64,000 bases of DNA, taken from NCBI RefSeq assembly GCF_902832885.1, contig NZ_CADFDK010000013.1:1-64000 (forward strand). The letters are read 5' to 3'. A model generated the notes under the pieces. It saw nothing but the letters and a program-made list of their open reading frames with translations. It was not told the DNA's origin and did not search any database. This document shows, piece by piece, positions 1 through 64,000 of the stretch (position 1 is the stretch's first letter; each line of letters starts with the position of its first letter). Position numbers and translations under genes: made by a program. This stretch comes from Burkholderia seminalis DSM 23518 (GTDB lineage: Bacteria; Pseudomonadota; Gammaproteobacteria; Burkholderiales; Burkholderiaceae).

Positions 1-743
1 TCGCTGCCCTCGACGAGGTGCACGCCCATCTGGTCGGCGAGGAACGAGTGTTCGTAGTACGCGGAATTGTGGATGCCGGGCGTGAGCACGGCGACGGTCG
101 GGTTGTCGGCGTTGCCGCCCGGCGGGCACACCGCGGCCAGCGACTGGCGCAGCATCTGCGGATAGGTCTCGACCGGGCGCACCTTCACCTGCTGGAACAG
201 CTCCGGGAAGAGCTGCATCATGGTCTCGCGGTTTTCCAGCATGTAGGACACGCCGGAGGGCGTGCGCGCATTGTCCTCCAGCACGTAGAACTGGTTCTCG
301 GCGGTGCGCACGATGTCGACGCCGATGATGTGCGTGTACACGTTGCCGGGCGGCCGGAAGTCGATCATCTCCGGGATGAACGCCTCGTTGTGCGCGATCA
401 GGTGCTTGGGCACGATGCCCGCGCGCACGATTTCCTGGCGGTGGTAGATGTCGTCGAGGAAGGCGTTCAGCGCCATCACGCGCTGCTCGATGCCGAGCGA
501 GAGGCGGCTCCATTCGGCGCCCGAGATGATGCGCGGGACGATGTCGAACGGAATCAGCCGCTCGGCGGCCTCCGCGTCGCCGTAGACGGCGAACGTGATG
601 CCCGTCTTGCGGAACACGCCTTCCGCGTCGTGGGCTTTCTGGGCGAGGCTCGCGGGATTCTGCGTGTCGAGCCATTGCTTCAGGCGCGCGTAGGGCGCCC
701 TTACCATGTCGCCGGATTGCAGCATTTCATCGAATGGCTTCAT
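1..743 (-). CDS. Circularly permuted ATP-grasp protein, 5' part
   Basis: The N-terminal 247 residues are present; the rest lies beyond the left edge. The translation begins MKPFDEMLQSGDMVRAPY and contains VSYMLENRETMMQLFPELF and PTVAVLTPGIHNSAYYEHS, which I recognise as the circularly permuted type 2 ATP-grasp family (old DUF404/DUF407). Members usually sit with an alpha-E domain protein and a transglutaminase-like protein and are thought to ligate peptides or amino acids; the substrate is unknown. Start at 743 is preceded by GGAGAAAAG; an in-frame ATG at 758 is possible. Family call is firm, biochemical role is not. Confidence 0.85.
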   Translation of the reverse strand, partial: MKPFDEMLQSGDMVRAPYARLKQWLDTQNPASLAQKAHDAEGVFRKTGITFAVYGDAEAAERLIPFDIVPRIISGAEWSRLSLGIEQRVMALNAFLDDIYHRQEIVRAGIVPKHLIAHNEAFIPEMIDFRPPGNVYTHIIGVDIVRTAENQFYVLEDNARTPSGVSYMLENRETMMQLFPELFQQVKVRPVETYPQMLRQSLAAVCPPGGNADNPTVAVLTPGIHNSAYYEHSFLADQMGVHLVEGS

Positions 744-758
744 CGATCTTTTCTCCAT

Positions 759-1330
759 CGATCGTTTTCCCCGGCATTGCGCATGCCGGACCGGCGTAAT
801 GAATGCTTTGCAAGGAACGTGCCTTGCGCTACCCCCCGATATCCCCCCGTTTTTGCGCCGCGCCGGGCACGCCCGCACGGCATCGCGCACCATAACGGTG
901 CATCACCCGGCGCGGCGGGCGCCCGCATGCGCCGCGAGCGCGCACGGCCGATGCTGCGCCGCGTCCTGCAAACATAGTTCCCCCGCGTGTCACGAATGTG
1001 CAATCTGCACTGCACAAAAAAATGGCGCGACCGGGCACCGGATCGCGGCAAGGGAGGCGGGCCGGCACGCACACGGCGCAACCGACCCTGGGGAAGTACC
1101 GTCTGCGGCACGCCGGGCGTTCGACGCGGTGAACTATCCGGTTAGCCGGGTCCGGCACCTCAACGCTATGTAGCCGTAATCCCGCCGACAACGCTCATGC
1201 ATATTTCGACTGACACCGATCGAAAAAAAACATCGGACCGCCCCCGCGAGGCGCGGTACGCTAGAAAACTGGCGCGGCGCAGCGATGCTGTCGCCTTTCA
1301 GGCGCCCGACTATAAAAAGCGAAGATCGAA
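759..1330. other. Intergenic region, divergent promoters
   Basis: About 570 bases between the ATP-grasp gene (reading left) and the LysR gene (reading right). Open frames here are short, overlap each other on both strands and do not resemble any protein I know. The last 150 bases before the LysR gene include an A-run (about 1222-1229) and AT-richer sequence, so both promoters are probably here. No repeat or RNA gene was seen. Confidence 0.5.
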
Positions 1331-2326
1331 ATGGAAGCAAAGTGGCTGGAAGATTTCCTGAGCCTGGCGGATACCAAGAGCTTTTCCCGGGCCGCACGTC
1401 ATCGGCACCTGACGCAATCGGCATTCAGCAGACGAATCGCCGCCCTCGAAACGTGGATGGACGCGAAGCTGGTCGACCGGAGCATCAATCCGGTTGCGTT
1501 GACGCCGGCCGGCCAGATGTTTCGCGGGCTTGCCGCGGACATCCTGCGCAGCATGTATGCGGCGCGCAATCTCGTGAACGGCTATGACCAGTTCGCGGCC
1601 AGCGACCAGGTCGTGCGGTTCGCCGTCGCGCATACGCTCGTGTTCACGCTGTTCCCCGAATGGCTCAAGCAGCTCCATGGCGAAGTCGGCCACGTGACCG
1701 CCCGCGTCAACGCGGTCAACGTGCCGGAAGGCGTGCAGCAGCTGGTCGAAGGCGAATGCGACCTGCTGCTCGGCTATCACCATCCGCAGCTGCCGATCGT
1801 GCTCGATCCGAACCACTTCCCGTTCGTCAGCCTCGGCATCGAACGAATCCTGCCGGTGTCGACGCCCGACGCGCGCGGCAAGCCGGTGTTTCAGCTGCCC
1901 GGCACGCCGGACGCCCCGCTCCCGCTGCTCGCGTATTCGTCGGGGGCGTTTCTCGGCAACATCGTCGAGATGCTGCTGCTGAACGCAACCGAGCCGTATG
2001 CGGTGCACCGATGCTTCGAGACGCACATGTCCGAGGCGTTGAAAGGCATGGTCGTGGCCGGGCACGGCATCGGCTGGCTGCCGGAAAGCTGCGTCGCGAA
2101 GGAGCTCGCCGACGGCACGCTCGTATGCGCGGGCTCGGGAGACTGGATCACCGAACTCGAGATCCGCCTGTATCGATCGGCGCGCAAGCGCGGGCTCGCG
2201 GCCGAGCGGTTGTGGACCTACATCATGAACCGGCCGCGCGCGGCGGTCGAAGGCGCGCTCGATGCCGAACAGGCCGCCGCGCCGGCGATGCGCACCGCAC
2301 GGCGACTCGCCGGCGGCAGCCGCTGA
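1331..2326 (+). CDS. LysR-family regulator, HypT-like
   Basis: 331-residue LysR-type transcription factor. The N-terminal helix-turn-helix covers about residues 4-60 (WLEDFLSLADTKSFSRAARH, then QSAFSRRIAALETWMDAKLV) and an effector-binding domain follows from about residue 95. The WLxDFL opening and the QSAFSRRIRALE-type recognition helix resemble E. coli HypT (YjiE), the hypochlorite-responsive regulator, more than the catabolic LysR groups; that is a family-level resemblance, and an oxidant signal is inference. It stands alone between two large intergenic regions, so its target is not obvious. It could act on itself or on the locus to its right. Confidence 0.85.
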   Translation: MEAKWLEDFLSLADTKSFSRAARHRHLTQSAFSRRIAALETWMDAKLVDRSINPVALTPAGQMFRGLAADILRSMYAARNLVNGYDQFAASDQVVRFAVAHTLVFTLFPEWLKQLHGEVGHVTARVNAVNVPEGVQQLVEGECDLLLGYHHPQLPIVLDPNHFPFVSLGIERILPVSTPDARGKPVFQLPGTPDAPLPLLAYSSGAFLGNIVEMLLLNATEPYAVHRCFETHMSEALKGMVVAGHGIGWLPESCVAKELADGTLVCAGSGDWITELEIRLYRSARKRGLAAERLWTYIMNRPRAAVEGALDAEQAAAPAMRTARRLAGGSR

Positions 2327-2331
2327 TTCCT

Positions 2332-2365
2332 GCATTCGCGCCGTGCGGGTTCACGGTGCGAATGC
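2332..2365 (+). terminator. Stem-loop after the LysR gene
   Basis: Starting 6 bases after the LysR stop codon, 2332-2345 pairs with 2352-2365 as a 14-bp stem with one G-T wobble and a 6-base loop. It is followed by GCTTTCTCC and not a clean T-run, so it could be a weak intrinsic terminator or an RNA-protecting stem. Confidence 0.6.
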
Positions 2366-2971
2366 GCTTTCTCCAGCCAGCAATCGCCAAGCCCGCCGAA
2401 GCCCGTGAAATCCCTGTGCCCGATCTGCAATCGATATCAGACGAAACGCAAACGTTTGCATTCAATATCGTATTTTTTACTGGCACGGCATTACTTCAGA
2501 ATATTAAGACCGATTTTACGGACGGAAATACCCTGTTACAGAACAAAATAAAAGTTTCCATTTACCTGCAACAACCCAAAATAACAAAAACGTCGCACCC
2601 TCTTTTCACGACGCACGACCTGTATCCTGACCTTCATTGTTTCGCGTCGAACACAGCCGCAAGAATTCCTTTTATCAGTCGTTACTTTTCGGCACGAACG
2701 TCGATACCTCCGACGTGACTCAATGCGTGCTCGATCATCGCTACCGACCAGCAATAATCATATTCGGCAATATCGACTTTCTTCAGCATTAAACGAATCA
2801 GACGAATCCATCGTTATCCTATTTAAATAGGATATTTCCCTTCGTCCCATTCCAGCCACACGCGGTTGTTGATTCAAAAGCCATCGTGTATCAATAGCGT
2901 GTCGCAAAAAGAACGCTGCCAAATCTGACTCGGAATAAATGCTCGCCATTGATTCCGGACGGGAGGTTGCA
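2366..2971. promoter_or_regulatory. AT-rich leader of the PNAG locus
   Basis: Roughly 600 bases with no convincing gene. From about 2440 to 2950 the base composition is strikingly AT-rich against a GC-rich background, with several A- and T-runs and the row ATCCTATTTAAATAGGAT near 2815-2832, a palindrome centred on TTTAAA. This is the expected place for the promoter and silencer or activator sites of the exopolysaccharide operon. No specific operator can be assigned by eye. Confidence 0.5.
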
Positions 2972-3382
2972 ATGTCTTCTTCGTTTCGACTGCCTGCTCG
3001 CCCTTTCCTCAGCCTCTTCCTTTCCTCGCTCTGCGTGAACGCGATGGCCGAGGCGCCGGCGTCCGGTCCGGATGCCGGCCGCTACGTGATTTCGTATATC
3101 TGCGGCGACGCACGCATCGACGGGACGGCACCGCTTCCTCCCGACGGCCGGCCATACAACCTGGGCGTGTCGTTTGCTTCCGGCCGCACCGGACAACCGC
3201 TCGCCAACGTCCAGGTCCGCCTGCGGCGACATGGCCGCGTGCTCGTCGAATTCAACGCCGCGGGATCGCGCTGCCTGTTCAGCGTGCCGGACGCCAGCTA
3301 CCGGGTCGAAGGGACCTATCAGGGAGCGACCCAGTTCGCGATCGTCGAAACGGGCACGCTCACCACGCAGTTGCGATGGTGA
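2972..3382 (+). CDS. Small exported protein upstream of pgaA
   Basis: 136 residues. The start at 2972 has GGGAGG five bases upstream, and the N-terminus (FRLPARPFLSLFLSSLCVNAMA) reads as a signal peptide with likely cleavage after AMA. The mature part has a Cys near YICGD and another near SRCLF, possibly a disulphide, and looks like a small beta-rich (carboxypeptidase-regulatory or transthyretin-like) fold: GQPLANVQVRLRRHG then VPDASYRVEGTYQG. I do not recognise a named family. Same strand and close to the next gene, so it is likely the first gene of the PNAG locus; a role in envelope or matrix is inference. Confidence 0.75.
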   Translation: MSSSFRLPARPFLSLFLSSLCVNAMAEAPASGPDAGRYVISYICGDARIDGTAPLPPDGRPYNLGVSFASGRTGQPLANVQVRLRRHGRVLVEFNAAGSRCLFSVPDASYRVEGTYQGATQFAIVETGTLTTQLRW

Positions 3383-3445
3383 ACGCCGCCTGACCCCATC
3401 CCGATCGCGTCATCCACCGCAACGCATCGAATCGAGGAGCTTCGA

Positions 3446-4243
3446 ATGACTCGTGCAGAACGACCCGACGGCTCGTCCGCCCGCCCGCCGAAACCCTCCT
3501 GGGGTCCTGGAAAGAACGCGGCGCTCAGCTTCGTCGCGTTCGCCGCGATCTTCGGCCTCTTCGCGTATACCGAGCGGGACAAGACCGTCGGCCATGCGAG
3601 CGTGACGCACGACATCGCCGGCGCAATCGGCACCGCGGTCGGCAAGTACCGCCAATCCATCGTGGCCGCGACCACCCGCGCGAGCGGCACGTCAGGCCCT
3701 CCGGCCTCCGCCGCGCCCGCACCGACGATTGCGCGACAAGCCGCGCCGCCGGGGCCGGCTCCCGCGCCGTCCGCATCGACGCCGCGCGAAGTATCGACCG
3801 CGCCCCCGGTCACGCTCGCGGTCGAACCGCACGCCGCGTCGCGGGTCCGGCCCGGCACCGCCGCCCGACACCGGCAGTCGTCCCATTCGCCGCCCGTGAC
3901 ACTGGCCGCCAATACGCGTGGCGCGCCGGCCCACGGCCGCGCCGCCGCACGCTCGACTGACGAACGTCGCGCACCGCGCACCCAGACGCTGGCAGGCACG
4001 CGAAGGCGCCTGGATTTCACGCCGAAGGCGCCGCCGTACGGTACCGACGCGGCGCGCATGCAGACGGCAAGCGTCACGCACGAGGCGCTTGAAGGCGCAC
4101 GTGCGCTGGCAAGGGCCCGCTCGTGCGCGGTGATCGACGAGTGGAACTGCGTGGAGCAAAACGCGAGCCGTGCGCTTGCGATCGACCCGACGAACAGCGA
4201 ATCGCGCGCGTTGCTGGGACAAGCGATCCGCAATCGACTGTGA
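3446..4243 (+). CDS. Membrane-anchored Ala/Pro-rich protein with TPR-like tail
   Basis: 265 residues, start at 3446 with GAGGAG at 3434-3439. One membrane helix at about residues 29-45 (ALSFVAFAAIFGLFAY) is followed by a long Ala/Pro/Thr/Arg-rich linker (about 70-195) with little sequence constraint, then a C-terminal helical segment (EALEGARALARARSCAVIDE ... ALAIDPTNSESRALLGQAI) resembling a single TPR hairpin. It sits between the small exported gene and pgaA on the same strand. A periplasmic adaptor for the PNAG export machinery is possible, but I know of no characterised homologue. Confidence 0.75.
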   Translation: MTRAERPDGSSARPPKPSWGPGKNAALSFVAFAAIFGLFAYTERDKTVGHASVTHDIAGAIGTAVGKYRQSIVAATTRASGTSGPPASAAPAPTIARQAAPPGPAPAPSASTPREVSTAPPVTLAVEPHAASRVRPGTAARHRQSSHSPPVTLAANTRGAPAHGRAAARSTDERRAPRTQTLAGTRRRLDFTPKAPPYGTDAARMQTASVTHEALEGARALARARSCAVIDEWNCVEQNASRALAIDPTNSESRALLGQAIRNRL

Positions 4244-4272
4244 GCCGGTCGGATGCCGCCTGGCCGCGCCGC

Positions 4273-4309
4273 CCGGCGGAGCGACGGCCGGCGGAGCGAC
4301 GGCCGGCGG
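4273..4309. repeat. 15-bp tandem repeat in the pgaA leader
   Basis: The unit CCGGCGGAGCGACGG occurs twice in direct succession (4273-4287, 4288-4302) and is followed by its first seven bases (4303-4309). It lies between the upstream gene and the pgaA ribosome-binding site, about 55 bases before the start codon. Confidence 0.9.
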
Positions 4310-4362
4310 CAAGCGTCGTCGGGCGTGCAATCGACGTGATCGTTTCAGAGTGAGGAGACACC

Positions 4363-7062
4363 GTGGACAACCCTCGGAAACAACCCTGCACCACCGTCGC
4401 CCCGTCCAACCGGCGGATCCTCCTGCGTGCGCCGCTGGTGCTGCTGCTCGTCGCGTCCGGCCCGTGCTTTTCCGCCGAAGGCGACGCGGAAGGCGGCGCG
4501 AGGGAAATCGCCAGATCCGCGCCGGATGCGCTTGCGCCCGATCGGCAAACGAGCGTGACATCAGTGCAGATCGCCCAGGATTCGGACTCGCTGCCCCCTC
4601 ATGCGCCGACACCGATCGCACAGGCATCGGATGCGTCGATGCAGATCGCGCAGGCACCGAAGCCGGCCCAGCCGACCACGGTCGTGGTGGACCCGGACGC
4701 GCCGCAGCCGGCTGACCGGGGGCCTGGCGCGGCATCGGCCGATACGCAGGCCTCGGTCGCGCAGACGTCGCACGCGCCGATGCGGCTTGCGCAGGCGTCC
4801 GGCACCGCGTTTCCGAATACGTCGGCACCGCACGCGCAAACGTCGCATGCCCCGATGCAGCTTGCGCAGGCATCCGACACCGCTCGGGCGAATACGGCCG
4901 CACCGATCGCGCCCACGTCGGGCGCCTCGCCGCGGGCCGCACCGACCACAACCACCTCATCGGCCACCACGCCGACGCTGACCGCTCAGGCATCCGGCAC
5001 CCCGATGCCGAACGCCCCCACCCCCGTCCCGCAGACGCCCGGCTCGCAACCGCCGCCGTCCCAGACGCCGAACGCACCGACGCCCGGCGCCCAACTCCCT
5101 GGCGAACCGATCCAGCGATCCCAGGGCCCCGACGTCGAAACACCGAACGCGCAGGCGCCGAATCTCCGCACCGCCGATGCCGCGACGGTACGCAACGACG
5201 TGTTCGGCCTCGCGGCGAGCGGCGGCGCGATCAAGGCGCTCGACGAAGCGAAAGCCCGGCCCGATGCGTTCTCCGCCGTCGACATCGCGCAACTGGAAGA
5301 ACTGTCGATTCGCCAGCAAGTGCGCGGCGGCCGCGACAAGTCGCGTTCGATGACGAGTTCGGACCGCTTCGACGGCCTCGACAACGCGCTGCGCGCGGCC
5401 GACGACCTCGACAAGCGGATGCCGGCCACGCCGGAATACACGCCGGTCAGGACGGCGCTCGCGGGCGACCGCACGGTCGCCTACGCGGCACGCGGCGACA
5501 TGAAGACGGCCGTCGCGACGTTCGAGACGATTCCGTCCAGCGCGGAAATCTCGATCGACGCGCTGGCGGCCGTCGGCGACGCCTACCTGTACCTGAGCGA
5601 ACCGGCCAAGGCGAACGTCGTCTACCTGCGCGCGCTGAAGCAGGCGTCCGCGTCGCCGACCGACCGCGCGACCCGCGGCTTCCAGTACGGCGTGCGCACG
5701 CGCGAGATCGAACTGCGCGAAGGCGTGTTCTGGTCGTACGTCGACCAGGGGCGCGCGGCGCAAGCGAAGCAGGTACTCGACGAGATGGGCAAGTCGCTGC
5801 CGCCCGTCAAGGAGGTGCGCAGCGTCGGCCCCGAGGAAGGCGACTACCTGCGCTACTACCGGCTGCGCGCGCAATACCTGATCTTCACGGGCCATGCCGA
5901 CGAAGGGATCGCCGCGCTCGAACAGCTCGAGAAGCAGGTGCCGTTCAACGCGGAGATCCGTGCCGCGCACGCCGACGCGGTGTCGGGCCAGTCGCACCCG
6001 CGCCAGGCGATCTCGATGTATCGCGCGTCGCTGACCGATCACCCGGACAGCGTCGAGATGCTTGCCGGCCTCGGCCGCGCGTCGCTCACGGCGGACGACT
6101 ACGCGACCGCGAAGACCGTCGACCAGACCCTGGGCGACACGTTCCCGGACAGCGGCGCCGTGCGCGGCTTCAAGCGCGACTACAAGGCCTATCGCAGCCC
6201 CGTGTTCACGACCGACCTGAGCTTCGAGCACGGCAACAGCGCGCTGGCCGACAACAGCTTCACGTCGGACAGTTATGTGTATTCGCAACCGTTCGGCGAC
6301 AACTGGCGCGTCTTCTCGCACACCTTCTTCGGTCATGCGCAAACCGACGGCGGCAACGTCAGCCGCACGCGCACCGGTGTCGGCGGCGACTACCGGCACG
6401 GCCCGCTCACCGTGCAGGGCGAAGTCACGCGCTCGTTCGGCGCGGACGGCCGGACCGGCGGCCGCGGAACGATCGCGTACGCGCTGAACGACTACTGGAC
6501 GGTCGGCGCCGGGCTCGACACCAACGACAACTCGCTGCCGTGGAAGGCCTATGCCGCGCACATCTGGGGCCGCTCGGCGAACGTCGAGGTCGTGTATCGC
6601 CAGAACGACCGCCGCGAGATCAGGCTGAGCTACGGCGTGAGCCGCTACAGCGATTCGAACCTGCACCAGGAGATTTCCGCGACCGGCACGCAGCGCGTGT
6701 ACACGACCGCGACCCAGCTCGTCAACGTATCGCTGAACCTCGGCACGGACAGCAACACGCGCCAGGACGCGCCCTACTTCAGCCCCGGCCGCGACTACGC
6801 GGCCGCGGCGACCGTCATGCACCAGCTGACGCTGTGGAAGAAGGGCGACATGGGGCTGCAGCAACGCGTGTCGGTGTCGGGCGGCGTGTACAACGAGCGC
6901 GGCTTCGGCACCAGTCCGCTGTGGAGCGCGCGCCTCGAGCACGCGTGGACGTTCAAGCACGACATCACGCTGACCTACGGCGTCGAAGTCAGCAGCCATG
7001 CGTACGACGGCCAGCGCGAGCGCTCCGAAACCGGCTTCCTGTCGGTCAACCTGCCGTTCTAG
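4363..7062 (+). CDS. pgaA: PNAG outer-membrane export porin PgaA
   Basis: Outer-membrane secretin for poly-beta-1,6-N-acetylglucosamine. GTG start at 4363 with GAGGAG at 4352-4357. Signal peptide about residues 1-38 (RAPLVLLLVASGPCFSA). Residues roughly 65-270 are an unusual low-complexity stretch of repeated Gln-Ala-Ser/Pro phrases (for example HAPMRLAQASGT and HAPMQLAQASDT). A periplasmic TPR superhelix follows (about 275-600), then the C-terminal 16-strand-type beta barrel (from SPVFTTDLSFEHGNSALADN to the final ETGFLSVNLPF, ending in Phe). At 899 residues it is longer than E. coli PgaA (about 807), and the extra length is the low-complexity region. First gene of pgaABCD. Confidence 0.93.
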   Translation: MDNPRKQPCTTVAPSNRRILLRAPLVLLLVASGPCFSAEGDAEGGAREIARSAPDALAPDRQTSVTSVQIAQDSDSLPPHAPTPIAQASDASMQIAQAPKPAQPTTVVVDPDAPQPADRGPGAASADTQASVAQTSHAPMRLAQASGTAFPNTSAPHAQTSHAPMQLAQASDTARANTAAPIAPTSGASPRAAPTTTTSSATTPTLTAQASGTPMPNAPTPVPQTPGSQPPPSQTPNAPTPGAQLPGEPIQRSQGPDVETPNAQAPNLRTADAATVRNDVFGLAASGGAIKALDEAKARPDAFSAVDIAQLEELSIRQQVRGGRDKSRSMTSSDRFDGLDNALRAADDLDKRMPATPEYTPVRTALAGDRTVAYAARGDMKTAVATFETIPSSAEISIDALAAVGDAYLYLSEPAKANVVYLRALKQASASPTDRATRGFQYGVRTREIELREGVFWSYVDQGRAAQAKQVLDEMGKSLPPVKEVRSVGPEEGDYLRYYRLRAQYLIFTGHADEGIAALEQLEKQVPFNAEIRAAHADAVSGQSHPRQAISMYRASLTDHPDSVEMLAGLGRASLTADDYATAKTVDQTLGDTFPDSGAVRGFKRDYKAYRSPVFTTDLSFEHGNSALADNSFTSDSYVYSQPFGDNWRVFSHTFFGHAQTDGGNVSRTRTGVGGDYRHGPLTVQGEVTRSFGADGRTGGRGTIAYALNDYWTVGAGLDTNDNSLPWKAYAAHIWGRSANVEVVYRQNDRREIRLSYGVSRYSDSNLHQEISATGTQRVYTTATQLVNVSLNLGTDSNTRQDAPYFSPGRDYAAAATVMHQLTLWKKGDMGLQQRVSVSGGVYNERGFGTSPLWSARLEHAWTFKHDITLTYGVEVSSHAYDGQRERSETGFLSVNLPF

Positions 7063-7076
7063 CAAGGAGAGCGTTC

Positions 7077-9170
7077 ATGCACACCAGACGGACCTTCATG
7101 TGCGGATGCCTCGGCACGTTTGCCGCCTGTTCGTTGTTCCCGGGCGTGACGAACGCCAAGATGATCGACCTGCTGCCGCCGTCCGATCCGGCCGACGGCA
7201 AGACGTTCCGCGTGATCTGCATGCACGACGTGCGCGACAACCTGATGGCGTCGTTTTCGTCGCCGTCGGCGATGGTCGATCCGTTCGCGGTCGATACCGG
7301 CACGCTGACCGCGATCTTCTCGTGGCTGCAGACTAACAACTACCACACCATCACGGTCAAGCAGATCGAGGAGTCGCGGCACGGCGGCACGCCGCTGCCG
7401 CCGCGCGCGGTGCTGCTCACGTTCGACGACGGCTACCGCAGCCACTACACGAAAGTGTTGCCGCTGCTCGAGCGCTTCAAGTATCCGGCCGTGATGGGCA
7501 TCGTCACCGCATGGATCGACGCGCCGCCGGATGCGCCGATCCGCATCAGCGACAAGATCCAGGTACCGCGCGACTACTTCATGTCGTGGGACGAAGTGAA
7601 GCAGGTCGGCCAGTCCCGTCTCGTCGAACTCGGCTGCCATACCCACAACCTCCATCATGGCGCGATCGCGAATCCGCAAGGCAACGAGTTGCCGGCGACC
7701 ACGTCGCACCTGTACCTGCAGGATCAGCAACGCTATGAAACCGACGCCGAATTCGCGGCACGCGTGCACAACGACCTGCAGACCTGCGTACGGCAGATCC
7801 GCGACCACACGGGCGTCGTCGCGCGCTCGATGGTATGGCCGTACGGCGCGGAAAACCAGCCCGTGCGCCAGATCTCGACGTCGCTCGGCATGGACATCCA
7901 GTTCAGCCTCGACGCCGGCCCGAACACGCCGGACGTGCCGCTGGACCGGCTGAGACGGATCCTGATGATGTACGACGTCGACATCGGCGGGTTCGAGCGC
8001 TCGATGCGCGAGCCGGCGTCCAACCGCGGCGACGTCGACGTGCCCGAGCGCATCGTGCAGGTCGATCTCGACCAGGTCTACGATCCCGATCCCGCGCGGC
8101 AGGAAGCCAATCTCGGCAAGCTGATCGAGCGCATCTACCGGATGCAGCCGAAATCGGTGTACCTGCAGGCCTATGCGGACCCGAAGGGCACGGGCGTGGC
8201 CGAATCGGTGTATTTCCCGAACCGGCACCTGCCGATGCGCGCCGACCTGTTCTCGCGCGCCGCGTGGCAGCTCAATACGCGTGCCAACGTGCAGGTGTAC
8301 GCGTGGATGCCGGTGCTCGCGTTCCGGCCGCCGGCCGACAAGCAGCGCGGGCTCGAGGCCGTCAGCGCCCACGGCGGCGCGCCGGCCCGCGAGAACGGCA
8401 CGCGCGTGTTCCGGCTGAGCCCGTTCGATCCGGACGCGCGGCTGATGATCCAGCAGATCTACGAGGATCTCAGCAAGCATGCGTCATTCAGCGGCATCCT
8501 GTTCAGCGACGACGCCGTGCTCGACGACTACGAGGACGCGGGCCGGCATGCGCTGCGCATCTATGCGCAGTGGGGGCTGCCCGCCGATATCGGCAAGATC
8601 CGCGAGAACCCCGAACTGATGAAGCGCTGGACGCGCCAGAAGTCGCGCTACCTGATCGACCTGACCCGGCAGCTCGAGCAGATCGTGCTGGCCCACCAGA
8701 ACGTCGGCGACGTGCTGACCGCGCGCAACCTCTTCGCGATGCCGGTGCTCAAGCCCGAATCGGAAGCGTGGTATGCGCAGAACTACGACGACTTCCTCGC
8801 CGCCTACGACTACGTCGCGCTGATGGCGATGCCGTACATGGAGCAGGCGAAGGACCCCGAGGGCTGGCTGGACCAGCTCGTGCGAGCCGTGCGCGCGAAA
8901 CAGCGCGGGCTGCAGCGTACCGTGTTCGAACTGCAGTCGTACGACTGGCACGCGCACAAGGACGTGCCGGCCAGCACGCTGCTCACGCAGATGCGGCGGC
9001 TGCGCAGCGAGGGCGCCGTGAATTTCGGGTACTACCCGGACAACTTCCTGAACGGCCAGCCGGAACTCGACGCGATGCGCGACGTGATGTCGCTGAAGTC
9101 GCGCCTCGACCCCACCTCGATCAACGCGCTGATGCAGATGCAGCAATCGCAGGGGACGAAGACGCCATGA
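7077..9170 (+). CDS. pgaB: PNAG N-deacetylase PgaB
   Basis: 697 residues. Start at 7077, 14 bases after pgaA, with AAGGAG at 7064-7069. Residues 1-18 form a lipoprotein-type signal (TRRTFMCGCLGTFAAC, lipid on Cys18), with a twin-arginine look. The NodB deacetylase domain (about 42-330) has the metal/catalytic signature LLTFDDGY (Asp117-Asp118) and CHTHNLHHG, where His188 and His193 keep the five-residue spacing of the family's metal ligands. The C-terminal part (about 340-690, YLQAYADPKGTGVAESVYFP, ILFSDDAVLDDYED) is the glycoside-hydrolase-like domain that binds and can cut deacetylated PNAG. It trims acetyl groups so that PgaA can export the polymer. Confidence 0.93.
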   Translation: MHTRRTFMCGCLGTFAACSLFPGVTNAKMIDLLPPSDPADGKTFRVICMHDVRDNLMASFSSPSAMVDPFAVDTGTLTAIFSWLQTNNYHTITVKQIEESRHGGTPLPPRAVLLTFDDGYRSHYTKVLPLLERFKYPAVMGIVTAWIDAPPDAPIRISDKIQVPRDYFMSWDEVKQVGQSRLVELGCHTHNLHHGAIANPQGNELPATTSHLYLQDQQRYETDAEFAARVHNDLQTCVRQIRDHTGVVARSMVWPYGAENQPVRQISTSLGMDIQFSLDAGPNTPDVPLDRLRRILMMYDVDIGGFERSMREPASNRGDVDVPERIVQVDLDQVYDPDPARQEANLGKLIERIYRMQPKSVYLQAYADPKGTGVAESVYFPNRHLPMRADLFSRAAWQLNTRANVQVYAWMPVLAFRPPADKQRGLEAVSAHGGAPARENGTRVFRLSPFDPDARLMIQQIYEDLSKHASFSGILFSDDAVLDDYEDAGRHALRIYAQWGLPADIGKIRENPELMKRWTRQKSRYLIDLTRQLEQIVLAHQNVGDVLTARNLFAMPVLKPESEAWYAQNYDDFLAAYDYVALMAMPYMEQAKDPEGWLDQLVRAVRAKQRGLQRTVFELQSYDWHAHKDVPASTLLTQMRRLRSEGAVNFGYYPDNFLNGQPELDAMRDVMSLKSRLDPTSINALMQMQQSQGTKTP

Positions 9171-10438
9171 CCACCCACAGCCTCATCACGCGCCTGCAGG
9201 ATTTCGTTTTCTACTACCCGTTCTTCATGTCGTATCTGTGGATGATCGGCGGCGTCGTGCACTACTTCCTGCTGGAAGAAGGCCGCACGCTGTCGACCCG
9301 GACGATCGCGGCGAGCGGCATCCCGAAGATCTCGATCGTCGTGCCCTGCTTCAACGAAGCCGCGAACGCACGCAGCGTGATCGGCCACCTGAACGGGATG
9401 CAGTATCCGAACTACGACATCATCGCGGTCAACGACGGCAGCCGGGATCGTACCGGCGAGATCCTCAACGCGCTGGCCGTCGAGATCCCGCGGCTGCTCG
9501 TGATCCACCACGCGCGCAACGAAGGCAAGGCGGTCGGGCTGACGACCGCGGCGGCCGTGTCGAACGCCGAATACCTGCTGTGCATCGACGGCGATTCGCT
9601 GCTCGCGCACGACGCGATCGGCTGGATGCTCGAGCACTTCCTGACCGACCCGGGCGTCGGCGCGGTGACCGGCAACCCGCGCATCCGCACGCGCACGTCG
9701 CTGCTCGGCCGCATGCAGGTCGGCGAATTCTCGTCGATCGTCGGGCTGATCAAGCGCACGCAGCAGGTGTACGGCCGCATCTTCACGGTGTCGGGCGTCG
9801 TCACGATGTTCCGCAAGACCGCGCTCGCCGACGTCGGCTACTGGAGCTCGGACATGCTGACCGAGGACATCGACATCAGCTGGAAGCTGCAGTGCCGCGA
9901 CTGGCGCGTCGTGTACGAACCGCATGCGCTGAGCTGGATCCTGATGCCCGAGACGCTCAAGGGGCTCTACCGGCAGCGGCTGCGCTGGTCGAAAGGCGGC
10001 ATCCAGGTCCTGATGAAATATGCGGGCACGCTCGCGCGGCCGACGCAGATGATGATGTGGCCGCTGTTCGTCGAATACCTGATCGGCATCGCGTGGGCCT
10101 ATTCGATGTCGTTCATCCTGCTGCTCGCGCTGCTGAACCTCGTCTACCCGCTGCCGCCGAGCTGGCACGTATCGGTCGTGCCGCACTGGCACGGGATGCT
10201 GCTGGTCGCGACCTGCATCCTGCAGCTGATCGTCGGCAGCATGATCGATCGTCAGTATGACGAAAAACTCCTGATGTATTTCCTGGACACCATCTGGTAT
10301 CCCGTTGCTTTCTGGCTGATCAGCATGATCACCACCGTCGTCGCCCTGCCGGCCGTCGTGCTGCGGGGCCGCGGCAAGCGGGCCGTATGGGTCAGCCCCG
10401 ATCGAGGCATTCAACATGAAAAACGCGCCGATTATTGA
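9167..10438 (+). CDS. pgaC: PNAG synthase, glycosyltransferase family 2, PgaC
   Basis: 423 residues; start overlaps the pgaB stop (ATGA at 9167-9170). Inner-membrane processive GT2 enzyme that polymerises UDP-GlcNAc. N-terminal membrane helix about 18-38, then the GT-A domain: ISIVVPCFNEA, VNDGSRDRTG, CIDGDS (donor-metal Asp cluster), MLTEDIDISWKLQ (catalytic ED) and the RQRLRW motif of beta-linked processive synthases. Several membrane helices fill the last 110 residues. It needs PgaD, encoded next, for activity. Confidence 0.95.
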   Translation: MTTHSLITRLQDFVFYYPFFMSYLWMIGGVVHYFLLEEGRTLSTRTIAASGIPKISIVVPCFNEAANARSVIGHLNGMQYPNYDIIAVNDGSRDRTGEILNALAVEIPRLLVIHHARNEGKAVGLTTAAAVSNAEYLLCIDGDSLLAHDAIGWMLEHFLTDPGVGAVTGNPRIRTRTSLLGRMQVGEFSSIVGLIKRTQQVYGRIFTVSGVVTMFRKTALADVGYWSSDMLTEDIDISWKLQCRDWRVVYEPHALSWILMPETLKGLYRQRLRWSKGGIQVLMKYAGTLARPTQMMMWPLFVEYLIGIAWAYSMSFILLLALLNLVYPLPPSWHVSVVPHWHGMLLVATCILQLIVGSMIDRQYDEKLLMYFLDTIWYPVAFWLISMITTVVALPAVVLRGRGKRAVWVSPDRGIQHEKRADY

Positions 10439-10904
10439 CCTTTCCCTGCGCACGCCGCGCGAAATGATCACCGAACGCGGCCGCGTCGTCGGCTCCGTGC
10501 TGGTCGTCTGGTTCCGCCTCGTGCGGCCGGCTCTGGTCGGAGCCGTGTGGGCATCGATCTGCATCTATACGTACCGCTACCTGCTGCCGTTCAACGAAGC
10601 CGAGATGCCGATCGAGCAGATGGTGTTCTACGCGACCTCGATCGCGCTCATCGCGGGCACGATCGTCACGTGGCTGATCGCGGGGCGCGTCGTGCATCCG
10701 CTCGCCCACCGGCTGCGCGTGTCGAAGATGCTGCGGCGCTCGGCCAGCGCGAAGGCGCGCTCGGTGCCGTCCACCGCGCTGGCCGGTGCCCGCCGGCGCG
10801 GCGCGCGGCGCACGACGCGCATTCTCGTCGCGTCGCATGACGCGAACGGTTCGATTTCCGGCATCGAATGGGTAGCGCACGCGGGGCCGCCGCCCCGCGA
10901 GTAA
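10416..10904 (+). CDS. pgaD: PNAG synthase accessory subunit PgaD
   Basis: 162 residues, overlapping the end of pgaC by 23 bases in another frame. Two predicted membrane helices (about residues 35-56, LVRPALVGAVWASICIYTY, and 68-90, VFYATSIALIAGTIVTWLIA) with a short cytoplasmic tail rich in Arg, the normal PgaD topology. In E. coli PgaD binds cyclic di-GMP jointly with PgaC and is degraded when the nucleotide is scarce. Position directly after pgaC makes the call safe though PgaD proteins are poorly conserved. Confidence 0.88.
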   Translation: MKNAPIIDLSLRTPREMITERGRVVGSVLVVWFRLVRPALVGAVWASICIYTYRYLLPFNEAEMPIEQMVFYATSIALIAGTIVTWLIAGRVVHPLAHRLRVSKMLRRSASAKARSVPSTALAGARRRGARRTTRILVASHDANGSISGIEWVAHAGPPPRE

Positions 10905-11021
10905 GTCAGCGGAGACGCGCCGCCGCGCACCGGACGCCCCCGTGCCGCGCGGCGCCGCTCCAGACGCCGCGCTGCCATGCATCGCCGGCAGGCCGGCAAC
11001 TTCTTCTGGACGAGGTGAATC

Positions 11022-12845
11022 ATGTGCGGAATCGTCGGAGCAAGCGGCCTGAACAATCAGGTGCCGCAACTGGTCAATGCGTTGAGCCGGCTCGAGTATC
11101 GCGGCTACGATTCGTGCGGCATCGCCGTGCAGGACGACGGCCGCCTGCGCAGCGAACGCACGCTGCGGCGCGTGACGGACCTGCAGGCGCGCGTGCTGAC
11201 GCTCGGCCTGGAAGCGCAGACCTGCATCGCGCATACGCGCTGGGCGACGCACGGCGCGCCGTCGGAAATGAACGCGCATCCGATCATGTCCGGCGATACG
11301 ATCGCGGTCGTGCACAACGGGATCATCGAGAACCACGACGCGCTGCGCGCGGAGCTGCGGGAGCGCGGCTACACGTTTCGCGGCCAGACCGATACCGAGG
11401 TGATCGCGCACCTGATCCACAGCGTCTATCGCGACGACCTGTTCGACGCGGTCGTGCGCGCCGTCAAGCGGCTGCACGGCGCGTACGCGATCGCGGTCCT
11501 CGGCGCGCACGAGCCGCAGCGCCTCGTCGCCGCGCGCGCCGGCTCGCCGCTCGTGATCGGCATCGGCGCCGAGCAGAACTACCTCGCGTCGGACTGCGCG
11601 GCGCTGGGCGACCTGACCGACCGCTTCGTCTACCTGGAGGACGGCGACGTCGCGCTGATCACGCCGGAACGCATCGCCGTGGTCGACTCCGGCGGGCACG
11701 ATGCCCGGCGCCCGCTGTGCCAGGTGAAGGCGCGCGAGGGAGACGCCGCGCTCGGCCCGTACCAGCACTTCATGCAGAAGGAAATCTTCGAGCAGCCGAA
11801 GGCGATCGACAGCACGCTCGACGGCATCGACACGATCTCGCCGGCGCTGTTCGACGCGACCGACGGCACGCTCGCGCGGCTGTCGAGCGTCAGGAGCGTG
11901 CTGCTGCTCGGTTGCGGCACCAGCTACTACGCCGGACTGACCGCGAAATACTGGCTGGAGAGCATCGCCGGCATTCCCGCGCAGGTGGAGATCGCCAGCG
12001 AATTCCGCTACCGCGACACGGTCGCCGATCCACGCACGCTCGTGGTCGGCATCTCGCAGTCCGGCGAAACGGCCGACACGATCGGCGCGATCGAGCAGGC
12101 GCGCGCGATGGGCCAGGAACTGTCGCTGGCGATCTGCAACGTCGCGACCAGCACGATCGCGCGCAATGCGCCGCTGCGGTTCCTCACGCGGGCCGGCATC
12201 GAGCTCGGCGTCGCGTCGACGAAAGCGTTCACGACGCAGCTCGTCGCGCTGTTCGTGCTGACGCTCACGCTCGCGCAACTGCGCGGCCGGCTCGACGCGG
12301 CGCACGCCGCGATGCACCTGAAGCAGCTGCGCGCGCTGTCCGGCCGCATCGGCCATGCGCTTGCGCTCGAAACGCAGGTCATGGGTTGGGCCGCGAAGTT
12401 CGCGCGCACCGAGAATGCGTTGTTCCTCGGGCGCGGCATCCACTTCCCGATCGCGCTGGAAGGCGCGCTGAAGCCCAAGGAAGTGTCGTACATCCACGCG
12501 GAAGGGTATGCGGCCGGCGAGCTGAAGCACGGCCCGCTCGCGCTCGTCACGAGCGCGATGCCGGTCGTCACGATCGCGCCGGACGACCGCCTGTTCCAGA
12601 AGCTGAAGTCCAACATGGCCGAGGTGCGCGCGCGCGGCGGACGGCTCTACGTGCTGGCGGGCAGTCAGCTCGAAATCGACGCCGACCGCGACACGCACCT
12701 GATCCGCGTGCGCGAGTCGGGCGACCTGCTGTCGCCGATCGTCAACGTGATCCCGCTGCAACTGCTCGCGTATCACGTCGGCTGCGCGCGCGGCGCCGAC
12801 GTCGACAAGCCGCGCAACCTCGCGAAATCGGTGACCGTCGAATGA
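11022..12845 (+). CDS. glmS: Glutamine-fructose-6-phosphate aminotransferase (operon copy)
   Basis: 607 residues, full length. Makes glucosamine-6-phosphate, the first committed step to UDP-GlcNAc, which PgaC polymerises. Class II glutaminase at the N-terminus with the Cys2 nucleophile (MCGIVGASG) and [23 protein letters not shown], then two SIS sugar-isomerase domains ([37 protein letters not shown]) and the terminal [19 protein letters not shown] just upstream. Burkholderia usually have another housekeeping glmS elsewhere, so this is probably a dedicated precursor-supply paralogue. It overlaps the next gene by four bases. Confidence 0.93.
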
Positions 12846-14110
12846 AACGGCGCCCGCGCCCGGTGCCCGCGCCCGCGCGATGCGTCGCGGCCGCGCTCTG
12901 CGGTGCGTGCGGCATCGGCGCGGCGCCGCCGGCCGCCGTCGCCGCCGCGCCGGTCGTTCACACGGTCACCGTGCAGGCTTCGCCCTCGCCGCAGGCCACC
13001 GGCGACCCGCGCCGCTTCATGCACGGCATCGGCGTGGCCGACGCCGGCGACGGCAAGCGCTGGGTGTTCTTCAGCAGCTCGGGCATCGAGCCGCGTGGCG
13101 CGTTGCGCGGCGGCAGCTGGCCGCACGACGTGTACGTCGGCGAATGGCGCCCCGGCGAGCCGCGCCTGCTGCACGTTCACACGTTCATCAGCCGCCCCGA
13201 GGCGCAGGAACCGGTATCGATCGCGCAAAACGCGCGCGGCGACATCTTCGTCACGTTCGAGGACGGCTGGAAGGCGCCGCAGGAGGTCAGCCAGCGCTAC
13301 GGCATCTACCGCCGCGACCTGAAGCCGGTCAAGCCCTACCCGAACGACGTCGAGTCGGGCGGCCATTCGGGGCATGTCGCGACGGTCGGCGAACGCTTCG
13401 TCGTGTTCTATTCCGCCGACTGGGTCGACGGCGGCGGCGTCGACAATCTCGGTTCCGGCAACGGCGTCTACCTGAAGACCTACGACGCGGCCGGACACGT
13501 GCTGAACCACGTCGCGGTCGCGCCGCACCGCCGCGAATGGTGGCCCGTGATCGCGGGCTCGCCGCGCACCGCGCTGCTCGTGTGGCAGAAATTCATCGAA
13601 GGCAGCACCGACGCGACGCTCGAATACGCGATGTTCGATCCCGTCACGGCGAAGCTCGACATGCTCGGGACGCTGAACGACAGGATCCGGTATTACGTGT
13701 ACTCGTCGGCCTACGTGCCGGAGATCGACCGCTTCATCGTCGTCACGACGACGGCCGACGATCGCGGCATCGCGATGCTGATCGCGCCGGACGGTCGCCG
13801 CACGGCGACGCTCGACTGCCTGCCCGCATCGGTGCGCGAATCCGGCATCGGGGTCGCCGGCACGCATGCGTATGTGCCGACCCGCGACGGGCGGCTGCTG
13901 ACACTGGCGCTCGGGGCCTCGACGATTTCCGCGAGCGGCGTGCAGCGCTCGCCGATTCCGTGGGGCTCGACCGGCATCGCCGGATTCCCGGCCCGCGGGT
14001 CGGCCATGCATTTCGTGTCGCTGACGCCGTCGGGCACGCGCGAAGCCGATTTCGAACCCGGGCGCGACACGTCGATGCCGAACGACGCAGCGCGTTGCTC
14101 GAGTCATTGA
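12842..14110 (+). CDS. Exported protein of unknown function at end of pga operon
   Basis: 422 residues; start codon overlaps the glmS stop (ATGA at 12842-12845), so it is translationally coupled to it. A signal peptide is likely ([24 protein letters not shown]). The mature protein carries recurring blade-like segments rich in Trp, Gly and aromatic residues ([74 protein letters not shown]), suggesting a beta-propeller of six or seven blades. No catalytic motif is recognisable. By position it should act on PNAG or the biofilm matrix in the periplasm or outside; this is inference. Confidence 0.8.
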
Positions 14111-14280
14111 CGACAGTCCGGCCCTCGGTCATGTCGTCAGCGCGGGCCGGCCTCGCGCGCCCCTTTCCTCAGCGGAATTCGCCAGCGCCGCGCGTAGCGG
14201 ATAGACTGTCGCCCGATTCCTTCCATCGCCCGCGGCGCCCGACTCCTGCTGCCGCCGGAACGTCCTTTCCCGGAGAACGA

Positions 14281-15117
14281 ATGCTGAAGCGCCAGTGGTT
14301 TTCGCTCGTGCTGCTGACGGTTTGCCTGCTCGGACAACGCGCGTCGGCGCAGTCCACGCTCGAACTCGACACCGACGGCACCGCCCGCCCCCTCACCCGG
14401 CAGACGCTGCTCGCGCGCCCCGATGCGGCGGACATCCACGTACCGCGCGACATCGCGTACGGCCGGCCGATGACGTTCCGCGCGGTGCCGTTCGCCGCGC
14501 TGCTCGGCGACACGCCGCTGCCGGCCGACGGCGTGCTCGAAACGCGCGCGGCCGACGGCTTCGCCGCGCAACTGCCGCTGGATCTCGTGCGCCCCCACGC
14601 CCCGGCCCGCGCCGTCCCGTGGCTCGCGATCGAGGACCCGGCCCATCCGTGGCCGAAGCTGCCCGGCAAGCCGGTCAGCGCCGGGCCGTTCTACCTCGTG
14701 TGGCTCGGGCCGGATGCGTCGTCGGTGCGCGGCGAGCAGTGGCCGTACCAGATCGTGCGCGTCACGATCGAATCGTCGCCGCTCGCGCGCTGGCCGTCGC
14801 TGGCCGTCGATCCGGCCTTGCCCGCCGACGATCCGGCCCGCGCGGGCCAGCGGCTGTTCGTCACGCAATGCCTCGCCTGCCACCGGCTCGACGGTGCGGG
14901 CAGCAGCCACGCCGGCCCCGACCTGAACACGCCGATGAATCCGGTCGACTACTTCCAGCCGGCCGCGCTGCGCCGCTATATCCGCGACCCGGCGTCGGTA
15001 CGCGACTGGCCGGGCCGCCGCATGCCGGCCTTTCCGCCCGACCAGCTGAGCGACCGGGAACTCGACCAGATCGTCGCGTATCTCGCGTACCGGGCAAAGC
15101 GCAAGGCCGGCCAGTAA
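14281..15117 (+). CDS. Exported cytochrome c-like protein
   Basis: 278 residues, RBS CGGAGA just before the start. Signal peptide MLKRQWFSLVLLTVCLLGQRASA. The N-terminal half (about 25-165: ADIHVPRDIAYGRPMTFRAV, FYLVWLGPD) looks like the fold of molybdopterin-oxidoreductase-associated periplasmic proteins, and the C-terminal half (about 185-275) is a class I cytochrome c domain with the haem-binding CLACH and the likely axial Met in GRRMPAFP. Electron donor and acceptor are unknown. It has its own upstream gap of 170 bases and is followed closely by a GNAT gene. Confidence 0.82.
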   Translation: MLKRQWFSLVLLTVCLLGQRASAQSTLELDTDGTARPLTRQTLLARPDAADIHVPRDIAYGRPMTFRAVPFAALLGDTPLPADGVLETRAADGFAAQLPLDLVRPHAPARAVPWLAIEDPAHPWPKLPGKPVSAGPFYLVWLGPDASSVRGEQWPYQIVRVTIESSPLARWPSLAVDPALPADDPARAGQRLFVTQCLACHRLDGAGSSHAGPDLNTPMNPVDYFQPAALRRYIRDPASVRDWPGRRMPAFPPDQLSDRELDQIVAYLAYRAKRKAGQ

Positions 15118-15146
15118 CGGGCAGCCGGATCATCCAGGGGACGTTG

Positions 15147-15626
15147 ATGACATCACGCGACACGCTGTTCACCATCGCGCCGATCGACGCCGCGCAGACG
15201 TACCCGCTCAGGGCGACGATCCTGCTCAACGGCGACCTGAACGCATGCGAGCTGGCCGGCGACCATGCGCCGACGACGCTGCATGTCGGCGTGCGCGACC
15301 GGTCGGGCATCGTCGCCGTCGCGTCGCTCTGCGAGGAACCGCGCGACGACGATCCCGCGCAGCCGGCGTGGCGGCTTCGCGGAATGGCCGTCCACCCTGC
15401 CGTGCGCGGCATGGGATTCGGACGCGTGCTGGTGCAGGTCTGCGTGCGGCACGCGGAAGAACGCGGGGCCGCGCTCGTCTGGTGCACGGCACGCGAAGCG
15501 GCGTACCGGTTCTACGAAAAGCTCGGGTTTGCGGCCGATGGTGCGTTGACGACGATGCCGGGCCGCACCGATACGGCGTTCCACGTGATGCGCCGCTACA
15601 TCGGCCGGCATTCGCGGTCGGTCTGA
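15147..15626 (+). CDS. GNAT-family N-acetyltransferase
   Basis: 159 residues, start at 15147 with AGGGG at 15136-15140. The acetyl-CoA binding loop is visible as AVHPAVRGMGFGRVLVQ (R/QxxGxG/A type) and the last conserved block as AYRFYEKLGFAADG. Substrate cannot be told from sequence. It lies 29 bases after the cytochrome gene and is probably co-transcribed with it. Confidence 0.88.
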   Translation: MTSRDTLFTIAPIDAAQTYPLRATILLNGDLNACELAGDHAPTTLHVGVRDRSGIVAVASLCEEPRDDDPAQPAWRLRGMAVHPAVRGMGFGRVLVQVCVRHAEERGAALVWCTAREAAYRFYEKLGFAADGALTTMPGRTDTAFHVMRRYIGRHSRSV

Positions 15627-15707
15627 CGCAACGCGCGCGCTGGCGTCACGCCAGACGAACGCCTGCCCGGCCGGCGAAACCCTGCCGCCGGGCCGGGCGC
15701 GTCACGC

Positions 15708-16958
15708 TCAGGCTTCCTGCGCGCTTCGCAGCACCGCGCGCAACAGCACGTCGGCGCCCGCCGCCGCCCATTCGGGCGTGATCGCTTCGGCCTCGTTGTG
15801 GCTCAGCCCGTCGACGCACGGCACGAAGATCATCCCGGTCGGCGCGACGCGCGCGACATAACACGCGTCGTGGCCCGCGCCGGACACGATATCCATGTGC
15901 GACAGACCGAGCGCCTCGGCCGCGTCGCGCACTGCGTCGATGCAGCGCGGCGCGAACGGAACCGGCGGGTACGTGAAGATCTGCTCGATCCGCGCGCCGA
16001 GGCCGGACGCGTCCGCCACGCGTGCGAGTTCCGCGCGCAGCGCCGCGTCCAGTTCGTCGAGTACCGCATCGTCGGGATGGCGGAATTCGACCGTGAAGAA
16101 GCAGCCGCCCGGCACCGTATTGCGCGAGTTCGGCCGCGCCTCGATCATCCCGACCGTCGCGCGCGCATGCGGCGCGTAACGACGGCCGAGTTCGTCGAGA
16201 AACGAGATCATCCGTGCGGCGCCGACCAGCGCATCGCGACGGAATGCCATCGGCGTCGTGCCCGCGTGCGCGTCGACACCGGTCAACGTCACTTCGTACC
16301 AGCGTTGCCCCTGCCCGGCCGTCACGACGCCGATCGTCTTGCCGGCCCGTTCGAGAATCGCGCCCTGCTCGATATGCAGTTCGTACGCCGCGTGCACCGG
16401 ATAACCGCCGACGGGCGCCGCGCCCGCATAGCCGATCCGCTCGAGCTCGTCGCCGATCGTCCGGCCCGTGCCGTCGGTACGCGACAGCCCGTATTCGAGC
16501 GTATAGACGCCGGAAAACACGCCGGCCGACACCATCGCCGGCGCGAAGCGCGAGCCTTCCTCGTTGGTCCAGATCACGACGTCGACCGGGCGCTCGGTCT
16601 CGATGCCCGCGTCGTTCAGCGCACGCACGACCTCGAGGCCGCCGAGCACGCCGTAGATGCCGTCGTACTTGCCGCCCGTCGGCTGCGAATCGGCGTGCGA
16701 ACCGGTCATCACCGGCGCGGCATCGGGATTCCGGCCGGGGCGGCGCGCGAACACGTTGCCCATTTTGTCGACGCGCACCGTGCAGCCGGCCTCTCGCGCC
16801 CATTGCACGAACAGGTCGCGCGACTCGCGATCGAGATCGGTCAGCGCGAGGCGGCAGACGCCGCCCTTCGGCGTCGCGCCGATCTGGGCCATCCGCTCGA
16901 GCGACGCCCACAGGCGGTCGCCGTCGACGCGCGGTACGTTGATGGTGTTCTCACGCAT
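15708..16958 (-). CDS. M20-family N-carbamoyl amino acid hydrolase (AtcC/HyuC-like)
   Basis: 416 residues. Zinc-dependent amidohydrolase of the carbamoylase / allantoate amidohydrolase / beta-ureidopropionase group: GSHADSQPTGGKYDGIYGVL carries the first His and bridging Asp ligands, WTNEEGSRFAPAM the Glu pair, ELHIEQGAILE the dimer-domain His, and GAGHDACYVA the last His. It hydrolyses N-carbamoyl (or S-carbamoyl) amino acids to the free L-amino acid. The 8-base overlap with the upstream ATC-hydrolase-like gene suggests its substrate is N-carbamoyl-L-cysteine, as for AtcC/TsC in Pseudomonas. Allantoate hydrolase is less likely because no purine genes are nearby. Confidence 0.88.
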   Translation of the reverse strand: MRENTINVPRVDGDRLWASLERMAQIGATPKGGVCRLALTDLDRESRDLFVQWAREAGCTVRVDKMGNVFARRPGRNPDAAPVMTGSHADSQPTGGKYDGIYGVLGGLEVVRALNDAGIETERPVDVVIWTNEEGSRFAPAMVSAGVFSGVYTLEYGLSRTDGTGRTIGDELERIGYAGAAPVGGYPVHAAYELHIEQGAILERAGKTIGVVTAGQGQRWYEVTLTGVDAHAGTTPMAFRRDALVGAARMISFLDELGRRYAPHARATVGMIEARPNSRNTVPGGCFFTVEFRHPDDAVLDELDAALRAELARVADASGLGARIEQIFTYPPVPFAPRCIDAVRDAAEALGLSHMDIVSGAGHDACYVARVAPTGMIFVPCVDGLSHNEAEAITPEWAAAGADVLLRAVLRSAQEA

Positions 16959-17475
16959 CGCCGTGCTCCGCGGAACCTTGCAGCGCATAGCGGAAATCGC
17001 AACGCTTGCCGCCCTGCATGATCGTGCTCGTGCGCGTGAGCGCGATATCCGGCGCATAACCCTGGATGAAATAGCTGTCGCGCGCGCAGCTGAGCAGGTG
17101 CCCGATCTCGCCGAGCCCCATCGCGTGATACATCTCCGCGTAGCGGCAGCGATGCACGTCGTAGTCGTAATGCGTGTCGTCCGCGCGCCGCACCTCGACG
17201 TCGAGCGCATCGTCCTTCTCCCACAGCACCTGCAGCGCGATGAACGACTTCACGCTCGTGCCGTCCGGCTCCTGCGCGGCGAACGTGCGGCCCGCGTCGA
17301 CGGCCGCGCCGCGCACGGCTTCCGCGATCACGGCCTGCGCGCGCTCGGTGCCGAACTCGCGCTTCATGATCTCGTAGATCGGCTTGATGATTTCCGCTTC
17401 GATGCGGCGCCGCGCGAGGATCCCGAGGCGCGTGTCCTCGGGTGCGGCGGCGGATGTCGGGCTGGATTCGGTCAT
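16951..17475 (-). CDS. L-2-amino-thiazoline-4-carboxylic acid hydrolase family protein
   Basis: 174 residues. I recognise the ATC-hydrolase family (AtcB/TsB): ARRRIEAEIIKPIYEIMKRE, then HRCRYAEMYHAMGLGEIGHL and the conserved Cys in LLSCARDSYF, ending with TRTSTIMQGGKRCDFRY. In pseudomonads this ring-opening enzyme turns ATC into N-carbamoyl-L-cysteine. Here it overlaps a carbamoylase gene and follows a binding-protein gene on the same strand, which fits. Family members of unknown substrate also exist, so the exact heterocycle is uncertain. Confidence 0.82.
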   Translation of the reverse strand: MTESSPTSAAAPEDTRLGILARRRIEAEIIKPIYEIMKREFGTERAQAVIAEAVRGAAVDAGRTFAAQEPDGTSVKSFIALQVLWEKDDALDVEVRRADDTHYDYDVHRCRYAEMYHAMGLGEIGHLLSCARDSYFIQGYAPDIALTRTSTIMQGGKRCDFRYALQGSAEHGDA

Positions 17476-17500
17476 GGGGATCGTCTTTGTCTCGTGGGGG

Positions 17501-18667
17501 TTACTTGGCCGCGGTGCGCGAACCGCCGAGCACGTCGACGACGGCCCACTTGCCGCCGCGCACCTGGTAGATCGTGAAGGCCGGGTCCTTCAGGTTGCCT
17601 TCCGGGTCGAACGCGATACGCCCGGTCACGCCCGGCCGGTCGATGGCGCGCACCGCCGCGACGAGCTTCGCCGGCTGCGTCGTGCCGGCCTTCTGCGCGG
17701 CGGCGATCAGCGTGGCCGCCGCGTCGTACGCGAACGGCGCATGCAGTTCGATCGGTGCATGAAAGCGTGCCTGGTATTGCGTGTCGAACGCCTGGCCGCC
17801 CGGCATCCGGTCGAGCGGCAGGCCCGGTTCGAGCGCCGTCACGCCGTCGCCGTCCTTGCCCGCGAGCGACAGGAAGGTCTGGCTCACGAAGCCGCCCGCG
17901 CCGAGCAGCGGCGCATTGATGCCGAGCTGGCGCATCCGTCGGGCGATCGGCGCGGCCTGCGCATCGAGGCCGCCGAAGAACACGAGATCCGCGTGCTTGC
18001 CCTTGATCGCGGTCAGCACGCCGCTGAAATCGGTCGTCTTGTCGTTCACGTACTGGCGATCGACGATCGCGCCGCCGTTCGCCTGCACGCCCTTGATGAA
18101 CTGGTCGGCCAGTCCCGCGCCGAACGACGTGCGATCGTCGATCACCGCGATGCGCTTCGCCTTCAGCGTCTTCACCGCATACGCGCCGGTGAAATTGCCG
18201 CCCGCATCGTCGTGGCCCATGATCCGGAACGCCGTCGCGTAGCCCTGCTGCGTGTATTGATGGCCGGTGGACGCCGGCGCGATCTGCGGGATGCCCGCGT
18301 CGCGGTACACGCGCGACGCCGGCACGCTGCAGCCCGTGTTCCAGTGACCGACGACGCCGATCACGTGCTGGTCGACGAGCTTCTGCGCCACCGCGACGGC
18401 CGTGCGCGGATCGGACTGGTCGTCGGCCGCGACGAGCTTGTAGACGACCGGCTTGCCGCCGATGGTCGGATGCTTGGCGTTCGCGTCGTCGATCGCGAGT
18501 TGCGCGCCGTTCTGCAGATCCTTGCCGATCCGCGCGGACGGGCCGGTCAGCGGCACGGCGAGACCGATCAGGATCGTCTGCGGTGCGGATTGCGCGAACG
18601 CGGAAACGGAGGCGACCAGGGCGGCCGCGGAGAATGCGAGACTGGCGGAGAGGAAAGCGATTTTCAT
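17501..18667 (-). CDS. Periplasmic branched-chain-type amino acid/amide binding protein
   Basis: 388 residues. Signal peptide MKIAFLSASLAFSAAALVASVSAFA, then the LivJ/LivK/BraC-type two-lobe fold (type I periplasmic binding protein): TILIGLAVPLTGPSARIGKD, YKLVAADDQSDPRTAVAVAQ, VIGVVGHWNTGCSVPAS, FFGGLDAQAAPIARRMRQLG. Start at 18667 is chosen because it gives the signal peptide. It leads an operon with the two hydrolase genes but no permease or ATPase gene is nearby, so it must share a HAA-type transporter elsewhere or act as a sensor. Ligand could be the thiazoline or its product. Confidence 0.9.
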   Translation of the reverse strand: MKIAFLSASLAFSAAALVASVSAFAQSAPQTILIGLAVPLTGPSARIGKDLQNGAQLAIDDANAKHPTIGGKPVVYKLVAADDQSDPRTAVAVAQKLVDQHVIGVVGHWNTGCSVPASRVYRDAGIPQIAPASTGHQYTQQGYATAFRIMGHDDAGGNFTGAYAVKTLKAKRIAVIDDRTSFGAGLADQFIKGVQANGGAIVDRQYVNDKTTDFSGVLTAIKGKHADLVFFGGLDAQAAPIARRMRQLGINAPLLGAGGFVSQTFLSLAGKDGDGVTALEPGLPLDRMPGGQAFDTQYQARFHAPIELHAPFAYDAAATLIAAAQKAGTTQPAKLVAAVRAIDRPGVTGRIAFDPEGNLKDPAFTIYQVRGGKWAVVDVLGGSRTAAK

Positions 18668-18845
18668 GTGTGGAGGATCGGTAGGTCGAATCAAAACATG
18701 AAAAATATTAAATATTCAACACCCAAGCCCCAAATACCCAATTGTTGGATGCTTATGCCGTTTCCGGAACATTAACGTATACGACTGTATATAAAGCATA
18801 TTTTCATGTTGTCGCTTACCCTGACTTTTCGATAAAATTCGATAC
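18668..18845. promoter_or_regulatory. Divergent control region, LysR versus hydrolase operon
   Basis: 178 AT-rich bases between the binding-protein gene and the divergent GcvA-like gene. It contains the palindrome CGTATACG (18776-18783) next to TATATAAA, and several T-N11-A arrangements, as expected where a LysR protein controls itself and the operon opposite. Exact operator not assignable. Confidence 0.5.
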
Positions 18846-19742
18846 ATGAAAAATATCGAACAATTACCGCACGATCCGCCGCTGCGCGCGGTGCGCGCGT
18901 TCGAAGCGTTTGCGCGTCTCGGGTCGGTCACCGCGGCGGCGGGCGAACTCGACATCACGCCGTCGGCCGTCAGCCATCAGCTGCAACTGCTGGAAGCGTT
19001 CATCCAGACGCCGCTGACGGTCCGCGAAGGCCGGCTGCTCGCGCTCACCGACGAAGGGCGCGACTATTACCGTTCGATCAGCGCGGCGTTCTCGGTGCTG
19101 CGCAGCGCGACGCGCTTCGTGCGCGACCGCTCGTCGCTGCGGCAGATCACCGTCAGCCTGATTCCGCTGCTCGGCATCGGCTGGTTCATTCCGCGGCTGC
19201 ACGCGTTCCTCGCCGACAACACGGACGTCGACGTCACGGTGCTGTACGCCCATCACCGCAACTACCGAAGCGACGCGTCGGACCTGTCGATCCGCTTCGG
19301 CACCGGCGACTGGCCCGGCTACCGCTGCGAACGGCTGCTGCCGGGCGCGATGGTGCCGATGTGCAGCCCGTCGTTCCTGACGCGCCACGGGCCGTTCCGC
19401 ACGCCGGCCGATCTCGCCCGGGCGCCGCTCGTGCACGACGAGGATCGCAGCACGTGGGTCAACTGGCTGCAGGGTGCCGGCGTGCGGCACGTGTCGCACG
19501 CGGTGGGGCCGATGTTCGAGGATGGGCAGCTCACGCTGAGCGCCGCGCGTGCGGATCTCGGCGCGGCGCTGCTGCGCGCGCCGCTGGTCGAGCGCGAGCT
19601 GGCGAACGGCGAGCTCGTGAAGCTGTTCGATCACGCGCTCGACGACGGGCGCGATTACTACCTTTGCACGCGCGAGGACGCGGACATGCCGGACGGGGCG
19701 CGGCGGCTCGCCGAGTGGCTGAGGAAGATGGCGGGGATCTGA
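18846..19742 (+). CDS. LysR-family regulator, GcvA-like
   Basis: 298 residues. GcvA-type opening PPLRAVRAFEAFARLGSVTA, helix-turn-helix AAAGELDITPSAVSHQLQLLE (residues about 36-56), and an effector domain with SLIPLLGIGWFIPRLHAF and DLSIRFGTGDWPG. It is read away from the binding protein/hydrolase operon and probably regulates it, with a thiazoline, carbamoyl-cysteine or cysteine-related signal (inference from position). Confidence 0.9.
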   Translation: MKNIEQLPHDPPLRAVRAFEAFARLGSVTAAAGELDITPSAVSHQLQLLEAFIQTPLTVREGRLLALTDEGRDYYRSISAAFSVLRSATRFVRDRSSLRQITVSLIPLLGIGWFIPRLHAFLADNTDVDVTVLYAHHRNYRSDASDLSIRFGTGDWPGYRCERLLPGAMVPMCSPSFLTRHGPFRTPADLARAPLVHDEDRSTWVNWLQGAGVRHVSHAVGPMFEDGQLTLSAARADLGAALLRAPLVERELANGELVKLFDHALDDGRDYYLCTREDADMPDGARRLAEWLRKMAGI

Positions 19743-19777
19743 GCGGAACGTGCCGCGCCGGCGGAACGACGCTCGGA

Positions 19778-20143
19778 ATGGTAAAAGCGCTCTTCGACAC
19801 CAACATCCTGATCGACTATTTGGGCGGCGTGGAATCGGCACGCGTGGAACTGGGCCGCTACGACTATCGAGCGATCAGCACGATCTCGTGGATGGAGGTG
19901 CTGGCCGGTACGCCCGCACAGGACGAGGCGCCCATCCGCGCATGGCTCTCGTCGTTTGATGTCATCGCGCTCGACCACACCGTTGCGAATCGCGTCGTGA
20001 CAATCCGTCAGGAGCGGCGCATCCGCCTGCCCGACGCAATTGTCTGGGCATCGGCACAAGTCAACGGGCTCCTGCTCGTGTCGCGCAACACGAAGGATTT
20101 CCCCGCCACCGAACCCGACGTCCGCGTTCCCTACACGCTCTGA
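19778..20143 (+). CDS. VapC-like PIN-domain ribonuclease, no antitoxin visible
   Basis: 121 residues. PIN fold with the acidic quartet of VapC toxins: FDTNILIDYL (Asp8), SWMEVLAGT (Glu), RLPDAIVWASA (Asp) and SRNTKDF (Asp). VapC enzymes cut specific tRNAs or rRNA. The gene starts only 35 bases after the LysR stop and no VapB-like frame exists upstream or downstream, so the antitoxin is missing or encoded elsewhere. There is no clear ribosome-binding site, so expression may be low. Confidence 0.85.
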   Translation: MVKALFDTNILIDYLGGVESARVELGRYDYRAISTISWMEVLAGTPAQDEAPIRAWLSSFDVIALDHTVANRVVTIRQERRIRLPDAIVWASAQVNGLLLVSRNTKDFPATEPDVRVPYTL

Positions 20144-20406
20144 GCCGCCGCATACCGCGACACCTTGCCCTCCCGTCGCACCGGACACGATCGCGCGAGA
20201 CGTTCGTCCAGCGCCCGCGCTCGTCCGCATTCGACAGCCATCCGCCCCGCGCTCGACAAGCCGCTCCCCCAGGCCCGCACAATCAAGGGCCGGAAGCAGA
20301 TAGAAAATCCCGATGCCCCGGATTGAAACAAGCAATTTCACAAGCTCCGGGTGAACCCGGATACTGGCAACACTCCACTCACCACTGAAGACAAGGAATT
20401 CTCCAG
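20144..20406 (+). promoter_or_regulatory. ahpC promoter region with a short hairpin
   Basis: 263 bases without a gene. TCCGGG (20346-20351) pairs with CCCGGA (20356-20361) over a TGAA loop about 45 bases before the ahpC start, and AAGGA (20393-20397) is the likely ribosome-binding site. An OxyR site is expected for this gene family but I could not identify one confidently. Confidence 0.5.
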
Positions 20407-20970
20407 ATGCCGATCATCAACACCCAAATCAAGCCGTTCAAGGCAACCGCTTACCACAACGGCGATTTCGTGCCCGTCTCGGAAGAGAACTTCAAGGGCA
20501 AGTGGTCCGTCGTCGTGTTCTACCCGGCCGACTTCACGTTCGTCTGCCCGACCGAGCTGGGCGACCTCGCCGACCGTTACGCGGAATTCCAGAAGCTGGG
20601 TGTCGAAATCTACGGCGTGTCGACCGACACGCACTTCACGCACAAGGCATGGCACGACACGTCGGACACGATCGCCAAGATCAAGTACCCGATGATCGGC
20701 GACCCGACGCTCACGCTGTCGCGCAACTTCGACGTGCTGATCGAGGAAGAAGGGATGGCCCTGCGCGGCACGTTCGTGATCAACCCGGAAGGCGAGATCA
20801 AGCTGTGCGAAATCCACGACAACGGCATCGGCCGCGACGCAGGCGAACTGCTGCGCAAGGTGCAGGCTGCGCAATACATCGCGGCGCACCCGGGTGAAGT
20901 GTGCCCGGCCAAGTGGACGCCGGGCGCGGAAACGCTGACCCCGTCGCTCGACCTGATCGGCAAGATCTGA
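20407..20970 (+). CDS. ahpC: Alkyl hydroperoxide reductase, peroxiredoxin subunit AhpC
   Basis: 187 residues, the standard length. Typical 2-Cys peroxiredoxin reducing organic peroxides and H2O2 in the cytoplasm. The peroxidatic Cys47 is in [11 protein letters not shown] and the resolving Cys166 in [10 protein letters not shown]; Thr and Arg of the active site are in place ([16 protein letters not shown]). Recycled by AhpF, encoded 120 bases downstream. High confidence. Confidence 0.97.
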
Positions 20971-20983
20971 CGATCGCGCCGCG

Positions 20984-21031
20984 CGCCATCGCACGAGGCG
21001 CGCGATGGCGGGCCGCCGCGGCACGCGGCCC
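20984..21031 (+). promoter_or_regulatory. Two stem-loops between ahpC and ahpF
   Basis: CGCCATCGC (20984-20992) pairs with GCGATGGCG (21002-21010), and immediately after it GGGCCGC (21010-21016) pairs with GCGGCCC (21025-21031). Neither has a T-run after it. Such stems often stabilise the upstream message, giving more AhpC than AhpF. Confidence 0.7.
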
Positions 21032-21090
21032 GCACCCTCCTCCGGCACGACGTGCCCGACCAGCATAATCAATACGGAATCCGAAACGCC

Positions 21091-22689
21091 ATGCTCGACG
21101 CCAATCTCAAGAACCAACTCAAAGCGTACCTCGAAAAAATCACGCGCCCGATCGAACTCGTCGCTTCGCTCGACGACAGCGCGAAATCGCGGGAACTGCT
21201 GGCGCTGCTGAACGAGATTGCGTCGCTGACGGATCGCGTGACCGTTGCGGAACGCCGCGACGACGCCGAGCGCAAGCCGTCGTTCTCGATCGGCGAACCC
21301 GGCAAGCCGGCCGGCATCCGCTTCGCCGGCATCCCGATGGGCCATGAATTCACGTCGCTCGTGCTCGCGTTGCTGCAGACGGGCGGCCACCCGATCAAGC
21401 TCGACGACGACGTGATCGAACAGATCCGCGCGCTCGACGGCGATTACGCATTCGAGACGTATTTCTCGCTGTCGTGCCAGAACTGCCCGGAAGTCGTGCA
21501 GGCGCTGAACGTGATGTCGCTGATCAACCCGCGCATCCGCCACGTCGCGATCGACGGCGCACTGTTCCAGGATGAAGTCGAGTCGCGCCAGATCATGGCC
21601 GTGCCGACGATGTTCCTGAACGGCGCGTCGTTCGGCCAGGGCCGCAGCAGCGTGAAGGAAATCCTCGCGAAGCTCGACACGGGCGCCGGCGAACGCGCGG
21701 CGAAGTCGCTCGAAAACAAGCCGGTGTTCGACACGCTGATCGTCGGCGGCGGCCCGGCAGGCGCGGCAGCCGCCATCTACTCGGCGCGCAAGGGCATCGC
21801 GACGGGCGTCGTCGCCGAGCGTTTCGGCGGCCAGGTGCTCGACACGATGGCGATCGAGAACTTCGTGTCGGTGCAGGAAACCGAAGGGCCGAAGTTCGCG
21901 ACCGCGCTCGAGCAGCACGTGAAGCAGTACGACGTCGACATCATGGACGTGCAGCGCGCCGACGCGCTGATTCCGGGCGACGTGCACCAGATCCGCCTCG
22001 CGAACGGCGCGGTGCTGAAGGCGAGGACGATCGTGCTCGCGACCGGCGCGCGCTGGCGCGAAATCAACGTGCCGGGCGAGCGCGAGTACCGCAACCGCGG
22101 TGTCGCGTACTGCCCGCACTGCGACGGCCCGCTGTTCAAGGGCAAGCGCGTCGCGGTGGTCGGCGGCGGCAACTCGGGCGTCGAGGCCGCGATCGACCTG
22201 GCCGGCATCGTGAAGGAAGTCACGCTGATCGAATTCGGCGCGCAACTGCGCGCGGACGAAGTGCTGCAGCGCAAGCTGCGCAGCCTGCCGAACGTGACGA
22301 TCGTCACGCAGGCGCAGACGACCGAGCTGACCGGCGACGGCAGCAAGCTGAACGGGCTAGTCTACAAGGATCTGCGCTCGGGCGACACGCGGCGCATCGA
22401 TCTCGAAGGCGTGTTCGTGCAGATCGGCCTCGTGCCGAACACCGAATGGCTGAAAGGGACGGTCGAACTGTCGAAGCACGGCGAGATCGTCGTCGATGCG
22501 CGCGGTGCGACGTCGGTGCCGGGCGTGTTCGCGGCCGGCGACGTGACGACGGTGCCGTTCAAGCAGATCGTGATCGCCGTGGGCGAAGGCGCGAAGGCGT
22601 CGCTCGGCGCGTTCGACCACCTGATCCGCCAGGACGTGGCGCCGGCCGCCGCGCCGCAGCCGCAAGCGGAAGAAGCGGTCGCCGCATAA
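21091..22689 (+). CDS. ahpF: Alkyl hydroperoxide reductase, flavoprotein subunit AhpF
   Basis: 532 residues. N-terminal tandem thioredoxin-like domain with redox pair Cys129/Cys132 ([10 protein letters not shown]), then a thioredoxin-reductase-like FAD/NAD(P)H module: GGGPAG at 219-224, LATGARWR, redox pair Cys341/Cys344 (YCPHCDGP), [15 protein letters not shown] for NAD binding, and [15 protein letters not shown] for FAD. Passes electrons from NADH to AhpC. The ATG at 21091 matches the family start ([14 protein letters not shown]); an upstream GTG at 21052 would add an atypical extension. Confidence 0.96.
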
Positions 22690-22721
22690 CGCCCTTCGGC
22701 GTACCGGATTGTCTCTCTTGG

Positions 22722-22760
22722 CCCCGCATGCTTTGGTCGGCATGCGGGGTCCTTTTTATT
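22722..22760 (+). terminator. Intrinsic terminator after ahpF
   Basis: Perfect 10-bp stem CCCCGCATGC (22722-22731) with GCATGCGGGG (22740-22749), 8-base loop, followed by TCCTTTTTATT. It starts 33 bases after the ahpF stop. It also lies just beyond the end of the convergent gene on the other strand. Confidence 0.93.
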
Positions 22761-22775
22761 CGGAAGTTGGCGCGG

Positions 22776-23534
22776 CTACTTGGTTGCGGTCGGATCGCCG
22801 TTCGCGGGCGCGGGTGTCGTCGACTTGAAGTTGCTCGATGCGCGGACCAGTTGCTCGGTCATCGCGGCGGCGACCGGATTCGCGCCGGACGAATTCCCCT
22901 GGCGGGACGAACCGGCGCTTGCCGACATCGACGACATCGGCGGCGGCGGCAACGACGGATCGAGCTTCGCCGATTCCCGGACCAGCGCGGCCGTCTCCGG
23001 CGTTTCGGATTTCGTCGCGGCCGGCGCGGCGGCTGCATGGCGTTCGAGGCCGTCGCGCTTGCGCGGCGCACGTTGCGCGTCCTGCGCGGATGCGGCCGAT
23101 GGAGCGGGTTTGACGGCCGGCGCCGGCGGGGTCGAATCCTGCGCATCCACCGTCACCACGTTGACTTTCGGCGGCGGTGCGGCGGGCTTCGTCACCGGTT
23201 GCGGCTTGTCGCTGACGACCGGAACCGCGGGCACGGCCGCAGGCGCCGCGTCGATCCGCGCGGTTTCAGCCGGCGCAGGCGTGGGTGCGGACGGAGGCGG
23301 CGCGGCCGCGACCTGTTTCGATGCCGTCGCGGCAGCCGGTGCCGGCGGCGCGATGGCGCCCTGCACCGCATGATCGTTGCTCGCGGGTGCCGCGGCGACC
23401 GGCGCGGCCGAATCGCCGATGCCGGCGTCTTCGATCGCACGGTGGTCCGCGCGCAGGAGCATCACGTAGCCAGTGCCGGCCGCGGCTACCAGGAGCGCAC
23501 CGGCGATCATCAAGGTCTTGCGGGTACTCGTCAT
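22776..23534 (-). CDS. Membrane-anchored Ala/Pro-rich protein of unknown function
   Basis: 252 residues. One N-terminal membrane helix (about residues 8-27, LMIAGALLVAAAGTGYVMLL), then a long Ala/Pro-rich periplasmic segment (about 45-180) and a Ser/Gly/Asn-rich C-terminal third without recognisable motifs. Composition resembles TonB- or SPOR-type linkers but no terminal domain is seen. Not recognised. Convergent with ahpF. Confidence 0.65.
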   Translation of the reverse strand: MTSTRKTLMIAGALLVAAAGTGYVMLLRADHRAIEDAGIGDSAAPVAAAPASNDHAVQGAIAPPAPAAATASKQVAAAPPPSAPTPAPAETARIDAAPAAVPAVPVVSDKPQPVTKPAAPPPKVNVVTVDAQDSTPPAPAVKPAPSAASAQDAQRAPRKRDGLERHAAAAPAATKSETPETAALVRESAKLDPSLPPPPMSSMSASAGSSRQGNSSGANPVAAAMTEQLVRASSNFKSTTPAPANGDPTATK

Positions 23535-23693
23535 GCTTGCTCACCGATCATTTCGACGTGAACAAGCCATCATACGCGGCCGTCGGTCATTGATCCCGCA
23601 TGAATACATTTGGTTGCATTGATGGCGGCCGAGGGCCGCCGATGCGATGCCGCGCGCCCTATCGTCAGACGGAAAAATGCCTGCTCGTCCCCG

Positions 23694-24593
23694 TCAGATA
23701 CAGAAAATTGCAACCGCGATCCCGCCGAACAGCAGCCACTTCACGATGTAGTACACGGTGCGATTCCATGCCTTCAATCGCTTGCCGGCGCGGCGAATCG
23801 CATACAGGTACCTGAACGCACGATTGAGGCCGCCCGTGCGATCGCCCGTTTCGTTCGGCGACGCCGCCGCGCGCATCAGCAGTTGCCCGAACGCATCGTT
23901 GATGCGCTGCGCCCAGCGATATCTCATCGGGCGGTCGATGTCGCAGAACAGGATCACGCGATCGTGCCCGGTGCGGTTTTCGGCCCAGTGCAGGTACGTC
24001 TCGTCGAACATCACGGCCTCCCCGTCCCGCCATGCATACGACTCGCCGTCCACGACGATCCGGCACGCGTCGTCGTTCGGCGTATCGAGCCCGAGGTGGT
24101 AGCGCAGCGAGCCCGCGTACGGATCGCGATGCAGCCCGAGTTTCCCGCCCGGCGGCAACTGCGCGAACATCGCCGCCTTGATCGACGGAATCCGCGACAG
24201 GATCTCGACCGAGCGTGGACACAGCGCCTGCGCGGACGGATGCGGCGCGTCGTACCACTTCAGGTAGAAACGCTTCCAGCCGTGGCGAAAGAACGAATTG
24301 AAGCCGATGTCGTTGTACTCGCCGGACGCCTTGATCCGGCTCGCGTCGCGCAACGCGAGCGCTTCGCCGCGAAACGTGCGCCATTCGCGCCGTAGCACCG
24401 CGAGCTCCGGAAAGTGATCCGTATCGAGAAACGGCGTGGTCGGCACCGACGAGAACGCGTAAGAAAAGCAGTTCAGCGGTGCGGTGAAGGTCGAGTGATC
24501 GGATAGTTGCCTGAACAACCTGTGCCGAACCTTGCCGCGCCGATGCGTGTACACGACACACGCAACGAACACGATCAACAGGACCCAGCGCAT
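23694..24593 (-). CDS. lpxO: Lipid A 2-hydroxylase LpxO-like dioxygenase
   Basis: 299 residues. Aspartyl/asparaginyl beta-hydroxylase fold, Fe(II)/2-oxoglutarate dependent. N-terminal membrane helix (MRWVLLIVFVACVVYTH) and a C-terminal one (YYIVKWLLFGGIAVAIFCI) anchor it at the inner membrane. The HxD motif is in LGLHRDPYAGSLRYHLGL, the distal His in DETYLHWAENRTGHDRVIL with Arg for 2-oxoglutarate. LpxO hydroxylates the secondary myristate of lipid A, a known feature of Burkholderia and Salmonella lipid A. Paralogues exist, so the precise acyl position is inferred. Confidence 0.88.
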   Translation of the reverse strand: MRWVLLIVFVACVVYTHRRGKVRHRLFRQLSDHSTFTAPLNCFSYAFSSVPTTPFLDTDHFPELAVLRREWRTFRGEALALRDASRIKASGEYNDIGFNSFFRHGWKRFYLKWYDAPHPSAQALCPRSVEILSRIPSIKAAMFAQLPPGGKLGLHRDPYAGSLRYHLGLDTPNDDACRIVVDGESYAWRDGEAVMFDETYLHWAENRTGHDRVILFCDIDRPMRYRWAQRINDAFGQLLMRAAASPNETGDRTGGLNRAFRYLYAIRRAGKRLKAWNRTVYYIVKWLLFGGIAVAIFCI

Positions 24594-24720
24594 CGATATT
24601 TCCCCCGTAAGCTGTTTGCCGAAATTCTAGGTAGGGGGAAAAATTCCTGCACTGACGCGCAGGTCGTGCGGCGTGCGTCGTCACCACGCGGCGAATTGCC
24701 GGATCGACCGTGCCGAAACG

Positions 24721-24750
24721 CCGAAAGGCCCGAGAATACGGGCTTTTCGG
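24721..24750 (-). terminator. Stem-loop beyond the broken CMD-family gene
   Basis: CCGAAAGGCCCG (24721-24732) pairs with CGGGCTTTTCGG (24739-24750) with one G-T wobble and a 6-base loop. It lies 50 bases past the end of the leftward-reading gene, where its operon should end. There is no proper T-run, so it may be a weak terminator. Confidence 0.6.
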
Positions 24751-24800
24751 GCCATCCTGGCGCGCGTGCGGCGTGCTCCCGACGCAGGCGCCGCCGGCGA

Positions 24801-25353
24801 TTATTCCGGAAACGGCAAATCAGTTTGTCCGTCTGCACGCATACCGAACGTGTTCAGCGTCATCGCGACGAGTGCGTAGTAACCGAGCAGCGCGACGAGA
24901 TTCACCACGGTCTCGTGGCCGAAGCGCGCCTGTGTGCGCGAACGTCGCATCGCTCACGCGGCGCGTGTCGTACAGCTCGCTGGCGAATGCGTATATCAGT
25001 GCGTCGTCGTCCGATTCGAATGCGGGCGCGACGCCCAGCCGGATCGCTTCGGCCGTCGCCGCCGGCACACCGGCGTCAAGCGCGATCGGATGATGGATGT
25101 GCCACTCGGCCTGCGAGCGCCAGCGCGCGGCCGTTACGAGAATCGCGAGTTCCGACAGGCGCAGCGGCAGGCCCGTGCGATAGCGGCAGAACGCGCCGAG
25201 CTTCTGCGCGTGCTGGGCCAGCTCGGGGCTCGCGATCCAGCCGAGGAACGGCCCGTTCAGGTTGCCGCGCGGACCACTGAGGATGTCGGCCAGCACAGCC
25301 TTCTGCTCGTCGGTGGCCAATGCGGGATCGAAAGGAGGCAGTCTGTCTGTCAT
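24801..25353 (-). pseudogene. Carboxymuconolactone decarboxylase-family protein, frameshifted
   Basis: Starts at 25353 (MTDRLPPFDPALATDEQKAV) and reads as a normal CMD / AhpD-like protein through LSELAILVTAARWRSQAEWH and SELYDTRRVSDATFAHT. At about 24930-24940 the frame is lost: the original frame goes on as Arg-rich nonsense, while another frame restores a family-like end, ARFGHETVVNLVALLGYYAL, stopping at 24801. Restoring sense needs two bases added (or one removed). Family members usually end exactly this way, so either the gene is broken here or the sequence has an error. No CxxC is present, so peroxidase activity is doubtful anyway. Confidence 0.75.
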
Positions 25354-25378
25354 GGTCGGGATTCGATGAAGTCGGGAT

Positions 25379-26713
25379 TCACGCGCCGGCCGACGCGAGC
25401 GCCGCGCCAATCGCGCCGGACAGCCGCTCGACGATCGTGTCGATCTGCGGCGCGGTACTGATGAACGGCGGCGCCACCAGGATGTGATCGCCGTGCACGC
25501 CGTCGATCGTGCCACCCATCGGGTACACCATCAACCCGCGCTGCATCGCTTCGCGCTTGACCGCCGCATGCAGCCTCAGCGCGGGATCGAACGTCGCCTT
25601 GGTGTCGCGATCGCGCACGAGCTCGATGCCGACGAACAGCCCGCGACCGCGCACGTCGCCGACATGCGGATGCGTACCATAATGCTCGCGCAACGATGCA
25701 CGCAACTGCTCGCCGCGCGCCTTCACGTTGTCGAGCAGTTTCTCTTCGGCGATCACGCGCTGGACTTCGAGCGCGGCCGCGCACGCGGTCGCGTGGCCGA
25801 GGTACGTGTGGCCGTGCTGGAAGAAACCCGAGCCGTCGACGATCGTCCGGTAGATGCGGTCGCTCACCAGTGTCGCACCGATCGGCTGGTAGCCCGCGCC
25901 GAGCCCCTTCGCGATCGTCAGCAGGTCGGGCGCGACGTCGTCTTCTTCGCACGCGAACAGGTAGCCGGTGCGCCCCATCCCCGCCATGATCTCGTCGAGG
26001 ATCAGCAGCACGCCGTACTTGTCGCACACCGCGCGGATCTTCTTCAGGTACGTGCGCACCGGCGGCACCGCGCCGGCCGTTGCGCCCACCACCGTCTCCG
26101 CGACGAACGCCGCGACGTTTTCCGCGCCGAGTTCGACGATCTTCCGTTCAAGCTCGTCCGCCAGACGCTGCGCGTACGCTTCGTCGGTTTCGCCCGATTG
26201 CCGGTCGCGGTACGCATAACACGGGCTCACGTGATGCGCTTCGATCAGCAGCGGCAGGAACGGCTCGCGGCGCCATGCGTTGCCGCCTATCGCGAGTGCG
26301 CCGAGCGTGTTGCCGTGGTAGCTCTGCCGCCGCGCGATGAAATGCCGGCGCTGCGGCTCGCCCTTCTCGACGAAATACTGGCGCGCGAGCTTCAGCGCGG
26401 CCTCGATCGCCTCGGATCCGCCCGACACGAAATACACGTGTTCGAGGCCGGCCGGCGCGGCGTCGACGAGCCGGTCGGCGAGTTCTTCCGCCACGTCGGT
26501 CGTGAAGAACGACGTATGCGCGTACGCCAGTTGCTGCGCCTGCCGCTTGATCGCGTCGATCACGCGCTGGTTGCTGTGGCCCAGACACGACACGGCCGCG
26601 CCGCCGCACGCGTCGATATAGCGTTTGCCGGTCGAATCGATGATCTCGATGCCGTCGCCTGCAACGGCAACGGGCAAGGTGGCGCGCGGAGCGCGATGGA
26701 AAACGGTCGTCAT
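25379..26713 (-). CDS. Class III PLP aminotransferase
   Basis: 444 residues. Omega-amino acid:pyruvate / diamine-type aminotransferase: VYFVSGGSEAIEAALKLARQ binds cofactor phosphate, RRQSYHGNTLGAL, LLILDEIMAGMGRTG with the Asp contacting the pyridine N, and the PLP lysine Lys269 in LLTIAKGLGAGYQPIGA. Start at 26713 has GAGG six bases upstream; an in-frame ATG at 26725 is possible. It follows a C45-family gene and an amino acid importer on the same strand, so its substrate is probably the imported or released amine. Exact donor unknown. Confidence 0.9.
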   Translation of the reverse strand: MTTVFHRAPRATLPVAVAGDGIEIIDSTGKRYIDACGGAAVSCLGHSNQRVIDAIKRQAQQLAYAHTSFFTTDVAEELADRLVDAAPAGLEHVYFVSGGSEAIEAALKLARQYFVEKGEPQRRHFIARRQSYHGNTLGALAIGGNAWRREPFLPLLIEAHHVSPCYAYRDRQSGETDEAYAQRLADELERKIVELGAENVAAFVAETVVGATAGAVPPVRTYLKKIRAVCDKYGVLLILDEIMAGMGRTGYLFACEEDDVAPDLLTIAKGLGAGYQPIGATLVSDRIYRTIVDGSGFFQHGHTYLGHATACAAALEVQRVIAEEKLLDNVKARGEQLRASLREHYGTHPHVGDVRGRGLFVGIELVRDRDTKATFDPALRLHAAVKREAMQRGLMVYPMGGTIDGVHGDHILVAPPFISTAPQIDTIVERLSGAIGAALASAGA

Positions 26714-26728
26714 GCGTGGCCTCATGGA

Positions 26729-27787
26729 TCAGGACGCGTCGGGCGCGCGTCCGGACGGCACGATGCGCGTCGCGAAGCGCCGCGTGCCGTGTTGATGAAC
26801 GGTGAAATCGATTGATGCCGAGCCAATCGCGAACACGGCGGTTGCCAGCGTATTCTCGCCGTCGGGGTCGGCCGGATCGTCACGGTAGATCGGCAGCCCT
26901 TGCGGCGCGCGATCGCCGAGCACGCGCAGCAATGCGCGTTCGTCGACCGCGTCGATGCCGGGCATCAGCGTGTCGACGCGGCGCTGGCGGTCGGCCGACG
27001 ATTGCGTGACGATCTGCGCTTGCGCGTCGCAACCGGGATGCACCAGATGGTTCGCATGGCCCGACAGTCGCGCGACGTCGACGACCGAACAACGCGCGAC
27101 GCTCGCCTCGATGCTCAGCAAGCGTTCGTCGCCGGTCGCGCCGAGCGTGTGATGAAAGCCGCTCGCGCGCGCATGCCCGCGCAGCACGTCGGCCGCCGCG
27201 TCGAGCGATGTCGCGTCGAGCACCGCGCGCGCGAGGATCATGCGCGGCACGCCGGCTGCCGGCGTGCGGATGCGCAGATTGTTGATCGTCTGCACGATGC
27301 CCGCGCGGTTCGCGGCAAACGTATGGCCCGGCAGCGAACCGGGGTAATAGAAACTGACGAAACCCGGCTTGCCGGCCGGCTGCACGTCGACGAGCAGGCA
27401 ACGCTCGCGCAGGAACGGATCGCCGTCCTCGTTGTGCGCGATCCAGCGCGTACCGTCGGCATCGCGCGCGGCGAGCGTCGTACAGCCGTCCGGCGCGTGA
27501 TGGATCAGTTCGCCGCGGCAGTTCCACAGGAAGACGTCCTCGGCCGGCCAGCCGATGCCCGCCGCGATCCCGTCCAGTTCCGCGACGAGATCGGGGTAAG
27601 CGGCCAGCGCGGCCTGCCGCAGCGCATCGACGAACGGATGGCCGCGCCAGCCTCGCACGGCCTGCCATGCGCTGCTCTGCCGCATGTACGTGTCGAATAC
27701 GGGGCGGGCAAGCTCGCCGAGGCGCACGCCGATGTCGAACGGCGCACCGGCGATGACGGGAGAAAGGGAAAGCGGCATGTCGGCCAT
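26729..27787 (-). CDS. C45-family peptidase / acyl-CoA:6-APA acyltransferase-like
   Basis: 352 residues. Ntn-hydrolase of the penicillin acyltransferase family: WNCRGELIHHAPDGCTTLAA places the autocatalytic nucleophile at Cys102, followed by WIAHNEDGDPFLRERCLLV and TFAANRAGIVQTINNLRI. Such enzymes process themselves between Gly and Cys, then hydrolyse or transfer amide-linked acyl groups. In bacteria the substrates are mostly unknown. Placed between an amino acid ABC importer and an aminotransferase, it may free an amine from an N-acylated compound. Confidence 0.85.
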   Translation of the reverse strand: MADMPLSLSPVIAGAPFDIGVRLGELARPVFDTYMRQSSAWQAVRGWRGHPFVDALRQAALAAYPDLVAELDGIAAGIGWPAEDVFLWNCRGELIHHAPDGCTTLAARDADGTRWIAHNEDGDPFLRERCLLVDVQPAGKPGFVSFYYPGSLPGHTFAANRAGIVQTINNLRIRTPAAGVPRMILARAVLDATSLDAAADVLRGHARASGFHHTLGATGDERLLSIEASVARCSVVDVARLSGHANHLVHPGCDAQAQIVTQSSADRQRRVDTLMPGIDAVDERALLRVLGDRAPQGLPIYRDDPADPDGENTLATAVFAIGSASIDFTVHQHGTRRFATRIVPSGRAPDAS

Positions 27788-27798
27788 TTCGGTTTCGT

Positions 27799-28523
<725 letters not shown>

Positions 28524-28527
<4 letters not shown>

Positions 28528-29180
28528 AAGATGCGCATCCTTTTCTCGACGATCCGCAGCGTCAGCGTCATGGCGCCGGTCAGCAGCAGATAGATGATCG
28601 CCACCGCTGTCCAGATCTCGACCGCCTGGAAATTGCCCGCGATGATTTCCTGCCCCTTGCGCGTCAGCTCGCCGACGCCGATCACGATGAACAGCGACGT
28701 GTCCTTCAGGCTCACGATGCACTGGTTGCCGAGCGGCGGAATCAGCCGCCGGAACGCGAGCGGCCCGACCACCTTGAGCAGCACGCGCGGCATCGACAAG
28801 CCCATCGCGAGCCCCGCTTCCGTCAGCCCCTTCGGAATCGACAGCAGCGCGCCGCGCACCACTTCCGCGAGATACGCGCCGGAATTCACCGTGATCGCGA
28901 TGATCGCGGCCGTCAGGCCGTCGATGCGGATATGCGCGAGCAGCGGCAGCGCGAAGTACAGGAACATCACCTGCACGACGATCGGCGTGCCGCGGATCAG
29001 TTCAATATAGATCTGGGCGAGCACGTTCATCGCCTTCGGTCCGTATGCGCGGAACATCCCCGCGATCATCCCGACGATGAAGCCGCCCACCAGCCCGAAA
29101 AATGCGATGAACACCGTCAACCGGACCCCGTCCATCAGGTCCGGCAACGCCGCCCAGATCGCCGACCAATCGAAATTCAC
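28524..29180 (-). CDS. Polar amino acid ABC importer, permease
   Basis: 218 residues, GTG start at 29180 chosen because GGGGAG lies six to nine bases upstream; a longer frame to 29231 would add Arg-rich nonsense. Five membrane helices and the EAA-type loop ([20 protein letters not shown]) of the HisM/GlnP family. Single permease, probably a homodimer. TM example: [20 protein letters not shown]. Confidence 0.92.
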
Positions 29181-29246
29181 TTGTCGCTCCCCGTTCGAAT
29201 CAAGACCGGCGCGGCCATCCGGCCGCGCCATGGTGCGCCGTCACGC

Positions 29247-29999
29247 TCACATCTTCGGCGGCTCGGCACCGAACCACTTCTTGTAGATCTGCGCGTAGCG
29301 GCCGTCGGCCTTGATCTTCACGAGCGACGCGTTGACCTTCGGCACGAGCGCGCTGCCCTTCGGGAAGCCGATCCCGTATTTGTCGCCGCTGACCGGCTGA
29401 CCGGCGACCTTTACCTTGCCCTTGCCTTCGTTGTTCACGAAGAACAGGACGTTCGGCGTGTCGTGCATCGCCGCGTCGACGCGGCCGGCTTCGAGCGCGA
29501 GATAGGCCTGGTCGATGTTGGGGAACTGACGGACCTCCTTCGGCTTCAGGTGCGCCTTGATCCAGTCGATCGTCGCGGTGCCCGTCTTCGCGGCGATCAC
29601 CTTGCCGTTCAGGTCGTCGATCGACTTGATCGACGTGTTGCCCGCCTGCACCATCGCCGCGAGGCCGCTGTCGTAGTAAGGGGCGGAGAAGTCGATCGCT
29701 TTCTTGCGCTCCTCCTTGATCGTCATCCCGGACAGCGCGACGTCGATGTTCTGCGTCTGCAGCGCCGGGATCAGGCCCGCGAAATCCATCGGCTGGATCG
29801 TGTATTTCCAGCCCTGGTCCTTCGCGATCTCGGCCCACAGGTCGAGATCGAAGCCGACGTACTTGTCGCCCTGCTTGAACTCGAACGGCATGAAGGACGT
29901 ATCGGTCCCGACGACGAGCGTCTTGGTATCCGCGTGCGCGATGCTTGCGCCGAGCGCGGCGACAACCGCGACGGCTTTCAGGAAGGAACGGCGACTCAT
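29247..29999 (-). CDS. Periplasmic amino acid binding protein (GlnH-type)
   Basis: 250 residues. Signal MSRRSFLKAVAVVAALGASIAHA has a twin-arginine-like SRRSFLK. Family 3 solute-binding fold: LVVGTDTSFMPFEFKQGDKY, GFDLDLWAEIAKDQGWKY, LSGMTIKEERKKAIDFSAPY, GTATIDWIK, and Asp in RVDAAMHDTPNVLFF for the amino group. Start has GGAGAG upstream. First gene of the import/processing operon; resembles glutamine or arginine binders but ligand not certain. Confidence 0.92.
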   Translation of the reverse strand: MSRRSFLKAVAVVAALGASIAHADTKTLVVGTDTSFMPFEFKQGDKYVGFDLDLWAEIAKDQGWKYTIQPMDFAGLIPALQTQNIDVALSGMTIKEERKKAIDFSAPYYDSGLAAMVQAGNTSIKSIDDLNGKVIAAKTGTATIDWIKAHLKPKEVRQFPNIDQAYLALEAGRVDAAMHDTPNVLFFVNNEGKGKVKVAGQPVSGDKYGIGFPKGSALVPKVNASLVKIKADGRYAQIYKKWFGAEPPKM

Positions 30000-30394
30000 G
30001 GTTTCTCTCCGCATGATTGAGCGATGTGGCCGGCCAGCCGGCCGGCGGGAACGACGACATCAAGCCGCACCGCAACATGCGATGTCGAATTAGATCTTAG
30101 TGCAACAAGTGTTGTCAATGGCGATACTACGACAACAAAAAAGTCCGCAACGAATAAATTCATCGAGACAAATCCGGGCCGCGCGGGCCGGATTGATCGG
30201 AGGAAACGGGAGAACGGCGGGGCAGGACGCGCCGCCGGATCGCGCCGCCGCGGGATGGCGGCGCATCGGGAGACAATGGCGGCGCCGTGCGGGGCCGGCC
30301 GTGCGCGCCAGGCCGGCAACCGCCGGCGCGGCTCAACGCAGGTTGCGGGGTGCGCGGGACAATACCGGACGACGACGCGCCGGTGTCGCGTCGA
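30000..30394. promoter_or_regulatory. Control region of the importer operon
   Basis: 395 bases between the binding-protein start and the end of the ABC exporter gene. The 30000-30160 part is AT-richer and carries CAACA at 30073, 30103 and 30133, exactly 30 bases apart, with the inverse TGTTG at 30110-30114 making CAACA-AG-TGTTG. GTTGTC (30111-30116) and GACAAC (30131-30136) form a wider inverted repeat. This looks like a regulator site set. The 30170-30394 part is GC-rich with a stem (30294-30300 with 30311-30317) but no gene. Confidence 0.5.
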
Positions 30395-33934
<3,540 letters not shown>

Positions 33935-34009
33935 GTTGCCTCCAGTCAGTGACGCGTTGCTTTTTTCTTGACCGGATCGAGGCTACCCGCGCCTCCCGCG
34001 CGCGGCAAA

Positions 34010-34039
34010 AGATGATTTTTCAACGGGTGTTGAGTCAAC
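34010..34039 (-). promoter_or_regulatory. Operator-like repeat over a promoter for the ABC exporter
   Basis: TCAAC (34020-34024), GTTGA (34029-34033) and TCAAC (34035-34039) form two overlapping inverted repeats. On the minus strand TTGACT (34038-34033) is a good -35, 17 bases from TCATCT (34015-34010) as a weaker -10, reading into the exporter gene. The repeat therefore covers the -35 box between divergent genes. Confidence 0.6.
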
Positions 34040-34052
34040 TACAATACCCGGC

Positions 34053-35003
34053 ATGTCGCACCTTCCTCCCCTTAGCGCGCTGCGTGCTTTCGAGGCGACC
34101 GTCCGCCTCGGCGGGTTCGCGCGCGCGGCGGTCGAGCTGAACGTGTCGACCAGCGCGGTCAGCCACCAGATCCGCTCGCTCGAGGAAGCGCTGGGTGCAC
34201 GGCTGCTCGAACGCAGCACGGGCATAGGCGGCATCGGCCTCACGCCGGCCGGCGCCCGCCTGCTGCCGGCCGTCAGCGATGCGCTGTCGCGCCTGACCGA
34301 CGCCTGCGCGGAGATTCGCGGCACCGCACAACGGCTGACCGTCTCCGCCAACGCGCCGTTTTCGTCGATGTGGCTCGCGCGCCGTCTGGCGGAATTCTCT
34401 TCGCTTCATCCCGACACGCCGCTGCATGCCGTCGTGCTCGACGACGAGCCGGATTTCGCGCGCAGCGGCGTCGATCTGGCGATCGTGCACGTGCCCGCGC
34501 ACCGGCTGCGCGCCGACGACGACATCCTGATGCGGGAAACCGTGTTTCCGGTCTGCAGCCCCGAACTGTTTCCGTACGCATCGGGGTACGTGTGCCGCTC
34601 ACGGCTGCTGCAGGAGATGCACGAGAACAGCCCCGAGATCGACTGGCGCAACTGGGCGTCGGAATTCGGCTTGCCGGGCGACTTCGAAACGAAGATCGTC
34701 CGTTACAGCAGCTTCAGCCAGGTGATCGGCGCGGCCGTCGGCGGTGCGGGCATCGCGCTCGGCCGCGTGCCGCTGATCGAGCCCGAACTGCGCAGCGGAC
34801 GCCTGGTACCGCTGGTGCCGGGCCTCGCACGCGAGGCGTCGTGGCGCTTCGTGCTGCGCCGCCATCCGTCCACGCGCCACCGGCTGCTCGATCCGTTGAT
34901 CGCATTCCTGCGCAGCGAAGCGCAAGTGCCGCCGTTCGTCGCAAAGAAGGTTGTGCCCGCATCCAACGACAGTCACGCACGGGGCGCGGGCGGCGCGCCG
35001 TAG
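34053..35003 (+). CDS. LysR-family regulator, GcvA-like
   Basis: 316 residues. Opening PPLSALRAFEATVRLGGFAR, helix-turn-helix AAVELNVSTSAVSHQIRSLEE, effector domain from about residue 93 (LTVSANAPFSSMWLARRLAE). Divergent from the fused ABC exporter, 118 bases away with an operator-like repeat between, so it probably controls the exporter. The last 25 residues are a loose Ala/Gly tail. Confidence 0.9.
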   Translation: MSHLPPLSALRAFEATVRLGGFARAAVELNVSTSAVSHQIRSLEEALGARLLERSTGIGGIGLTPAGARLLPAVSDALSRLTDACAEIRGTAQRLTVSANAPFSSMWLARRLAEFSSLHPDTPLHAVVLDDEPDFARSGVDLAIVHVPAHRLRADDDILMRETVFPVCSPELFPYASGYVCRSRLLQEMHENSPEIDWRNWASEFGLPGDFETKIVRYSSFSQVIGAAVGGAGIALGRVPLIEPELRSGRLVPLVPGLAREASWRFVLRRHPSTRHRLLDPLIAFLRSEAQVPPFVAKKVVPASNDSHARGAGGAP

Positions 35004-35042
35004 CGCCGACATGCGCCGCCGGCGCCCGTGCTCACCGGCCGC

Positions 35043-35414
35043 TTACGGCGCGGCGAGGAACAGCGCGACGACGCACGCCATCCCGCCGAACCACACGAGC
35101 GAACGCAGCGACGCCCAGTTCAGCAGGTACATCAACGCATAGACGACGCGGATCGCGACGAACGCCATCGCGAGCTGGTCGACGCGATGCACGTTCGCGC
35201 CGTTGTGCCACGCCACCACCAGCGCGGCCGTGAACAGCGCCAGCGCTTCCCATGCGTTCTGATGCGCGGCCTGCGCGCGAGCGCGCCAGCCTTCGAGCCG
35301 GGCCAGGTAATCGCGTGGCGCGCGGTTGTCGTAACCCTTGCGGGCCTTGGCCAGGAACGTCATCGGGAACGGCAACAGCGCCACGATGAGCAGGCACAGC
35401 TGGGACGTCGTCAT
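35043..35414 (-). CDS. MAPEG-family membrane protein
   Basis: 123 residues with four membrane helices, the size of bacterial MAPEG (membrane-associated eicosanoid/glutathione metabolism) proteins. The conserved RxxxAHxNxxE-type stretch is seen as ARAQAAHQNAWEALALFTAA, and GYDNRAPRDYLARLEGW precedes it. RBS GGAGGAG before the start. Function in bacteria is mostly unknown; glutathione-dependent detoxification is the usual guess. Confidence 0.88.
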   Translation of the reverse strand: MTTSQLCLLIVALLPFPMTFLAKARKGYDNRAPRDYLARLEGWRARAQAAHQNAWEALALFTAALVVAWHNGANVHRVDQLAMAFVAIRVVYALMYLLNWASLRSLVWFGGMACVVALFLAAP

Positions 35415-35435
35415 AAGTCTCCTCCGTTATGATTA

Positions 35436-35447
35436 CATTGATCAATG
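35436..35447. promoter_or_regulatory. Perfect palindrome upstream of the MAPEG gene
   Basis: CATTGATCAATG is a perfect 12-base palindrome 22 bases from the MAPEG start codon, in AT-rich sequence where the promoter should be. It could bind a dimeric repressor of the MarR, TetR or ArsR type. No such regulator gene is adjacent. Confidence 0.55.
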
Positions 35448-35713
35448 ACAAGATCGCCGAGAGCTTAGCATTGCGCCGCCCGGTTCGCGCACCGGTTTTC
35501 TAGACGGGGGACTCGGCCGCACGGGCCGCGGGCGGCCGCGGCCGATCGGCATGACCGCCAAAATTTCCACCAAATCGCCGACAAATACGTTAATTAAAAC
35601 TGGTCGAACACCAATAAGATAGCGCTCGACACTGGCTTGGCGCGTTGCGGCGCCAGCCTGCCGTTTCACTCCGCGCCGCCGCGCGCCGAACGACATCGAC
35701 CCGAGCCATCACC

Positions 35714-36835
35714 ATGCCCCGTCCCATCGTCGCCCATATCCGCCCTGACGCCGTCCGCCACAACCTCGATTTCATCCGCCGCACGGCCGCGCAATCGCGC
35801 GTCTGGGCCGTGATCAAGGCCAACGCATACGGCCACGGCATCGAGCGGATCTATCCGGGCCTCGCGGCCGCCGACGGCATCGGGCTGCTCGATCTCGACG
35901 AAGCCGTGCGCGTGCGCGAACTCGGCTGGGACAAGCCCGTGCTGCTGCTCGAAGGGATCTTCGAGCCGGCCGACGTCGAACTGGCCGATCGCCACCGGCT
36001 GACGGTGAGCGTGCATTGCGACGCGCAGCTCGACCTGCTGATCGCCGCGAAGCCGCAACGGCCGATCGACATCCAGCTCAAGATGAACTCCGGCATGAAC
36101 CGGCTCGGCTACCGGCCCGCCGCGTTCCGCGCCGCGTGGGAACGCGCGGCGAGCGCACCGTCGATCGGCAGGATCACGCTGATGATGCACTTCGCGAACG
36201 CCGACGAAGGCCAGGTCGACTGGCAGCTCGACCAGTTCGATGCGACGACGGCCGGCATTCCCGGCGAACGCTCGGTGTCGAATTCGGCGGCCGTGCTGTG
36301 GCATCCGCGCGCCCATCGCGACTGGGTGCGGCCCGGCACGATCCTGTACGGCGCGTCGCCGACGGGTGCGTCGCGGCATATCGCCGACACGCCGCTGATG
36401 GCCGCGATGACGCTGACGAGCCGGATCATCGGCGTGCAGACGCTGGCGCCGGACGAGACCGTCGGCTACGGCCGCCGCTTCACGGCCGACCGGCCGATGC
36501 GGATCGGCGTGGTCGCATGCGGCTACGCGGACGGCTATCCGCGCCACGCGCCGACCGGCACGCCGATCGCGGTGGACGGCGTGATGACGCGTGTTGTCGG
36601 CCGCGTGTCGATGGACATGCTGACCGTAGACCTGACGCCGTGCCCGAACGCGGGTATCGGGTCGAGCGTCGAGCTGTGGGGCGATCAGGTGAAGGTGGAC
36701 GATGTCGCGGAAGCCAGCGGCACGATCGGCTACGAGCTGATGTGCGCGCTCGCGCCCCGCGTGCCGGTCGTGATCGTGCCGCCCGGCGCATCGACCGTGC
36801 AGCCGGCCCTGCGGACGGGAAGCTACGGGCGCTGA
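35714..36835 (+). CDS. alr: Alanine racemase
   Basis: 373 residues. PLP enzyme interconverting L- and D-alanine for cell-wall synthesis or D-alanine catabolism. PLP lysine Lys35 in [46 protein letters not shown], catalytic Tyr in ETVGYGRRF and [13 protein letters not shown]. Start at 35714 gives the family N-terminus [18 protein letters not shown]. No dadA neighbour, so housekeeping (alr) versus catabolic (dadX) cannot be decided here. Confidence 0.95.
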
Positions 36836-36928
36836 CCGACGTCGACGTACACGCCGCCCGGATTGCGGGCCGCCTCGGGCGGCCCGTTCGCTTTCCGGCG
36901 AGCCGCCGCGCGAGTCAACGGGAACGCG

Positions 36929-37723
36929 CTACGAGCGCCACGCCGGCTTGCGCTTCTCGAGGAACGCGTCGATGCCCTCGCCGGCATCCTCTTCCATCAT
37001 GTTGCGCGCCATCACGTCGCCCGCATACGCATAGGCTTCGTCGAGCGGCAACTCGCGCTGGCGATAGAACATCTGCTTGCCGTATCGCACCGCGGCCGGG
37101 CTCTTCGCGACGATCTCCGCGACCTTGCGCGCGACGGCCGCGTCGAGCGCGTCCTCGGGCACGGCCTCGTTGACAAGCCCCCACGCGGCGGCCGTCGCCG
37201 CATCGACGAAGCGCCCGGTCACGAGCATGTCGAAGGCGCGCTTCGAGGTGACGTTGCGGCTCAACGCGACGGCCGGTGTCGAACAGAACAACCCGACGTT
37301 GATACCCGATACCGCGAAGCGCGCGGTATCGGCCGCGATCGCGAGGTCGCACGCGGCGACGAGCTGGCAGCCGGCCGCCGTCGCGATGCCGTGCACGCGC
37401 GCGATCACCGGCACCGGCAACGCGCGCATCGCGAGCATCACGCGGCTGCACTGCGCGAACAGCGCGCGGTAGTAGTCGAGTTCGGGCCGGCTGCGCATCT
37501 GCCGCAGGTCGTGGCCCGCGCAGAATGCCTTGCCCTCGGCGGCCAGCACGACGCAACGCACGTGCGAATCGGCCGCCAGCGCCTCGAACGCATCATGCAG
37601 GCTCGCGAGCATTGCCTCGGACAATGCGTTGAACTGCCGCGGGCGATTCAGCCGCAGCGTGACGACGCCGTCGTGCGCATCGCGCAACAGGATCGGCTCG
37701 GCGGTCTCTTGATCGGGTTCCAT
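36929..37723 (-). CDS. Enoyl-CoA hydratase/isomerase-family protein, ECHDC3-like
   Basis: 264 residues. Crotonase fold with oxyanion-hole segments KAFCAGHDLRQM and VHGIATAAGCQLVAACDLAI. The segment SGINVGLFCSTPAVALSRNV resembles the ECHDC3 branch, which lacks the usual two catalytic glutamates at the hydratase positions; Gln replaces Glu after GC. So classical hydratase activity is doubtful. Start at 37723 fits the family; the longer frame to 37822 looks non-coding. Confidence 0.85.
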   Translation of the reverse strand: MEPDQETAEPILLRDAHDGVVTLRLNRPRQFNALSEAMLASLHDAFEALAADSHVRCVVLAAEGKAFCAGHDLRQMRSRPELDYYRALFAQCSRVMLAMRALPVPVIARVHGIATAAGCQLVAACDLAIAADTARFAVSGINVGLFCSTPAVALSRNVTSKRAFDMLVTGRFVDAATAAAWGLVNEAVPEDALDAAVARKVAEIVAKSPAAVRYGKQMFYRQRELPLDEAYAYAGDVMARNMMEEDAGEGIDAFLEKRKPAWRS

Positions 37724-37840
37724 GGTGTTTCGCTCGACGAAGGGCGGCAGGATGCGTTTCGGCACAGACGGGCGGCCGGCGCAACCGCGCGTGCGCGGCC
37801 GGTCGATGAAATGGTCCTCCACATTCCGTGTGACGTCCAG

Positions 37841-39250
37841 TCACGCCCCTTTCGTCATGCCGGCCGCCCGTGCGGCAAGGGCGGCCGTCGCATACGCCAT
37901 GCATCCAAGCGCCGCGACCGCCCACAGCGCGTCGGTCAAGTCCGGCAACAGTATCGTCGCGGCGCCCGCGATGGCCACGCCGAACAAGCTTCCGGCCTGC
38001 CGCGCCGCGTTGAGGAACCCTGACGCGACGCCCGCCGCCTCCGCGGGCACCTGTTCGAGCACGGTCGCGATCATCGGCGCGACCGACAACGCGGTGCCGG
38101 TGCCGAAGGCGGCCATGGCCGCCCAGACCACCAGCCATGGCGCACGCAGCGCGAGCGCGACGGCGATCGCCGGAATGGCCAGCGCCGCCATCCCGAGGCC
38201 GCTTGCCATCAGCGTGACCGGGCGCACACGGCCATGCAGTTTTCCCGACAACAGGTTGCCGAGCGACAGGCTCAGCGCGAACGGCAACAGCGTCATCCCC
38301 GTCTGCCGCGCACTCATGCCGAAGCGCCCGTGCAGGTACAGGCTCAACACGAACAGCAGCCCGAAGTAGCCGACATAGACGAGGCTGCCCATCAGGTTCA
38401 TCGCGACGAACACGCGATTGCGAAACCACGCGAGCGGCACCATCGGATGGCGCGCACGCCGCTCGACGACGACCAGCATCGCTGCCGCGAGCGCGGCGGC
38501 CAGCAGCGCGCAGCGCACTTCCCCCGCGCCGGGGCCGCGCGTCGGCAATTCGATCACCGCGAAACACAGCGCGCCGAGCGCCGCCGCACCGATACCCTGG
38601 CCGGCCCAGTCGAACGGGTGCGCATGCCGCGCGCCCGACGCCCGCACGAGCATTGCCGCCCCGGCAAAGGCGATCGCGCCGGTCGGCACATTGATCAGGA
38701 ACGCGCTGCGCCAGCCGAAATCGTCGACGAGGATGCCGCCCAGCACCGGCCCCACGGCCACCGCAACCGATGCGATGCCGGCCCAGACCGCAATCGCCCG
38801 CGCCCGCTCGGCAGGCACGTCGAAGGTGCCGCGCACGACCGCGAGCGACGCGGGCAAGAATAGCGCGGCACCCATGCCCTGCGCGAAGCGCGCCGCCACG
38901 AGGATCGCCACGGACGGCGCAACGCCGCACGCCGCCGATGCGGCGACGAACAGCGCCAGCCCCGCGAGATACACGTGCTTCGCGCCGAACCGGTCGGACA
39001 GCGCGCCGCCCGCGAGGATCAACGCGGCGAAGCTGAGCGTATACGCGTCGACGATCCACGCGAGTTCGGCGACCGTCGCGCCGAGGCTCGCGCGCAACGC
39101 GGGCAGCGCCACGTTGACGATCGTCGAATCGAGGACCGCCATGAACATGCCGATCGCGACGAGCGCCAGCGTGAAGCGCTGCTCGCGCGCCGTCGGGCGG
39201 CTCGCGACGGCCAGGGGGACGGAAACGGACACGGGATTGCAATCGGACAT
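37841..39250 (-). CDS. MFS multidrug exporter, DHA2 (EmrB/QacA) type
   Basis: 469 residues with about 14 membrane helices. Motif C-like and motif D1 features of the 14-TMS family: MFMAVLDSTIVNVALPALRA in TM1, DAYTLSFAALILAGGALSDR before motif A, GVAPSVAILVAARFAQGMGA, and AGIASVAVAVGPVLGGILV (motif C of antiporters). RBS GGAGG before the start at 39250. No periplasmic adaptor gene adjoins, so it likely works alone. Divergent LysR gene 137 bases away is the probable regulator. Confidence 0.92.
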   Translation of the reverse strand: MSDCNPVSVSVPLAVASRPTAREQRFTLALVAIGMFMAVLDSTIVNVALPALRASLGATVAELAWIVDAYTLSFAALILAGGALSDRFGAKHVYLAGLALFVAASAACGVAPSVAILVAARFAQGMGAALFLPASLAVVRGTFDVPAERARAIAVWAGIASVAVAVGPVLGGILVDDFGWRSAFLINVPTGAIAFAGAAMLVRASGARHAHPFDWAGQGIGAAALGALCFAVIELPTRGPGAGEVRCALLAAALAAAMLVVVERRARHPMVPLAWFRNRVFVAMNLMGSLVYVGYFGLLFVLSLYLHGRFGMSARQTGMTLLPFALSLSLGNLLSGKLHGRVRPVTLMASGLGMAALAIPAIAVALALRAPWLVVWAAMAAFGTGTALSVAPMIATVLEQVPAEAAGVASGFLNAARQAGSLFGVAIAGAATILLPDLTDALWAVAALGCMAYATAALAARAAGMTKGA

Positions 39251-39386
39251 GACACCTCCAGGCAGATGCCGGGAGTCTAGGAACGGCACACGATGCGGAA
39301 AAGTGATAATTTCGCATTTGCCTGATGCAGATCTGCATCACCCGTTCCCGTCCGCCGCCGCCCGCCCGATGACACAATCGCTCCGC

Positions 39387-40268
39387 ATGAACTGGGACAA
39401 CGCCCGCTTCTTCCTCGCGCTGGCGCGCACCGGCACGCTGCGCGGCGCCGCGGCGCAGCTGAATGTCGATCAGGCGACGGTGGGACGCCGGATCGCCGCG
39501 CTCGAGGAGGAACTGTCGGCCCGCCTGTTTCTCCGCACGCCGACCCTCTATGTGCTGACGACCGCCGGCGAAGCGCTGCTCGAACCGGCCGAAACGATGG
39601 AACGGGCGTCGCTCACGATCGAACGCCGCGTGATGGGGCTCGACGAGCAACTGGCCGGATCCGTGCGGATCGCCACGACCGACTCGCTCGGCAAGCGTTT
39701 CGTGGTGCCCGCCATCGCCCGCATGCGGCGCAAACATGCCGGCATCGACGTCGTCTGCGTGACTTCAGCGGAAATCGCCAACCTCACGCGCCGCGAAGCG
39801 GACCTCGCGATCCGCACGTTGCGGCCGGAATCGCCGGACCTGATCGTCAGGCGGCTCGGGCATCTCGAAACGGGGATCTATGCCTCGCGCCGCTACCTGG
39901 CCGAGCGCGGCGAACCGGTCGCGGGCAGCGCGTTCGACGGGCACGACCTGGTGATGTACCAGCAGCCGGTCGTGCCGACGATGTGGGACGCGCTGTGCGG
40001 CGAACCGACGTCGCGCGGCCGCGTGATGTTCCAGACGTCGTCGACGATGATGCTGGTGGAAGCGACGCTGGCGGGGCTCGGCATTGCGGAACTGCCGTGC
40101 TTTCGCGCCGATGCCGAGCCGGAACTGGTGCGTCTGATGACGCGGCGCTGCAATCACTTCGACGTATGGCTCGTCGCCCATGCCGATCTCTACAAGACCG
40201 CGCGCGTGCAGGCCGTGATCGAAGCCGTCGTCGACGAATTCGCGACCGCCGCGGCGACTGCCCCGTAA
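39387..40268 (+). CDS. LysR-family regulator divergent from the MFS exporter
   Basis: 293 residues. Starts MNWDNARFFLALARTGTLRG, with helix-turn-helix AAAQLNVDQATVGRRIAALEE; the D-N-x-R-x-F-L-A opening and the RRIAALE helix are typical for this subgroup, and give the choice of 39387 over the ATG at 39369. Effector domain from about residue 85 (LAGSVRIATTDSLGKRFVVP). Divergence from the exporter gene suggests efflux control. Confidence 0.9.
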   Translation: MNWDNARFFLALARTGTLRGAAAQLNVDQATVGRRIAALEEELSARLFLRTPTLYVLTTAGEALLEPAETMERASLTIERRVMGLDEQLAGSVRIATTDSLGKRFVVPAIARMRRKHAGIDVVCVTSAEIANLTRREADLAIRTLRPESPDLIVRRLGHLETGIYASRRYLAERGEPVAGSAFDGHDLVMYQQPVVPTMWDALCGEPTSRGRVMFQTSSTMMLVEATLAGLGIAELPCFRADAEPELVRLMTRRCNHFDVWLVAHADLYKTARVQAVIEAVVDEFATAAATAP

Positions 40269-40283
40269 CGGGCCGCCCGGGCG

Positions 40284-41237
40284 TCAGCGCGGCCGATACT
40301 CGCCATCCGCGGCAGACCATCGAAACGTCCGGCGCCATTTGCCGCCGCGCTCGCGTAACTGCAGGTCCCGGAAGCCGTCCGTCGAAGTCGGCAGCATGCT
40401 CAGCGTATTGCTGCCTTCCGTGATGTCGTGATCGCGCGTGCCGTCGCGATGCCAATCGCCGGCGATATCCCGGTAGAACATCATCGGCTGCGCGAACACG
40501 ACGCGCAGCGTCTTGCCGTCGATCCGGAACAGGTACAGCGCCTCGAACGATGCGCCGCCGCCCGAATAACCGATCGACCAGCTCGCCCGCACCCCGAACG
40601 CCGCATCGCCCGCCCGCAGCGTATACGGCGCGAGATCGAACCGCGACCACCGCTCGGGCCGTAACGCGAGATCACCCGGTCGCGTCGTCTGCTCAAGGTA
40701 GTCGGGACTGTCGAGATTCGTGTTGCTCCAGTCGGTCGCCTGCTCGAGCGGCTGTTCGGTACGCGCGACGAGGCGCGGCACGCCGTCCGGACCGCGCTCG
40801 AACACGCCCAGCCAGACCCGTTCCTTCTGGTCGTCGGCATCGGCGTGGCGCTCGAACCCTTCACACTCGGTGGGTGCACGAAATCGCAGCGCCTCGCGCG
40901 CAAGCTCGTCGGTCGGTGCCGCACAAACGATCGCAACGAACGCACCGGGGCGCTGCGGCCACGGTTTCGCGCCGACCAGCACGACACGCGCAAGCGGCTG
41001 GCCCGGGACAAGCTGTGCCACCAGCCCTTCCTTCGTGAAGCCGGGCGGCAGGCGCACACCGAAACCGTCCCCTTCCGGCGCGCCGGTCATGTCGCGCGCA
41101 TACGCGGCGCGGGTTTCGGGAGCATCGAACGTCCCGGGCACCTGGTCGAGCGAATGCGCCGTACCCGCCGCGTGCGCGGCGAAGCCCGCAAATGCAGCGC
41201 CGATCGCGACGAGCCACGGCATCAAGCGAATTGTCAT
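40284..41237 (-). CDS. Exported protein of unknown function
   Basis: 317 residues. Signal peptide MTIRLMPWLVAIGAAFAGFAAHA. The mature protein is rich in beta-prone stretches (FVAIVCAAPTDELAREALRF, GVRASWSIGYSGGGASFEAL, ALYLFRIDGKTLRVVFAQPM) and contains two Cys early on. No named family recognised. Stands alone; next gene to its left on the other strand is a LysR, 15 bases away convergent. Confidence 0.7.
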   Translation of the reverse strand: MTIRLMPWLVAIGAAFAGFAAHAAGTAHSLDQVPGTFDAPETRAAYARDMTGAPEGDGFGVRLPPGFTKEGLVAQLVPGQPLARVVLVGAKPWPQRPGAFVAIVCAAPTDELAREALRFRAPTECEGFERHADADDQKERVWLGVFERGPDGVPRLVARTEQPLEQATDWSNTNLDSPDYLEQTTRPGDLALRPERWSRFDLAPYTLRAGDAAFGVRASWSIGYSGGGASFEALYLFRIDGKTLRVVFAQPMMFYRDIAGDWHRDGTRDHDITEGSNTLSMLPTSTDGFRDLQLRERGGKWRRTFRWSAADGEYRPR

Positions 41238-41388
41238 GCTGGAAGAGTCCTGTGAAGTAACGAGGCGACGTACTGCGATACCGTACATGCAATCGTGTGC
41301 GTGACAACCGGATCGGCCCGCGGCCTCATGACGGAATCCATGATGTTCTGCTTGCGGGGTTCGACACGTTTCGGCGCGCGGCGGGCGA

Positions 41389-41841
41389 TCACCTCCGCTT
41401 GCGCCCGCTGCGCCATGCGCGCACGCCCGACCACAACTGACCGACGCCAACGACGAAAAAAACCGCGCCCATCCCGCCGATTGTCAGCGCATCGCCCCAG
41501 ATCGCGCCGAACGTATTCATCCGTGCGGTCATCCTCGGCGCGTCCGGCGCATAGCGCACCTCGACCGTCGCGCCGTCCTGCACGCTGACGTCGCCGCCCT
41601 GCGCGTATTCGACATGCTCACCCGCGTGTGTCGTGAACGCGATCTCGGGATGATGCGGGCCTGCGTTCAGCTTGATGACGCGCCCCGGCACGACGACCGA
41701 CGTGCGCAGGAATTCGCGCGTCGACTGCGCGCCCAGCGTGGCGCCGATCAGCATGCACGTGCCCAGGACGGTAAAGACGATGCCCTTCGCGATCAGCGTC
41801 TCGACGTGCTGGGTTGCGGCGCGGCCGGATGCGGACATCAT
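41389..41841 (-). CDS. DUF3592-type membrane protein
   Basis: 150 residues. Two membrane helices flank a small domain: GIVFTVLGTCMLIGATLGA near the N-terminus, IGGMGAVFFVVGVGQLWSGV near the C-terminus, with the between-part VVVPGRVIKLNAGPHHPEIAF and GATVEVRYAPDAPRMTARMN characteristic of DUF3592. Function unknown. It follows the lipoprotein-like gene by ten bases on the same strand. Confidence 0.8.
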   Translation of the reverse strand: MMSASGRAATQHVETLIAKGIVFTVLGTCMLIGATLGAQSTREFLRTSVVVPGRVIKLNAGPHHPEIAFTTHAGEHVEYAQGGDVSVQDGATVEVRYAPDAPRMTARMNTFGAIWGDALTIGGMGAVFFVVGVGQLWSGVRAWRSGRKRR

Positions 41842-41851
41842 GCGTCTCGCG

Positions 41852-42388
41852 CTACGGACGCGACTGATGGAACGACACGTCGATCCGCGACTGCGTCTTG
41901 CAGCGGTACATCACGCCGCGCCCCGTTTCGTCGGTCACGCCTTCGTATGGCCCGTTGCACCCCGTGACCTTGTACGGCGCGAACGGGATGCGCTTGCCGT
42001 CGGTCGGCCGGACCAGCACCGGAATCCGCCCTGTCGGGCCATCGCCGATCATGCGGACGAGCATCATGCGCGACGCATCGATCGGCGCGGCGGAACGCAT
42101 GTAGATCGTGCGCCCCTGCGCGTCGGTCGCGCCTTCGACTTCGAGTTCCCGGCTGTCCTGGGCGGCGCTCGTATAAAGCGCGAATGCATAGCGCGTGTTC
42201 GGCAGCGCCTGTTTCGTCGCGGGATCGTACAGCACGAAATAGCAGCCGTTGACGCCCCTTCCGGCCGTCGCCTGCCCGTCGACCGGTGTGGGATGGCACG
42301 TGTAGGACGAACCGTTGCCGACGTCCGCCTGCGGCGCCTGCTGCCCGGTGCCTGCGCATCCGCCGGCCAGCGCGGCCATCAGCGTCAC
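41852..42388 (-). CDS. Lipoprotein of unknown function, start probably frameshifted
   Basis: As read, a GTG start at 42388 leaves an 11-residue signal (MTLMAALAGGC) that is too short, though LAGGC is a clean lipobox. An ATG at 42422 in another frame begins MKI; removing one G from the GG complementary to 42412-42413 would join it to the main frame as MKIESIRPRACVTLMAALAG, a textbook lipoprotein signal. The mature part (about 168 residues) has paired Cys and repeated conserved phrases NGCYFVLYDPATKQALPNTR and GCNGPYEGVTDETGRGVMYR. Unrecognised; probably surface or periplasmic. Confidence 0.7.
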   Translation of the reverse strand: MTLMAALAGGCAGTGQQAPQADVGNGSSYTCHPTPVDGQATAGRGVNGCYFVLYDPATKQALPNTRYAFALYTSAAQDSRELEVEGATDAQGRTIYMRSAAPIDASRMMLVRMIGDGPTGRIPVLVRPTDGKRIPFAPYKVTGCNGPYEGVTDETGRGVMYRCKTQSRIDVSFHQSRP

Positions 42389-42576
42389 GCACGCGCGCGG
42401 CCTGATCGACTCCGATTTTCATTGGAAGGGATTCCGTTCCCGATTGTTGCAGACGCCGGGCATGCCGCGCCCGATGCGCAGGCTCGCCGCCCTCGGCCTC
42501 CGGCAGGATACGGACATCGCGGTACGCTGTAAATCGTTGCGCCCGCAATCGCCGCTGCCACATCACTGCCACACCG

Positions 42577-43482
42577 CTACCCGCCGCCCGCGACGCGCGC
42601 GATCGTCTGCCGCAGCCAGATGTGTGCGGCGTCGCCATGCCGGCGCTCATGCCAGTGCTGCGCGAATTCGAACGAATCGATCGGGAACGGCGGGTCGAAC
42701 ACGCGCAAGCGTGCGTCGTCGCGCACGCGGTCGAGGTTGCGGCGCGCGACGGTCAGCACGAGATCGGTACCCGCGATCAGGTCGTTCGCGACACTCCAGA
42801 ACGGCAGGATCACCGCGATGTGCCGCTCGTGCCGCAGCCGCGCGAGCGCCCGATCGACCTCGTTGTCCATCCCGTCACGCATCGCGACGAGCGCGTGCGG
42901 CCGCGCGAGCCACGCGTCGAGCGCGAGTTCGCCGCGGCGCGGCAGGCGGCTCGCGTCGGCCACGCATGCGAACGACTCCACGAACAGCGGCTGGGCATGC
43001 AGGTCGCGCTGCAATGCGGGCAGCACGCCGAGCGCGAGATCGACCTCGCCGTCCATCAACTGCATGCGCATCGCCTCGCGCGTGCCCTGCGACACGATCA
43101 GCTCGATGCCCGGCGCGTCGGCGCGCAACGTCTTCACGAGCGCGGGCAGCACGATCCGCGCACCGTAGTCGGACATCGCGATGCGAAAGACGCGCGTGGC
43201 CGCGGACGGATCGAACGCCGGCGGCTCGATCAGCGCGCCGAGCCGCCCGAGGACGTCGTTCAGCGGCTCGACCAGTTCGTTCGCGCGCGCGGTCAGCTCG
43301 AGCCGGCCCGCGCGCCGCACCAGCAGCGGATCGCCGAAGATCTCGCGCAGCCGCGCGAGCGCGTGGCTCACGGCCGGCTGGCTCCGGTGCAGCCGGAGCG
43401 CCGTGCGCGAGATGTGACGTTCGCTCAGCAACACATGCAGCGTGACGAGCAGGTTCAGGTCGATACGGGCCAGATTATTCAT
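42577..43482 (-). CDS. LysR-family regulator, NodD/LeuO-like branch
   Basis: About 301 residues from MNNLARIDLNLL (start 43482; an ATG at 43500 adds six residues). The DLNLL opening, long recognition helix LHRSQPAVSHALARLREIFG and DPLLVRRAGRLELT place it in the NodD/LinR/LeuO branch. Effector domain from about residue 90 (TRVFRIAMSDYGARIVLPAL). Divergent from the YdcZ-family transporter gene, which it probably controls. Confidence 0.9.
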   Translation of the reverse strand: MNNLARIDLNLLVTLHVLLSERHISRTALRLHRSQPAVSHALARLREIFGDPLLVRRAGRLELTARANELVEPLNDVLGRLGALIEPPAFDPSAATRVFRIAMSDYGARIVLPALVKTLRADAPGIELIVSQGTREAMRMQLMDGEVDLALGVLPALQRDLHAQPLFVESFACVADASRLPRRGELALDAWLARPHALVAMRDGMDNEVDRALARLRHERHIAVILPFWSVANDLIAGTDLVLTVARRNLDRVRDDARLRVFDPPFPIDSFEFAQHWHERRHGDAAHIWLRQTIARVAGGG

Positions 43483-43572
43483 TGCACGAATACGAGCCAT
43501 CCGAAAGACGAATTTCCATTCGCCATCTTAATGGATGACACTCTTTTCGACATCCTTTCAAGACCGACCAAG

Positions 43573-44094
43573 ATGACGACTTCGCTTTCCTTCGCCACGC
43601 TCCCGCTCGCCGTCGCGGCTTTCGTCGCCGGCGCGCTCGTGCCGCTGCAGGGCGGCAGCAACGCCGCGCTCGGGCGTGCGCTCGGCCACCCGCTGTGGGC
43701 GAGCGTCGCGTCGCTGACGGTCAGCCTGCTCGCGGTGCTGCCGGTGCTGCTGGCGACGCGTGCGCACGCACCGCTCGTCGGCGACGCGCTGCAGCGCCCA
43801 CTGTGGATGTGGCTCGGCGGCCTCGCGGGCGTGATCTACATCACGCTCGCGCTGATCCTGACGCCGCGGCTCGGCGCGACGACCTTCATCGTCTGCGTCG
43901 TCGCCGGGCAGATGCTCGCATCGCTGCTGATCGACCACTACGGGCTGATGGGGCTCGCGCAGCGGCTGGCGACGCCCGGCCGCATCGCGGGCATCGCGCT
44001 GATCTTCGCGGGGATGATCGTCGTGCAATGGCAAACGCCCGCGCCGGTTGCGGCAGGCAACGCGGCGGCCGCGCGGCCCGAGCCGCAGCGTTGA
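43573..44094 (+). CDS. DMT-superfamily membrane protein, YdcZ (DUF606) type
   Basis: 173 residues from ATG at 43573; an upstream ATG at 43531 is possible but would sit in the promoter gap. Five helices in the bacterial DUF606 pattern: FVAGALVPLQGGSNAALGRA, LWASVASLTVSLLAVLPVLL, GGLAGVIYITLALILTPRLG, TTFIVCVVAGQMLASLLIDH, IAGIALIFAGMIVVQW. Half-size DMT transporter, often with a second copy. Substrate unknown. Confidence 0.88.
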   Translation: MTTSLSFATLPLAVAAFVAGALVPLQGGSNAALGRALGHPLWASVASLTVSLLAVLPVLLATRAHAPLVGDALQRPLWMWLGGLAGVIYITLALILTPRLGATTFIVCVVAGQMLASLLIDHYGLMGLAQRLATPGRIAGIALIFAGMIVVQWQTPAPVAAGNAAAARPEPQR

Positions 44095-44131
44095 CCGCGA
44101 AGGTCACGGGCCCGCGGCGGCCGGCCGTGCG

Positions 44132-44497
44132 TCAGCCCGCGAGCTTCTTCAGCGCGTCGAGCACAGCGTCGCCCTTGAACGGCTTCACGATCCAGCCCTT
44201 CACGCCGGCCGCCTTGCCGCGCTCCTTCATCGCCGGGCTGCTTTCGGTCGTCAGCATCACGACGTTGACCGCCGTGTTCGCCAGTTCGCCGCGGATCTTC
44301 TCGACCATCGTCAGGCCATCCATGTTCGGCATGTTCACGTCGCTGATCACGAGGCGCACGCCGGGCGTCGCCTTGAGCTTCGCGAGCCCGTCCTTGCCGT
44401 CGACGGCCGTCGCGACGTCGAGCCCGTGATTGCGCAGGAAACCCGCGACCTCGTCGCGCACCGTGCCCGAATCGTCGACCACCAGAATCTTTGCCAT
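44132..44497 (-). CDS. cheY: CheY-like single-domain response regulator
   Basis: 121 residues, RBS GGAGG. Complete receiver: acidic pair in LVVDDSGTVRDE, phosphoacceptor Asp53 in LVISDVNMPNMDGL, Thr in VVMLTTESSP, Lys in IVKPFKGD. No output domain, so like CheY it should act by binding a target. Last gene of the signalling operon, 29 bases after the receiver-CheX gene. Whether it reaches the flagellar motor or another target cannot be told. It may be one of several CheY proteins in the cell. Confidence 0.9.
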   Translation of the reverse strand: MAKILVVDDSGTVRDEVAGFLRNHGLDVATAVDGKDGLAKLKATPGVRLVISDVNMPNMDGLTMVEKIRGELANTAVNVVMLTTESSPAMKERGKAAGVKGWIVKPFKGDAVLDALKKLAG

Positions 44498-44526
44498 GTC
44501 GTATTCCTCCTTCGTTGTTGCTGACT

Positions 44527-45486
44527 TCAAAACAGTTCGAGTTCACCCGACTCGACCATCGGTCCGACGTCCTGCACCGATTCGCGGAAATCCTCCGGCG
44601 ACCAGCTGAGGCTGAACACGAAGCGCTGGTCGAGACAGACGGCGCGCCCCGATTGCGGATCGGTCATCCGGTACTTGAAACAAAGCTGCGGACAGTCGCC
44701 GCCGAACGAGATGAACTTCTGCTTGTGGTTGACGACGAGCGGCACCTGCACCGGATGGCGCGCCAGCGCCTCGGCGTCGCCGAGATAGCGGTTCTTGAAC
44801 GCGCCCCACACGAGGTTCGTCAGTTCGCCGAGCACGCTGTTCACGTCGCGGAAATCCGGCGCGCGACCCTCGCCGCGCGTGCCGCCGATCATGTCGAGCA
44901 GCGGCTGCTCGCTCGTTTGCAGCAGCATGTAGCCGCGGCACCACGCGCTTTCGAGCGCGATCAGGCTGAACACCTCGCCGAAGATGATCTGGTCGCGGAC
45001 GATGCACGGCGTTTCGTGCTCGATCGCCATGCCCGGGAACAGGCTGTCGATGCGCGCCTCGGTGATCTCCGAGATGCCGCGCACGAGCGCGTTCGGATAA
45101 TCGCGGCCGAACAGGTATTCGTCGATCGCGCGCTCGAGCGGCGTCATGTCGTCCGCGACGTAGGCCGCGCAGGCCACGCGCGCGAGCGCATCGGGCAGTC
45201 CGTCGCGCGACGCGAGCGATTCGCGGCGCAGGATGATCGGCAGTTCGGGCCGCAGCGCATCGATCTGCGTGGCGATGATCGCGCTCTCGGCCGGCGAACC
45301 GCCGTAATCCTCGGCCAGCAGGATCGCGCCGAGGTCGATGTTCGAGCGCAGCACCTTCAGCAGCCGGCTGCGCCGCACAGTCAGGCCGACCAGGTTGTGC
45401 TCGTCGCAGAAGCGCTTGATCGCATCGGCGTGCGCGCGGCTGTCGTCGAGCACGAGCACCTTGCTGACGGGTTGGTCTTGGGTCAT
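44527..45486 (-). CDS. Receiver-CheC/CheX-like phosphatase fusion
   Basis: 319 residues. Residues 8-125 form a degenerate receiver: VLVLDDSRAHADAIKRFCDE keeps the acidic pair, but the third beta-strand reads ILLAEDYGG where DxxMP is expected, so phosphorylation is doubtful. Residues about 150-300 match the CheC/CheX/FliY phosphatase group: SVLGELTN fits the (D/S)xxxExxN signature, and a Pro follows about 21 residues later (ALARHP). The chain ends GELELF, as does its neighbour. It probably dephosphorylates CheY. Fourth gene of the operon. Confidence 0.82.
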   Translation of the reverse strand: MTQDQPVSKVLVLDDSRAHADAIKRFCDEHNLVGLTVRRSRLLKVLRSNIDLGAILLAEDYGGSPAESAIIATQIDALRPELPIILRRESLASRDGLPDALARVACAAYVADDMTPLERAIDEYLFGRDYPNALVRGISEITEARIDSLFPGMAIEHETPCIVRDQIIFGEVFSLIALESAWCRGYMLLQTSEQPLLDMIGGTRGEGRAPDFRDVNSVLGELTNLVWGAFKNRYLGDAEALARHPVQVPLVVNHKQKFISFGGDCPQLCFKYRMTDPQSGRAVCLDQRFVFSLSWSPEDFRESVQDVGPMVESGELELF

Positions 45487-45508
45487 CTCGCGGATTCCTC
45501 GTGGTCGG

Positions 45509-46099
45509 TCAGAACAGTTCGAGCTCGCCGCCGGTATCCACCGCCGCCGTTTCCGGCACCTGGAAATCGACCGGCGCGTTCGCGCACACGCACAGCGTCG
45601 CGCCGACCCGCACGTCGCCGTCGAGCGTGAGGTCGTACGCGGCCACGTAATCGGGTGCGAGCACGGGCAGATAGTCGATGCTCGCGCCGCTCAGCAAATA
45701 CGGCGTCGACATCCCGAGATCGGGGAACGGCGCGGTCAGCGCCTGGTTGATCGCGCCGCAGCACAGGTTCGCGACTTCCATGAACGCTTCGGGCAGCGGC
45801 CGCTGGCTGCCCGTGCCCGCCGTCGTGCCGGCGAAATGGCGTCGTGTCGCGTCGTCGTCGTTGAAGCGCAGCGCGAGCAGCAGGCGGAAATGCAGGGCCG
45901 AGATCGTCAGTACCGCGACATGCTCGGGCACCTTCGGCGCCGACCGCGACCTCGCATGCACGCGATCGTGCCCGTCGTGTTCGTCGTGCTCGTGGCCGGC
46001 GGCCGGCCGGATGTCGCACGCGCCGCCGGACGCGAGCCGCGTGCGCGCCGCGTCGAAAAAGATCCGTTCGAAACCGGCCCTGGCCTGCGCGCTGATCAC
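45509..46099 (-). CDS. CheC/CheX-like phosphatase with His-rich insert
   Basis: 196 residues. After a His/Asp-rich loop (residues about 35-48, AAGHEHDEHDGHDRVHARS, perhaps metal-binding) the CheX-like domain has EAFMEVANLCCGAINQAL, where ExxN is kept with Glu replacing the leading D/S and a Pro 22 residues beyond, then STPYLLSGASIDYLPVLA. It ends GGELELF. Start overlaps the MCP-like gene stop by four bases. A CheY-phosphate phosphatase or adaptor is the likely role. Confidence 0.78.
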   Translation of the reverse strand: MISAQARAGFERIFFDAARTRLASGGACDIRPAAGHEHDEHDGHDRVHARSRSAPKVPEHVAVLTISALHFRLLLALRFNDDDATRRHFAGTTAGTGSQRPLPEAFMEVANLCCGAINQALTAPFPDLGMSTPYLLSGASIDYLPVLAPDYVAAYDLTLDGDVRVGATLCVCANAPVDFQVPETAAVDTGGELELF

Positions 46100-46842
46100 G
46101 CCGCCTCTCCTTCGATGCGCGCGTGCAGCTGCCCCGCCAGCGTCTCGACGGTCGCGAGCGCGGCCGTGATCATCTTGCCGCCGGCCTGGATGTCCTGGAA
46201 CGTCGCGGCCGTCACGAGATCGTTGCGGTTCAGGCTGTCGCGATAACTGTTCGACAGTTGCTGCGAACGCGCGGCCAGCCCGCGCACCTCGCTCGCGACG
46301 ATCGAGAAGCCGCGTCCGGCCGAGCCCGCGCGCGCGGCCTCGATCGACGCGTTCAGCGACACGATCGACACGTGCGCGACGATCGCCGACAGCTCCTGGT
46401 TCTTCGCGCGCATGTCGTGGTTCTGCGTGGTCAGCGAGATCATCTGCTCGTGCCAGCGCTCGAACGTGCCGGCGAGCCCGCGCAGGCGCGCGGCTTCGTC
46501 GGCGATCTTCATCGCATGCTGCGCGAGCGCCGCGCGCTCGGCAAACAGCGCCTGCCGCGCATCACGCTGCGCGCCGGCCACCGACGCCTCGCGCGCCAGC
46601 GCTTCCTCGAGCTGCGCCTCGCGTTGCGCCCAGGCGTCGGCTGCCGCCGCGTGCGCGGACACCGCGGCTTGCGCACGCGCTTCGGCCGCGTCGAGCGCGC
46701 CGCGCAACGTGTCCGCGTCATGTTCCATCGCCGCGACGAGCCGCCCGCGCATCACGCGAAACACGATCGCCGCGGCCACCGCGACGACCGCACCGCCCGC
46801 CAGCGCGACGGCCGCCTGAATCATCCACGCCTGCACGATCAC
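46096..46842 (-). CDS. Minimal MCP-like signalling protein
   Basis: 248 residues. One N-terminal membrane helix (about 9-29), a coiled coil rich in Ala, Glu and Arg (about 35-150), then a shortened MCP tip: IVSLNASIEAARAGSAGRGF SIV is the hairpin consensus, followed by ASEVRGLAARSQQLSN. It lacks a sensing domain and most of the methylation helices, and has no pentapeptide tether. In normal arrays this tip binds CheA through CheW; here no CheW is encoded, and the partner kinase has no CheW-like domain. Ends four bases into the next gene. Confidence 0.85.
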   Translation of the reverse strand: MIVQAWMIQAAVALAGGAVVAVAAAIVFRVMRGRLVAAMEHDADTLRGALDAAEARAQAAVSAHAAAADAWAQREAQLEEALAREASVAGAQRDARQALFAERAALAQHAMKIADEAARLRGLAGTFERWHEQMISLTTQNHDMRAKNQELSAIVAHVSIVSLNASIEAARAGSAGRGFSIVASEVRGLAARSQQLSNSYRDSLNRNDLVTAATFQDIQAGGKMITAALATVETLAGQLHARIEGEAA

Positions 46843-46846
46843 GTCG

Positions 46847-49234
46847 TCACTCCGCCGCGCCGATATCCGCGATGCGCGCCCGCTGCTCGTGCGGCGCGTC
46901 GTGCGCGGCGCCGTCGGCCGCGAAGCGCACCGGCAGCGACACGATCGTCTCGAACGCGCGGTACGGCGCGCCGGCGCGATCGTCGGTGAAGCGCAGCGCG
47001 ATATTGCCGCCGTCGCGCTTCAGGAAGTTGCGCACCGCGTCCATGCCGACGCCGCGCCCCGACACCTCGGTCACCGTCTGCGCGGTCGAGAAGCCCGGCC
47101 GGAAGATCAGCTCGGCGACATCCTCGTCGGACAGCGCCGCTTCGTTGCCGGCCTCGATCCAGCCGCGCTCGCGCGCGATGCCGCGGATCCGGTCGAGCGC
47201 GAGGCCGCGGCCGTCGTCGCCGAGCACGAACCACAGCTCGCCGCCGCCCACGCCGACCGCGATGTCGATCGTGCCGGACGCCGGCTTGCCGGCCGCGCGC
47301 CGCTCCTCCGACGATTCGATGCCGTGATCGATCGCGTTGCGCAGCAGGTGCATGAACACGTTCTTCAGCGTCGCGGCGATCTCGCTGCGCACGCGCTGGC
47401 CGTGGCTGTCGACATGCACGACGGGCGCCGGCTTGCCGAGTTCGGCCGCGAGCGACGGCAGCGACTCGATCACGCCGCCGAGCGCGTCGCCGATGCCCTG
47501 CGTGCCGAGCTGGCTCAGCATGCGGCGCACGGCATCGCGTGCCGCGTGCCAGTCGGCCACGTTCGCCGGATCGGCGCCGTCGAGCACGCGCAGGCTTTCG
47601 CTGATGTGCGCGCGTTCGACCATCAGGAACTCGGCGCCGCCCTGCGCCGGCTCACCGCCGCGGCCGAGCGTGACCGCGTTGATCGTCGCGTAGTGTTCGA
47701 CGGCATCGCGCACGCGCGCGAGGTCGTCCATCAGCGCGTCGCGGTTCCACTCGGGGCCGCCGTCCGCGCGGCGCAGCGATTCGTACGCCTGCTCGGCCTC
47801 GTGAACGATGTTCGTCAGGTGCTGCAGGCTGTACGTGCGCGCGTTGCCCTTGATCGTGTGCATGTTGCGGAACAGCGCGGCGACGATCGAATGATCGGCG
47901 CGCTCGTGCTGGCGGATCATCCGCTCGTTCTCGCTCAGGAAGCCCTTCGCGCTGTGCACGAAGTCGTGGAACTTGTCCTGGCTGATCGACAGGATCTCGC
48001 CGATCATCTCGAGGCGGCGCTGCTGCTCGCCCGCCTGCGCGGTCAACTCGCGGATCTCGGTCACGTCGCGCACGCACAGCATCAGCCGCACGACCGCGTC
48101 GGTCTCGTCGGTGATCGCCGACCAGCTCAGGTCGAGCCACTTCTCGCGGCCGTCCGGCATGCGCTTCGCGACTTCGTTGACGAGCAGGTGTTCGTTGAAC
48201 TCGAAGTTCATGCTGTCCTCGCCGAGGCACGCATGCACGGCCGCATCGACCTGCGAACGCGCGTCGGCGCCGATCGCCGAATCGTCGAACACGAGCGCCA
48301 TCAGGTCGCGCCCGGCGATGTCGTTCGTCTCGAAGATGGTTTCGAGGTACGCCGAATATTCCGCATGCACGACGCCGCCTTCGACGACGGTCAGGATCCC
48401 CTGCTGCATGTTCTGCAGCATCGCCTGGATGTCGGCCGTCTTCTGCTTGAGTTGCGCGGCGTTCTCCTGGATCTTCTCGATCATCCCGTTGAACGCGACG
48501 ATCGAATGGCCGATCTCGTCCATCCGGCCCACCGGCACGCGGCGCGTGAAATCCTGGCTCGTCGCGATCTCGCTCATCGCCGTCTGCATCCCGATCAGCG
48601 GGCGCGTGATCTGGCGATACAGCACGAAGCCGAGCGCAGTCAGCAGCACGATCACCGTGCCGGCGACGCCCGCGATCGCGGTCGCCGTCGTCGCGAGCAT
48701 CCCGTTCAGCGCGCTGATCGCGTCGTCCTTCTGGCGGTTCTTCTCGACGCGCAGCGTGCCGACGATGCTCTCGAGTTCGTCGCGATACTGCGCGACGTTC
48801 GCGAACAGGTAGGCCTGCGCCATCTCGGCCTTGCCGTCCGCCTTCATCTTCACGGTGTCGTCGATCGCCGCGAAATAGTTCGCGGCGCTGTCCTTCGCCT
48901 GCGCGACGAGGCCCTCCTGCGCATGGCCGACCGCCGATTTCGCCTGCACGTCGAGTGCGGCGCGCAGCGCGGCCTGCTTCGCCTTCAGCTCGTCGCGCGC
49001 CTGCGCGGCCGTGTTCGCGTCGGGCGCGTAGACGAGCGTCATCGTCGCGATCTGGATGTTCTTCACGTCGGCGACGAGATCGGCCGACGCGAGCGCGCTC
49101 GGCACGATGCCCTGGGTGACCTGACGCACCTCGGACGCGCTCTTGCGTGTCTGGTACACGGCATAGATGCCGATCGCGGACAGCGCGAAGAACGTCAGGA
49201 CGACTAGCAGCGTAATGCGATGACGGATGGTCAT
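46847..49234 (-). CDS. Membrane CheA-like hybrid sensor kinase (HAMP-PAS-Hpt-HATPase)
   Basis: 795 residues. TM1 about 8-27, a helical periplasmic region 29-180 of the 4HB/MCP kind (LVYAPDANTAAQARDELKAK), TM2 about 184-206, HAMP 207-262, a PAS-like domain 272-395, an Hpt-type helical domain with phospho-His459 (FRNMHTIKGNAR), a linker, and a CheA-type ATPase: N-box HLLRNAIDHGIES (Asn633), GDDGRGL 672-678, SGRGVGM 726-732. It ends shortly after, so the regulatory P5/CheW-like domain of CheA is missing. Leads the operon and presumably phosphorylates CheY downstream. Confidence 0.88.
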   Translation of the reverse strand: MTIRHRITLLVVLTFFALSAIGIYAVYQTRKSASEVRQVTQGIVPSALASADLVADVKNIQIATMTLVYAPDANTAAQARDELKAKQAALRAALDVQAKSAVGHAQEGLVAQAKDSAANYFAAIDDTVKMKADGKAEMAQAYLFANVAQYRDELESIVGTLRVEKNRQKDDAISALNGMLATTATAIAGVAGTVIVLLTALGFVLYRQITRPLIGMQTAMSEIATSQDFTRRVPVGRMDEIGHSIVAFNGMIEKIQENAAQLKQKTADIQAMLQNMQQGILTVVEGGVVHAEYSAYLETIFETNDIAGRDLMALVFDDSAIGADARSQVDAAVHACLGEDSMNFEFNEHLLVNEVAKRMPDGREKWLDLSWSAITDETDAVVRLMLCVRDVTEIRELTAQAGEQQRRLEMIGEILSISQDKFHDFVHSAKGFLSENERMIRQHERADHSIVAALFRNMHTIKGNARTYSLQHLTNIVHEAEQAYESLRRADGGPEWNRDALMDDLARVRDAVEHYATINAVTLGRGGEPAQGGAEFLMVERAHISESLRVLDGADPANVADWHAARDAVRRMLSQLGTQGIGDALGGVIESLPSLAAELGKPAPVVHVDSHGQRVRSEIAATLKNVFMHLLRNAIDHGIESSEERRAAGKPASGTIDIAVGVGGGELWFVLGDDGRGLALDRIRGIARERGWIEAGNEAALSDEDVAELIFRPGFSTAQTVTEVSGRGVGMDAVRNFLKRDGGNIALRFTDDRAGAPYRAFETIVSLPVRFAADGAAHDAPHEQRARIADIGAAE

Positions 49235-49634
49235 GAGGCCAGCTCCCCGCAGCGATCCGGCTTCGATCGCCCTTTGGTCTATTGAAAGAATGTGAGCGCC
49301 GAATTATCGGGGATGGTGTATGACTGTCCGATGACCGTAAATCAATCGTTCATTGAGGAAATTGCAATGAATAATTGCGTCGGGAAAAGCCTAAAGTTTT
49401 TTCCGGATTGGCCGTTAACTTCGCGCCGCCAATGCAGGTATGGCTGCATGATTTGCCGAATTTTTGAAGTGGCGGATATTCATTGTTTTATTCATGATCC
49501 GCAAAATCGATTTTATTGAATGCCGGTAAAACGTTTGCGTATTATTTACGAGCCTGTTTGTTTTGGCAGCTCTTGCAATCGAAGCCGCGTTCGCGCCGCA
49601 GGTTCGTGAATGTCGAACCGGCACGATCGGCCGT
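49235..49634. promoter_or_regulatory. AT-rich control region of the signalling operon
   Basis: 400 bases between the kinase start and the vapC stop. The part 49290-49560 is AT-rich. The kinase promoter must lie near 49240-49330 on the minus strand; CCCGATAA (minus, about 49310-49303) resembles a sigma-28 -10 box but has no matching -35. The plus-strand site at 49392 is listed separately. A 50-codon frame from 49367 has poor codon use and is not called. Confidence 0.5.
49392..49418 (+). promoter_or_regulatory. Near-consensus sigma-28 (FliA) promoter
   Basis: TAAAGTTT (49392-49399), an 11-base spacer, then GCCGTTAA (49411-49418); the flagellar sigma-28 consensus is TAAAGTTT-N11-GCCGATAA, so 15 of 16 positions agree. 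It reads rightward, where no gene lies on the plus strand until the esterase at 50311; the vapBC pair in between is antisense. Confidence 0.7.
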
Positions 49635-50042
49635 TCAATGTTCGCACGGCCCGGCAAGCCAGTCTTCGAATTGCAGTCGCGGTACCCGCTCGAATTCGCG
49701 AACGTTGTGCGTGACAAGCACCAGATGCCGGGCGCGTGCCTGCCCGGCTATCAAGGCATCGTATGGACCGATCGGCGTACCGGCCGCCATCAGGTGCGCA
49801 CGAATCTCGCCGGCATGCTGAGCATCCTCGACATCGAAGGACACGACCTCGAACTGAAGCGCCTCGACACGCGCGACATTCGCAGCCGCTCGCTGGCTCT
49901 TGTACGCGCCGTAATAGAGTTGGTGCGCGACGATCGCCGGCATCCCGAAATCAGCCGGCTGGTAGGAACGCAGGCGGCCCAGCATGGCCGGCTCGCCTTT
50001 GAGAACGGCAATCACCGCGTGGGTATCCAGCAGGAATTTCAT
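49635..50042 (-). CDS. vapC: VapC toxin, PIN-domain ribonuclease
   Basis: 135 residues. Acidic PIN signature: FLLDTHAVIAVL (Asp6), IVAHQLYYGA, IGPYDALIAGQA (Asp) and VTHNVREFERV. Start at 50042 overlaps the antitoxin stop by four bases, the usual toxin-antitoxin coupling. Cuts RNA when the antitoxin is lost. Confidence 0.9.
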   Translation of the reverse strand: MKFLLDTHAVIAVLKGEPAMLGRLRSYQPADFGMPAIVAHQLYYGAYKSQRAAANVARVEALQFEVVSFDVEDAQHAGEIRAHLMAAGTPIGPYDALIAGQARARHLVLVTHNVREFERVPRLQFEDWLAGPCEH

Positions 50043-50242
50043 TCGAACACATCCAGACTCGTGCGCTCCTGCGCGAACGGCTGCGTTGCCGCGGCCGCCT
50101 CGAAGTCCGCATCGACCGGGCCGATCAGCGGCGTCAGCCATGCCCAGTCATGCGGCACCGGTTCGAGCACGACCGACGCGCCGTGGCGCCGAATCCGAAC
50201 CTCGGCCCGATTCATTCCCATCAGGAAACAATCAATCGCCAT
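50039..50242 (-). CDS. vapB: VapB antitoxin
   Basis: 67 residues. Swapped-hairpin AbrB/SpoVT type: RAEVRIRRHGASVVLEPVPH and DWAWLTPLIGPVDADFEAAA, with the acidic toxin-binding tail ending ERTSLDVFE. Start at 50242 has GAGGG upstream; ATG codons at 50221 and 50215 are alternatives. Four-base overlap with vapC. Confidence 0.87.
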   Translation of the reverse strand: MAIDCFLMGMNRAEVRIRRHGASVVLEPVPHDWAWLTPLIGPVDADFEAAAATQPFAQERTSLDVFE

Positions 50243-50310
50243 CCCGGTGATTCCCTCACCGCGCCGGCCGCTCTAGACTGTCGCATCGTTCCCCTTTCCG
50301 GACCCACGTG

Positions 50311-50994
50311 ATGACCGACGTCCTGCCGCTGACCACCGACCCCGATTCGGGCCTCCAGTACCGGCTGCGCCCGGCTGCCGGCCGCCCCGCCGCGCGCCTG
50401 TTGCTGCTGCACGGCGTCGGCGGCAACGAAACCAACCTGCTGAACGTGACCAGCGTGATCGATCCGCGCATCGAAATCGCGTTCCTGCGCGGGCCGCTGA
50501 CGTTCGGCCCCAATCAGCACGCGTGGTTTCCGGTGCGCTTCGGCCCGAATGGCCCCGAAATCGATGCGGCCCGCGCCGACGCCAGCCGTATGCAACTGAT
50601 CACGCTGTTGCGCGCCTTGCGTGCGCGGGATGGCGCGGATGCCGCGTTGCCGACCGTGATCGCCGGCTTCAGCCAGGGCGGCATCATGAGCGCCGGCGTC
50701 GGGCTGACTTCGCCGAACGACGTCAGCGCGTTCGCCGTGCTGTGCGGGCGCATCCTGCCGGAAATCGATCCGCTGATCGCGCCGCGCGATGCGCTTCGCC
50801 CGCTTCATGCGTTGATCGTCCACGGCCGCTTCGACGACAAGCTGCCGGTCGCCTGGGCCGACACGGCCGATGCGAAACTCACGGCGCTCGGCGTCGCGCA
50901 CGATACGCGGCTGTACGCGGCCGGCCACGAACTGACGGCGGAAATGGCGGGCGACTTCGGCCGCTGGGTCGGCGAGCGCACCGGGTTGAACTGA
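50311..50994 (+). CDS. Phospholipase/carboxylesterase-family alpha/beta hydrolase
   Basis: 227 residues. Nucleophile elbow GFSQGGIMSAGV (Ser), acid Asp in VHGRFDDKLPV, and His in AAGHELTAEM form the triad of the bacterial carboxylesterase/phospholipase group. HGVGGNETNLL forms the oxyanion region. Cytoplasmic, no signal peptide. A GTG at 50308 directly precedes the chosen ATG. Confidence 0.9.
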   Translation: MTDVLPLTTDPDSGLQYRLRPAAGRPAARLLLLHGVGGNETNLLNVTSVIDPRIEIAFLRGPLTFGPNQHAWFPVRFGPNGPEIDAARADASRMQLITLLRALRARDGADAALPTVIAGFSQGGIMSAGVGLTSPNDVSAFAVLCGRILPEIDPLIAPRDALRPLHALIVHGRFDDKLPVAWADTADAKLTALGVAHDTRLYAAGHELTAEMAGDFGRWVGERTGLN

Positions 50995-51046
50995 CCGCAC
51001 CGGGAACGCCGGCCCGAGCACGGACCGGCGTTCCCGGCGGATGCCG

Positions 51047-52552
51047 TCACGCGTTCCGCGCGGGATCCGCAACGACGTGCGCGGCTGTGGGCGCGGCAAC
51101 CGCCTGCTCGCGCAAGGCACCGCGCTTCGTCAGCTTCCAGCCGACCACCAGCGCAAGCACCACGACCGGAATCGTCGCGATCGTCCACGTGCCGCCCGGA
51201 TAGTCGAACGCCATCAGCACCAGCACGGCGACGAGGAACGCGAGCGTGAGCCACGACGTGAACGGCGCGCCGGGCATCCGGAACGACACGGCCTTCATCT
51301 CGCCGCGATTGACCGCGCGGCGGAACAGGATCTGGCACATCACGATGAAACCCCACGTCGTGATGATCCCGAGCGACGCCATGTTCAGCACGATCTCGAA
51401 CGCCTGCGCCGGGACGATGTAGTTCAGCGGCACGCCGATCGCATTGATCGCGACCGTGATCAGGATCCCGCCGTACGGCACGCCGCGCGCGTTCATCCGC
51501 GACACGAATCGCGGCGCCGAGCCGCCCATCGCGAGCGAGCGCAGCACGCGCCCGGTCGAATAGAGGCCGGAGTTCAGGCTCGACAGCGCAGCCGTCAGCA
51601 CCACCACGTTCATCACCGTGCCGACGTACGGCACGCCGAGCTTGCTGAAGAACGTGACGAACGGGCTTTCGTGCGAGCTGTACGCGGTCCACGGCAGCAG
51701 CATCGTCAGCAGCACGACCGAGCCGACGTAGAACAGCGCAATGCGCCACATCACGCTGTTGATGGCCTTCGGCAGCACCTTGCGCGCATCGGCGGTCTCG
51801 CCCGCCGCGACGCCGACGAGCTCGATGCTCGCGTACGCGAACACGACGCCCTGCACGATCAGCACGGCCGGCAGGATGCCGTGCGGAAAGATCCCGCCAT
51901 GGTCGGCGACCAGGTGAAGCCCCGTCGCCTGGCCGGCGACCGGATGGCCGCTCGCGAGGAACACGGCGCCGACCGCGAGAAATACCGCGAGCGTGCCGAC
52001 CTTGACGAGCGAGAACCAGAATTCCATCTCGCCGAACACCTTCACGCCGATCATGTTCATCACCGACACGATCCCGAGCGCGCCGAGCGCGAACACCCAT
52101 TGCGGCACGTCGGTGAATACGGCCCAGTACTTCATGTAGATCGCGACCGCGGTGATGTCGACGATGCCGGTCGTCGCCCAGTTCAGGTAGTACATCCAGC
52201 CCGCGACGAACGAGGCGCGCTCGCCCATGAATTCGCGCGCATACGACACGAAGCTGCCGCTGGTCGGCCGGTGCATCACGAGCTCGCCGAGCGCGCGCAT
52301 GATCAGGAACGCGAACACGCCGCACACGAGATACACGAGCGCCAGCGCCGGCCCCGCGCTTTGCAGGCGCCCGCCCGCGCCGAGAAAAAGGCCCGTGCCG
52401 ATCGCGCCGCCCATTGCGATCATCTGCACGTGCCGCGGCTTCAACTGCTTCGCATAGCCGGCTTCGTGCGACGCGAACATCGCATCGGGATCGGCATGGC
52501 GGGAATCCGCGCCGCCGGCCGCATCGGCCGGGCGCTCGCTGGTGTGTTTCAT
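51047..52552 (-). CDS. Amino acid permease, probably asparagine (AnsP-like)
   Basis: 501 residues, 12 membrane helices of the APC amino acid transporter family. The first helix block [25 protein letters not shown] carries the substrate-binding [30 protein letters not shown] and [20 protein letters not shown] are typical of AnsP/CycA/GabP. It lies 76 bases after aspA on the same strand and near an asparaginase gene, so asparagine (or aspartate family) uptake is likely; CycA-type D-Ser/Ala/Gly use is the main alternative. Confidence 0.88.
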
Positions 52553-52628
52553 CGAGAGTCTCCGTTGTTTCTTGGTGTGTCGCGCCCCGCTCAGGGGCGC
52601 TTTCGGTACGGCCGTGCGCCGGCCGGCG

Positions 52629-54035
52629 TCAAAGCACGCGCGGCCGGATCAGGGCTTCGGGTTGCAGCGCCTCGTCGAGTTGCGCGGGGGTCATCAGCGC
52701 GTGTTCCAGCACGACCTCGCGGATCGATTTGCCGGTGGCGTGCGCTTCGGCGGCGACGGCCGTCGCACGCTTGTAGCCGATGTACGGGTTCAGCGCGGTA
52801 GCGAGCGCAACCGAGCGCTCCATCGTTTCGCGCAGCCGCTCGGGATTCGCGGTGATCCCGCTCACGCAGCGCTCCGCCAGCGTCGTGCATGCGGCCGTCA
52901 GATGGCTGAAGCTGCGGAACAGCGCGCTCGCGATCACCGGCTCGAACGCGTTGAGCTGAAGCTGTCCGGCCTCGGCCGCGAAGGTCACGGTCAGGTCGTT
53001 GCCGAACACCTCGAACGCGACCTGGTTGACGACTTCCGGGATCACCGGATTCACCTTGCCGGGCATGATCGACGAGCCGGCCTGCACCGGCGGCAGGTTG
53101 ATCTCGCCGAAGCCGGCGCGCGGGCCGCTCGACAGCAGCCGCAGGTCGTTGCAGATCTTCGACAGCTTCACGGCGATCCGCTTGAGCACGCCCGACACCT
53201 GCACGAACGCGCCGCAATCCTGCGTCGCCTCGATCAGGTTCGGCGCGGTGCTCAGGTCGAGCCCGGTGATGCGCCGCAGCGCGGCCAGCGCCTTCTCCGC
53301 ATACTGCGGATGCGCGGTGATCCCCGTGCCGATCGCGGTCGCACCGAGATTGATCTCGCGAATCAGCCAGCCGGCTTCCTGCAGCCGCGCGATGTCTTCC
53401 GTCAGCATCACCGCGTAGGTCGAGAATTCCTGGCCGAGCGTCATCGGCACCGCGTCCTGCAACTGCGTGCGGCCGAGCTTCAGCAGCCCGGCGAACGCGT
53501 CGGCGCGCTCGGCGAACGCATCGCGCAGCCGCGCCATCGCCTCGAGCAGGTGCTCGACCGCGAAGCACGTCGCGACGCGGATCGCGGTCGGATAGACGTC
53601 GTTGGTGCTCTGCGCGAGATTGACGTGCTCGTTCGGGTGCAGGTATTCGTACTGCCCGCGCGCGTGCCCCATGATTTCGAGCGCGCGGTTGCAGATCACC
53701 TCGTTCGCATTCATGTTGGTCGACGTGCCGGCGCCGCCCTGGATGACGTCGACGACGAACTGGTCGTGCAGGCGCCCTTCGCGAATCTCGACGCACGCGG
53801 CGGCGATCGCATCGCGATACGGCCGCGGCAGCAGCCCGAGCTCGCAGTTGGCGTCGGCCGCCGCTTCCTTCACGGCCGCGAGCGCCAGCACGAGGTACGG
53901 CAGCGAAGCAATGGTGCGGCCCGTGATGTCGAAATTCTCTTTCGCGCGCAGCGTATGGACACCGTAATAGGCGTCAGCCGGGATACTTCGTTTACCTAAA
54001 AGATCCGCTTCGACGCGGAAGCCGCTTTCTGTCAT
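52629..54035 (-). CDS. aspA: Aspartate ammonia-lyase
   Basis: 468 residues. Converts L-aspartate to fumarate and ammonia. Fumarase/aspartase signature [11 protein letters not shown] is complete, with [20 protein letters not shown] and [24 protein letters not shown] lies before the start at 54035. Operon partner of the amino acid permease; with the asparaginase close by the three give asparagine to fumarate. Confidence 0.93.
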
Positions 54036-54176
54036 CGTGCCCTCCTGAGTGTCTCGTGCCGCCCGTCGTCCGCCGCTTCCCGACGCGACGGGTTCGCATT
54101 CTATGCCTTTGCAAAAACAAGCTCGCTTCTGTATTATCGAAAGCGGTTTTGCGTGGGACGCAACAGCGAGAAGCGA

Positions 54177-55151
54177 ATGAAAAAAGGCGCGAGAGAAACC
54201 GGCATCGATCACCTGGGCGCGATGCGTGCGTTCGTGAGAGTGGTCGAAACGGGGAGTTTTTCGGCGGTCGCGAAGGAGATGCACGTGTCGACGTCGACCG
54301 TCGCGCGCAAGGTGACGGCGATCGAGGACGCACTCGGCGTCGCGCTGCTGCATCGTTCGACGCACAGCGTGACGCTCACCGAGGCCGGCCATATCTACCT
54401 GGAACGCGCGGTCACGCTGATCGCCGATCTCGACGACACGCTGCGCGTCGTCGCCGAGCTGAATGCGCAGCCGAGCGGCCCGCTGAAGCTCACCGCGCCG
54501 GTCGCGTTCGGCCGCCGCCATCTCGCGCCGCTGGTCGCGCCGTTTCTCGCGCGCTATCCGACCATCCAGCTCGACGTACGGCTCACCGACAACCACAACG
54601 ACCTCGTGGCCGGCGGCTTCGATCTCGACATTCACGAAGGCGAGAATTACCTGGACAACCTGGTCGTCCACCGGCTGTCGCGCAACGACAGCATCCTGTG
54701 CGCGACACCCGGCTATCTCGACCGCTGCGGCCGCCCGGCGTCGCCGGACGACCTGAAGCACCACAACTGCCTGCGTTACGTGCATCCGGAAGGCGATCCG
54801 CGCTGGGATTTCGTGAACGGCAACGCACGGCACAGCGTGCTGCCGGCCGGCAATCTCGTCACCGATCATTCCGAGTTGCTGCTCGAAGCGACCTGCGCGG
54901 GGCTCGGCATCGCGGAGTTCGAGATCTGGCTGGTGCGCGACCTGCTCGCGAGCGGCCGGCTCGAAGCCGTGCTGCCGCGCTATCGGCTGCAGAACCGGCT
55001 GACCGGCGAATACATCTACATCGCGTATCTGGCGAACCGGCGCAGCTCGGCGAAGCTGCGCGTGCTGAAGGACTTTCTCGCGGAACACCTCGCGCAGATC
55101 GGCGAGCTGTCGGCGCTGGAGCTGGCGAAGATTCGCGGCGCGCGCACGTAG
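54177..55151 (+). CDS. LysR-family regulator divergent from aspA
   Basis: 324 residues from ATG at 54177 (a GTG at 54153 is possible). AMRAFVRVVETGSFSAVAKE, recognition helix VSTSTVARKVTAIEDALGVA, effector domain from about residue 90 (PSGPLKLTAPVAFGRRHLAP). Typical of the AaeR/DmlR-like branch. Read away from aspA with 141 bases between, so it probably controls aspA and the permease. Confidence 0.9.
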   Translation: MKKGARETGIDHLGAMRAFVRVVETGSFSAVAKEMHVSTSTVARKVTAIEDALGVALLHRSTHSVTLTEAGHIYLERAVTLIADLDDTLRVVAELNAQPSGPLKLTAPVAFGRRHLAPLVAPFLARYPTIQLDVRLTDNHNDLVAGGFDLDIHEGENYLDNLVVHRLSRNDSILCATPGYLDRCGRPASPDDLKHHNCLRYVHPEGDPRWDFVNGNARHSVLPAGNLVTDHSELLLEATCAGLGIAEFEIWLVRDLLASGRLEAVLPRYRLQNRLTGEYIYIAYLANRRSSAKLRVLKDFLAEHLAQIGELSALELAKIRGART

Positions 55152-55252
55152 CGCCCGCGCCCGCGTTCACGTCGGCGCCGGCCGGCAGGCATGTGCCCGC
55201 CGCCGCGCACGGCCCGGGTCGCGGGCCGTCGGCAGCGGCGCATCCGCGCCGC

Positions 55253-56317
55253 TCAGACCGCCTGCAATTCGAACGGGAACGTGGCGTGCCCGAACTCGAC
55301 GCCCTGCGTGTTGAGCATCCGCGGCCGGTGGAAGCCGGCCAGTTGCGCGCGCTGCGCGTCCGTGCCGATCCGCAGCCGCTCGAGGATTTCGCTGACGACC
55401 ATGTAGAGCACGTCGAGATTGCCGTCCTCGATCTTCACCGAGATGCCGAGCGCGCCATCGGCGCCGAGCTGCCGCGTGCGTTCCGAGGCGCGCACGCCGA
55501 TCCCGTAGCACGCATCGGCGCCGAGCTTGCCGACCACCTGCCCGTCGAACGCGTTCATCAACACCGTGCAATAGCGCCCGTCGCCCGCGACGAGTTCCGG
55601 ATAGGCCGTCATCGCACGATGGATACGCGCCAGCGCGCGGACCCGGTCGGTGAGCGCGCCGCCGCCCGCTTCCACCGCGTCCGCACCGTCGGCCAGCGAC
55701 GCGTAAAGACGCGCGAGGCGATCCAGCGGGAACGCCGGCGTCGGCAGGTTGCACCCGTCGATGCCCCAGTCGACCTCGTCGTCGCGCAACCCGCATGCAT
55801 CGGCCACCCCATGCTTCACGCGCACCTGCATCGGATGGTCGGGCAGATGGTAGTCGGCGATCGGCGCGCCGATCGCCCGCGCGCCCGCCAGCATCCCGAC
55901 ATGCTTGCCCGAACAGTTGCTGCACACGCCGGTCGGCGTGTAGTCGCGCTTGATCCACGATCGGTACACCGCCTCGGACAGCGGCGGATGGCCGCCGCAA
56001 CGCAGGTCCGATTCGTGCGCGGCCACCTTCGCGAGCATCGCCCGCGTCCGTTCGATGTGACGCTCCTCGCTGCTGTGCGACGCGCACATCAGCGCGATGT
56101 CCGCATCGTCGAAACCGAAGCGCTCCGGCGCGCCCGTCTCGATCACCGACAGCGCCTGCGCCGGCTTGGCGGCCGACCGCGCCAGCGTCATCCGGAACGG
56201 ATCGCCGAATCGGGCCAGCAGCCTGCCGCGTGCATCGACCACCGCCACATGGGCGACGTGCGTGTTCTCGATCGCGTTGCCGCGGTATGTGACAACCGCT
56301 GCGCGTGGGGTCTCCAT
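55253..56317 (-). CDS. L-asparaginase, ReAV (rhizobial, Ser/Lys-Zn) type
   Basis: 354 residues. Asparaginase_II family unrelated to the E. coli enzymes. As I recall the Rhizobium etli ReAV structure, its active residues are Ser48, Lys51, Lys263 and its zinc ligands Cys135, Lys138, Cys189. Counting this chain gives Ser48 and Lys51 (LARSAAKPAQ), Cys135 and Lys138 (GVCSNCSGKHVG), Cys189 (GIDGCNLP) and Lys264 (VVGKLGAD): near-identical numbering. Start at 56317 with AAGGAG upstream. Makes aspartate for AspA encoded to its left. Confidence 0.92.
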   Translation of the reverse strand: METPRAAVVTYRGNAIENTHVAHVAVVDARGRLLARFGDPFRMTLARSAAKPAQALSVIETGAPERFGFDDADIALMCASHSSEERHIERTRAMLAKVAAHESDLRCGGHPPLSEAVYRSWIKRDYTPTGVCSNCSGKHVGMLAGARAIGAPIADYHLPDHPMQVRVKHGVADACGLRDDEVDWGIDGCNLPTPAFPLDRLARLYASLADGADAVEAGGGALTDRVRALARIHRAMTAYPELVAGDGRYCTVLMNAFDGQVVGKLGADACYGIGVRASERTRQLGADGALGISVKIEDGNLDVLYMVVSEILERLRIGTDAQRAQLAGFHRPRMLNTQGVEFGHATFPFELQAV

Positions 56318-56640
56318 CGTGTCTTGTCTCCTTGCTCGGGGCTTGATTGCCGGGGCCCGTCCAACCGGTACGGCAGTGTAGCGAGTCGCTGCCGCCGCGC
56401 GCCGTCCCGACGATGGAAAGCGGTGTTGCACGCGACGCAAAGGTGATCGCGCCCCCACGAAAGCCTGACCGGATACGTACAACAACCCTTCGATCGTTTA
56501 CATATTTGATGCCAATCCGTACAATTGCGACCGCAAACGCGAATCATACGCATTTACATTGACGTCTTCCGATGTTTCGGCCCGTGCGGCCCACATCGAG
56601 AAAACGCACCCGATCACCGAACCTTCCGCTGCTTCCCGAT
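56318..56640. promoter_or_regulatory. Divergent region, asparaginase versus TonB receptor
   Basis: About 320 bases. The 56480-56560 part is AT-richer (GATCGTTTACATATTTGATG) and should hold both promoters. If the receptor starts at 56572 the gap is shorter. An iron-control Fur site is expected but not found with confidence. Confidence 0.45.
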
Positions 56641-58890
56641 ATGCCCGCCCAGTTCAAGACGAGGCCTCGTGCCCTCGTGTCGGCGCTGACCTGCTCCGTT
56701 TTCCTGACACCGCTGCTCGCTTCCGCCGCAACCGCACCCGCTACCGTTCCCGCCCCTGCCGCCGACCGGCCCGCGCCGGCCGCCGACGCACCGGCGACGC
56801 TGCCGACGATCGCGGTCCAGTCGTCCGCGCTGTCGGACATGCAGGTGAAGCGCTCGCCGTCGTACAAGTTCACCGCGCCGCTGCTCGATACGCCGCGCTC
56901 GGTCACGGTGATCCCCGAGCAGCTGATCAAGGAAAAGAACGTCACGTCGTTCGCGGACGCGCTGCGCTCGGTGCCCGGCATCACGTTCCTCGGCGGCGAC
57001 GCGGCCGCGAACCCGTCGGCCGACCGCCCGGTGATCCGCGGCTTCGAATCGCGCAACTCGATCTTCGTCGACGGGATGCGCGACTCCGGGCTGCAGAACC
57101 GCGAGACGTTCGCGGTCGAGCAGATCAGCGTGATCAAGGGCCCCGATTCGGTCTATGCGGGCCGCGGCTCGGTGGGCGGCAGCGTCGACATCGTCACGAA
57201 GACGCCGAAGAACGACAATTTCGTCAACAGCAGCATCGGCTTCGGCACCGACGGCTACAAGCGCGCGACGGTCGACGCGAACCGCAAGATCAACGACACG
57301 ACGGCCGTGCGGCTGAACGTGATGGGTCACGACGCGAACCAGGCCGGCCGCAACGACGTGTACAACAAGCGCTGGGGCGTCGCGCCATCGATCGTGTTCG
57401 GGCTGAACACGCCGACCACGGTCACGGTCAGCTACTACCACATGAACGCGTACGACATGCCGGACTTCAGCGTGCCGTTCCGCGCGTCGGGCGGCACGCC
57501 GGTGCCGACCGACCGCGGTCAGTTCTTCGGGCTGAACACGCGCGATTACCGCTACGGGCAGACCGACACCGGCGAAGTACGCGTCGAGCACAAGCTCAAC
57601 GACGACTGGAAACTGAAGAACACGACGATGTTCGGGCGCACGACGCTCGATTACGTGGCGACGAATCCGCAGATCTCGACCCGGTATCCGGACCGGCTCG
57701 GCATGCAGGCCAAGAGCGGCAAGTACGCGACGAACGGCATCGCGAACCAGACCGAGATCACCGGCCGCGTCAACCTGTTCGGCATGCAGCATACGATGAC
57801 CGCCGGCGTGGAATTCAGCCAGGAGCAGAACCGCTACGAGGGCTACCTCGTCACGGATGCATCGGGCACGAACCTGCGCACCGGCGATATTTGCGTCACG
57901 TCGCCCGCGTTCTGCGCGCCGATTTCCGGCGGCTGGAACCCGAACATGCCGTGGACCGGCAACATCGTGCTGAACGGCGACAAGGGTTTCCCCGGCGCGA
58001 CCACCAACACGCGCACGACCACCGCGTCGGCGTACCTGTTCGATACGGTGAAGCTGACCGAGCAGTGGCTGTTCAACGCGGGGTTGCGCTTCGACCGCTA
58101 CGACCTGACCGCGAAACAGGCCGGCGCCGCCGACCTGTCGAACACGTCGAACCTGTTCAGCTACCAGTTCGGCCTCGTGTACAAGCCGGTGCGCACCGTG
58201 AGCCTGTATGCGTCGTACGGCACGTCGTCGAACCCGCCCGGTTCGAACGGCGGCCTCGGCGGCGGCACCGACCAGATCACCGCGAACAACCAGAACCTGT
58301 CGCCCGAGCGCACGCGCAACATCGAGGTCGGCGCGAAGTGGGACGTGATCGACCAGCAACTGTCGCTGACGTCCGCGCTGTTCGACACCGAGAAGACCAA
58401 CGCGCAGGTCAGCGACGGCCTCGGCCACACGATCAACGCGGGCAAGCAGCGCGTGCGCGGCGCCGAGCTGGGTTTCGCCGGCAACGTGACCGACAAGTGG
58501 CACGTGTTCGGCGGCTACACGTACCTGAATGCGGTGACGGTCGATGCGGGCCCCGGCAATCCGGGCGGCTCGGGCCTGCCGATGGTGATGGTGCCGAAGC
58601 ACAGCTTCACGCTGTGGACGAGCTACGACGTGATGCCGAAGCTGACGCTCGGCGCGGGCGCGACGGTGATGAGCAAGACCTATGCATCGGTGTCGCCGAC
58701 CGTGAAGAAGTGGACGCCCGGCTATGCGCGCTTCGACGCGGCCGCGACGTGGCGCGTGAACAAAACGATGGACGTGCAGCTGAACGTGCAGAACCTGTTC
58801 GACAAGAAGTATTACGCGAGCGCGTACCCGATCTACGCGACGTGGGCGCCGGGCCGCTCGGCGATGGTCACGCTCAACTTCTATCAATGA
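56641..58890 (+). CDS. TonB-dependent siderophore receptor, catecholate type (Fiu-like)
   Basis: 749 residues from ATG at 56641, chosen because it gives a signal peptide (FKTRPRALVSALTCSVFLTPLLASAA); an ATG at 56572 would add 23 residues. Plug domain with LLDTPRSVTVIPEQLIKEKN, VPGITFLGGDAAANPSADRP and GPDSVYAGRGSVGGSVDIVT, then a 22-strand barrel ending VTLNFYQ. FFGLNTRDYRYGQTDTGEVR and NNQNLSPERTRNIEVGAKWD are typical of the siderophore group. No TonB box is obvious near the N-terminus but APATLPTIAVQSS is where it would be. No siderophore synthesis genes nearby. Confidence 0.92.
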   Translation: MPAQFKTRPRALVSALTCSVFLTPLLASAATAPATVPAPAADRPAPAADAPATLPTIAVQSSALSDMQVKRSPSYKFTAPLLDTPRSVTVIPEQLIKEKNVTSFADALRSVPGITFLGGDAAANPSADRPVIRGFESRNSIFVDGMRDSGLQNRETFAVEQISVIKGPDSVYAGRGSVGGSVDIVTKTPKNDNFVNSSIGFGTDGYKRATVDANRKINDTTAVRLNVMGHDANQAGRNDVYNKRWGVAPSIVFGLNTPTTVTVSYYHMNAYDMPDFSVPFRASGGTPVPTDRGQFFGLNTRDYRYGQTDTGEVRVEHKLNDDWKLKNTTMFGRTTLDYVATNPQISTRYPDRLGMQAKSGKYATNGIANQTEITGRVNLFGMQHTMTAGVEFSQEQNRYEGYLVTDASGTNLRTGDICVTSPAFCAPISGGWNPNMPWTGNIVLNGDKGFPGATTNTRTTTASAYLFDTVKLTEQWLFNAGLRFDRYDLTAKQAGAADLSNTSNLFSYQFGLVYKPVRTVSLYASYGTSSNPPGSNGGLGGGTDQITANNQNLSPERTRNIEVGAKWDVIDQQLSLTSALFDTEKTNAQVSDGLGHTINAGKQRVRGAELGFAGNVTDKWHVFGGYTYLNAVTVDAGPGNPGGSGLPMVMVPKHSFTLWTSYDVMPKLTLGAGATVMSKTYASVSPTVKKWTPGYARFDAAATWRVNKTMDVQLNVQNLFDKKYYASAYPIYATWAPGRSAMVTLNFYQ

Positions 58891-58932
58891 CGCCGCAGGC
58901 GGGCGGGCGCGATGCGCCCTGCCCCGCCCTGC

Positions 58933-59190
58933 TCACCGCGGCAGCGAATACGTCGTCACGTTCGTGAAGCGCTTCATCGCTTCCTGCACGCTTTCCTCGT
59001 ACCCGAGCCCCGAATCCTTCACGCCGCCGAACGGTGTCGGTTCGAGCCGAGAGCCCGGCACGTCGCGCACGTTCATGCTGCCGACTTCCAGCTCGGTGAC
59101 GAAGCGCGTGATGTGGTGGAAGCGGTTCGTGCACACCGACGACAGCGCATGGCCGGTGCCGTTCGACATCCGGATCGCTTCGTCGATGCG
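58933..59190 (-). pseudogene. 3' remnant of an aldehyde dehydrogenase
   Basis: Codes for about 85 residues only: DEAIRMSNGTGHALSSVCTN, ITRFVTELEVGSMNVRDVPG, EPTPFGGVKDSGLGYEESVQ, to the end TTYSLPR. This is the C-terminal end of an aldehyde dehydrogenase, closest from memory to phosphonoacetaldehyde dehydrogenase (PhnY type). The catalytic Cys and NAD-binding domain are absent, and the homology stops about 30 bases before the next gene's stop codon, where unrelated sequence begins. So it is a deletion remnant. No intact phosphonate gene is near. Confidence 0.85.
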
Positions 59191-59219
59191 CGAAGCGCCG
59201 GTGTCGGCCGGACACCCGT

Positions 59220-59543
59220 TCACGCGAGGTGGTAGCGCAGCCAGAAGGTTTCGCGGCACGCGTTGTCGAACGTCAGCCGCGACGGGCTGATCGGTTGCGC
59301 ATCGGGATGGTGGAGCACGTCGTAGTCGATCCAGCATTCGGCGCACAGCAGATCGGACGGCGCGCGGTCCTGCTCGACCGAGCGGCGCACGATCGCGCCG
59401 TTGTCGAAGCGGTATTCGGTTTCGTCGCGCGTGACCTCGACGTCGTCGTCGGTCCAGCGGTCGTGCGACGTGACATGCGACACGATCGACACCGGGCCCG
59501 CGAGCCCGTGGATCGCGGCGACGTAGGAAATGAGCTTGTCCAT
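59220..59543 (-). CDS. Small protein of unknown function
   Basis: 107 residues. No signal peptide or membrane helix; HVTSHDRWTDDDVEVTRDET and LCAECWIDYDVLHHPDAQPI are acidic and Trp/His/Cys-containing. No family recognised. No clear ribosome-binding site. It follows the DUF2891 gene by 115 bases on the same strand. Confidence 0.6.
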   Translation of the reverse strand: MDKLISYVAAIHGLAGPVSIVSHVTSHDRWTDDDVEVTRDETEYRFDNGAIVRRSVEQDRAPSDLLCAECWIDYDVLHHPDAQPISPSRLTFDNACRETFWLRYHLA

Positions 59544-59658
59544 GGCGAGGCGGCGAACGAAGGGATGGCCGCCTCGCGCAACATGGATGGCACGAGGCGG
59601 CCCGAGCGGCGAGTATAGCCGCGCGCCGAAGACCTTGCCGCCGGCGGGGTTTCGCGCG

Positions 59659-60681
59659 CTACGCGTCCAGCGCGAGCAATGCGAACGTCGCGAGCCAGTG
59701 CTCTCCCATGTAGTCGCCGGCCACGTGCGCGAGCGCGCTCGCGAGATGCCGGTCGGCCGCGTCGAGCAGCTTCACGCGCCGCGCATCGCCCTCCGGCAGC
59801 GCGCCGGCCAGCGCGCGCTGGCACCACGCGCGGCTCAGGTTCAGCCCGTCGAGGTGCGCGATCTTGCCGTCGCTGCGGTCGCTGACCGTCGCCGGCTCGA
59901 ACAGCGTCGCCGGCTCGCCGCGCGCGAGATCGGGCAGGAAGCGCGCGAACCAGCCGTCGAATTCGGCGGCCGGCAGCACGCGCCGCATCAGCTCGGCCTC
60001 CATCAGCGCGGGCGACAGGAATTCGTCGCCCGACGGCTCCCACGCCTGGCACGCGACGTCGTTCAGGTGCCAGCGTTTCGCGGTATCGACGATCAGCGCC
60101 GCGAGCCCGTCGCGCTGCGTGTCGCGCGCGAAGTCGAGCGTGAGCGCCAGCGCGAACGCGGTGTTGAAGTGCGTGCCCACGCGCAGCGGATAGGTCGCCT
60201 TCGGCAGGAAGGTCTCGAAGCGCGACACGAACAGGTCGGTGAGCGGCGCGATCGTCTTCGCCCAGCGCGCGGCCTGCGGCAGCGCGCCCTTCAGCGCGAG
60301 CCGCTCGAGCTGCGCCGACAGCGCGAGCAGCCACGCCCAGCCGTACGGCCGCTCGAAGCCGCTGTTGTGCGGCAGCGCGAGATACGCGCGCTCGCCGGCG
60401 ACGTTCGCGTCGGTGAAATGCGCATCGACGGTCGCGACGATGCGCTCGGCCTCCGGCAACGCCGGATAGCGTTCGAGCACGCGCAGCACGAGCCAGTAGC
60501 CGTGCACGCACGAATGCCAGTCGTAGCTGCCGTAGAAGATCGGGTGCAGCGCGCGCGGCGCCTGCACGTCGTGCGGGCCTGCGAGCGCATGCGTGAGCTT
60601 GTTCGGATATTCGCGGGTCAGGTGCGCGAGCGCGAGCGACGCGAATTTCGACGCGAGTTCGGGGGTGAGTCGGTCGGTCAT
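59659..60681 (-). CDS. DUF2891-family protein
   Basis: 340 residues. The DUF2891 signature region is near the start: HPIFYGSYDWHSCVHGYWLV, with LPHNSGFERPYGWAWLLAL and GTHFNTAFALALTLDFARD following. Alpha-helical barrel-like protein, function unknown. Directly follows the DUF979 gene (19 bases) and is probably in one operon with it. Confidence 0.85.
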   Translation of the reverse strand: MTDRLTPELASKFASLALAHLTREYPNKLTHALAGPHDVQAPRALHPIFYGSYDWHSCVHGYWLVLRVLERYPALPEAERIVATVDAHFTDANVAGERAYLALPHNSGFERPYGWAWLLALSAQLERLALKGALPQAARWAKTIAPLTDLFVSRFETFLPKATYPLRVGTHFNTAFALALTLDFARDTQRDGLAALIVDTAKRWHLNDVACQAWEPSGDEFLSPALMEAELMRRVLPAAEFDGWFARFLPDLARGEPATLFEPATVSDRSDGKIAHLDGLNLSRAWCQRALAGALPEGDARRVKLLDAADRHLASALAHVAGDYMGEHWLATFALLALDA

Positions 60682-60700
60682 GAGGGTCTCGTCCATCGAA

Positions 60701-61651
60701 TCAGAAGCGGAATGCGAACGCATACATCAGCAGCGTGTTCACGGCGAGCAGCAGCACGGCGGTCGGCCACTGCGCCTTGATCACGCCGTTCTTGTCCTTC
60801 AGTTCGAGCAGCGCCGCCGGCACGATGTTGAAGTTCGCGGCCATCGGCGTCATCAGCGTACCGCAGAAACCGCTCAGCATCCCGATCGCGCCGACGATCG
60901 CCGGGTTGCCGTGGAACTGGTGGACGATCAACGGCAGGCCGATGCCGGCCGTCATCACCGGGAACGCGGCGAAGCCGTTGCCCATGATCATCGTGAACAG
61001 CGCCATGCCGACCGTGTAGGCCGCCACCACCGCGAACGGCGAATCGATCGGCACCCAGTCCTTCACGAGCCCCGACACCACGCCGCCGACGCCCGCGACC
61101 GCGAACAGCGCGCCGAGCGCCGCGAGCATCTGCGGCAGGATCGCGGCCCAGCCGACCGCGTCCATCGTATGACGCGCTTCCTTCAGCGCATGCACGGGCG
61201 AATCGCGCAGCATCGCGAGCGCGACGACGAACGCGACGATCGTGCCGAGCACGAGCGAAATCAGCGTCACGCTCTTCGGTTCGACGAACGGCACGAGCTT
61301 CAGCGCGAACGTGCCGATCAGCGTGACGACCGGAATCAGCAGCGCGGGCAGGAACAGCCGGTTGCCGAAACGCCGCGCGAGCGTCTCGCGCCGCGCGGCC
61401 GCCGCGTCGCCGGCTTCGTCGGACTTGCCGCGCCCGAGCTTGCCGGAGCCGGCGATCACCGCCAGCGCGATCGCGAGGCAGCCCGTCACGAAGTGCGGCA
61501 GCCGCGCGCCGAGCAGGAACGTGACCGCGTAGATCGCCCAGAACGCGAAATTGACGACGCGGCGCGGGTTCGTGCGATCCGTCAGGTTGAAGTACGCGAA
61601 CGCGGCGAACATCAGCCCCGCGAGCGTGTACAGCGATTCGAGGCCGATCAT
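60701..61651 (-). CDS. DUF979 membrane protein, permease subunit
   Basis: 316 residues with about nine membrane helices (LESLYTLAGLMFAAFAYFNL at the start, WPTAVLLLAVNTLLMYAFAF at the end). DUF979 hallmark phrases TIVAFVVALAMLRDSP and MGNGFAAFPVMTAGIGLPLI. Pairs with the DUF969 protein, whose stop overlaps this start by four bases, presumably as a two-subunit transporter. In other bacteria the pair is linked to pyroglutamate (5-oxoproline) use, as I recall, not shown here. Confidence 0.88.
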   Translation of the reverse strand: MIGLESLYTLAGLMFAAFAYFNLTDRTNPRRVVNFAFWAIYAVTFLLGARLPHFVTGCLAIALAVIAGSGKLGRGKSDEAGDAAAARRETLARRFGNRLFLPALLIPVVTLIGTFALKLVPFVEPKSVTLISLVLGTIVAFVVALAMLRDSPVHALKEARHTMDAVGWAAILPQMLAALGALFAVAGVGGVVSGLVKDWVPIDSPFAVVAAYTVGMALFTMIMGNGFAAFPVMTAGIGLPLIVHQFHGNPAIVGAIGMLSGFCGTLMTPMAANFNIVPAALLELKDKNGVIKAQWPTAVLLLAVNTLLMYAFAFRF

Positions 61652-62337
61652 CGCGCGCCCTCCTGCTTCACCAGGCCGAAGCCGCGCGTCAGCCGGCGGT
61701 CGAGCAGCGCGAGGCGCGTGCAATGGATCAGCAGCGCGGCGATCGCGGTCGGGATCGCCCATACCGACAGGTGCAGCGGCTCGATCGCGATGCCGTTCTG
61801 CTCGAGAAAGCCCTTGATCAGCAGGATCGACTGGATCGCGATGAAGATGTCCTCGCCGAAGAACACGGCGACGTTGTCGGCGCCCGACGCATGCGCGCGG
61901 ATCTGCTGGCGCACCGCGTCGGGCAGCTCGCCGTGCCGGTTGACGGCGGCGGCTTCGGCCATCGGCGCGATCAGCGGCCGCACCATCTGCGCATGGCCGC
62001 CGAGCGACGTGAGGCCGAGCGCGGCCGTGGCCTGGCGCAGCACGAAGTACAGCATCAGCACGCGGCCCGTGGTCGCCGCCTGCACGCGCGAGATCATCTG
62101 CCGCGCCTGCTCCTTGAGCCCGTTGCGCTCGAGCAGCGCGATCACCGGCAGCGTCAGCCAGATCAGCCCCATGTAGCGGTTTTCGGTGAACGCCTTGCCG
62201 AATGCGCTGACGATGTCGACCAGATTCAGGCCGCCCGCCAGCCCGGTCGCGAGCCCCGCGATCGTGACCACCAGCAGCGCGTTGAAGCGCAGCGCGAAAC
62301 CGATCACCACGATCGGCACCCCAATCAGCACCAGCAT
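61648..62337 (-). CDS. DUF969 membrane protein, permease subunit
   Basis: 229 residues. Start at 62337 has GGAGGGG directly upstream; a longer frame to 62415 lacks one. About six membrane helices; LIGVPIVVIGFALRFNALLV and ENRYMGLIWLTLPVIALLER and ASGADNVAVFFGEDIFIAIQ match DUF969. First gene of the DUF969-DUF979-DUF2891 operon. Its promoter should lie in the AT-richer 62420-62460 stretch. Confidence 0.88.
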   Translation of the reverse strand: MLVLIGVPIVVIGFALRFNALLVVTIAGLATGLAGGLNLVDIVSAFGKAFTENRYMGLIWLTLPVIALLERNGLKEQARQMISRVQAATTGRVLMLYFVLRQATAALGLTSLGGHAQMVRPLIAPMAEAAAVNRHGELPDAVRQQIRAHASGADNVAVFFGEDIFIAIQSILLIKGFLEQNGIAIEPLHLSVWAIPTAIAALLIHCTRLALLDRRLTRGFGLVKQEGAR

Positions 62338-62606
62338 TTCCCCTCCTTGTGTCGGATGCGCGGCACCCAGGCAACGCGCTGCCCGCCCGGTTTCGACCGG
62401 GCTCGGACGGCGCAATCTAACACGAGACTTTATCGATAAAAAGTCGACAAATTACAGGTTCGGGTAAACGTTGAAACCGGCGAACACCGTGCACGCACCC
62501 TGTGTCGGCGGTATTTCATCGGAGGAATCGGGCGGCCGACGCGCGTGGCGGAGCCCATGGCCGCCGACTAAACTGGAAAGCATCGGCAACGGACGGGAGA
62601 GCCGCC

Positions 62607-62831
62607 ATGATTGACGTATTCCAGACCATCGGCAGCCGCGCGTTCTCCGCTCATCTGGCGAAGGACGGGATGGTGACGCTGATGGAGCAACGCCATGAAG
62701 TCGACCGCGTGACGCTCGCGACGGCCTATGCCGCGCTCGTCGAGGAAGCCGAGCAGGAAAGCGACCTGCGCGACGCGACGGTCGAAGGGATGATGCGCGC
62801 GCTGATCCAGGGCTACGCGCGCAGCCATTGA
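62607..62831 (+). CDS. Small protein of unknown function
   Basis: 74 residues with GGGAGA (62595-62600) before the start. MIDVFQTIGSRAFSAHLAKD then HEVDRVTLATAYAALVEEAE, acidic and probably alpha-helical. No motif or signal. Codon use matches the neighbours and the ribosome-binding site is good, so it is likely real. Confidence 0.7.
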   Translation: MIDVFQTIGSRAFSAHLAKDGMVTLMEQRHEVDRVTLATAYAALVEEAEQESDLRDATVEGMMRALIQGYARSH

Positions 62832-62889
62832 CGGCGCGGCCGCGCATCGGCTCGTGCGGCCGGCAGCCCGGTGTGCCCGATCCGGCCCG

Positions 62890-63318
62890 CTACGCGGCCG
62901 GCGTGCCCGCGCCCATGCCGAACCACCGGCCCGCGCGCAGCTGCCGGTAGTCGGCCTGCGTGAAGATCCTCAGCAGGTTGGCGAGCGCGCCGTGACTGGC
63001 GCGGTCCAGTTCCGTCATGAAGGCTTCGACCTCGTCGCGGCCGGCAAACAGGATGGTGCTGAAATAGCGCGCGCGCTCCGCGTCGGACAGGTTCGTCGCG
63101 CTCAGCTGGTACGGATGGTGAAGTGCCGCGAACAGGAAGTAGTAGCGCTCGGCGTCGTCGCGCAACACGCGCACCGCGTCCGGCTCGACCGGAAAATCGC
63201 GGCAGAACGACGCATGTCCGCTCTCGATGAAGATCCGGTACAGCAACCGGCCGGCCCGCTCGATGACGACCGGTGCGTACGGGTCGCGGCTGACGAGTAC
63301 GGTATCGGGCACGGTCAT
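62890..63318 (-). CDS. Protein of unknown function
   Basis: 142 residues, start at 63318 with GAGGAG upstream. Mostly alpha-helical, no signal peptide. VIERAGRLLYRIFIESGHAS, AERYYFLFAALHHPYQLSAT and STILFAGRDEVEAFMTELDR are the readable blocks. Not recognised. It lies opposite a small gene (convergent) and beside the edge response-regulator gene. Confidence 0.7.
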   Translation of the reverse strand: MTVPDTVLVSRDPYAPVVIERAGRLLYRIFIESGHASFCRDFPVEPDAVRVLRDDAERYYFLFAALHHPYQLSATNLSDAERARYFSTILFAGRDEVEAFMTELDRASHGALANLLRIFTQADYRQLRAGRWFGMGAGTPAA

Positions 63319-63664
63319 CAGGCTCTCCTCTTTCTTTTTTGTCGACGCCGGCACGGTAACATGCCGGCTTCCGCACGGCGCGTCGGCACGATCCGTCGCC
63401 CCGACATGCACGGCCGGCACCGGGCCGCCGCCCTCAGGCGCCGGAAAACACCGCACCGTCATAGAGGAAAAACACTGAAACGGCGCCATGCGCGAATTTT
63501 TCGATTGCCGCCGCTCGCGCCGCATGACAGCATGCGGGCGTCGCCAACCGAAAAAAATTCCGTGCCGTCCGCCCGCCGATGCCGTTCGGCGGCGCCGGAC
63601 AGGCCATGCTTTCCATGAACCCGGCCCATCTCCAACACTACGAACCGACCGGAGCATTCCGCTT
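63319..63664. other. Intergenic region before the edge regulator gene
   Basis: 346 bases. GCCGGCA (63347-63353) pairs with TGCCGGC (63362-63368) over an 8-base loop. Two AT-richer patches (around 63330 and 63545) could hold the divergent promoters. Nothing else supported. Confidence 0.45.
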
Positions 63665-64000
63665 GTGAACATCGGCATCGTCAACGACCTCCCGCTTGCC
63701 GTCGAGGCGATGCGCCGCGCGATCGCGCGACGACCCGAGCACCGCGTGCTGTGGGTCGCGACCGACGGCGCGCAGGCCGTCGAACTGTGCGCCGCGCAGC
63801 CGCCCGACGTCGTGCTGATGGACCTGATCATGCCGAAGTTCGACGGGATCGAAGCGACGCGGCGGATCATGCGATCCGAACGACCGTGCGCGATCCTGAT
63901 CGTGACGAGCTGCATCGGCGCGAATGCGTGGCGCGTGTTCGAGGCGATGGGCGCCGGCGCGCTCGACGCGGTCGATACGCCGCGGCTCGGCGCCGGCGCG
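63665..64000 (+). CDS. CheB/WspF-type response regulator, 5' part
   Basis: 112 residues are present, cut by the window's right edge. Receiver domain: VNIGIVNDLPLAVEAMRRAI with the acidic cluster in VND, phosphoacceptor Asp53 in LMDLIMPKFDGIEATRRIM, Thr/Ser in ILIVTSCIG, then GALDAVDTPRLG, a phrase seen in WspF. The full protein should carry a methylesterase domain. GTG start with GGAG upstream. WspF resets the Wsp surface-sensing pathway that drives cyclic di-GMP and biofilm; the rest of the wsp genes, if any, lie outside. Confidence 0.78.
   Translation, partial: MNIGIVNDLPLAVEAMRRAIARRPEHRVLWVATDGAQAVELCAAQPPDVVLMDLIMPKFDGIEATRRIMRSERPCAILIVTSCIGANAWRVFEAMGAGALDAVDTPRLGAGA

Follow-up and report, generated by a model that had tools for sequence, protein, structure and literature searches.

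Organization and Distribution of the Gene Cluster

The window, i.e., the whole stretch of DNA analyzed, comprises 64,000 nt from Burkholderia seminalis DSM 23518 (GCF_902832885.1, contig NZ_CADFDK010000013.1, positions 1 to 64,000). At 44132-49234, its minus strand carries five tightly spaced genes, for which ORFs, strand and coordinates were checked, with the transcription order HK kinase, MCP-like protein, CX1, RCX and CheY. The kinase and MCP-like genes are separated by 4 bases, the MCP-like and CX1 genes overlap by 4, and gaps of 22 and 29 bases precede RCX and CheY, respectively, all of which agrees with the original prediction. Neither CheW nor CheR or other methylation genes are encoded inside the five-gene operon. 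The earlier view that CheW is not available is correct for the operon but not for the cell, as the B. seminalis genome shows six CheW-domain matches, of which two or more lie within CheAs.

Homologues of all five genes are found together, in the same order and on the same strand, at 83 of 88 loci, which is more than expected by chance, while the order is different at two further loci containing these five genes. At L130, all genes but HK are grouped, HK not being found within the 19 kb taken, and L031, L105 and L133 encode RCX-like proteins without the other four genes nearby. Paraburkholderia xenovorans LB400 has a homologous cassette (L097). The set stays together across many betaproteobacteria. 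Across Burkholderiales, the distribution is patchy, with 59 of 65 genomes being positive for the genus versus only 6 of 200 for the order (B. seminalis counted in both). In wider class and phylum draws the cassette is uncommon, RCX being present in 4 of 369 and 5 of 398 genomes, respectively (B. seminalis counted in each), and the HK core was detected at E 1e-70 in 3 of 299 genomes (B. seminalis counted). From a plasmid collection, six records were obtained, all from Burkholderia or Caballeronia and representing replicons of 1.99 to 3.53 Mb.

A Receptor-Kinase With a CheA-Type Core

HK (46847..49234, minus strand) is a receptor-kinase of 795 aa with a 4HB_MCP sensor, HAMP, a PAS-like domain, Hpt and a CheA-type P4 kinase domain, but no P5. 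The sensor module (4HB_MCP_1, residues 1-156, 48767..49234), HAMP (residues 205-257, 48464..48622), the P1-like Hpt (residues 447-510, 47705..47896) and HATPase_c are matched above the Pfam cut-off, whereas the PAS-like domain (residues 268-391, 48062..48433) stays below it and was recognized at E 0.01 in 12 of 25 HK kinases. Two hydrophobic stretches are indicated by Kyte-Doolittle analysis only. Accordingly, the domain succession HAMP-PAS-Hpt-HATPase proposed earlier is recovered with the reservation on PAS, while the four-helix 4HB_MCP sensor had been overlooked.

The Hpt domain contains His459 (codon at 47858..47860), which by alignment is the predicted phospho-accepting residue, at the very position originally named, and is kept in 86/86 aligned HK rows; together with the Hpt match above cut-off this corresponds to P1 of CheA, to which HK also shows a profile match. 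The P4 domain (residues 591-768, 46931..47464, assigned by profile matches) is of CheA type, with E 4.4e-43 against a CheA chain in the profile search and a profile-profile probability of 99.8 against two CheAs of the same genome. Of 86 rows, only L077 departs from the residues tested in the N, G1 and G2 boxes. HK paralogues were also considered but had to be rejected, as the sole matches in the B. seminalis genome at E 0.001 are the P4 domains of two CheAs.

A CheW domain was not matched in the B. seminalis HK at E 1, nor in any of 25 family members. In profile-profile alignments, similarity to CheA stops at the P4/P5 border, and the 42 residues following the CheA-like match in B. seminalis are too few for a P5. 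Past residue 768, tails do not exceed 56 residues in 85/86 rows, the remaining one being the frame-disrupted L077 with 225. CheW scans, the P4/P5 border and tail lengths thus rule out a P5 hidden in the HK tail and bear out the kinase without a P5/CheW-like domain that had been claimed. Because P5 is missing, HK is not classed as CheA. H-kinase_dim (P3) gave no Pfam match in the HKs but a weak profile run-on from residue 550, with the profile-profile alignment beginning at P4, and HisKA, the mark of classical sensor kinases, was not found by Pfam in B. seminalis HK and the 25 members. Hence, HK shares with CheA (P1-P2-P3-P4-P5) the Hpt followed by a CheA-type P4, but differs in having its own sensor, HAMP and PAS while lacking a P5/CheW domain and a recognized H-kinase_dim. 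Dependence on CheW-coupled receptor arrays is what defines CheA. A CheW domain was present in all CheAs surveyed by Berry et al. (2023), partly owing to how these had been collected (PMC10782961).

Among the relatives scanned, the N-terminus of HK differs between lineages, with another module in place of 4HB_MCP_1 in some, while the core is constant. These variable N-termini on a constant core support direct sensing by the kinase, in line with the original prediction. L066 and L071, in which TarH and 4HB_MCP both match one N-terminal region, are a weak case of sensor exchange.

The CheY Protein and Its Possible Output

At the end of the operon, a single-domain CheY of 121 aa is encoded (44132..44497, minus strand; PF00072, E 2e-23). 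It is a response regulator with acidic pair, phospho-Asp, Thr and Lys conserved in 87/87 rows, the alignment placing the predicted phospho-accepting residue at Asp53 (codon at 44339..44341), as proposed.

Binding of this CheY to FliM, by which the cassette would simply provide another route into flagellar motor control, is conceivable but rather unlikely. FliM was found in 44 of the 45 distinct genomes that carry RCX compared to 22 of 30 genomes of the order that lack it (Fisher p 0.002, kinship ignored), and the FliM-binding CheY of E. coli belongs to the next best solved matches with up to 73 bits. However, kinship and genome size confound this association with FliM, and the comparison of 10 versus 30 genomes alone did not reach significance for FliM (p 0.17). 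Among solved structures, V. cholerae CheY4 (4h60) is matched best with 92 bits, while chains that we take to be the motor-binding CheY3 score about 53 bits. Moreover, helix 4 is unlike that of the flagellar-type CheY encoded in the same genome. Like CheY4, the protein has Trp at the Tyr106 position, in 87/87 rows. For CheY4, excerpts of PMC3774744 report no FliM binding in pull-downs, but also an active Y106W variant of E. coli CheY. In contrast to the operon studied here, the CheY4 cluster has cheA3, cheW2, cheW3, cheR3, cheB3 and cheD, according to passages of PMC11940527. A c-di-GMP output was also considered but rejected, as a link of EAL-GGDEF proteins to the cassette is inconstant.

A Reduced MCP-Like Protein

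The MCP-like protein (46096..46842, minus strand, 248 aa) consists of an N-terminal hydrophobic stretch, the only one found (Kyte-Doolittle only), a coiled coil and a hairpin tip (residues 150-195, 46258..46395). MCPsignal scores above cut-off in the B. seminalis copy and PF00015 was found in 18/18 MCP-like proteins, establishing the receptor-type hairpin and agreeing with the one-TM, coiled-coil and hairpin protein claimed. As in methyl-accepting chemotaxis proteins, the hairpin has the LNA-IEAARAG core; unlike these, the protein shows no Pfam match to a sensor or HAMP, no QTN motif, a short C-terminal arm and, in the B. seminalis copy, no pentapeptide. QTN is the CheW/CheA contact motif of the receptor tip.

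As the B. seminalis genome also encodes canonical CheA, CheW and pentapeptide-bearing receptors, cross-talk is possible, and with CheW in the cell, coupling to normal arrays is not dismissible by its absence from the operon alone. The cassette might then be an accessory of these arrays, the MCP-like hairpin joining receptor/CheA/CheW clusters and the kinase feeding CheY to the flagella. Hairpin residues N164, E168 and R171 are indeed kept in 87/87 rows, CheW is present in 10/10 RCX-positive genomes tested besides the six domain matches in B. seminalis itself, and the association with FliM (44/45 versus 22/30; p 0.002 with kinship ignored) would fit as well. But CheW is also common where RCX is missing (25 of 30 genomes), the AFQTNILALNA of three receptors of the same genome is replaced at the QTN position by a conserved H-V-x (H157 in 81/87 rows), and only 86 residues extend from tip to C-terminus compared to 139 to 270 in these three receptors (a comparison by length, which is also what bears here on methylation helices), which makes such an accessory role improbable.

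Two Putative Phosphatases With a Common C-Terminal Tag

For CX1 (45509..46099, minus strand, 196 aa), CheX is the only family match, at E 0.033 and thus under the Pfam cut-off; it was also obtained in 14/21 CX1 relatives at E 0.1, and a profile search for solved structures gave none at E 1. The motif E108-x-x-N111 (45767..45778), however, is kept in 86/86 rows. RCX (44527..45486, minus strand, 319 aa) is, by Pfam and structure model, a receiver-fold domain fused to CheX. Its CheX domain (residues 128-295, 44602..45105) is matched above the Pfam cut-off, the model resembles the CheX structures 3hm4, 1xko and 3hzh (CheX-CheY complex), and E221-x-x-N224 (44815..44826) is present in 89/89 rows. 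The receiver fold (residues 6-129, 45100..45471) is indicated by structure prediction, while the sequence profile alone gave E 0.06. Its phosphorylation site is degenerate: position 59, in a register that is our reading of model strand 54-58, is Glu in 78/89 rows but Asp in just 4, and inspection by eye showed no K-P after strand 5 in the 23 aligned sequences. This domain is predicted not to be phosphorylatable in the usual way and is probably an interaction domain. Of the two CheC/CheX-like proteins originally claimed, RCX is accordingly well supported, albeit as a receiver-CheX fusion, whereas CX1 retains the motif but not a match above cut-off. Both keep E-x-x-N like the known CheX/CheC phosphatases, with the CheX fold in RCX, but the cassette differs in having two such proteins per operon, with a common C-terminal tag and a receiver-fold domain in front of one. 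A profile comparison of CX1 with RCX gave a probability of 20.7, the match deriving partly from the shared tag, which does not establish common descent of the two.

This tag, GELELF in B. seminalis (CX1, 45512..45529; RCX, 44530..44547; both on the minus strand), had been overlooked in the earlier reading. It ends CX1 in 85/85 loci and RCX in 88/88, with the consensus E-L-[ED]-x-F (-GEL[ED]xF), residue 2 being Leu, rarely Ile or Met, and its DNA pattern matches only the CX1 and RCX ends in the B. seminalis genome. A C-terminal peptide is also what tethers CheZ to CheY. By analogy, the tag might most simply be a tether of CX1 and RCX to CheY, their putative shared substrate, although helix 5 of CheY, completing the usual docking face, is its least conserved element with 3/12 positions invariant (borders set by eye). 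It also resembles CheR-binding pentapeptides, described in parts of the literature as xWxxF or xF/YxxF/Y with EFEKF as example (PMC2577667) and as E-W/V-E-X-F (PMC11940527), and two of four examined receptor ORFs of B. seminalis end in DWETF and DWTAF, while the L132 MCP-like protein ends in FELDF; that the tag places CX1 and RCX, mainly as adaptors and not by binding CheY, on a CheR/CheB-like reader or the kinase nevertheless appears quite improbable, since its residue 2 is Leu, Ile or Met instead of the aromatic one, its carriers are putative phosphatases with E-x-x-N in every row, and the operon is without CheR.

Proposed Pathway and Its Significance

From the observed gene set, linkage, domains, catalytic residues, variable N-termini and tag, together with the modeled RCX fold, we infer a self-contained pathway from receptor-kinase to CheY, reset by tethered phosphatases and not by methylation, and consider this somewhat probable in view of the sequence evidence. 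Phosphotransfer, dephosphorylation, tethering, clustering and output would then proceed as follows. A signal would be sensed by the variable N-terminal module of HK and reach the Hpt/P4 core via HAMP and PAS, where P4 would phosphorylate His459 and the phosphoryl group would move on to Asp53 of CheY. CX1 and RCX, held at CheY by their common tag, would dephosphorylate it and so, instead of methylation, determine how long the signal lasts; the intact E-x-x-N motifs of both fit the phosphatase-based reset already predicted. The MCP-like protein would be a membrane coiled coil probably clustering the kinase, and the target of CheY-P would be encoded elsewhere, perhaps not following the classical FliM route.

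No pathway of this kind is among the literature matches listed, so that the operon does not, as far as these go, represent the known, characterized pathway that the original prediction had to reckon with; PMC8789113, PMC8995066 and PMC7970998, in the parts retrieved, deal with other systems. More speculatively, and in our view doubtful at present, the cassette might represent a CheW-free chemosensory design with a split receptor, its sensor half residing on a CheA-type core and a separate membrane hairpin half organizing the kinase, and with adaptation by two phosphatases recruited via a private -GEL[ED]xF code, one of them bearing a Glu-locked receiver. Such a design may be left over from, or have reverted to, a stage at which CheA did not yet depend on CheW arrays. 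A self-sensing CheA-type core would separate the array-needing from the array-free parts of chemosensing and, being kept with an MCP-like hairpin, a CheX-type pair and CheY, make the origin of CheA testable, while for CheX-type phosphatases the common tag provides a docking rule that is simple and can be tested.

Regarding the surroundings of the cassette, a larger island was considered and rejected, as none of the 25 largest groups of flanking families occurs in more than 6 of 27 representative loci, a count in which other-frame ORFs over the cassette were set aside. The largest of these groups (6 loci) consists of HisKA kinases where scanned (3/6). At L112 and L113, EAL-GGDEF proteins are encoded in the vicinity of the cassette.

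Domain organization of the operon and its kinase

On the minus strand of the window, five adjoining genes encode a receptor-kinase (HK, 46847-49234), an MCP-like protein (46096-46842), a CheX-like protein (CX1, 45509-46099), a receiver-fold domain fused to CheX (RCX, 44527-45486) and a CheY (44132-44497), with gaps of 4, -4, 22 and 29 bases, confirming the placement and strand of the original prediction. Pfam matches of HK lie over the cut-off for a 4HB_MCP_1 sensor (residues 1-156), HAMP (205-257), Hpt (447-510) and HATPase_c (622-747) and below it for PAS (268-391); CheW and H-kinase_dim were not matched, and P3, corresponding to the latter, is indicated only by a weak run-on of the profile alignment to a CheA chain. 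MCPsignal (residues 133-238), CheX (172-272) and a receiver are matched by the MCP-like protein, RCX and CheY, respectively, and CX1 gives only a sub-threshold match to CheX.

Judging from profile searches, the P4 domain of HK is of the CheA type, matching a CheA chain at E 4.4e-43 and two CheAs of this genome with a probability of 99.8. This match stops at the P4/P5 border and no CheW domain was found in the 25 aligned kinases or in 10 kinases from a further scan (L071 being in both sets), bearing out a kinase without a P5/CheW-like domain. His459 is kept in 86/86 aligned rows and the tested residues of the N, G1 and G2 boxes in 85/86, the exception being locus L077. As stated in the available text of Berry et al. 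(2023; PMC10782961), a CheW domain is present in 100% of 13,673 CheA sequences, partly owing to how these were gathered; hence, HK falls outside CheA as defined there and, although built like a chemosensory kinase, is not classed as CheA. Among the matches listed from open-licence literature, judged by their titles and the opening lines of their abstracts, no description of such an operon was found.

The claim that the kinase senses directly is best supported by its variable N-terminus. Among 22 relatives, identity to HK drops to 0.13 in the sensor region and is at least 0.41 in P4, the pattern expected of a sensor on a constant kinase. Likewise, in the 10 kinases scanned the N-terminus varies by lineage on a constant Hpt-P4 core: the kinase of L132 has a soluble PAS_3 there, and in L026, L108-L110 and L134 no recognised sensor was found at the N-terminus, with the HAMP match also absent in L026 and L134. 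The TarH-type sensors of L066 and L071 represent a small step, as they also match 4HB_MCP, albeit more weakly; the latter is matched by all 25 kinases of the aligned set.

Distribution and linkage of the gene set

Always counting this genome, RCX is found in 59 of 65 genomes searched within the genus, 6 of 200 within the order, 4 of 369 in a class draw and 5 of 398 in a phylum draw, and the three HK-positive genomes at E 1e-70 among 299 of the phylum draw, again including this one, are all RCX-positive. Named relatives whose RCX is 97% identical belong to Burkholderia and include B. cepacia, B. arboris and B. metallica. The best 80 of 225 RCX relatives kept from a scan of named genomes belong to Burkholderia, Paraburkholderia, Caballeronia, Trinickia, Pandoraea, Noviherbaspirillum, Sterolibacterium, Propionivibrio and Dechloromonas, with one further Rhodocyclaceae bacterium.

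Together with 8 further stretches, these give 88 loci, many closely related and not independent, of which 83 show the order HK-MCP-CX1-RCX-CheY on one strand. Included is L077 from Burkholderia multivorans, where the HK frame is disrupted (two kinase matches in different frames, 4274-7441) and the other four genes are present. The remainder comprises L074, interrupted by a contig end, L031 and L105 with RCX only, and L028 and L030 with the order HK-RCX-CheY-MCP-CX1, the CX1 of L030 being under the score cut in this count and recovered in a later scan. L132, L134 and L135, from further genera, also carry all five genes in the first order; in L130, MCP, CX1, RCX and CheY are together (8344-11116), with HK not found within the 19 kb taken. 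Being kept despite reordering, the five-gene set is best regarded as one working module. One internal TGA occurs in the RCX frame of L010/L028. Tagged RCX-like proteins for which none of the other four genes lies in the stretch examined (L031:7174-8238, L133:8900-9883 and L105:7863-8957) perhaps represent a second use of RCX.

MCP-like protein and a shared C-terminal tag

PF00015 is present in 18/18 MCP-like proteins, position 157 is His in 81/87 rows, and the tip retains LNASIEAARAG. However, VAHVSIV stands where three receptors of this genome have AFQTNIL (a fourth receptor ORF, in L141, had no motif-search match and was left out), QTN being the CheW/CheA contact of receptors. From tip to end, the protein has 86 residues compared with 139 to 270 in these receptors. 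Two of the three carry a C-terminal pentapeptide, DWTAF and DWETF. Judged by length alone, the methylation helices appear to be missing.

CX1 and RCX share a C-terminal hexapeptide, GELELF in the window, reading G-x-[LI]-E-[LMF]-F in 85/85 and G-[ED]-L-[ED]-[LWF]-F in 88/88 loci counted, respectively, and slightly more variable in further stretches (CX1 of L130, GALELF; of L135, GEMEMF). Searching DNA for codons of G[ED]L[ED]LF followed by a stop gave 14 matches in 6 genomes, and the backward control none. Twelve are CX1, RCX or an RCX paralogue of genome G060; of the other two, both in G500, one reads TGG instead of stop and for the second no ORF of at least 60 residues ending there was found. 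In the 8.0-Mb source genome (55 contigs), only CX1 and RCX are matched. The tag is most simply explained as a tether to CheY, given that CX1 and RCX presumably act on a common substrate. Support from CheY itself is mixed: its most conserved elements include helix 4 and strand 5, but conservation is lowest in helix 5, the element that completes the usual docking face. Because the tag also resembles receptor pentapeptides, described in the available texts as EFEKF in Geobacter (PMC2577667) and E-W/V-E-X-F in Vibrio (PMC11940527), a CheR-like reader competes with this explanation. In the distant cassette of L132, the long acidic tail of the MCP-like protein (10084-10923) ends in FELDF, resembling the phosphatase tag.

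CheY output and genomic context

Among solved structures, CheY scores highest against V. cholerae CheY4 (92 bits) and next against E. coli CheY (73 bits at most), which binds FliM; chains at about 53 bits are presumably the motor-binding V. cholerae CheY3. According to the available text of PMC3774744, pull-downs showed no binding of FliM by CheY4, so that, by this comparison, FliM binding by the CheY of the cassette is the less likely case. Of 45 distinct RCX-carrying genomes (10 plus 36, with G917 and the genome of L094 merged as FliM lies at the same place), 44 encode FliM, the exception being the L112 genome, a metagenome assembly; among 30 controls drawn from the 194 RCX-negative genomes of the order, 22 do (p 0.002, ignoring kinship). 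For the first 10 genomes alone, p is 0.17 against the same 30, and CheW is found in 10/10 versus 25/30. It is plausible that the cassette acts close to motility.

Genes flanking the cassette are not shared widely among the loci. In the window, a PIN-domain gene (possibly a VapC-type toxin, 49635-50036) lies upstream on the same strand, and a LysR regulator and a divergent YdcZ-family transporter downstream (42577-44094). EAL, CBS and GGDEF matches occur in proteins near the cassette at L113:7870-9843 and L112:2176-4110, making a c-di-GMP link possible in some lineages.
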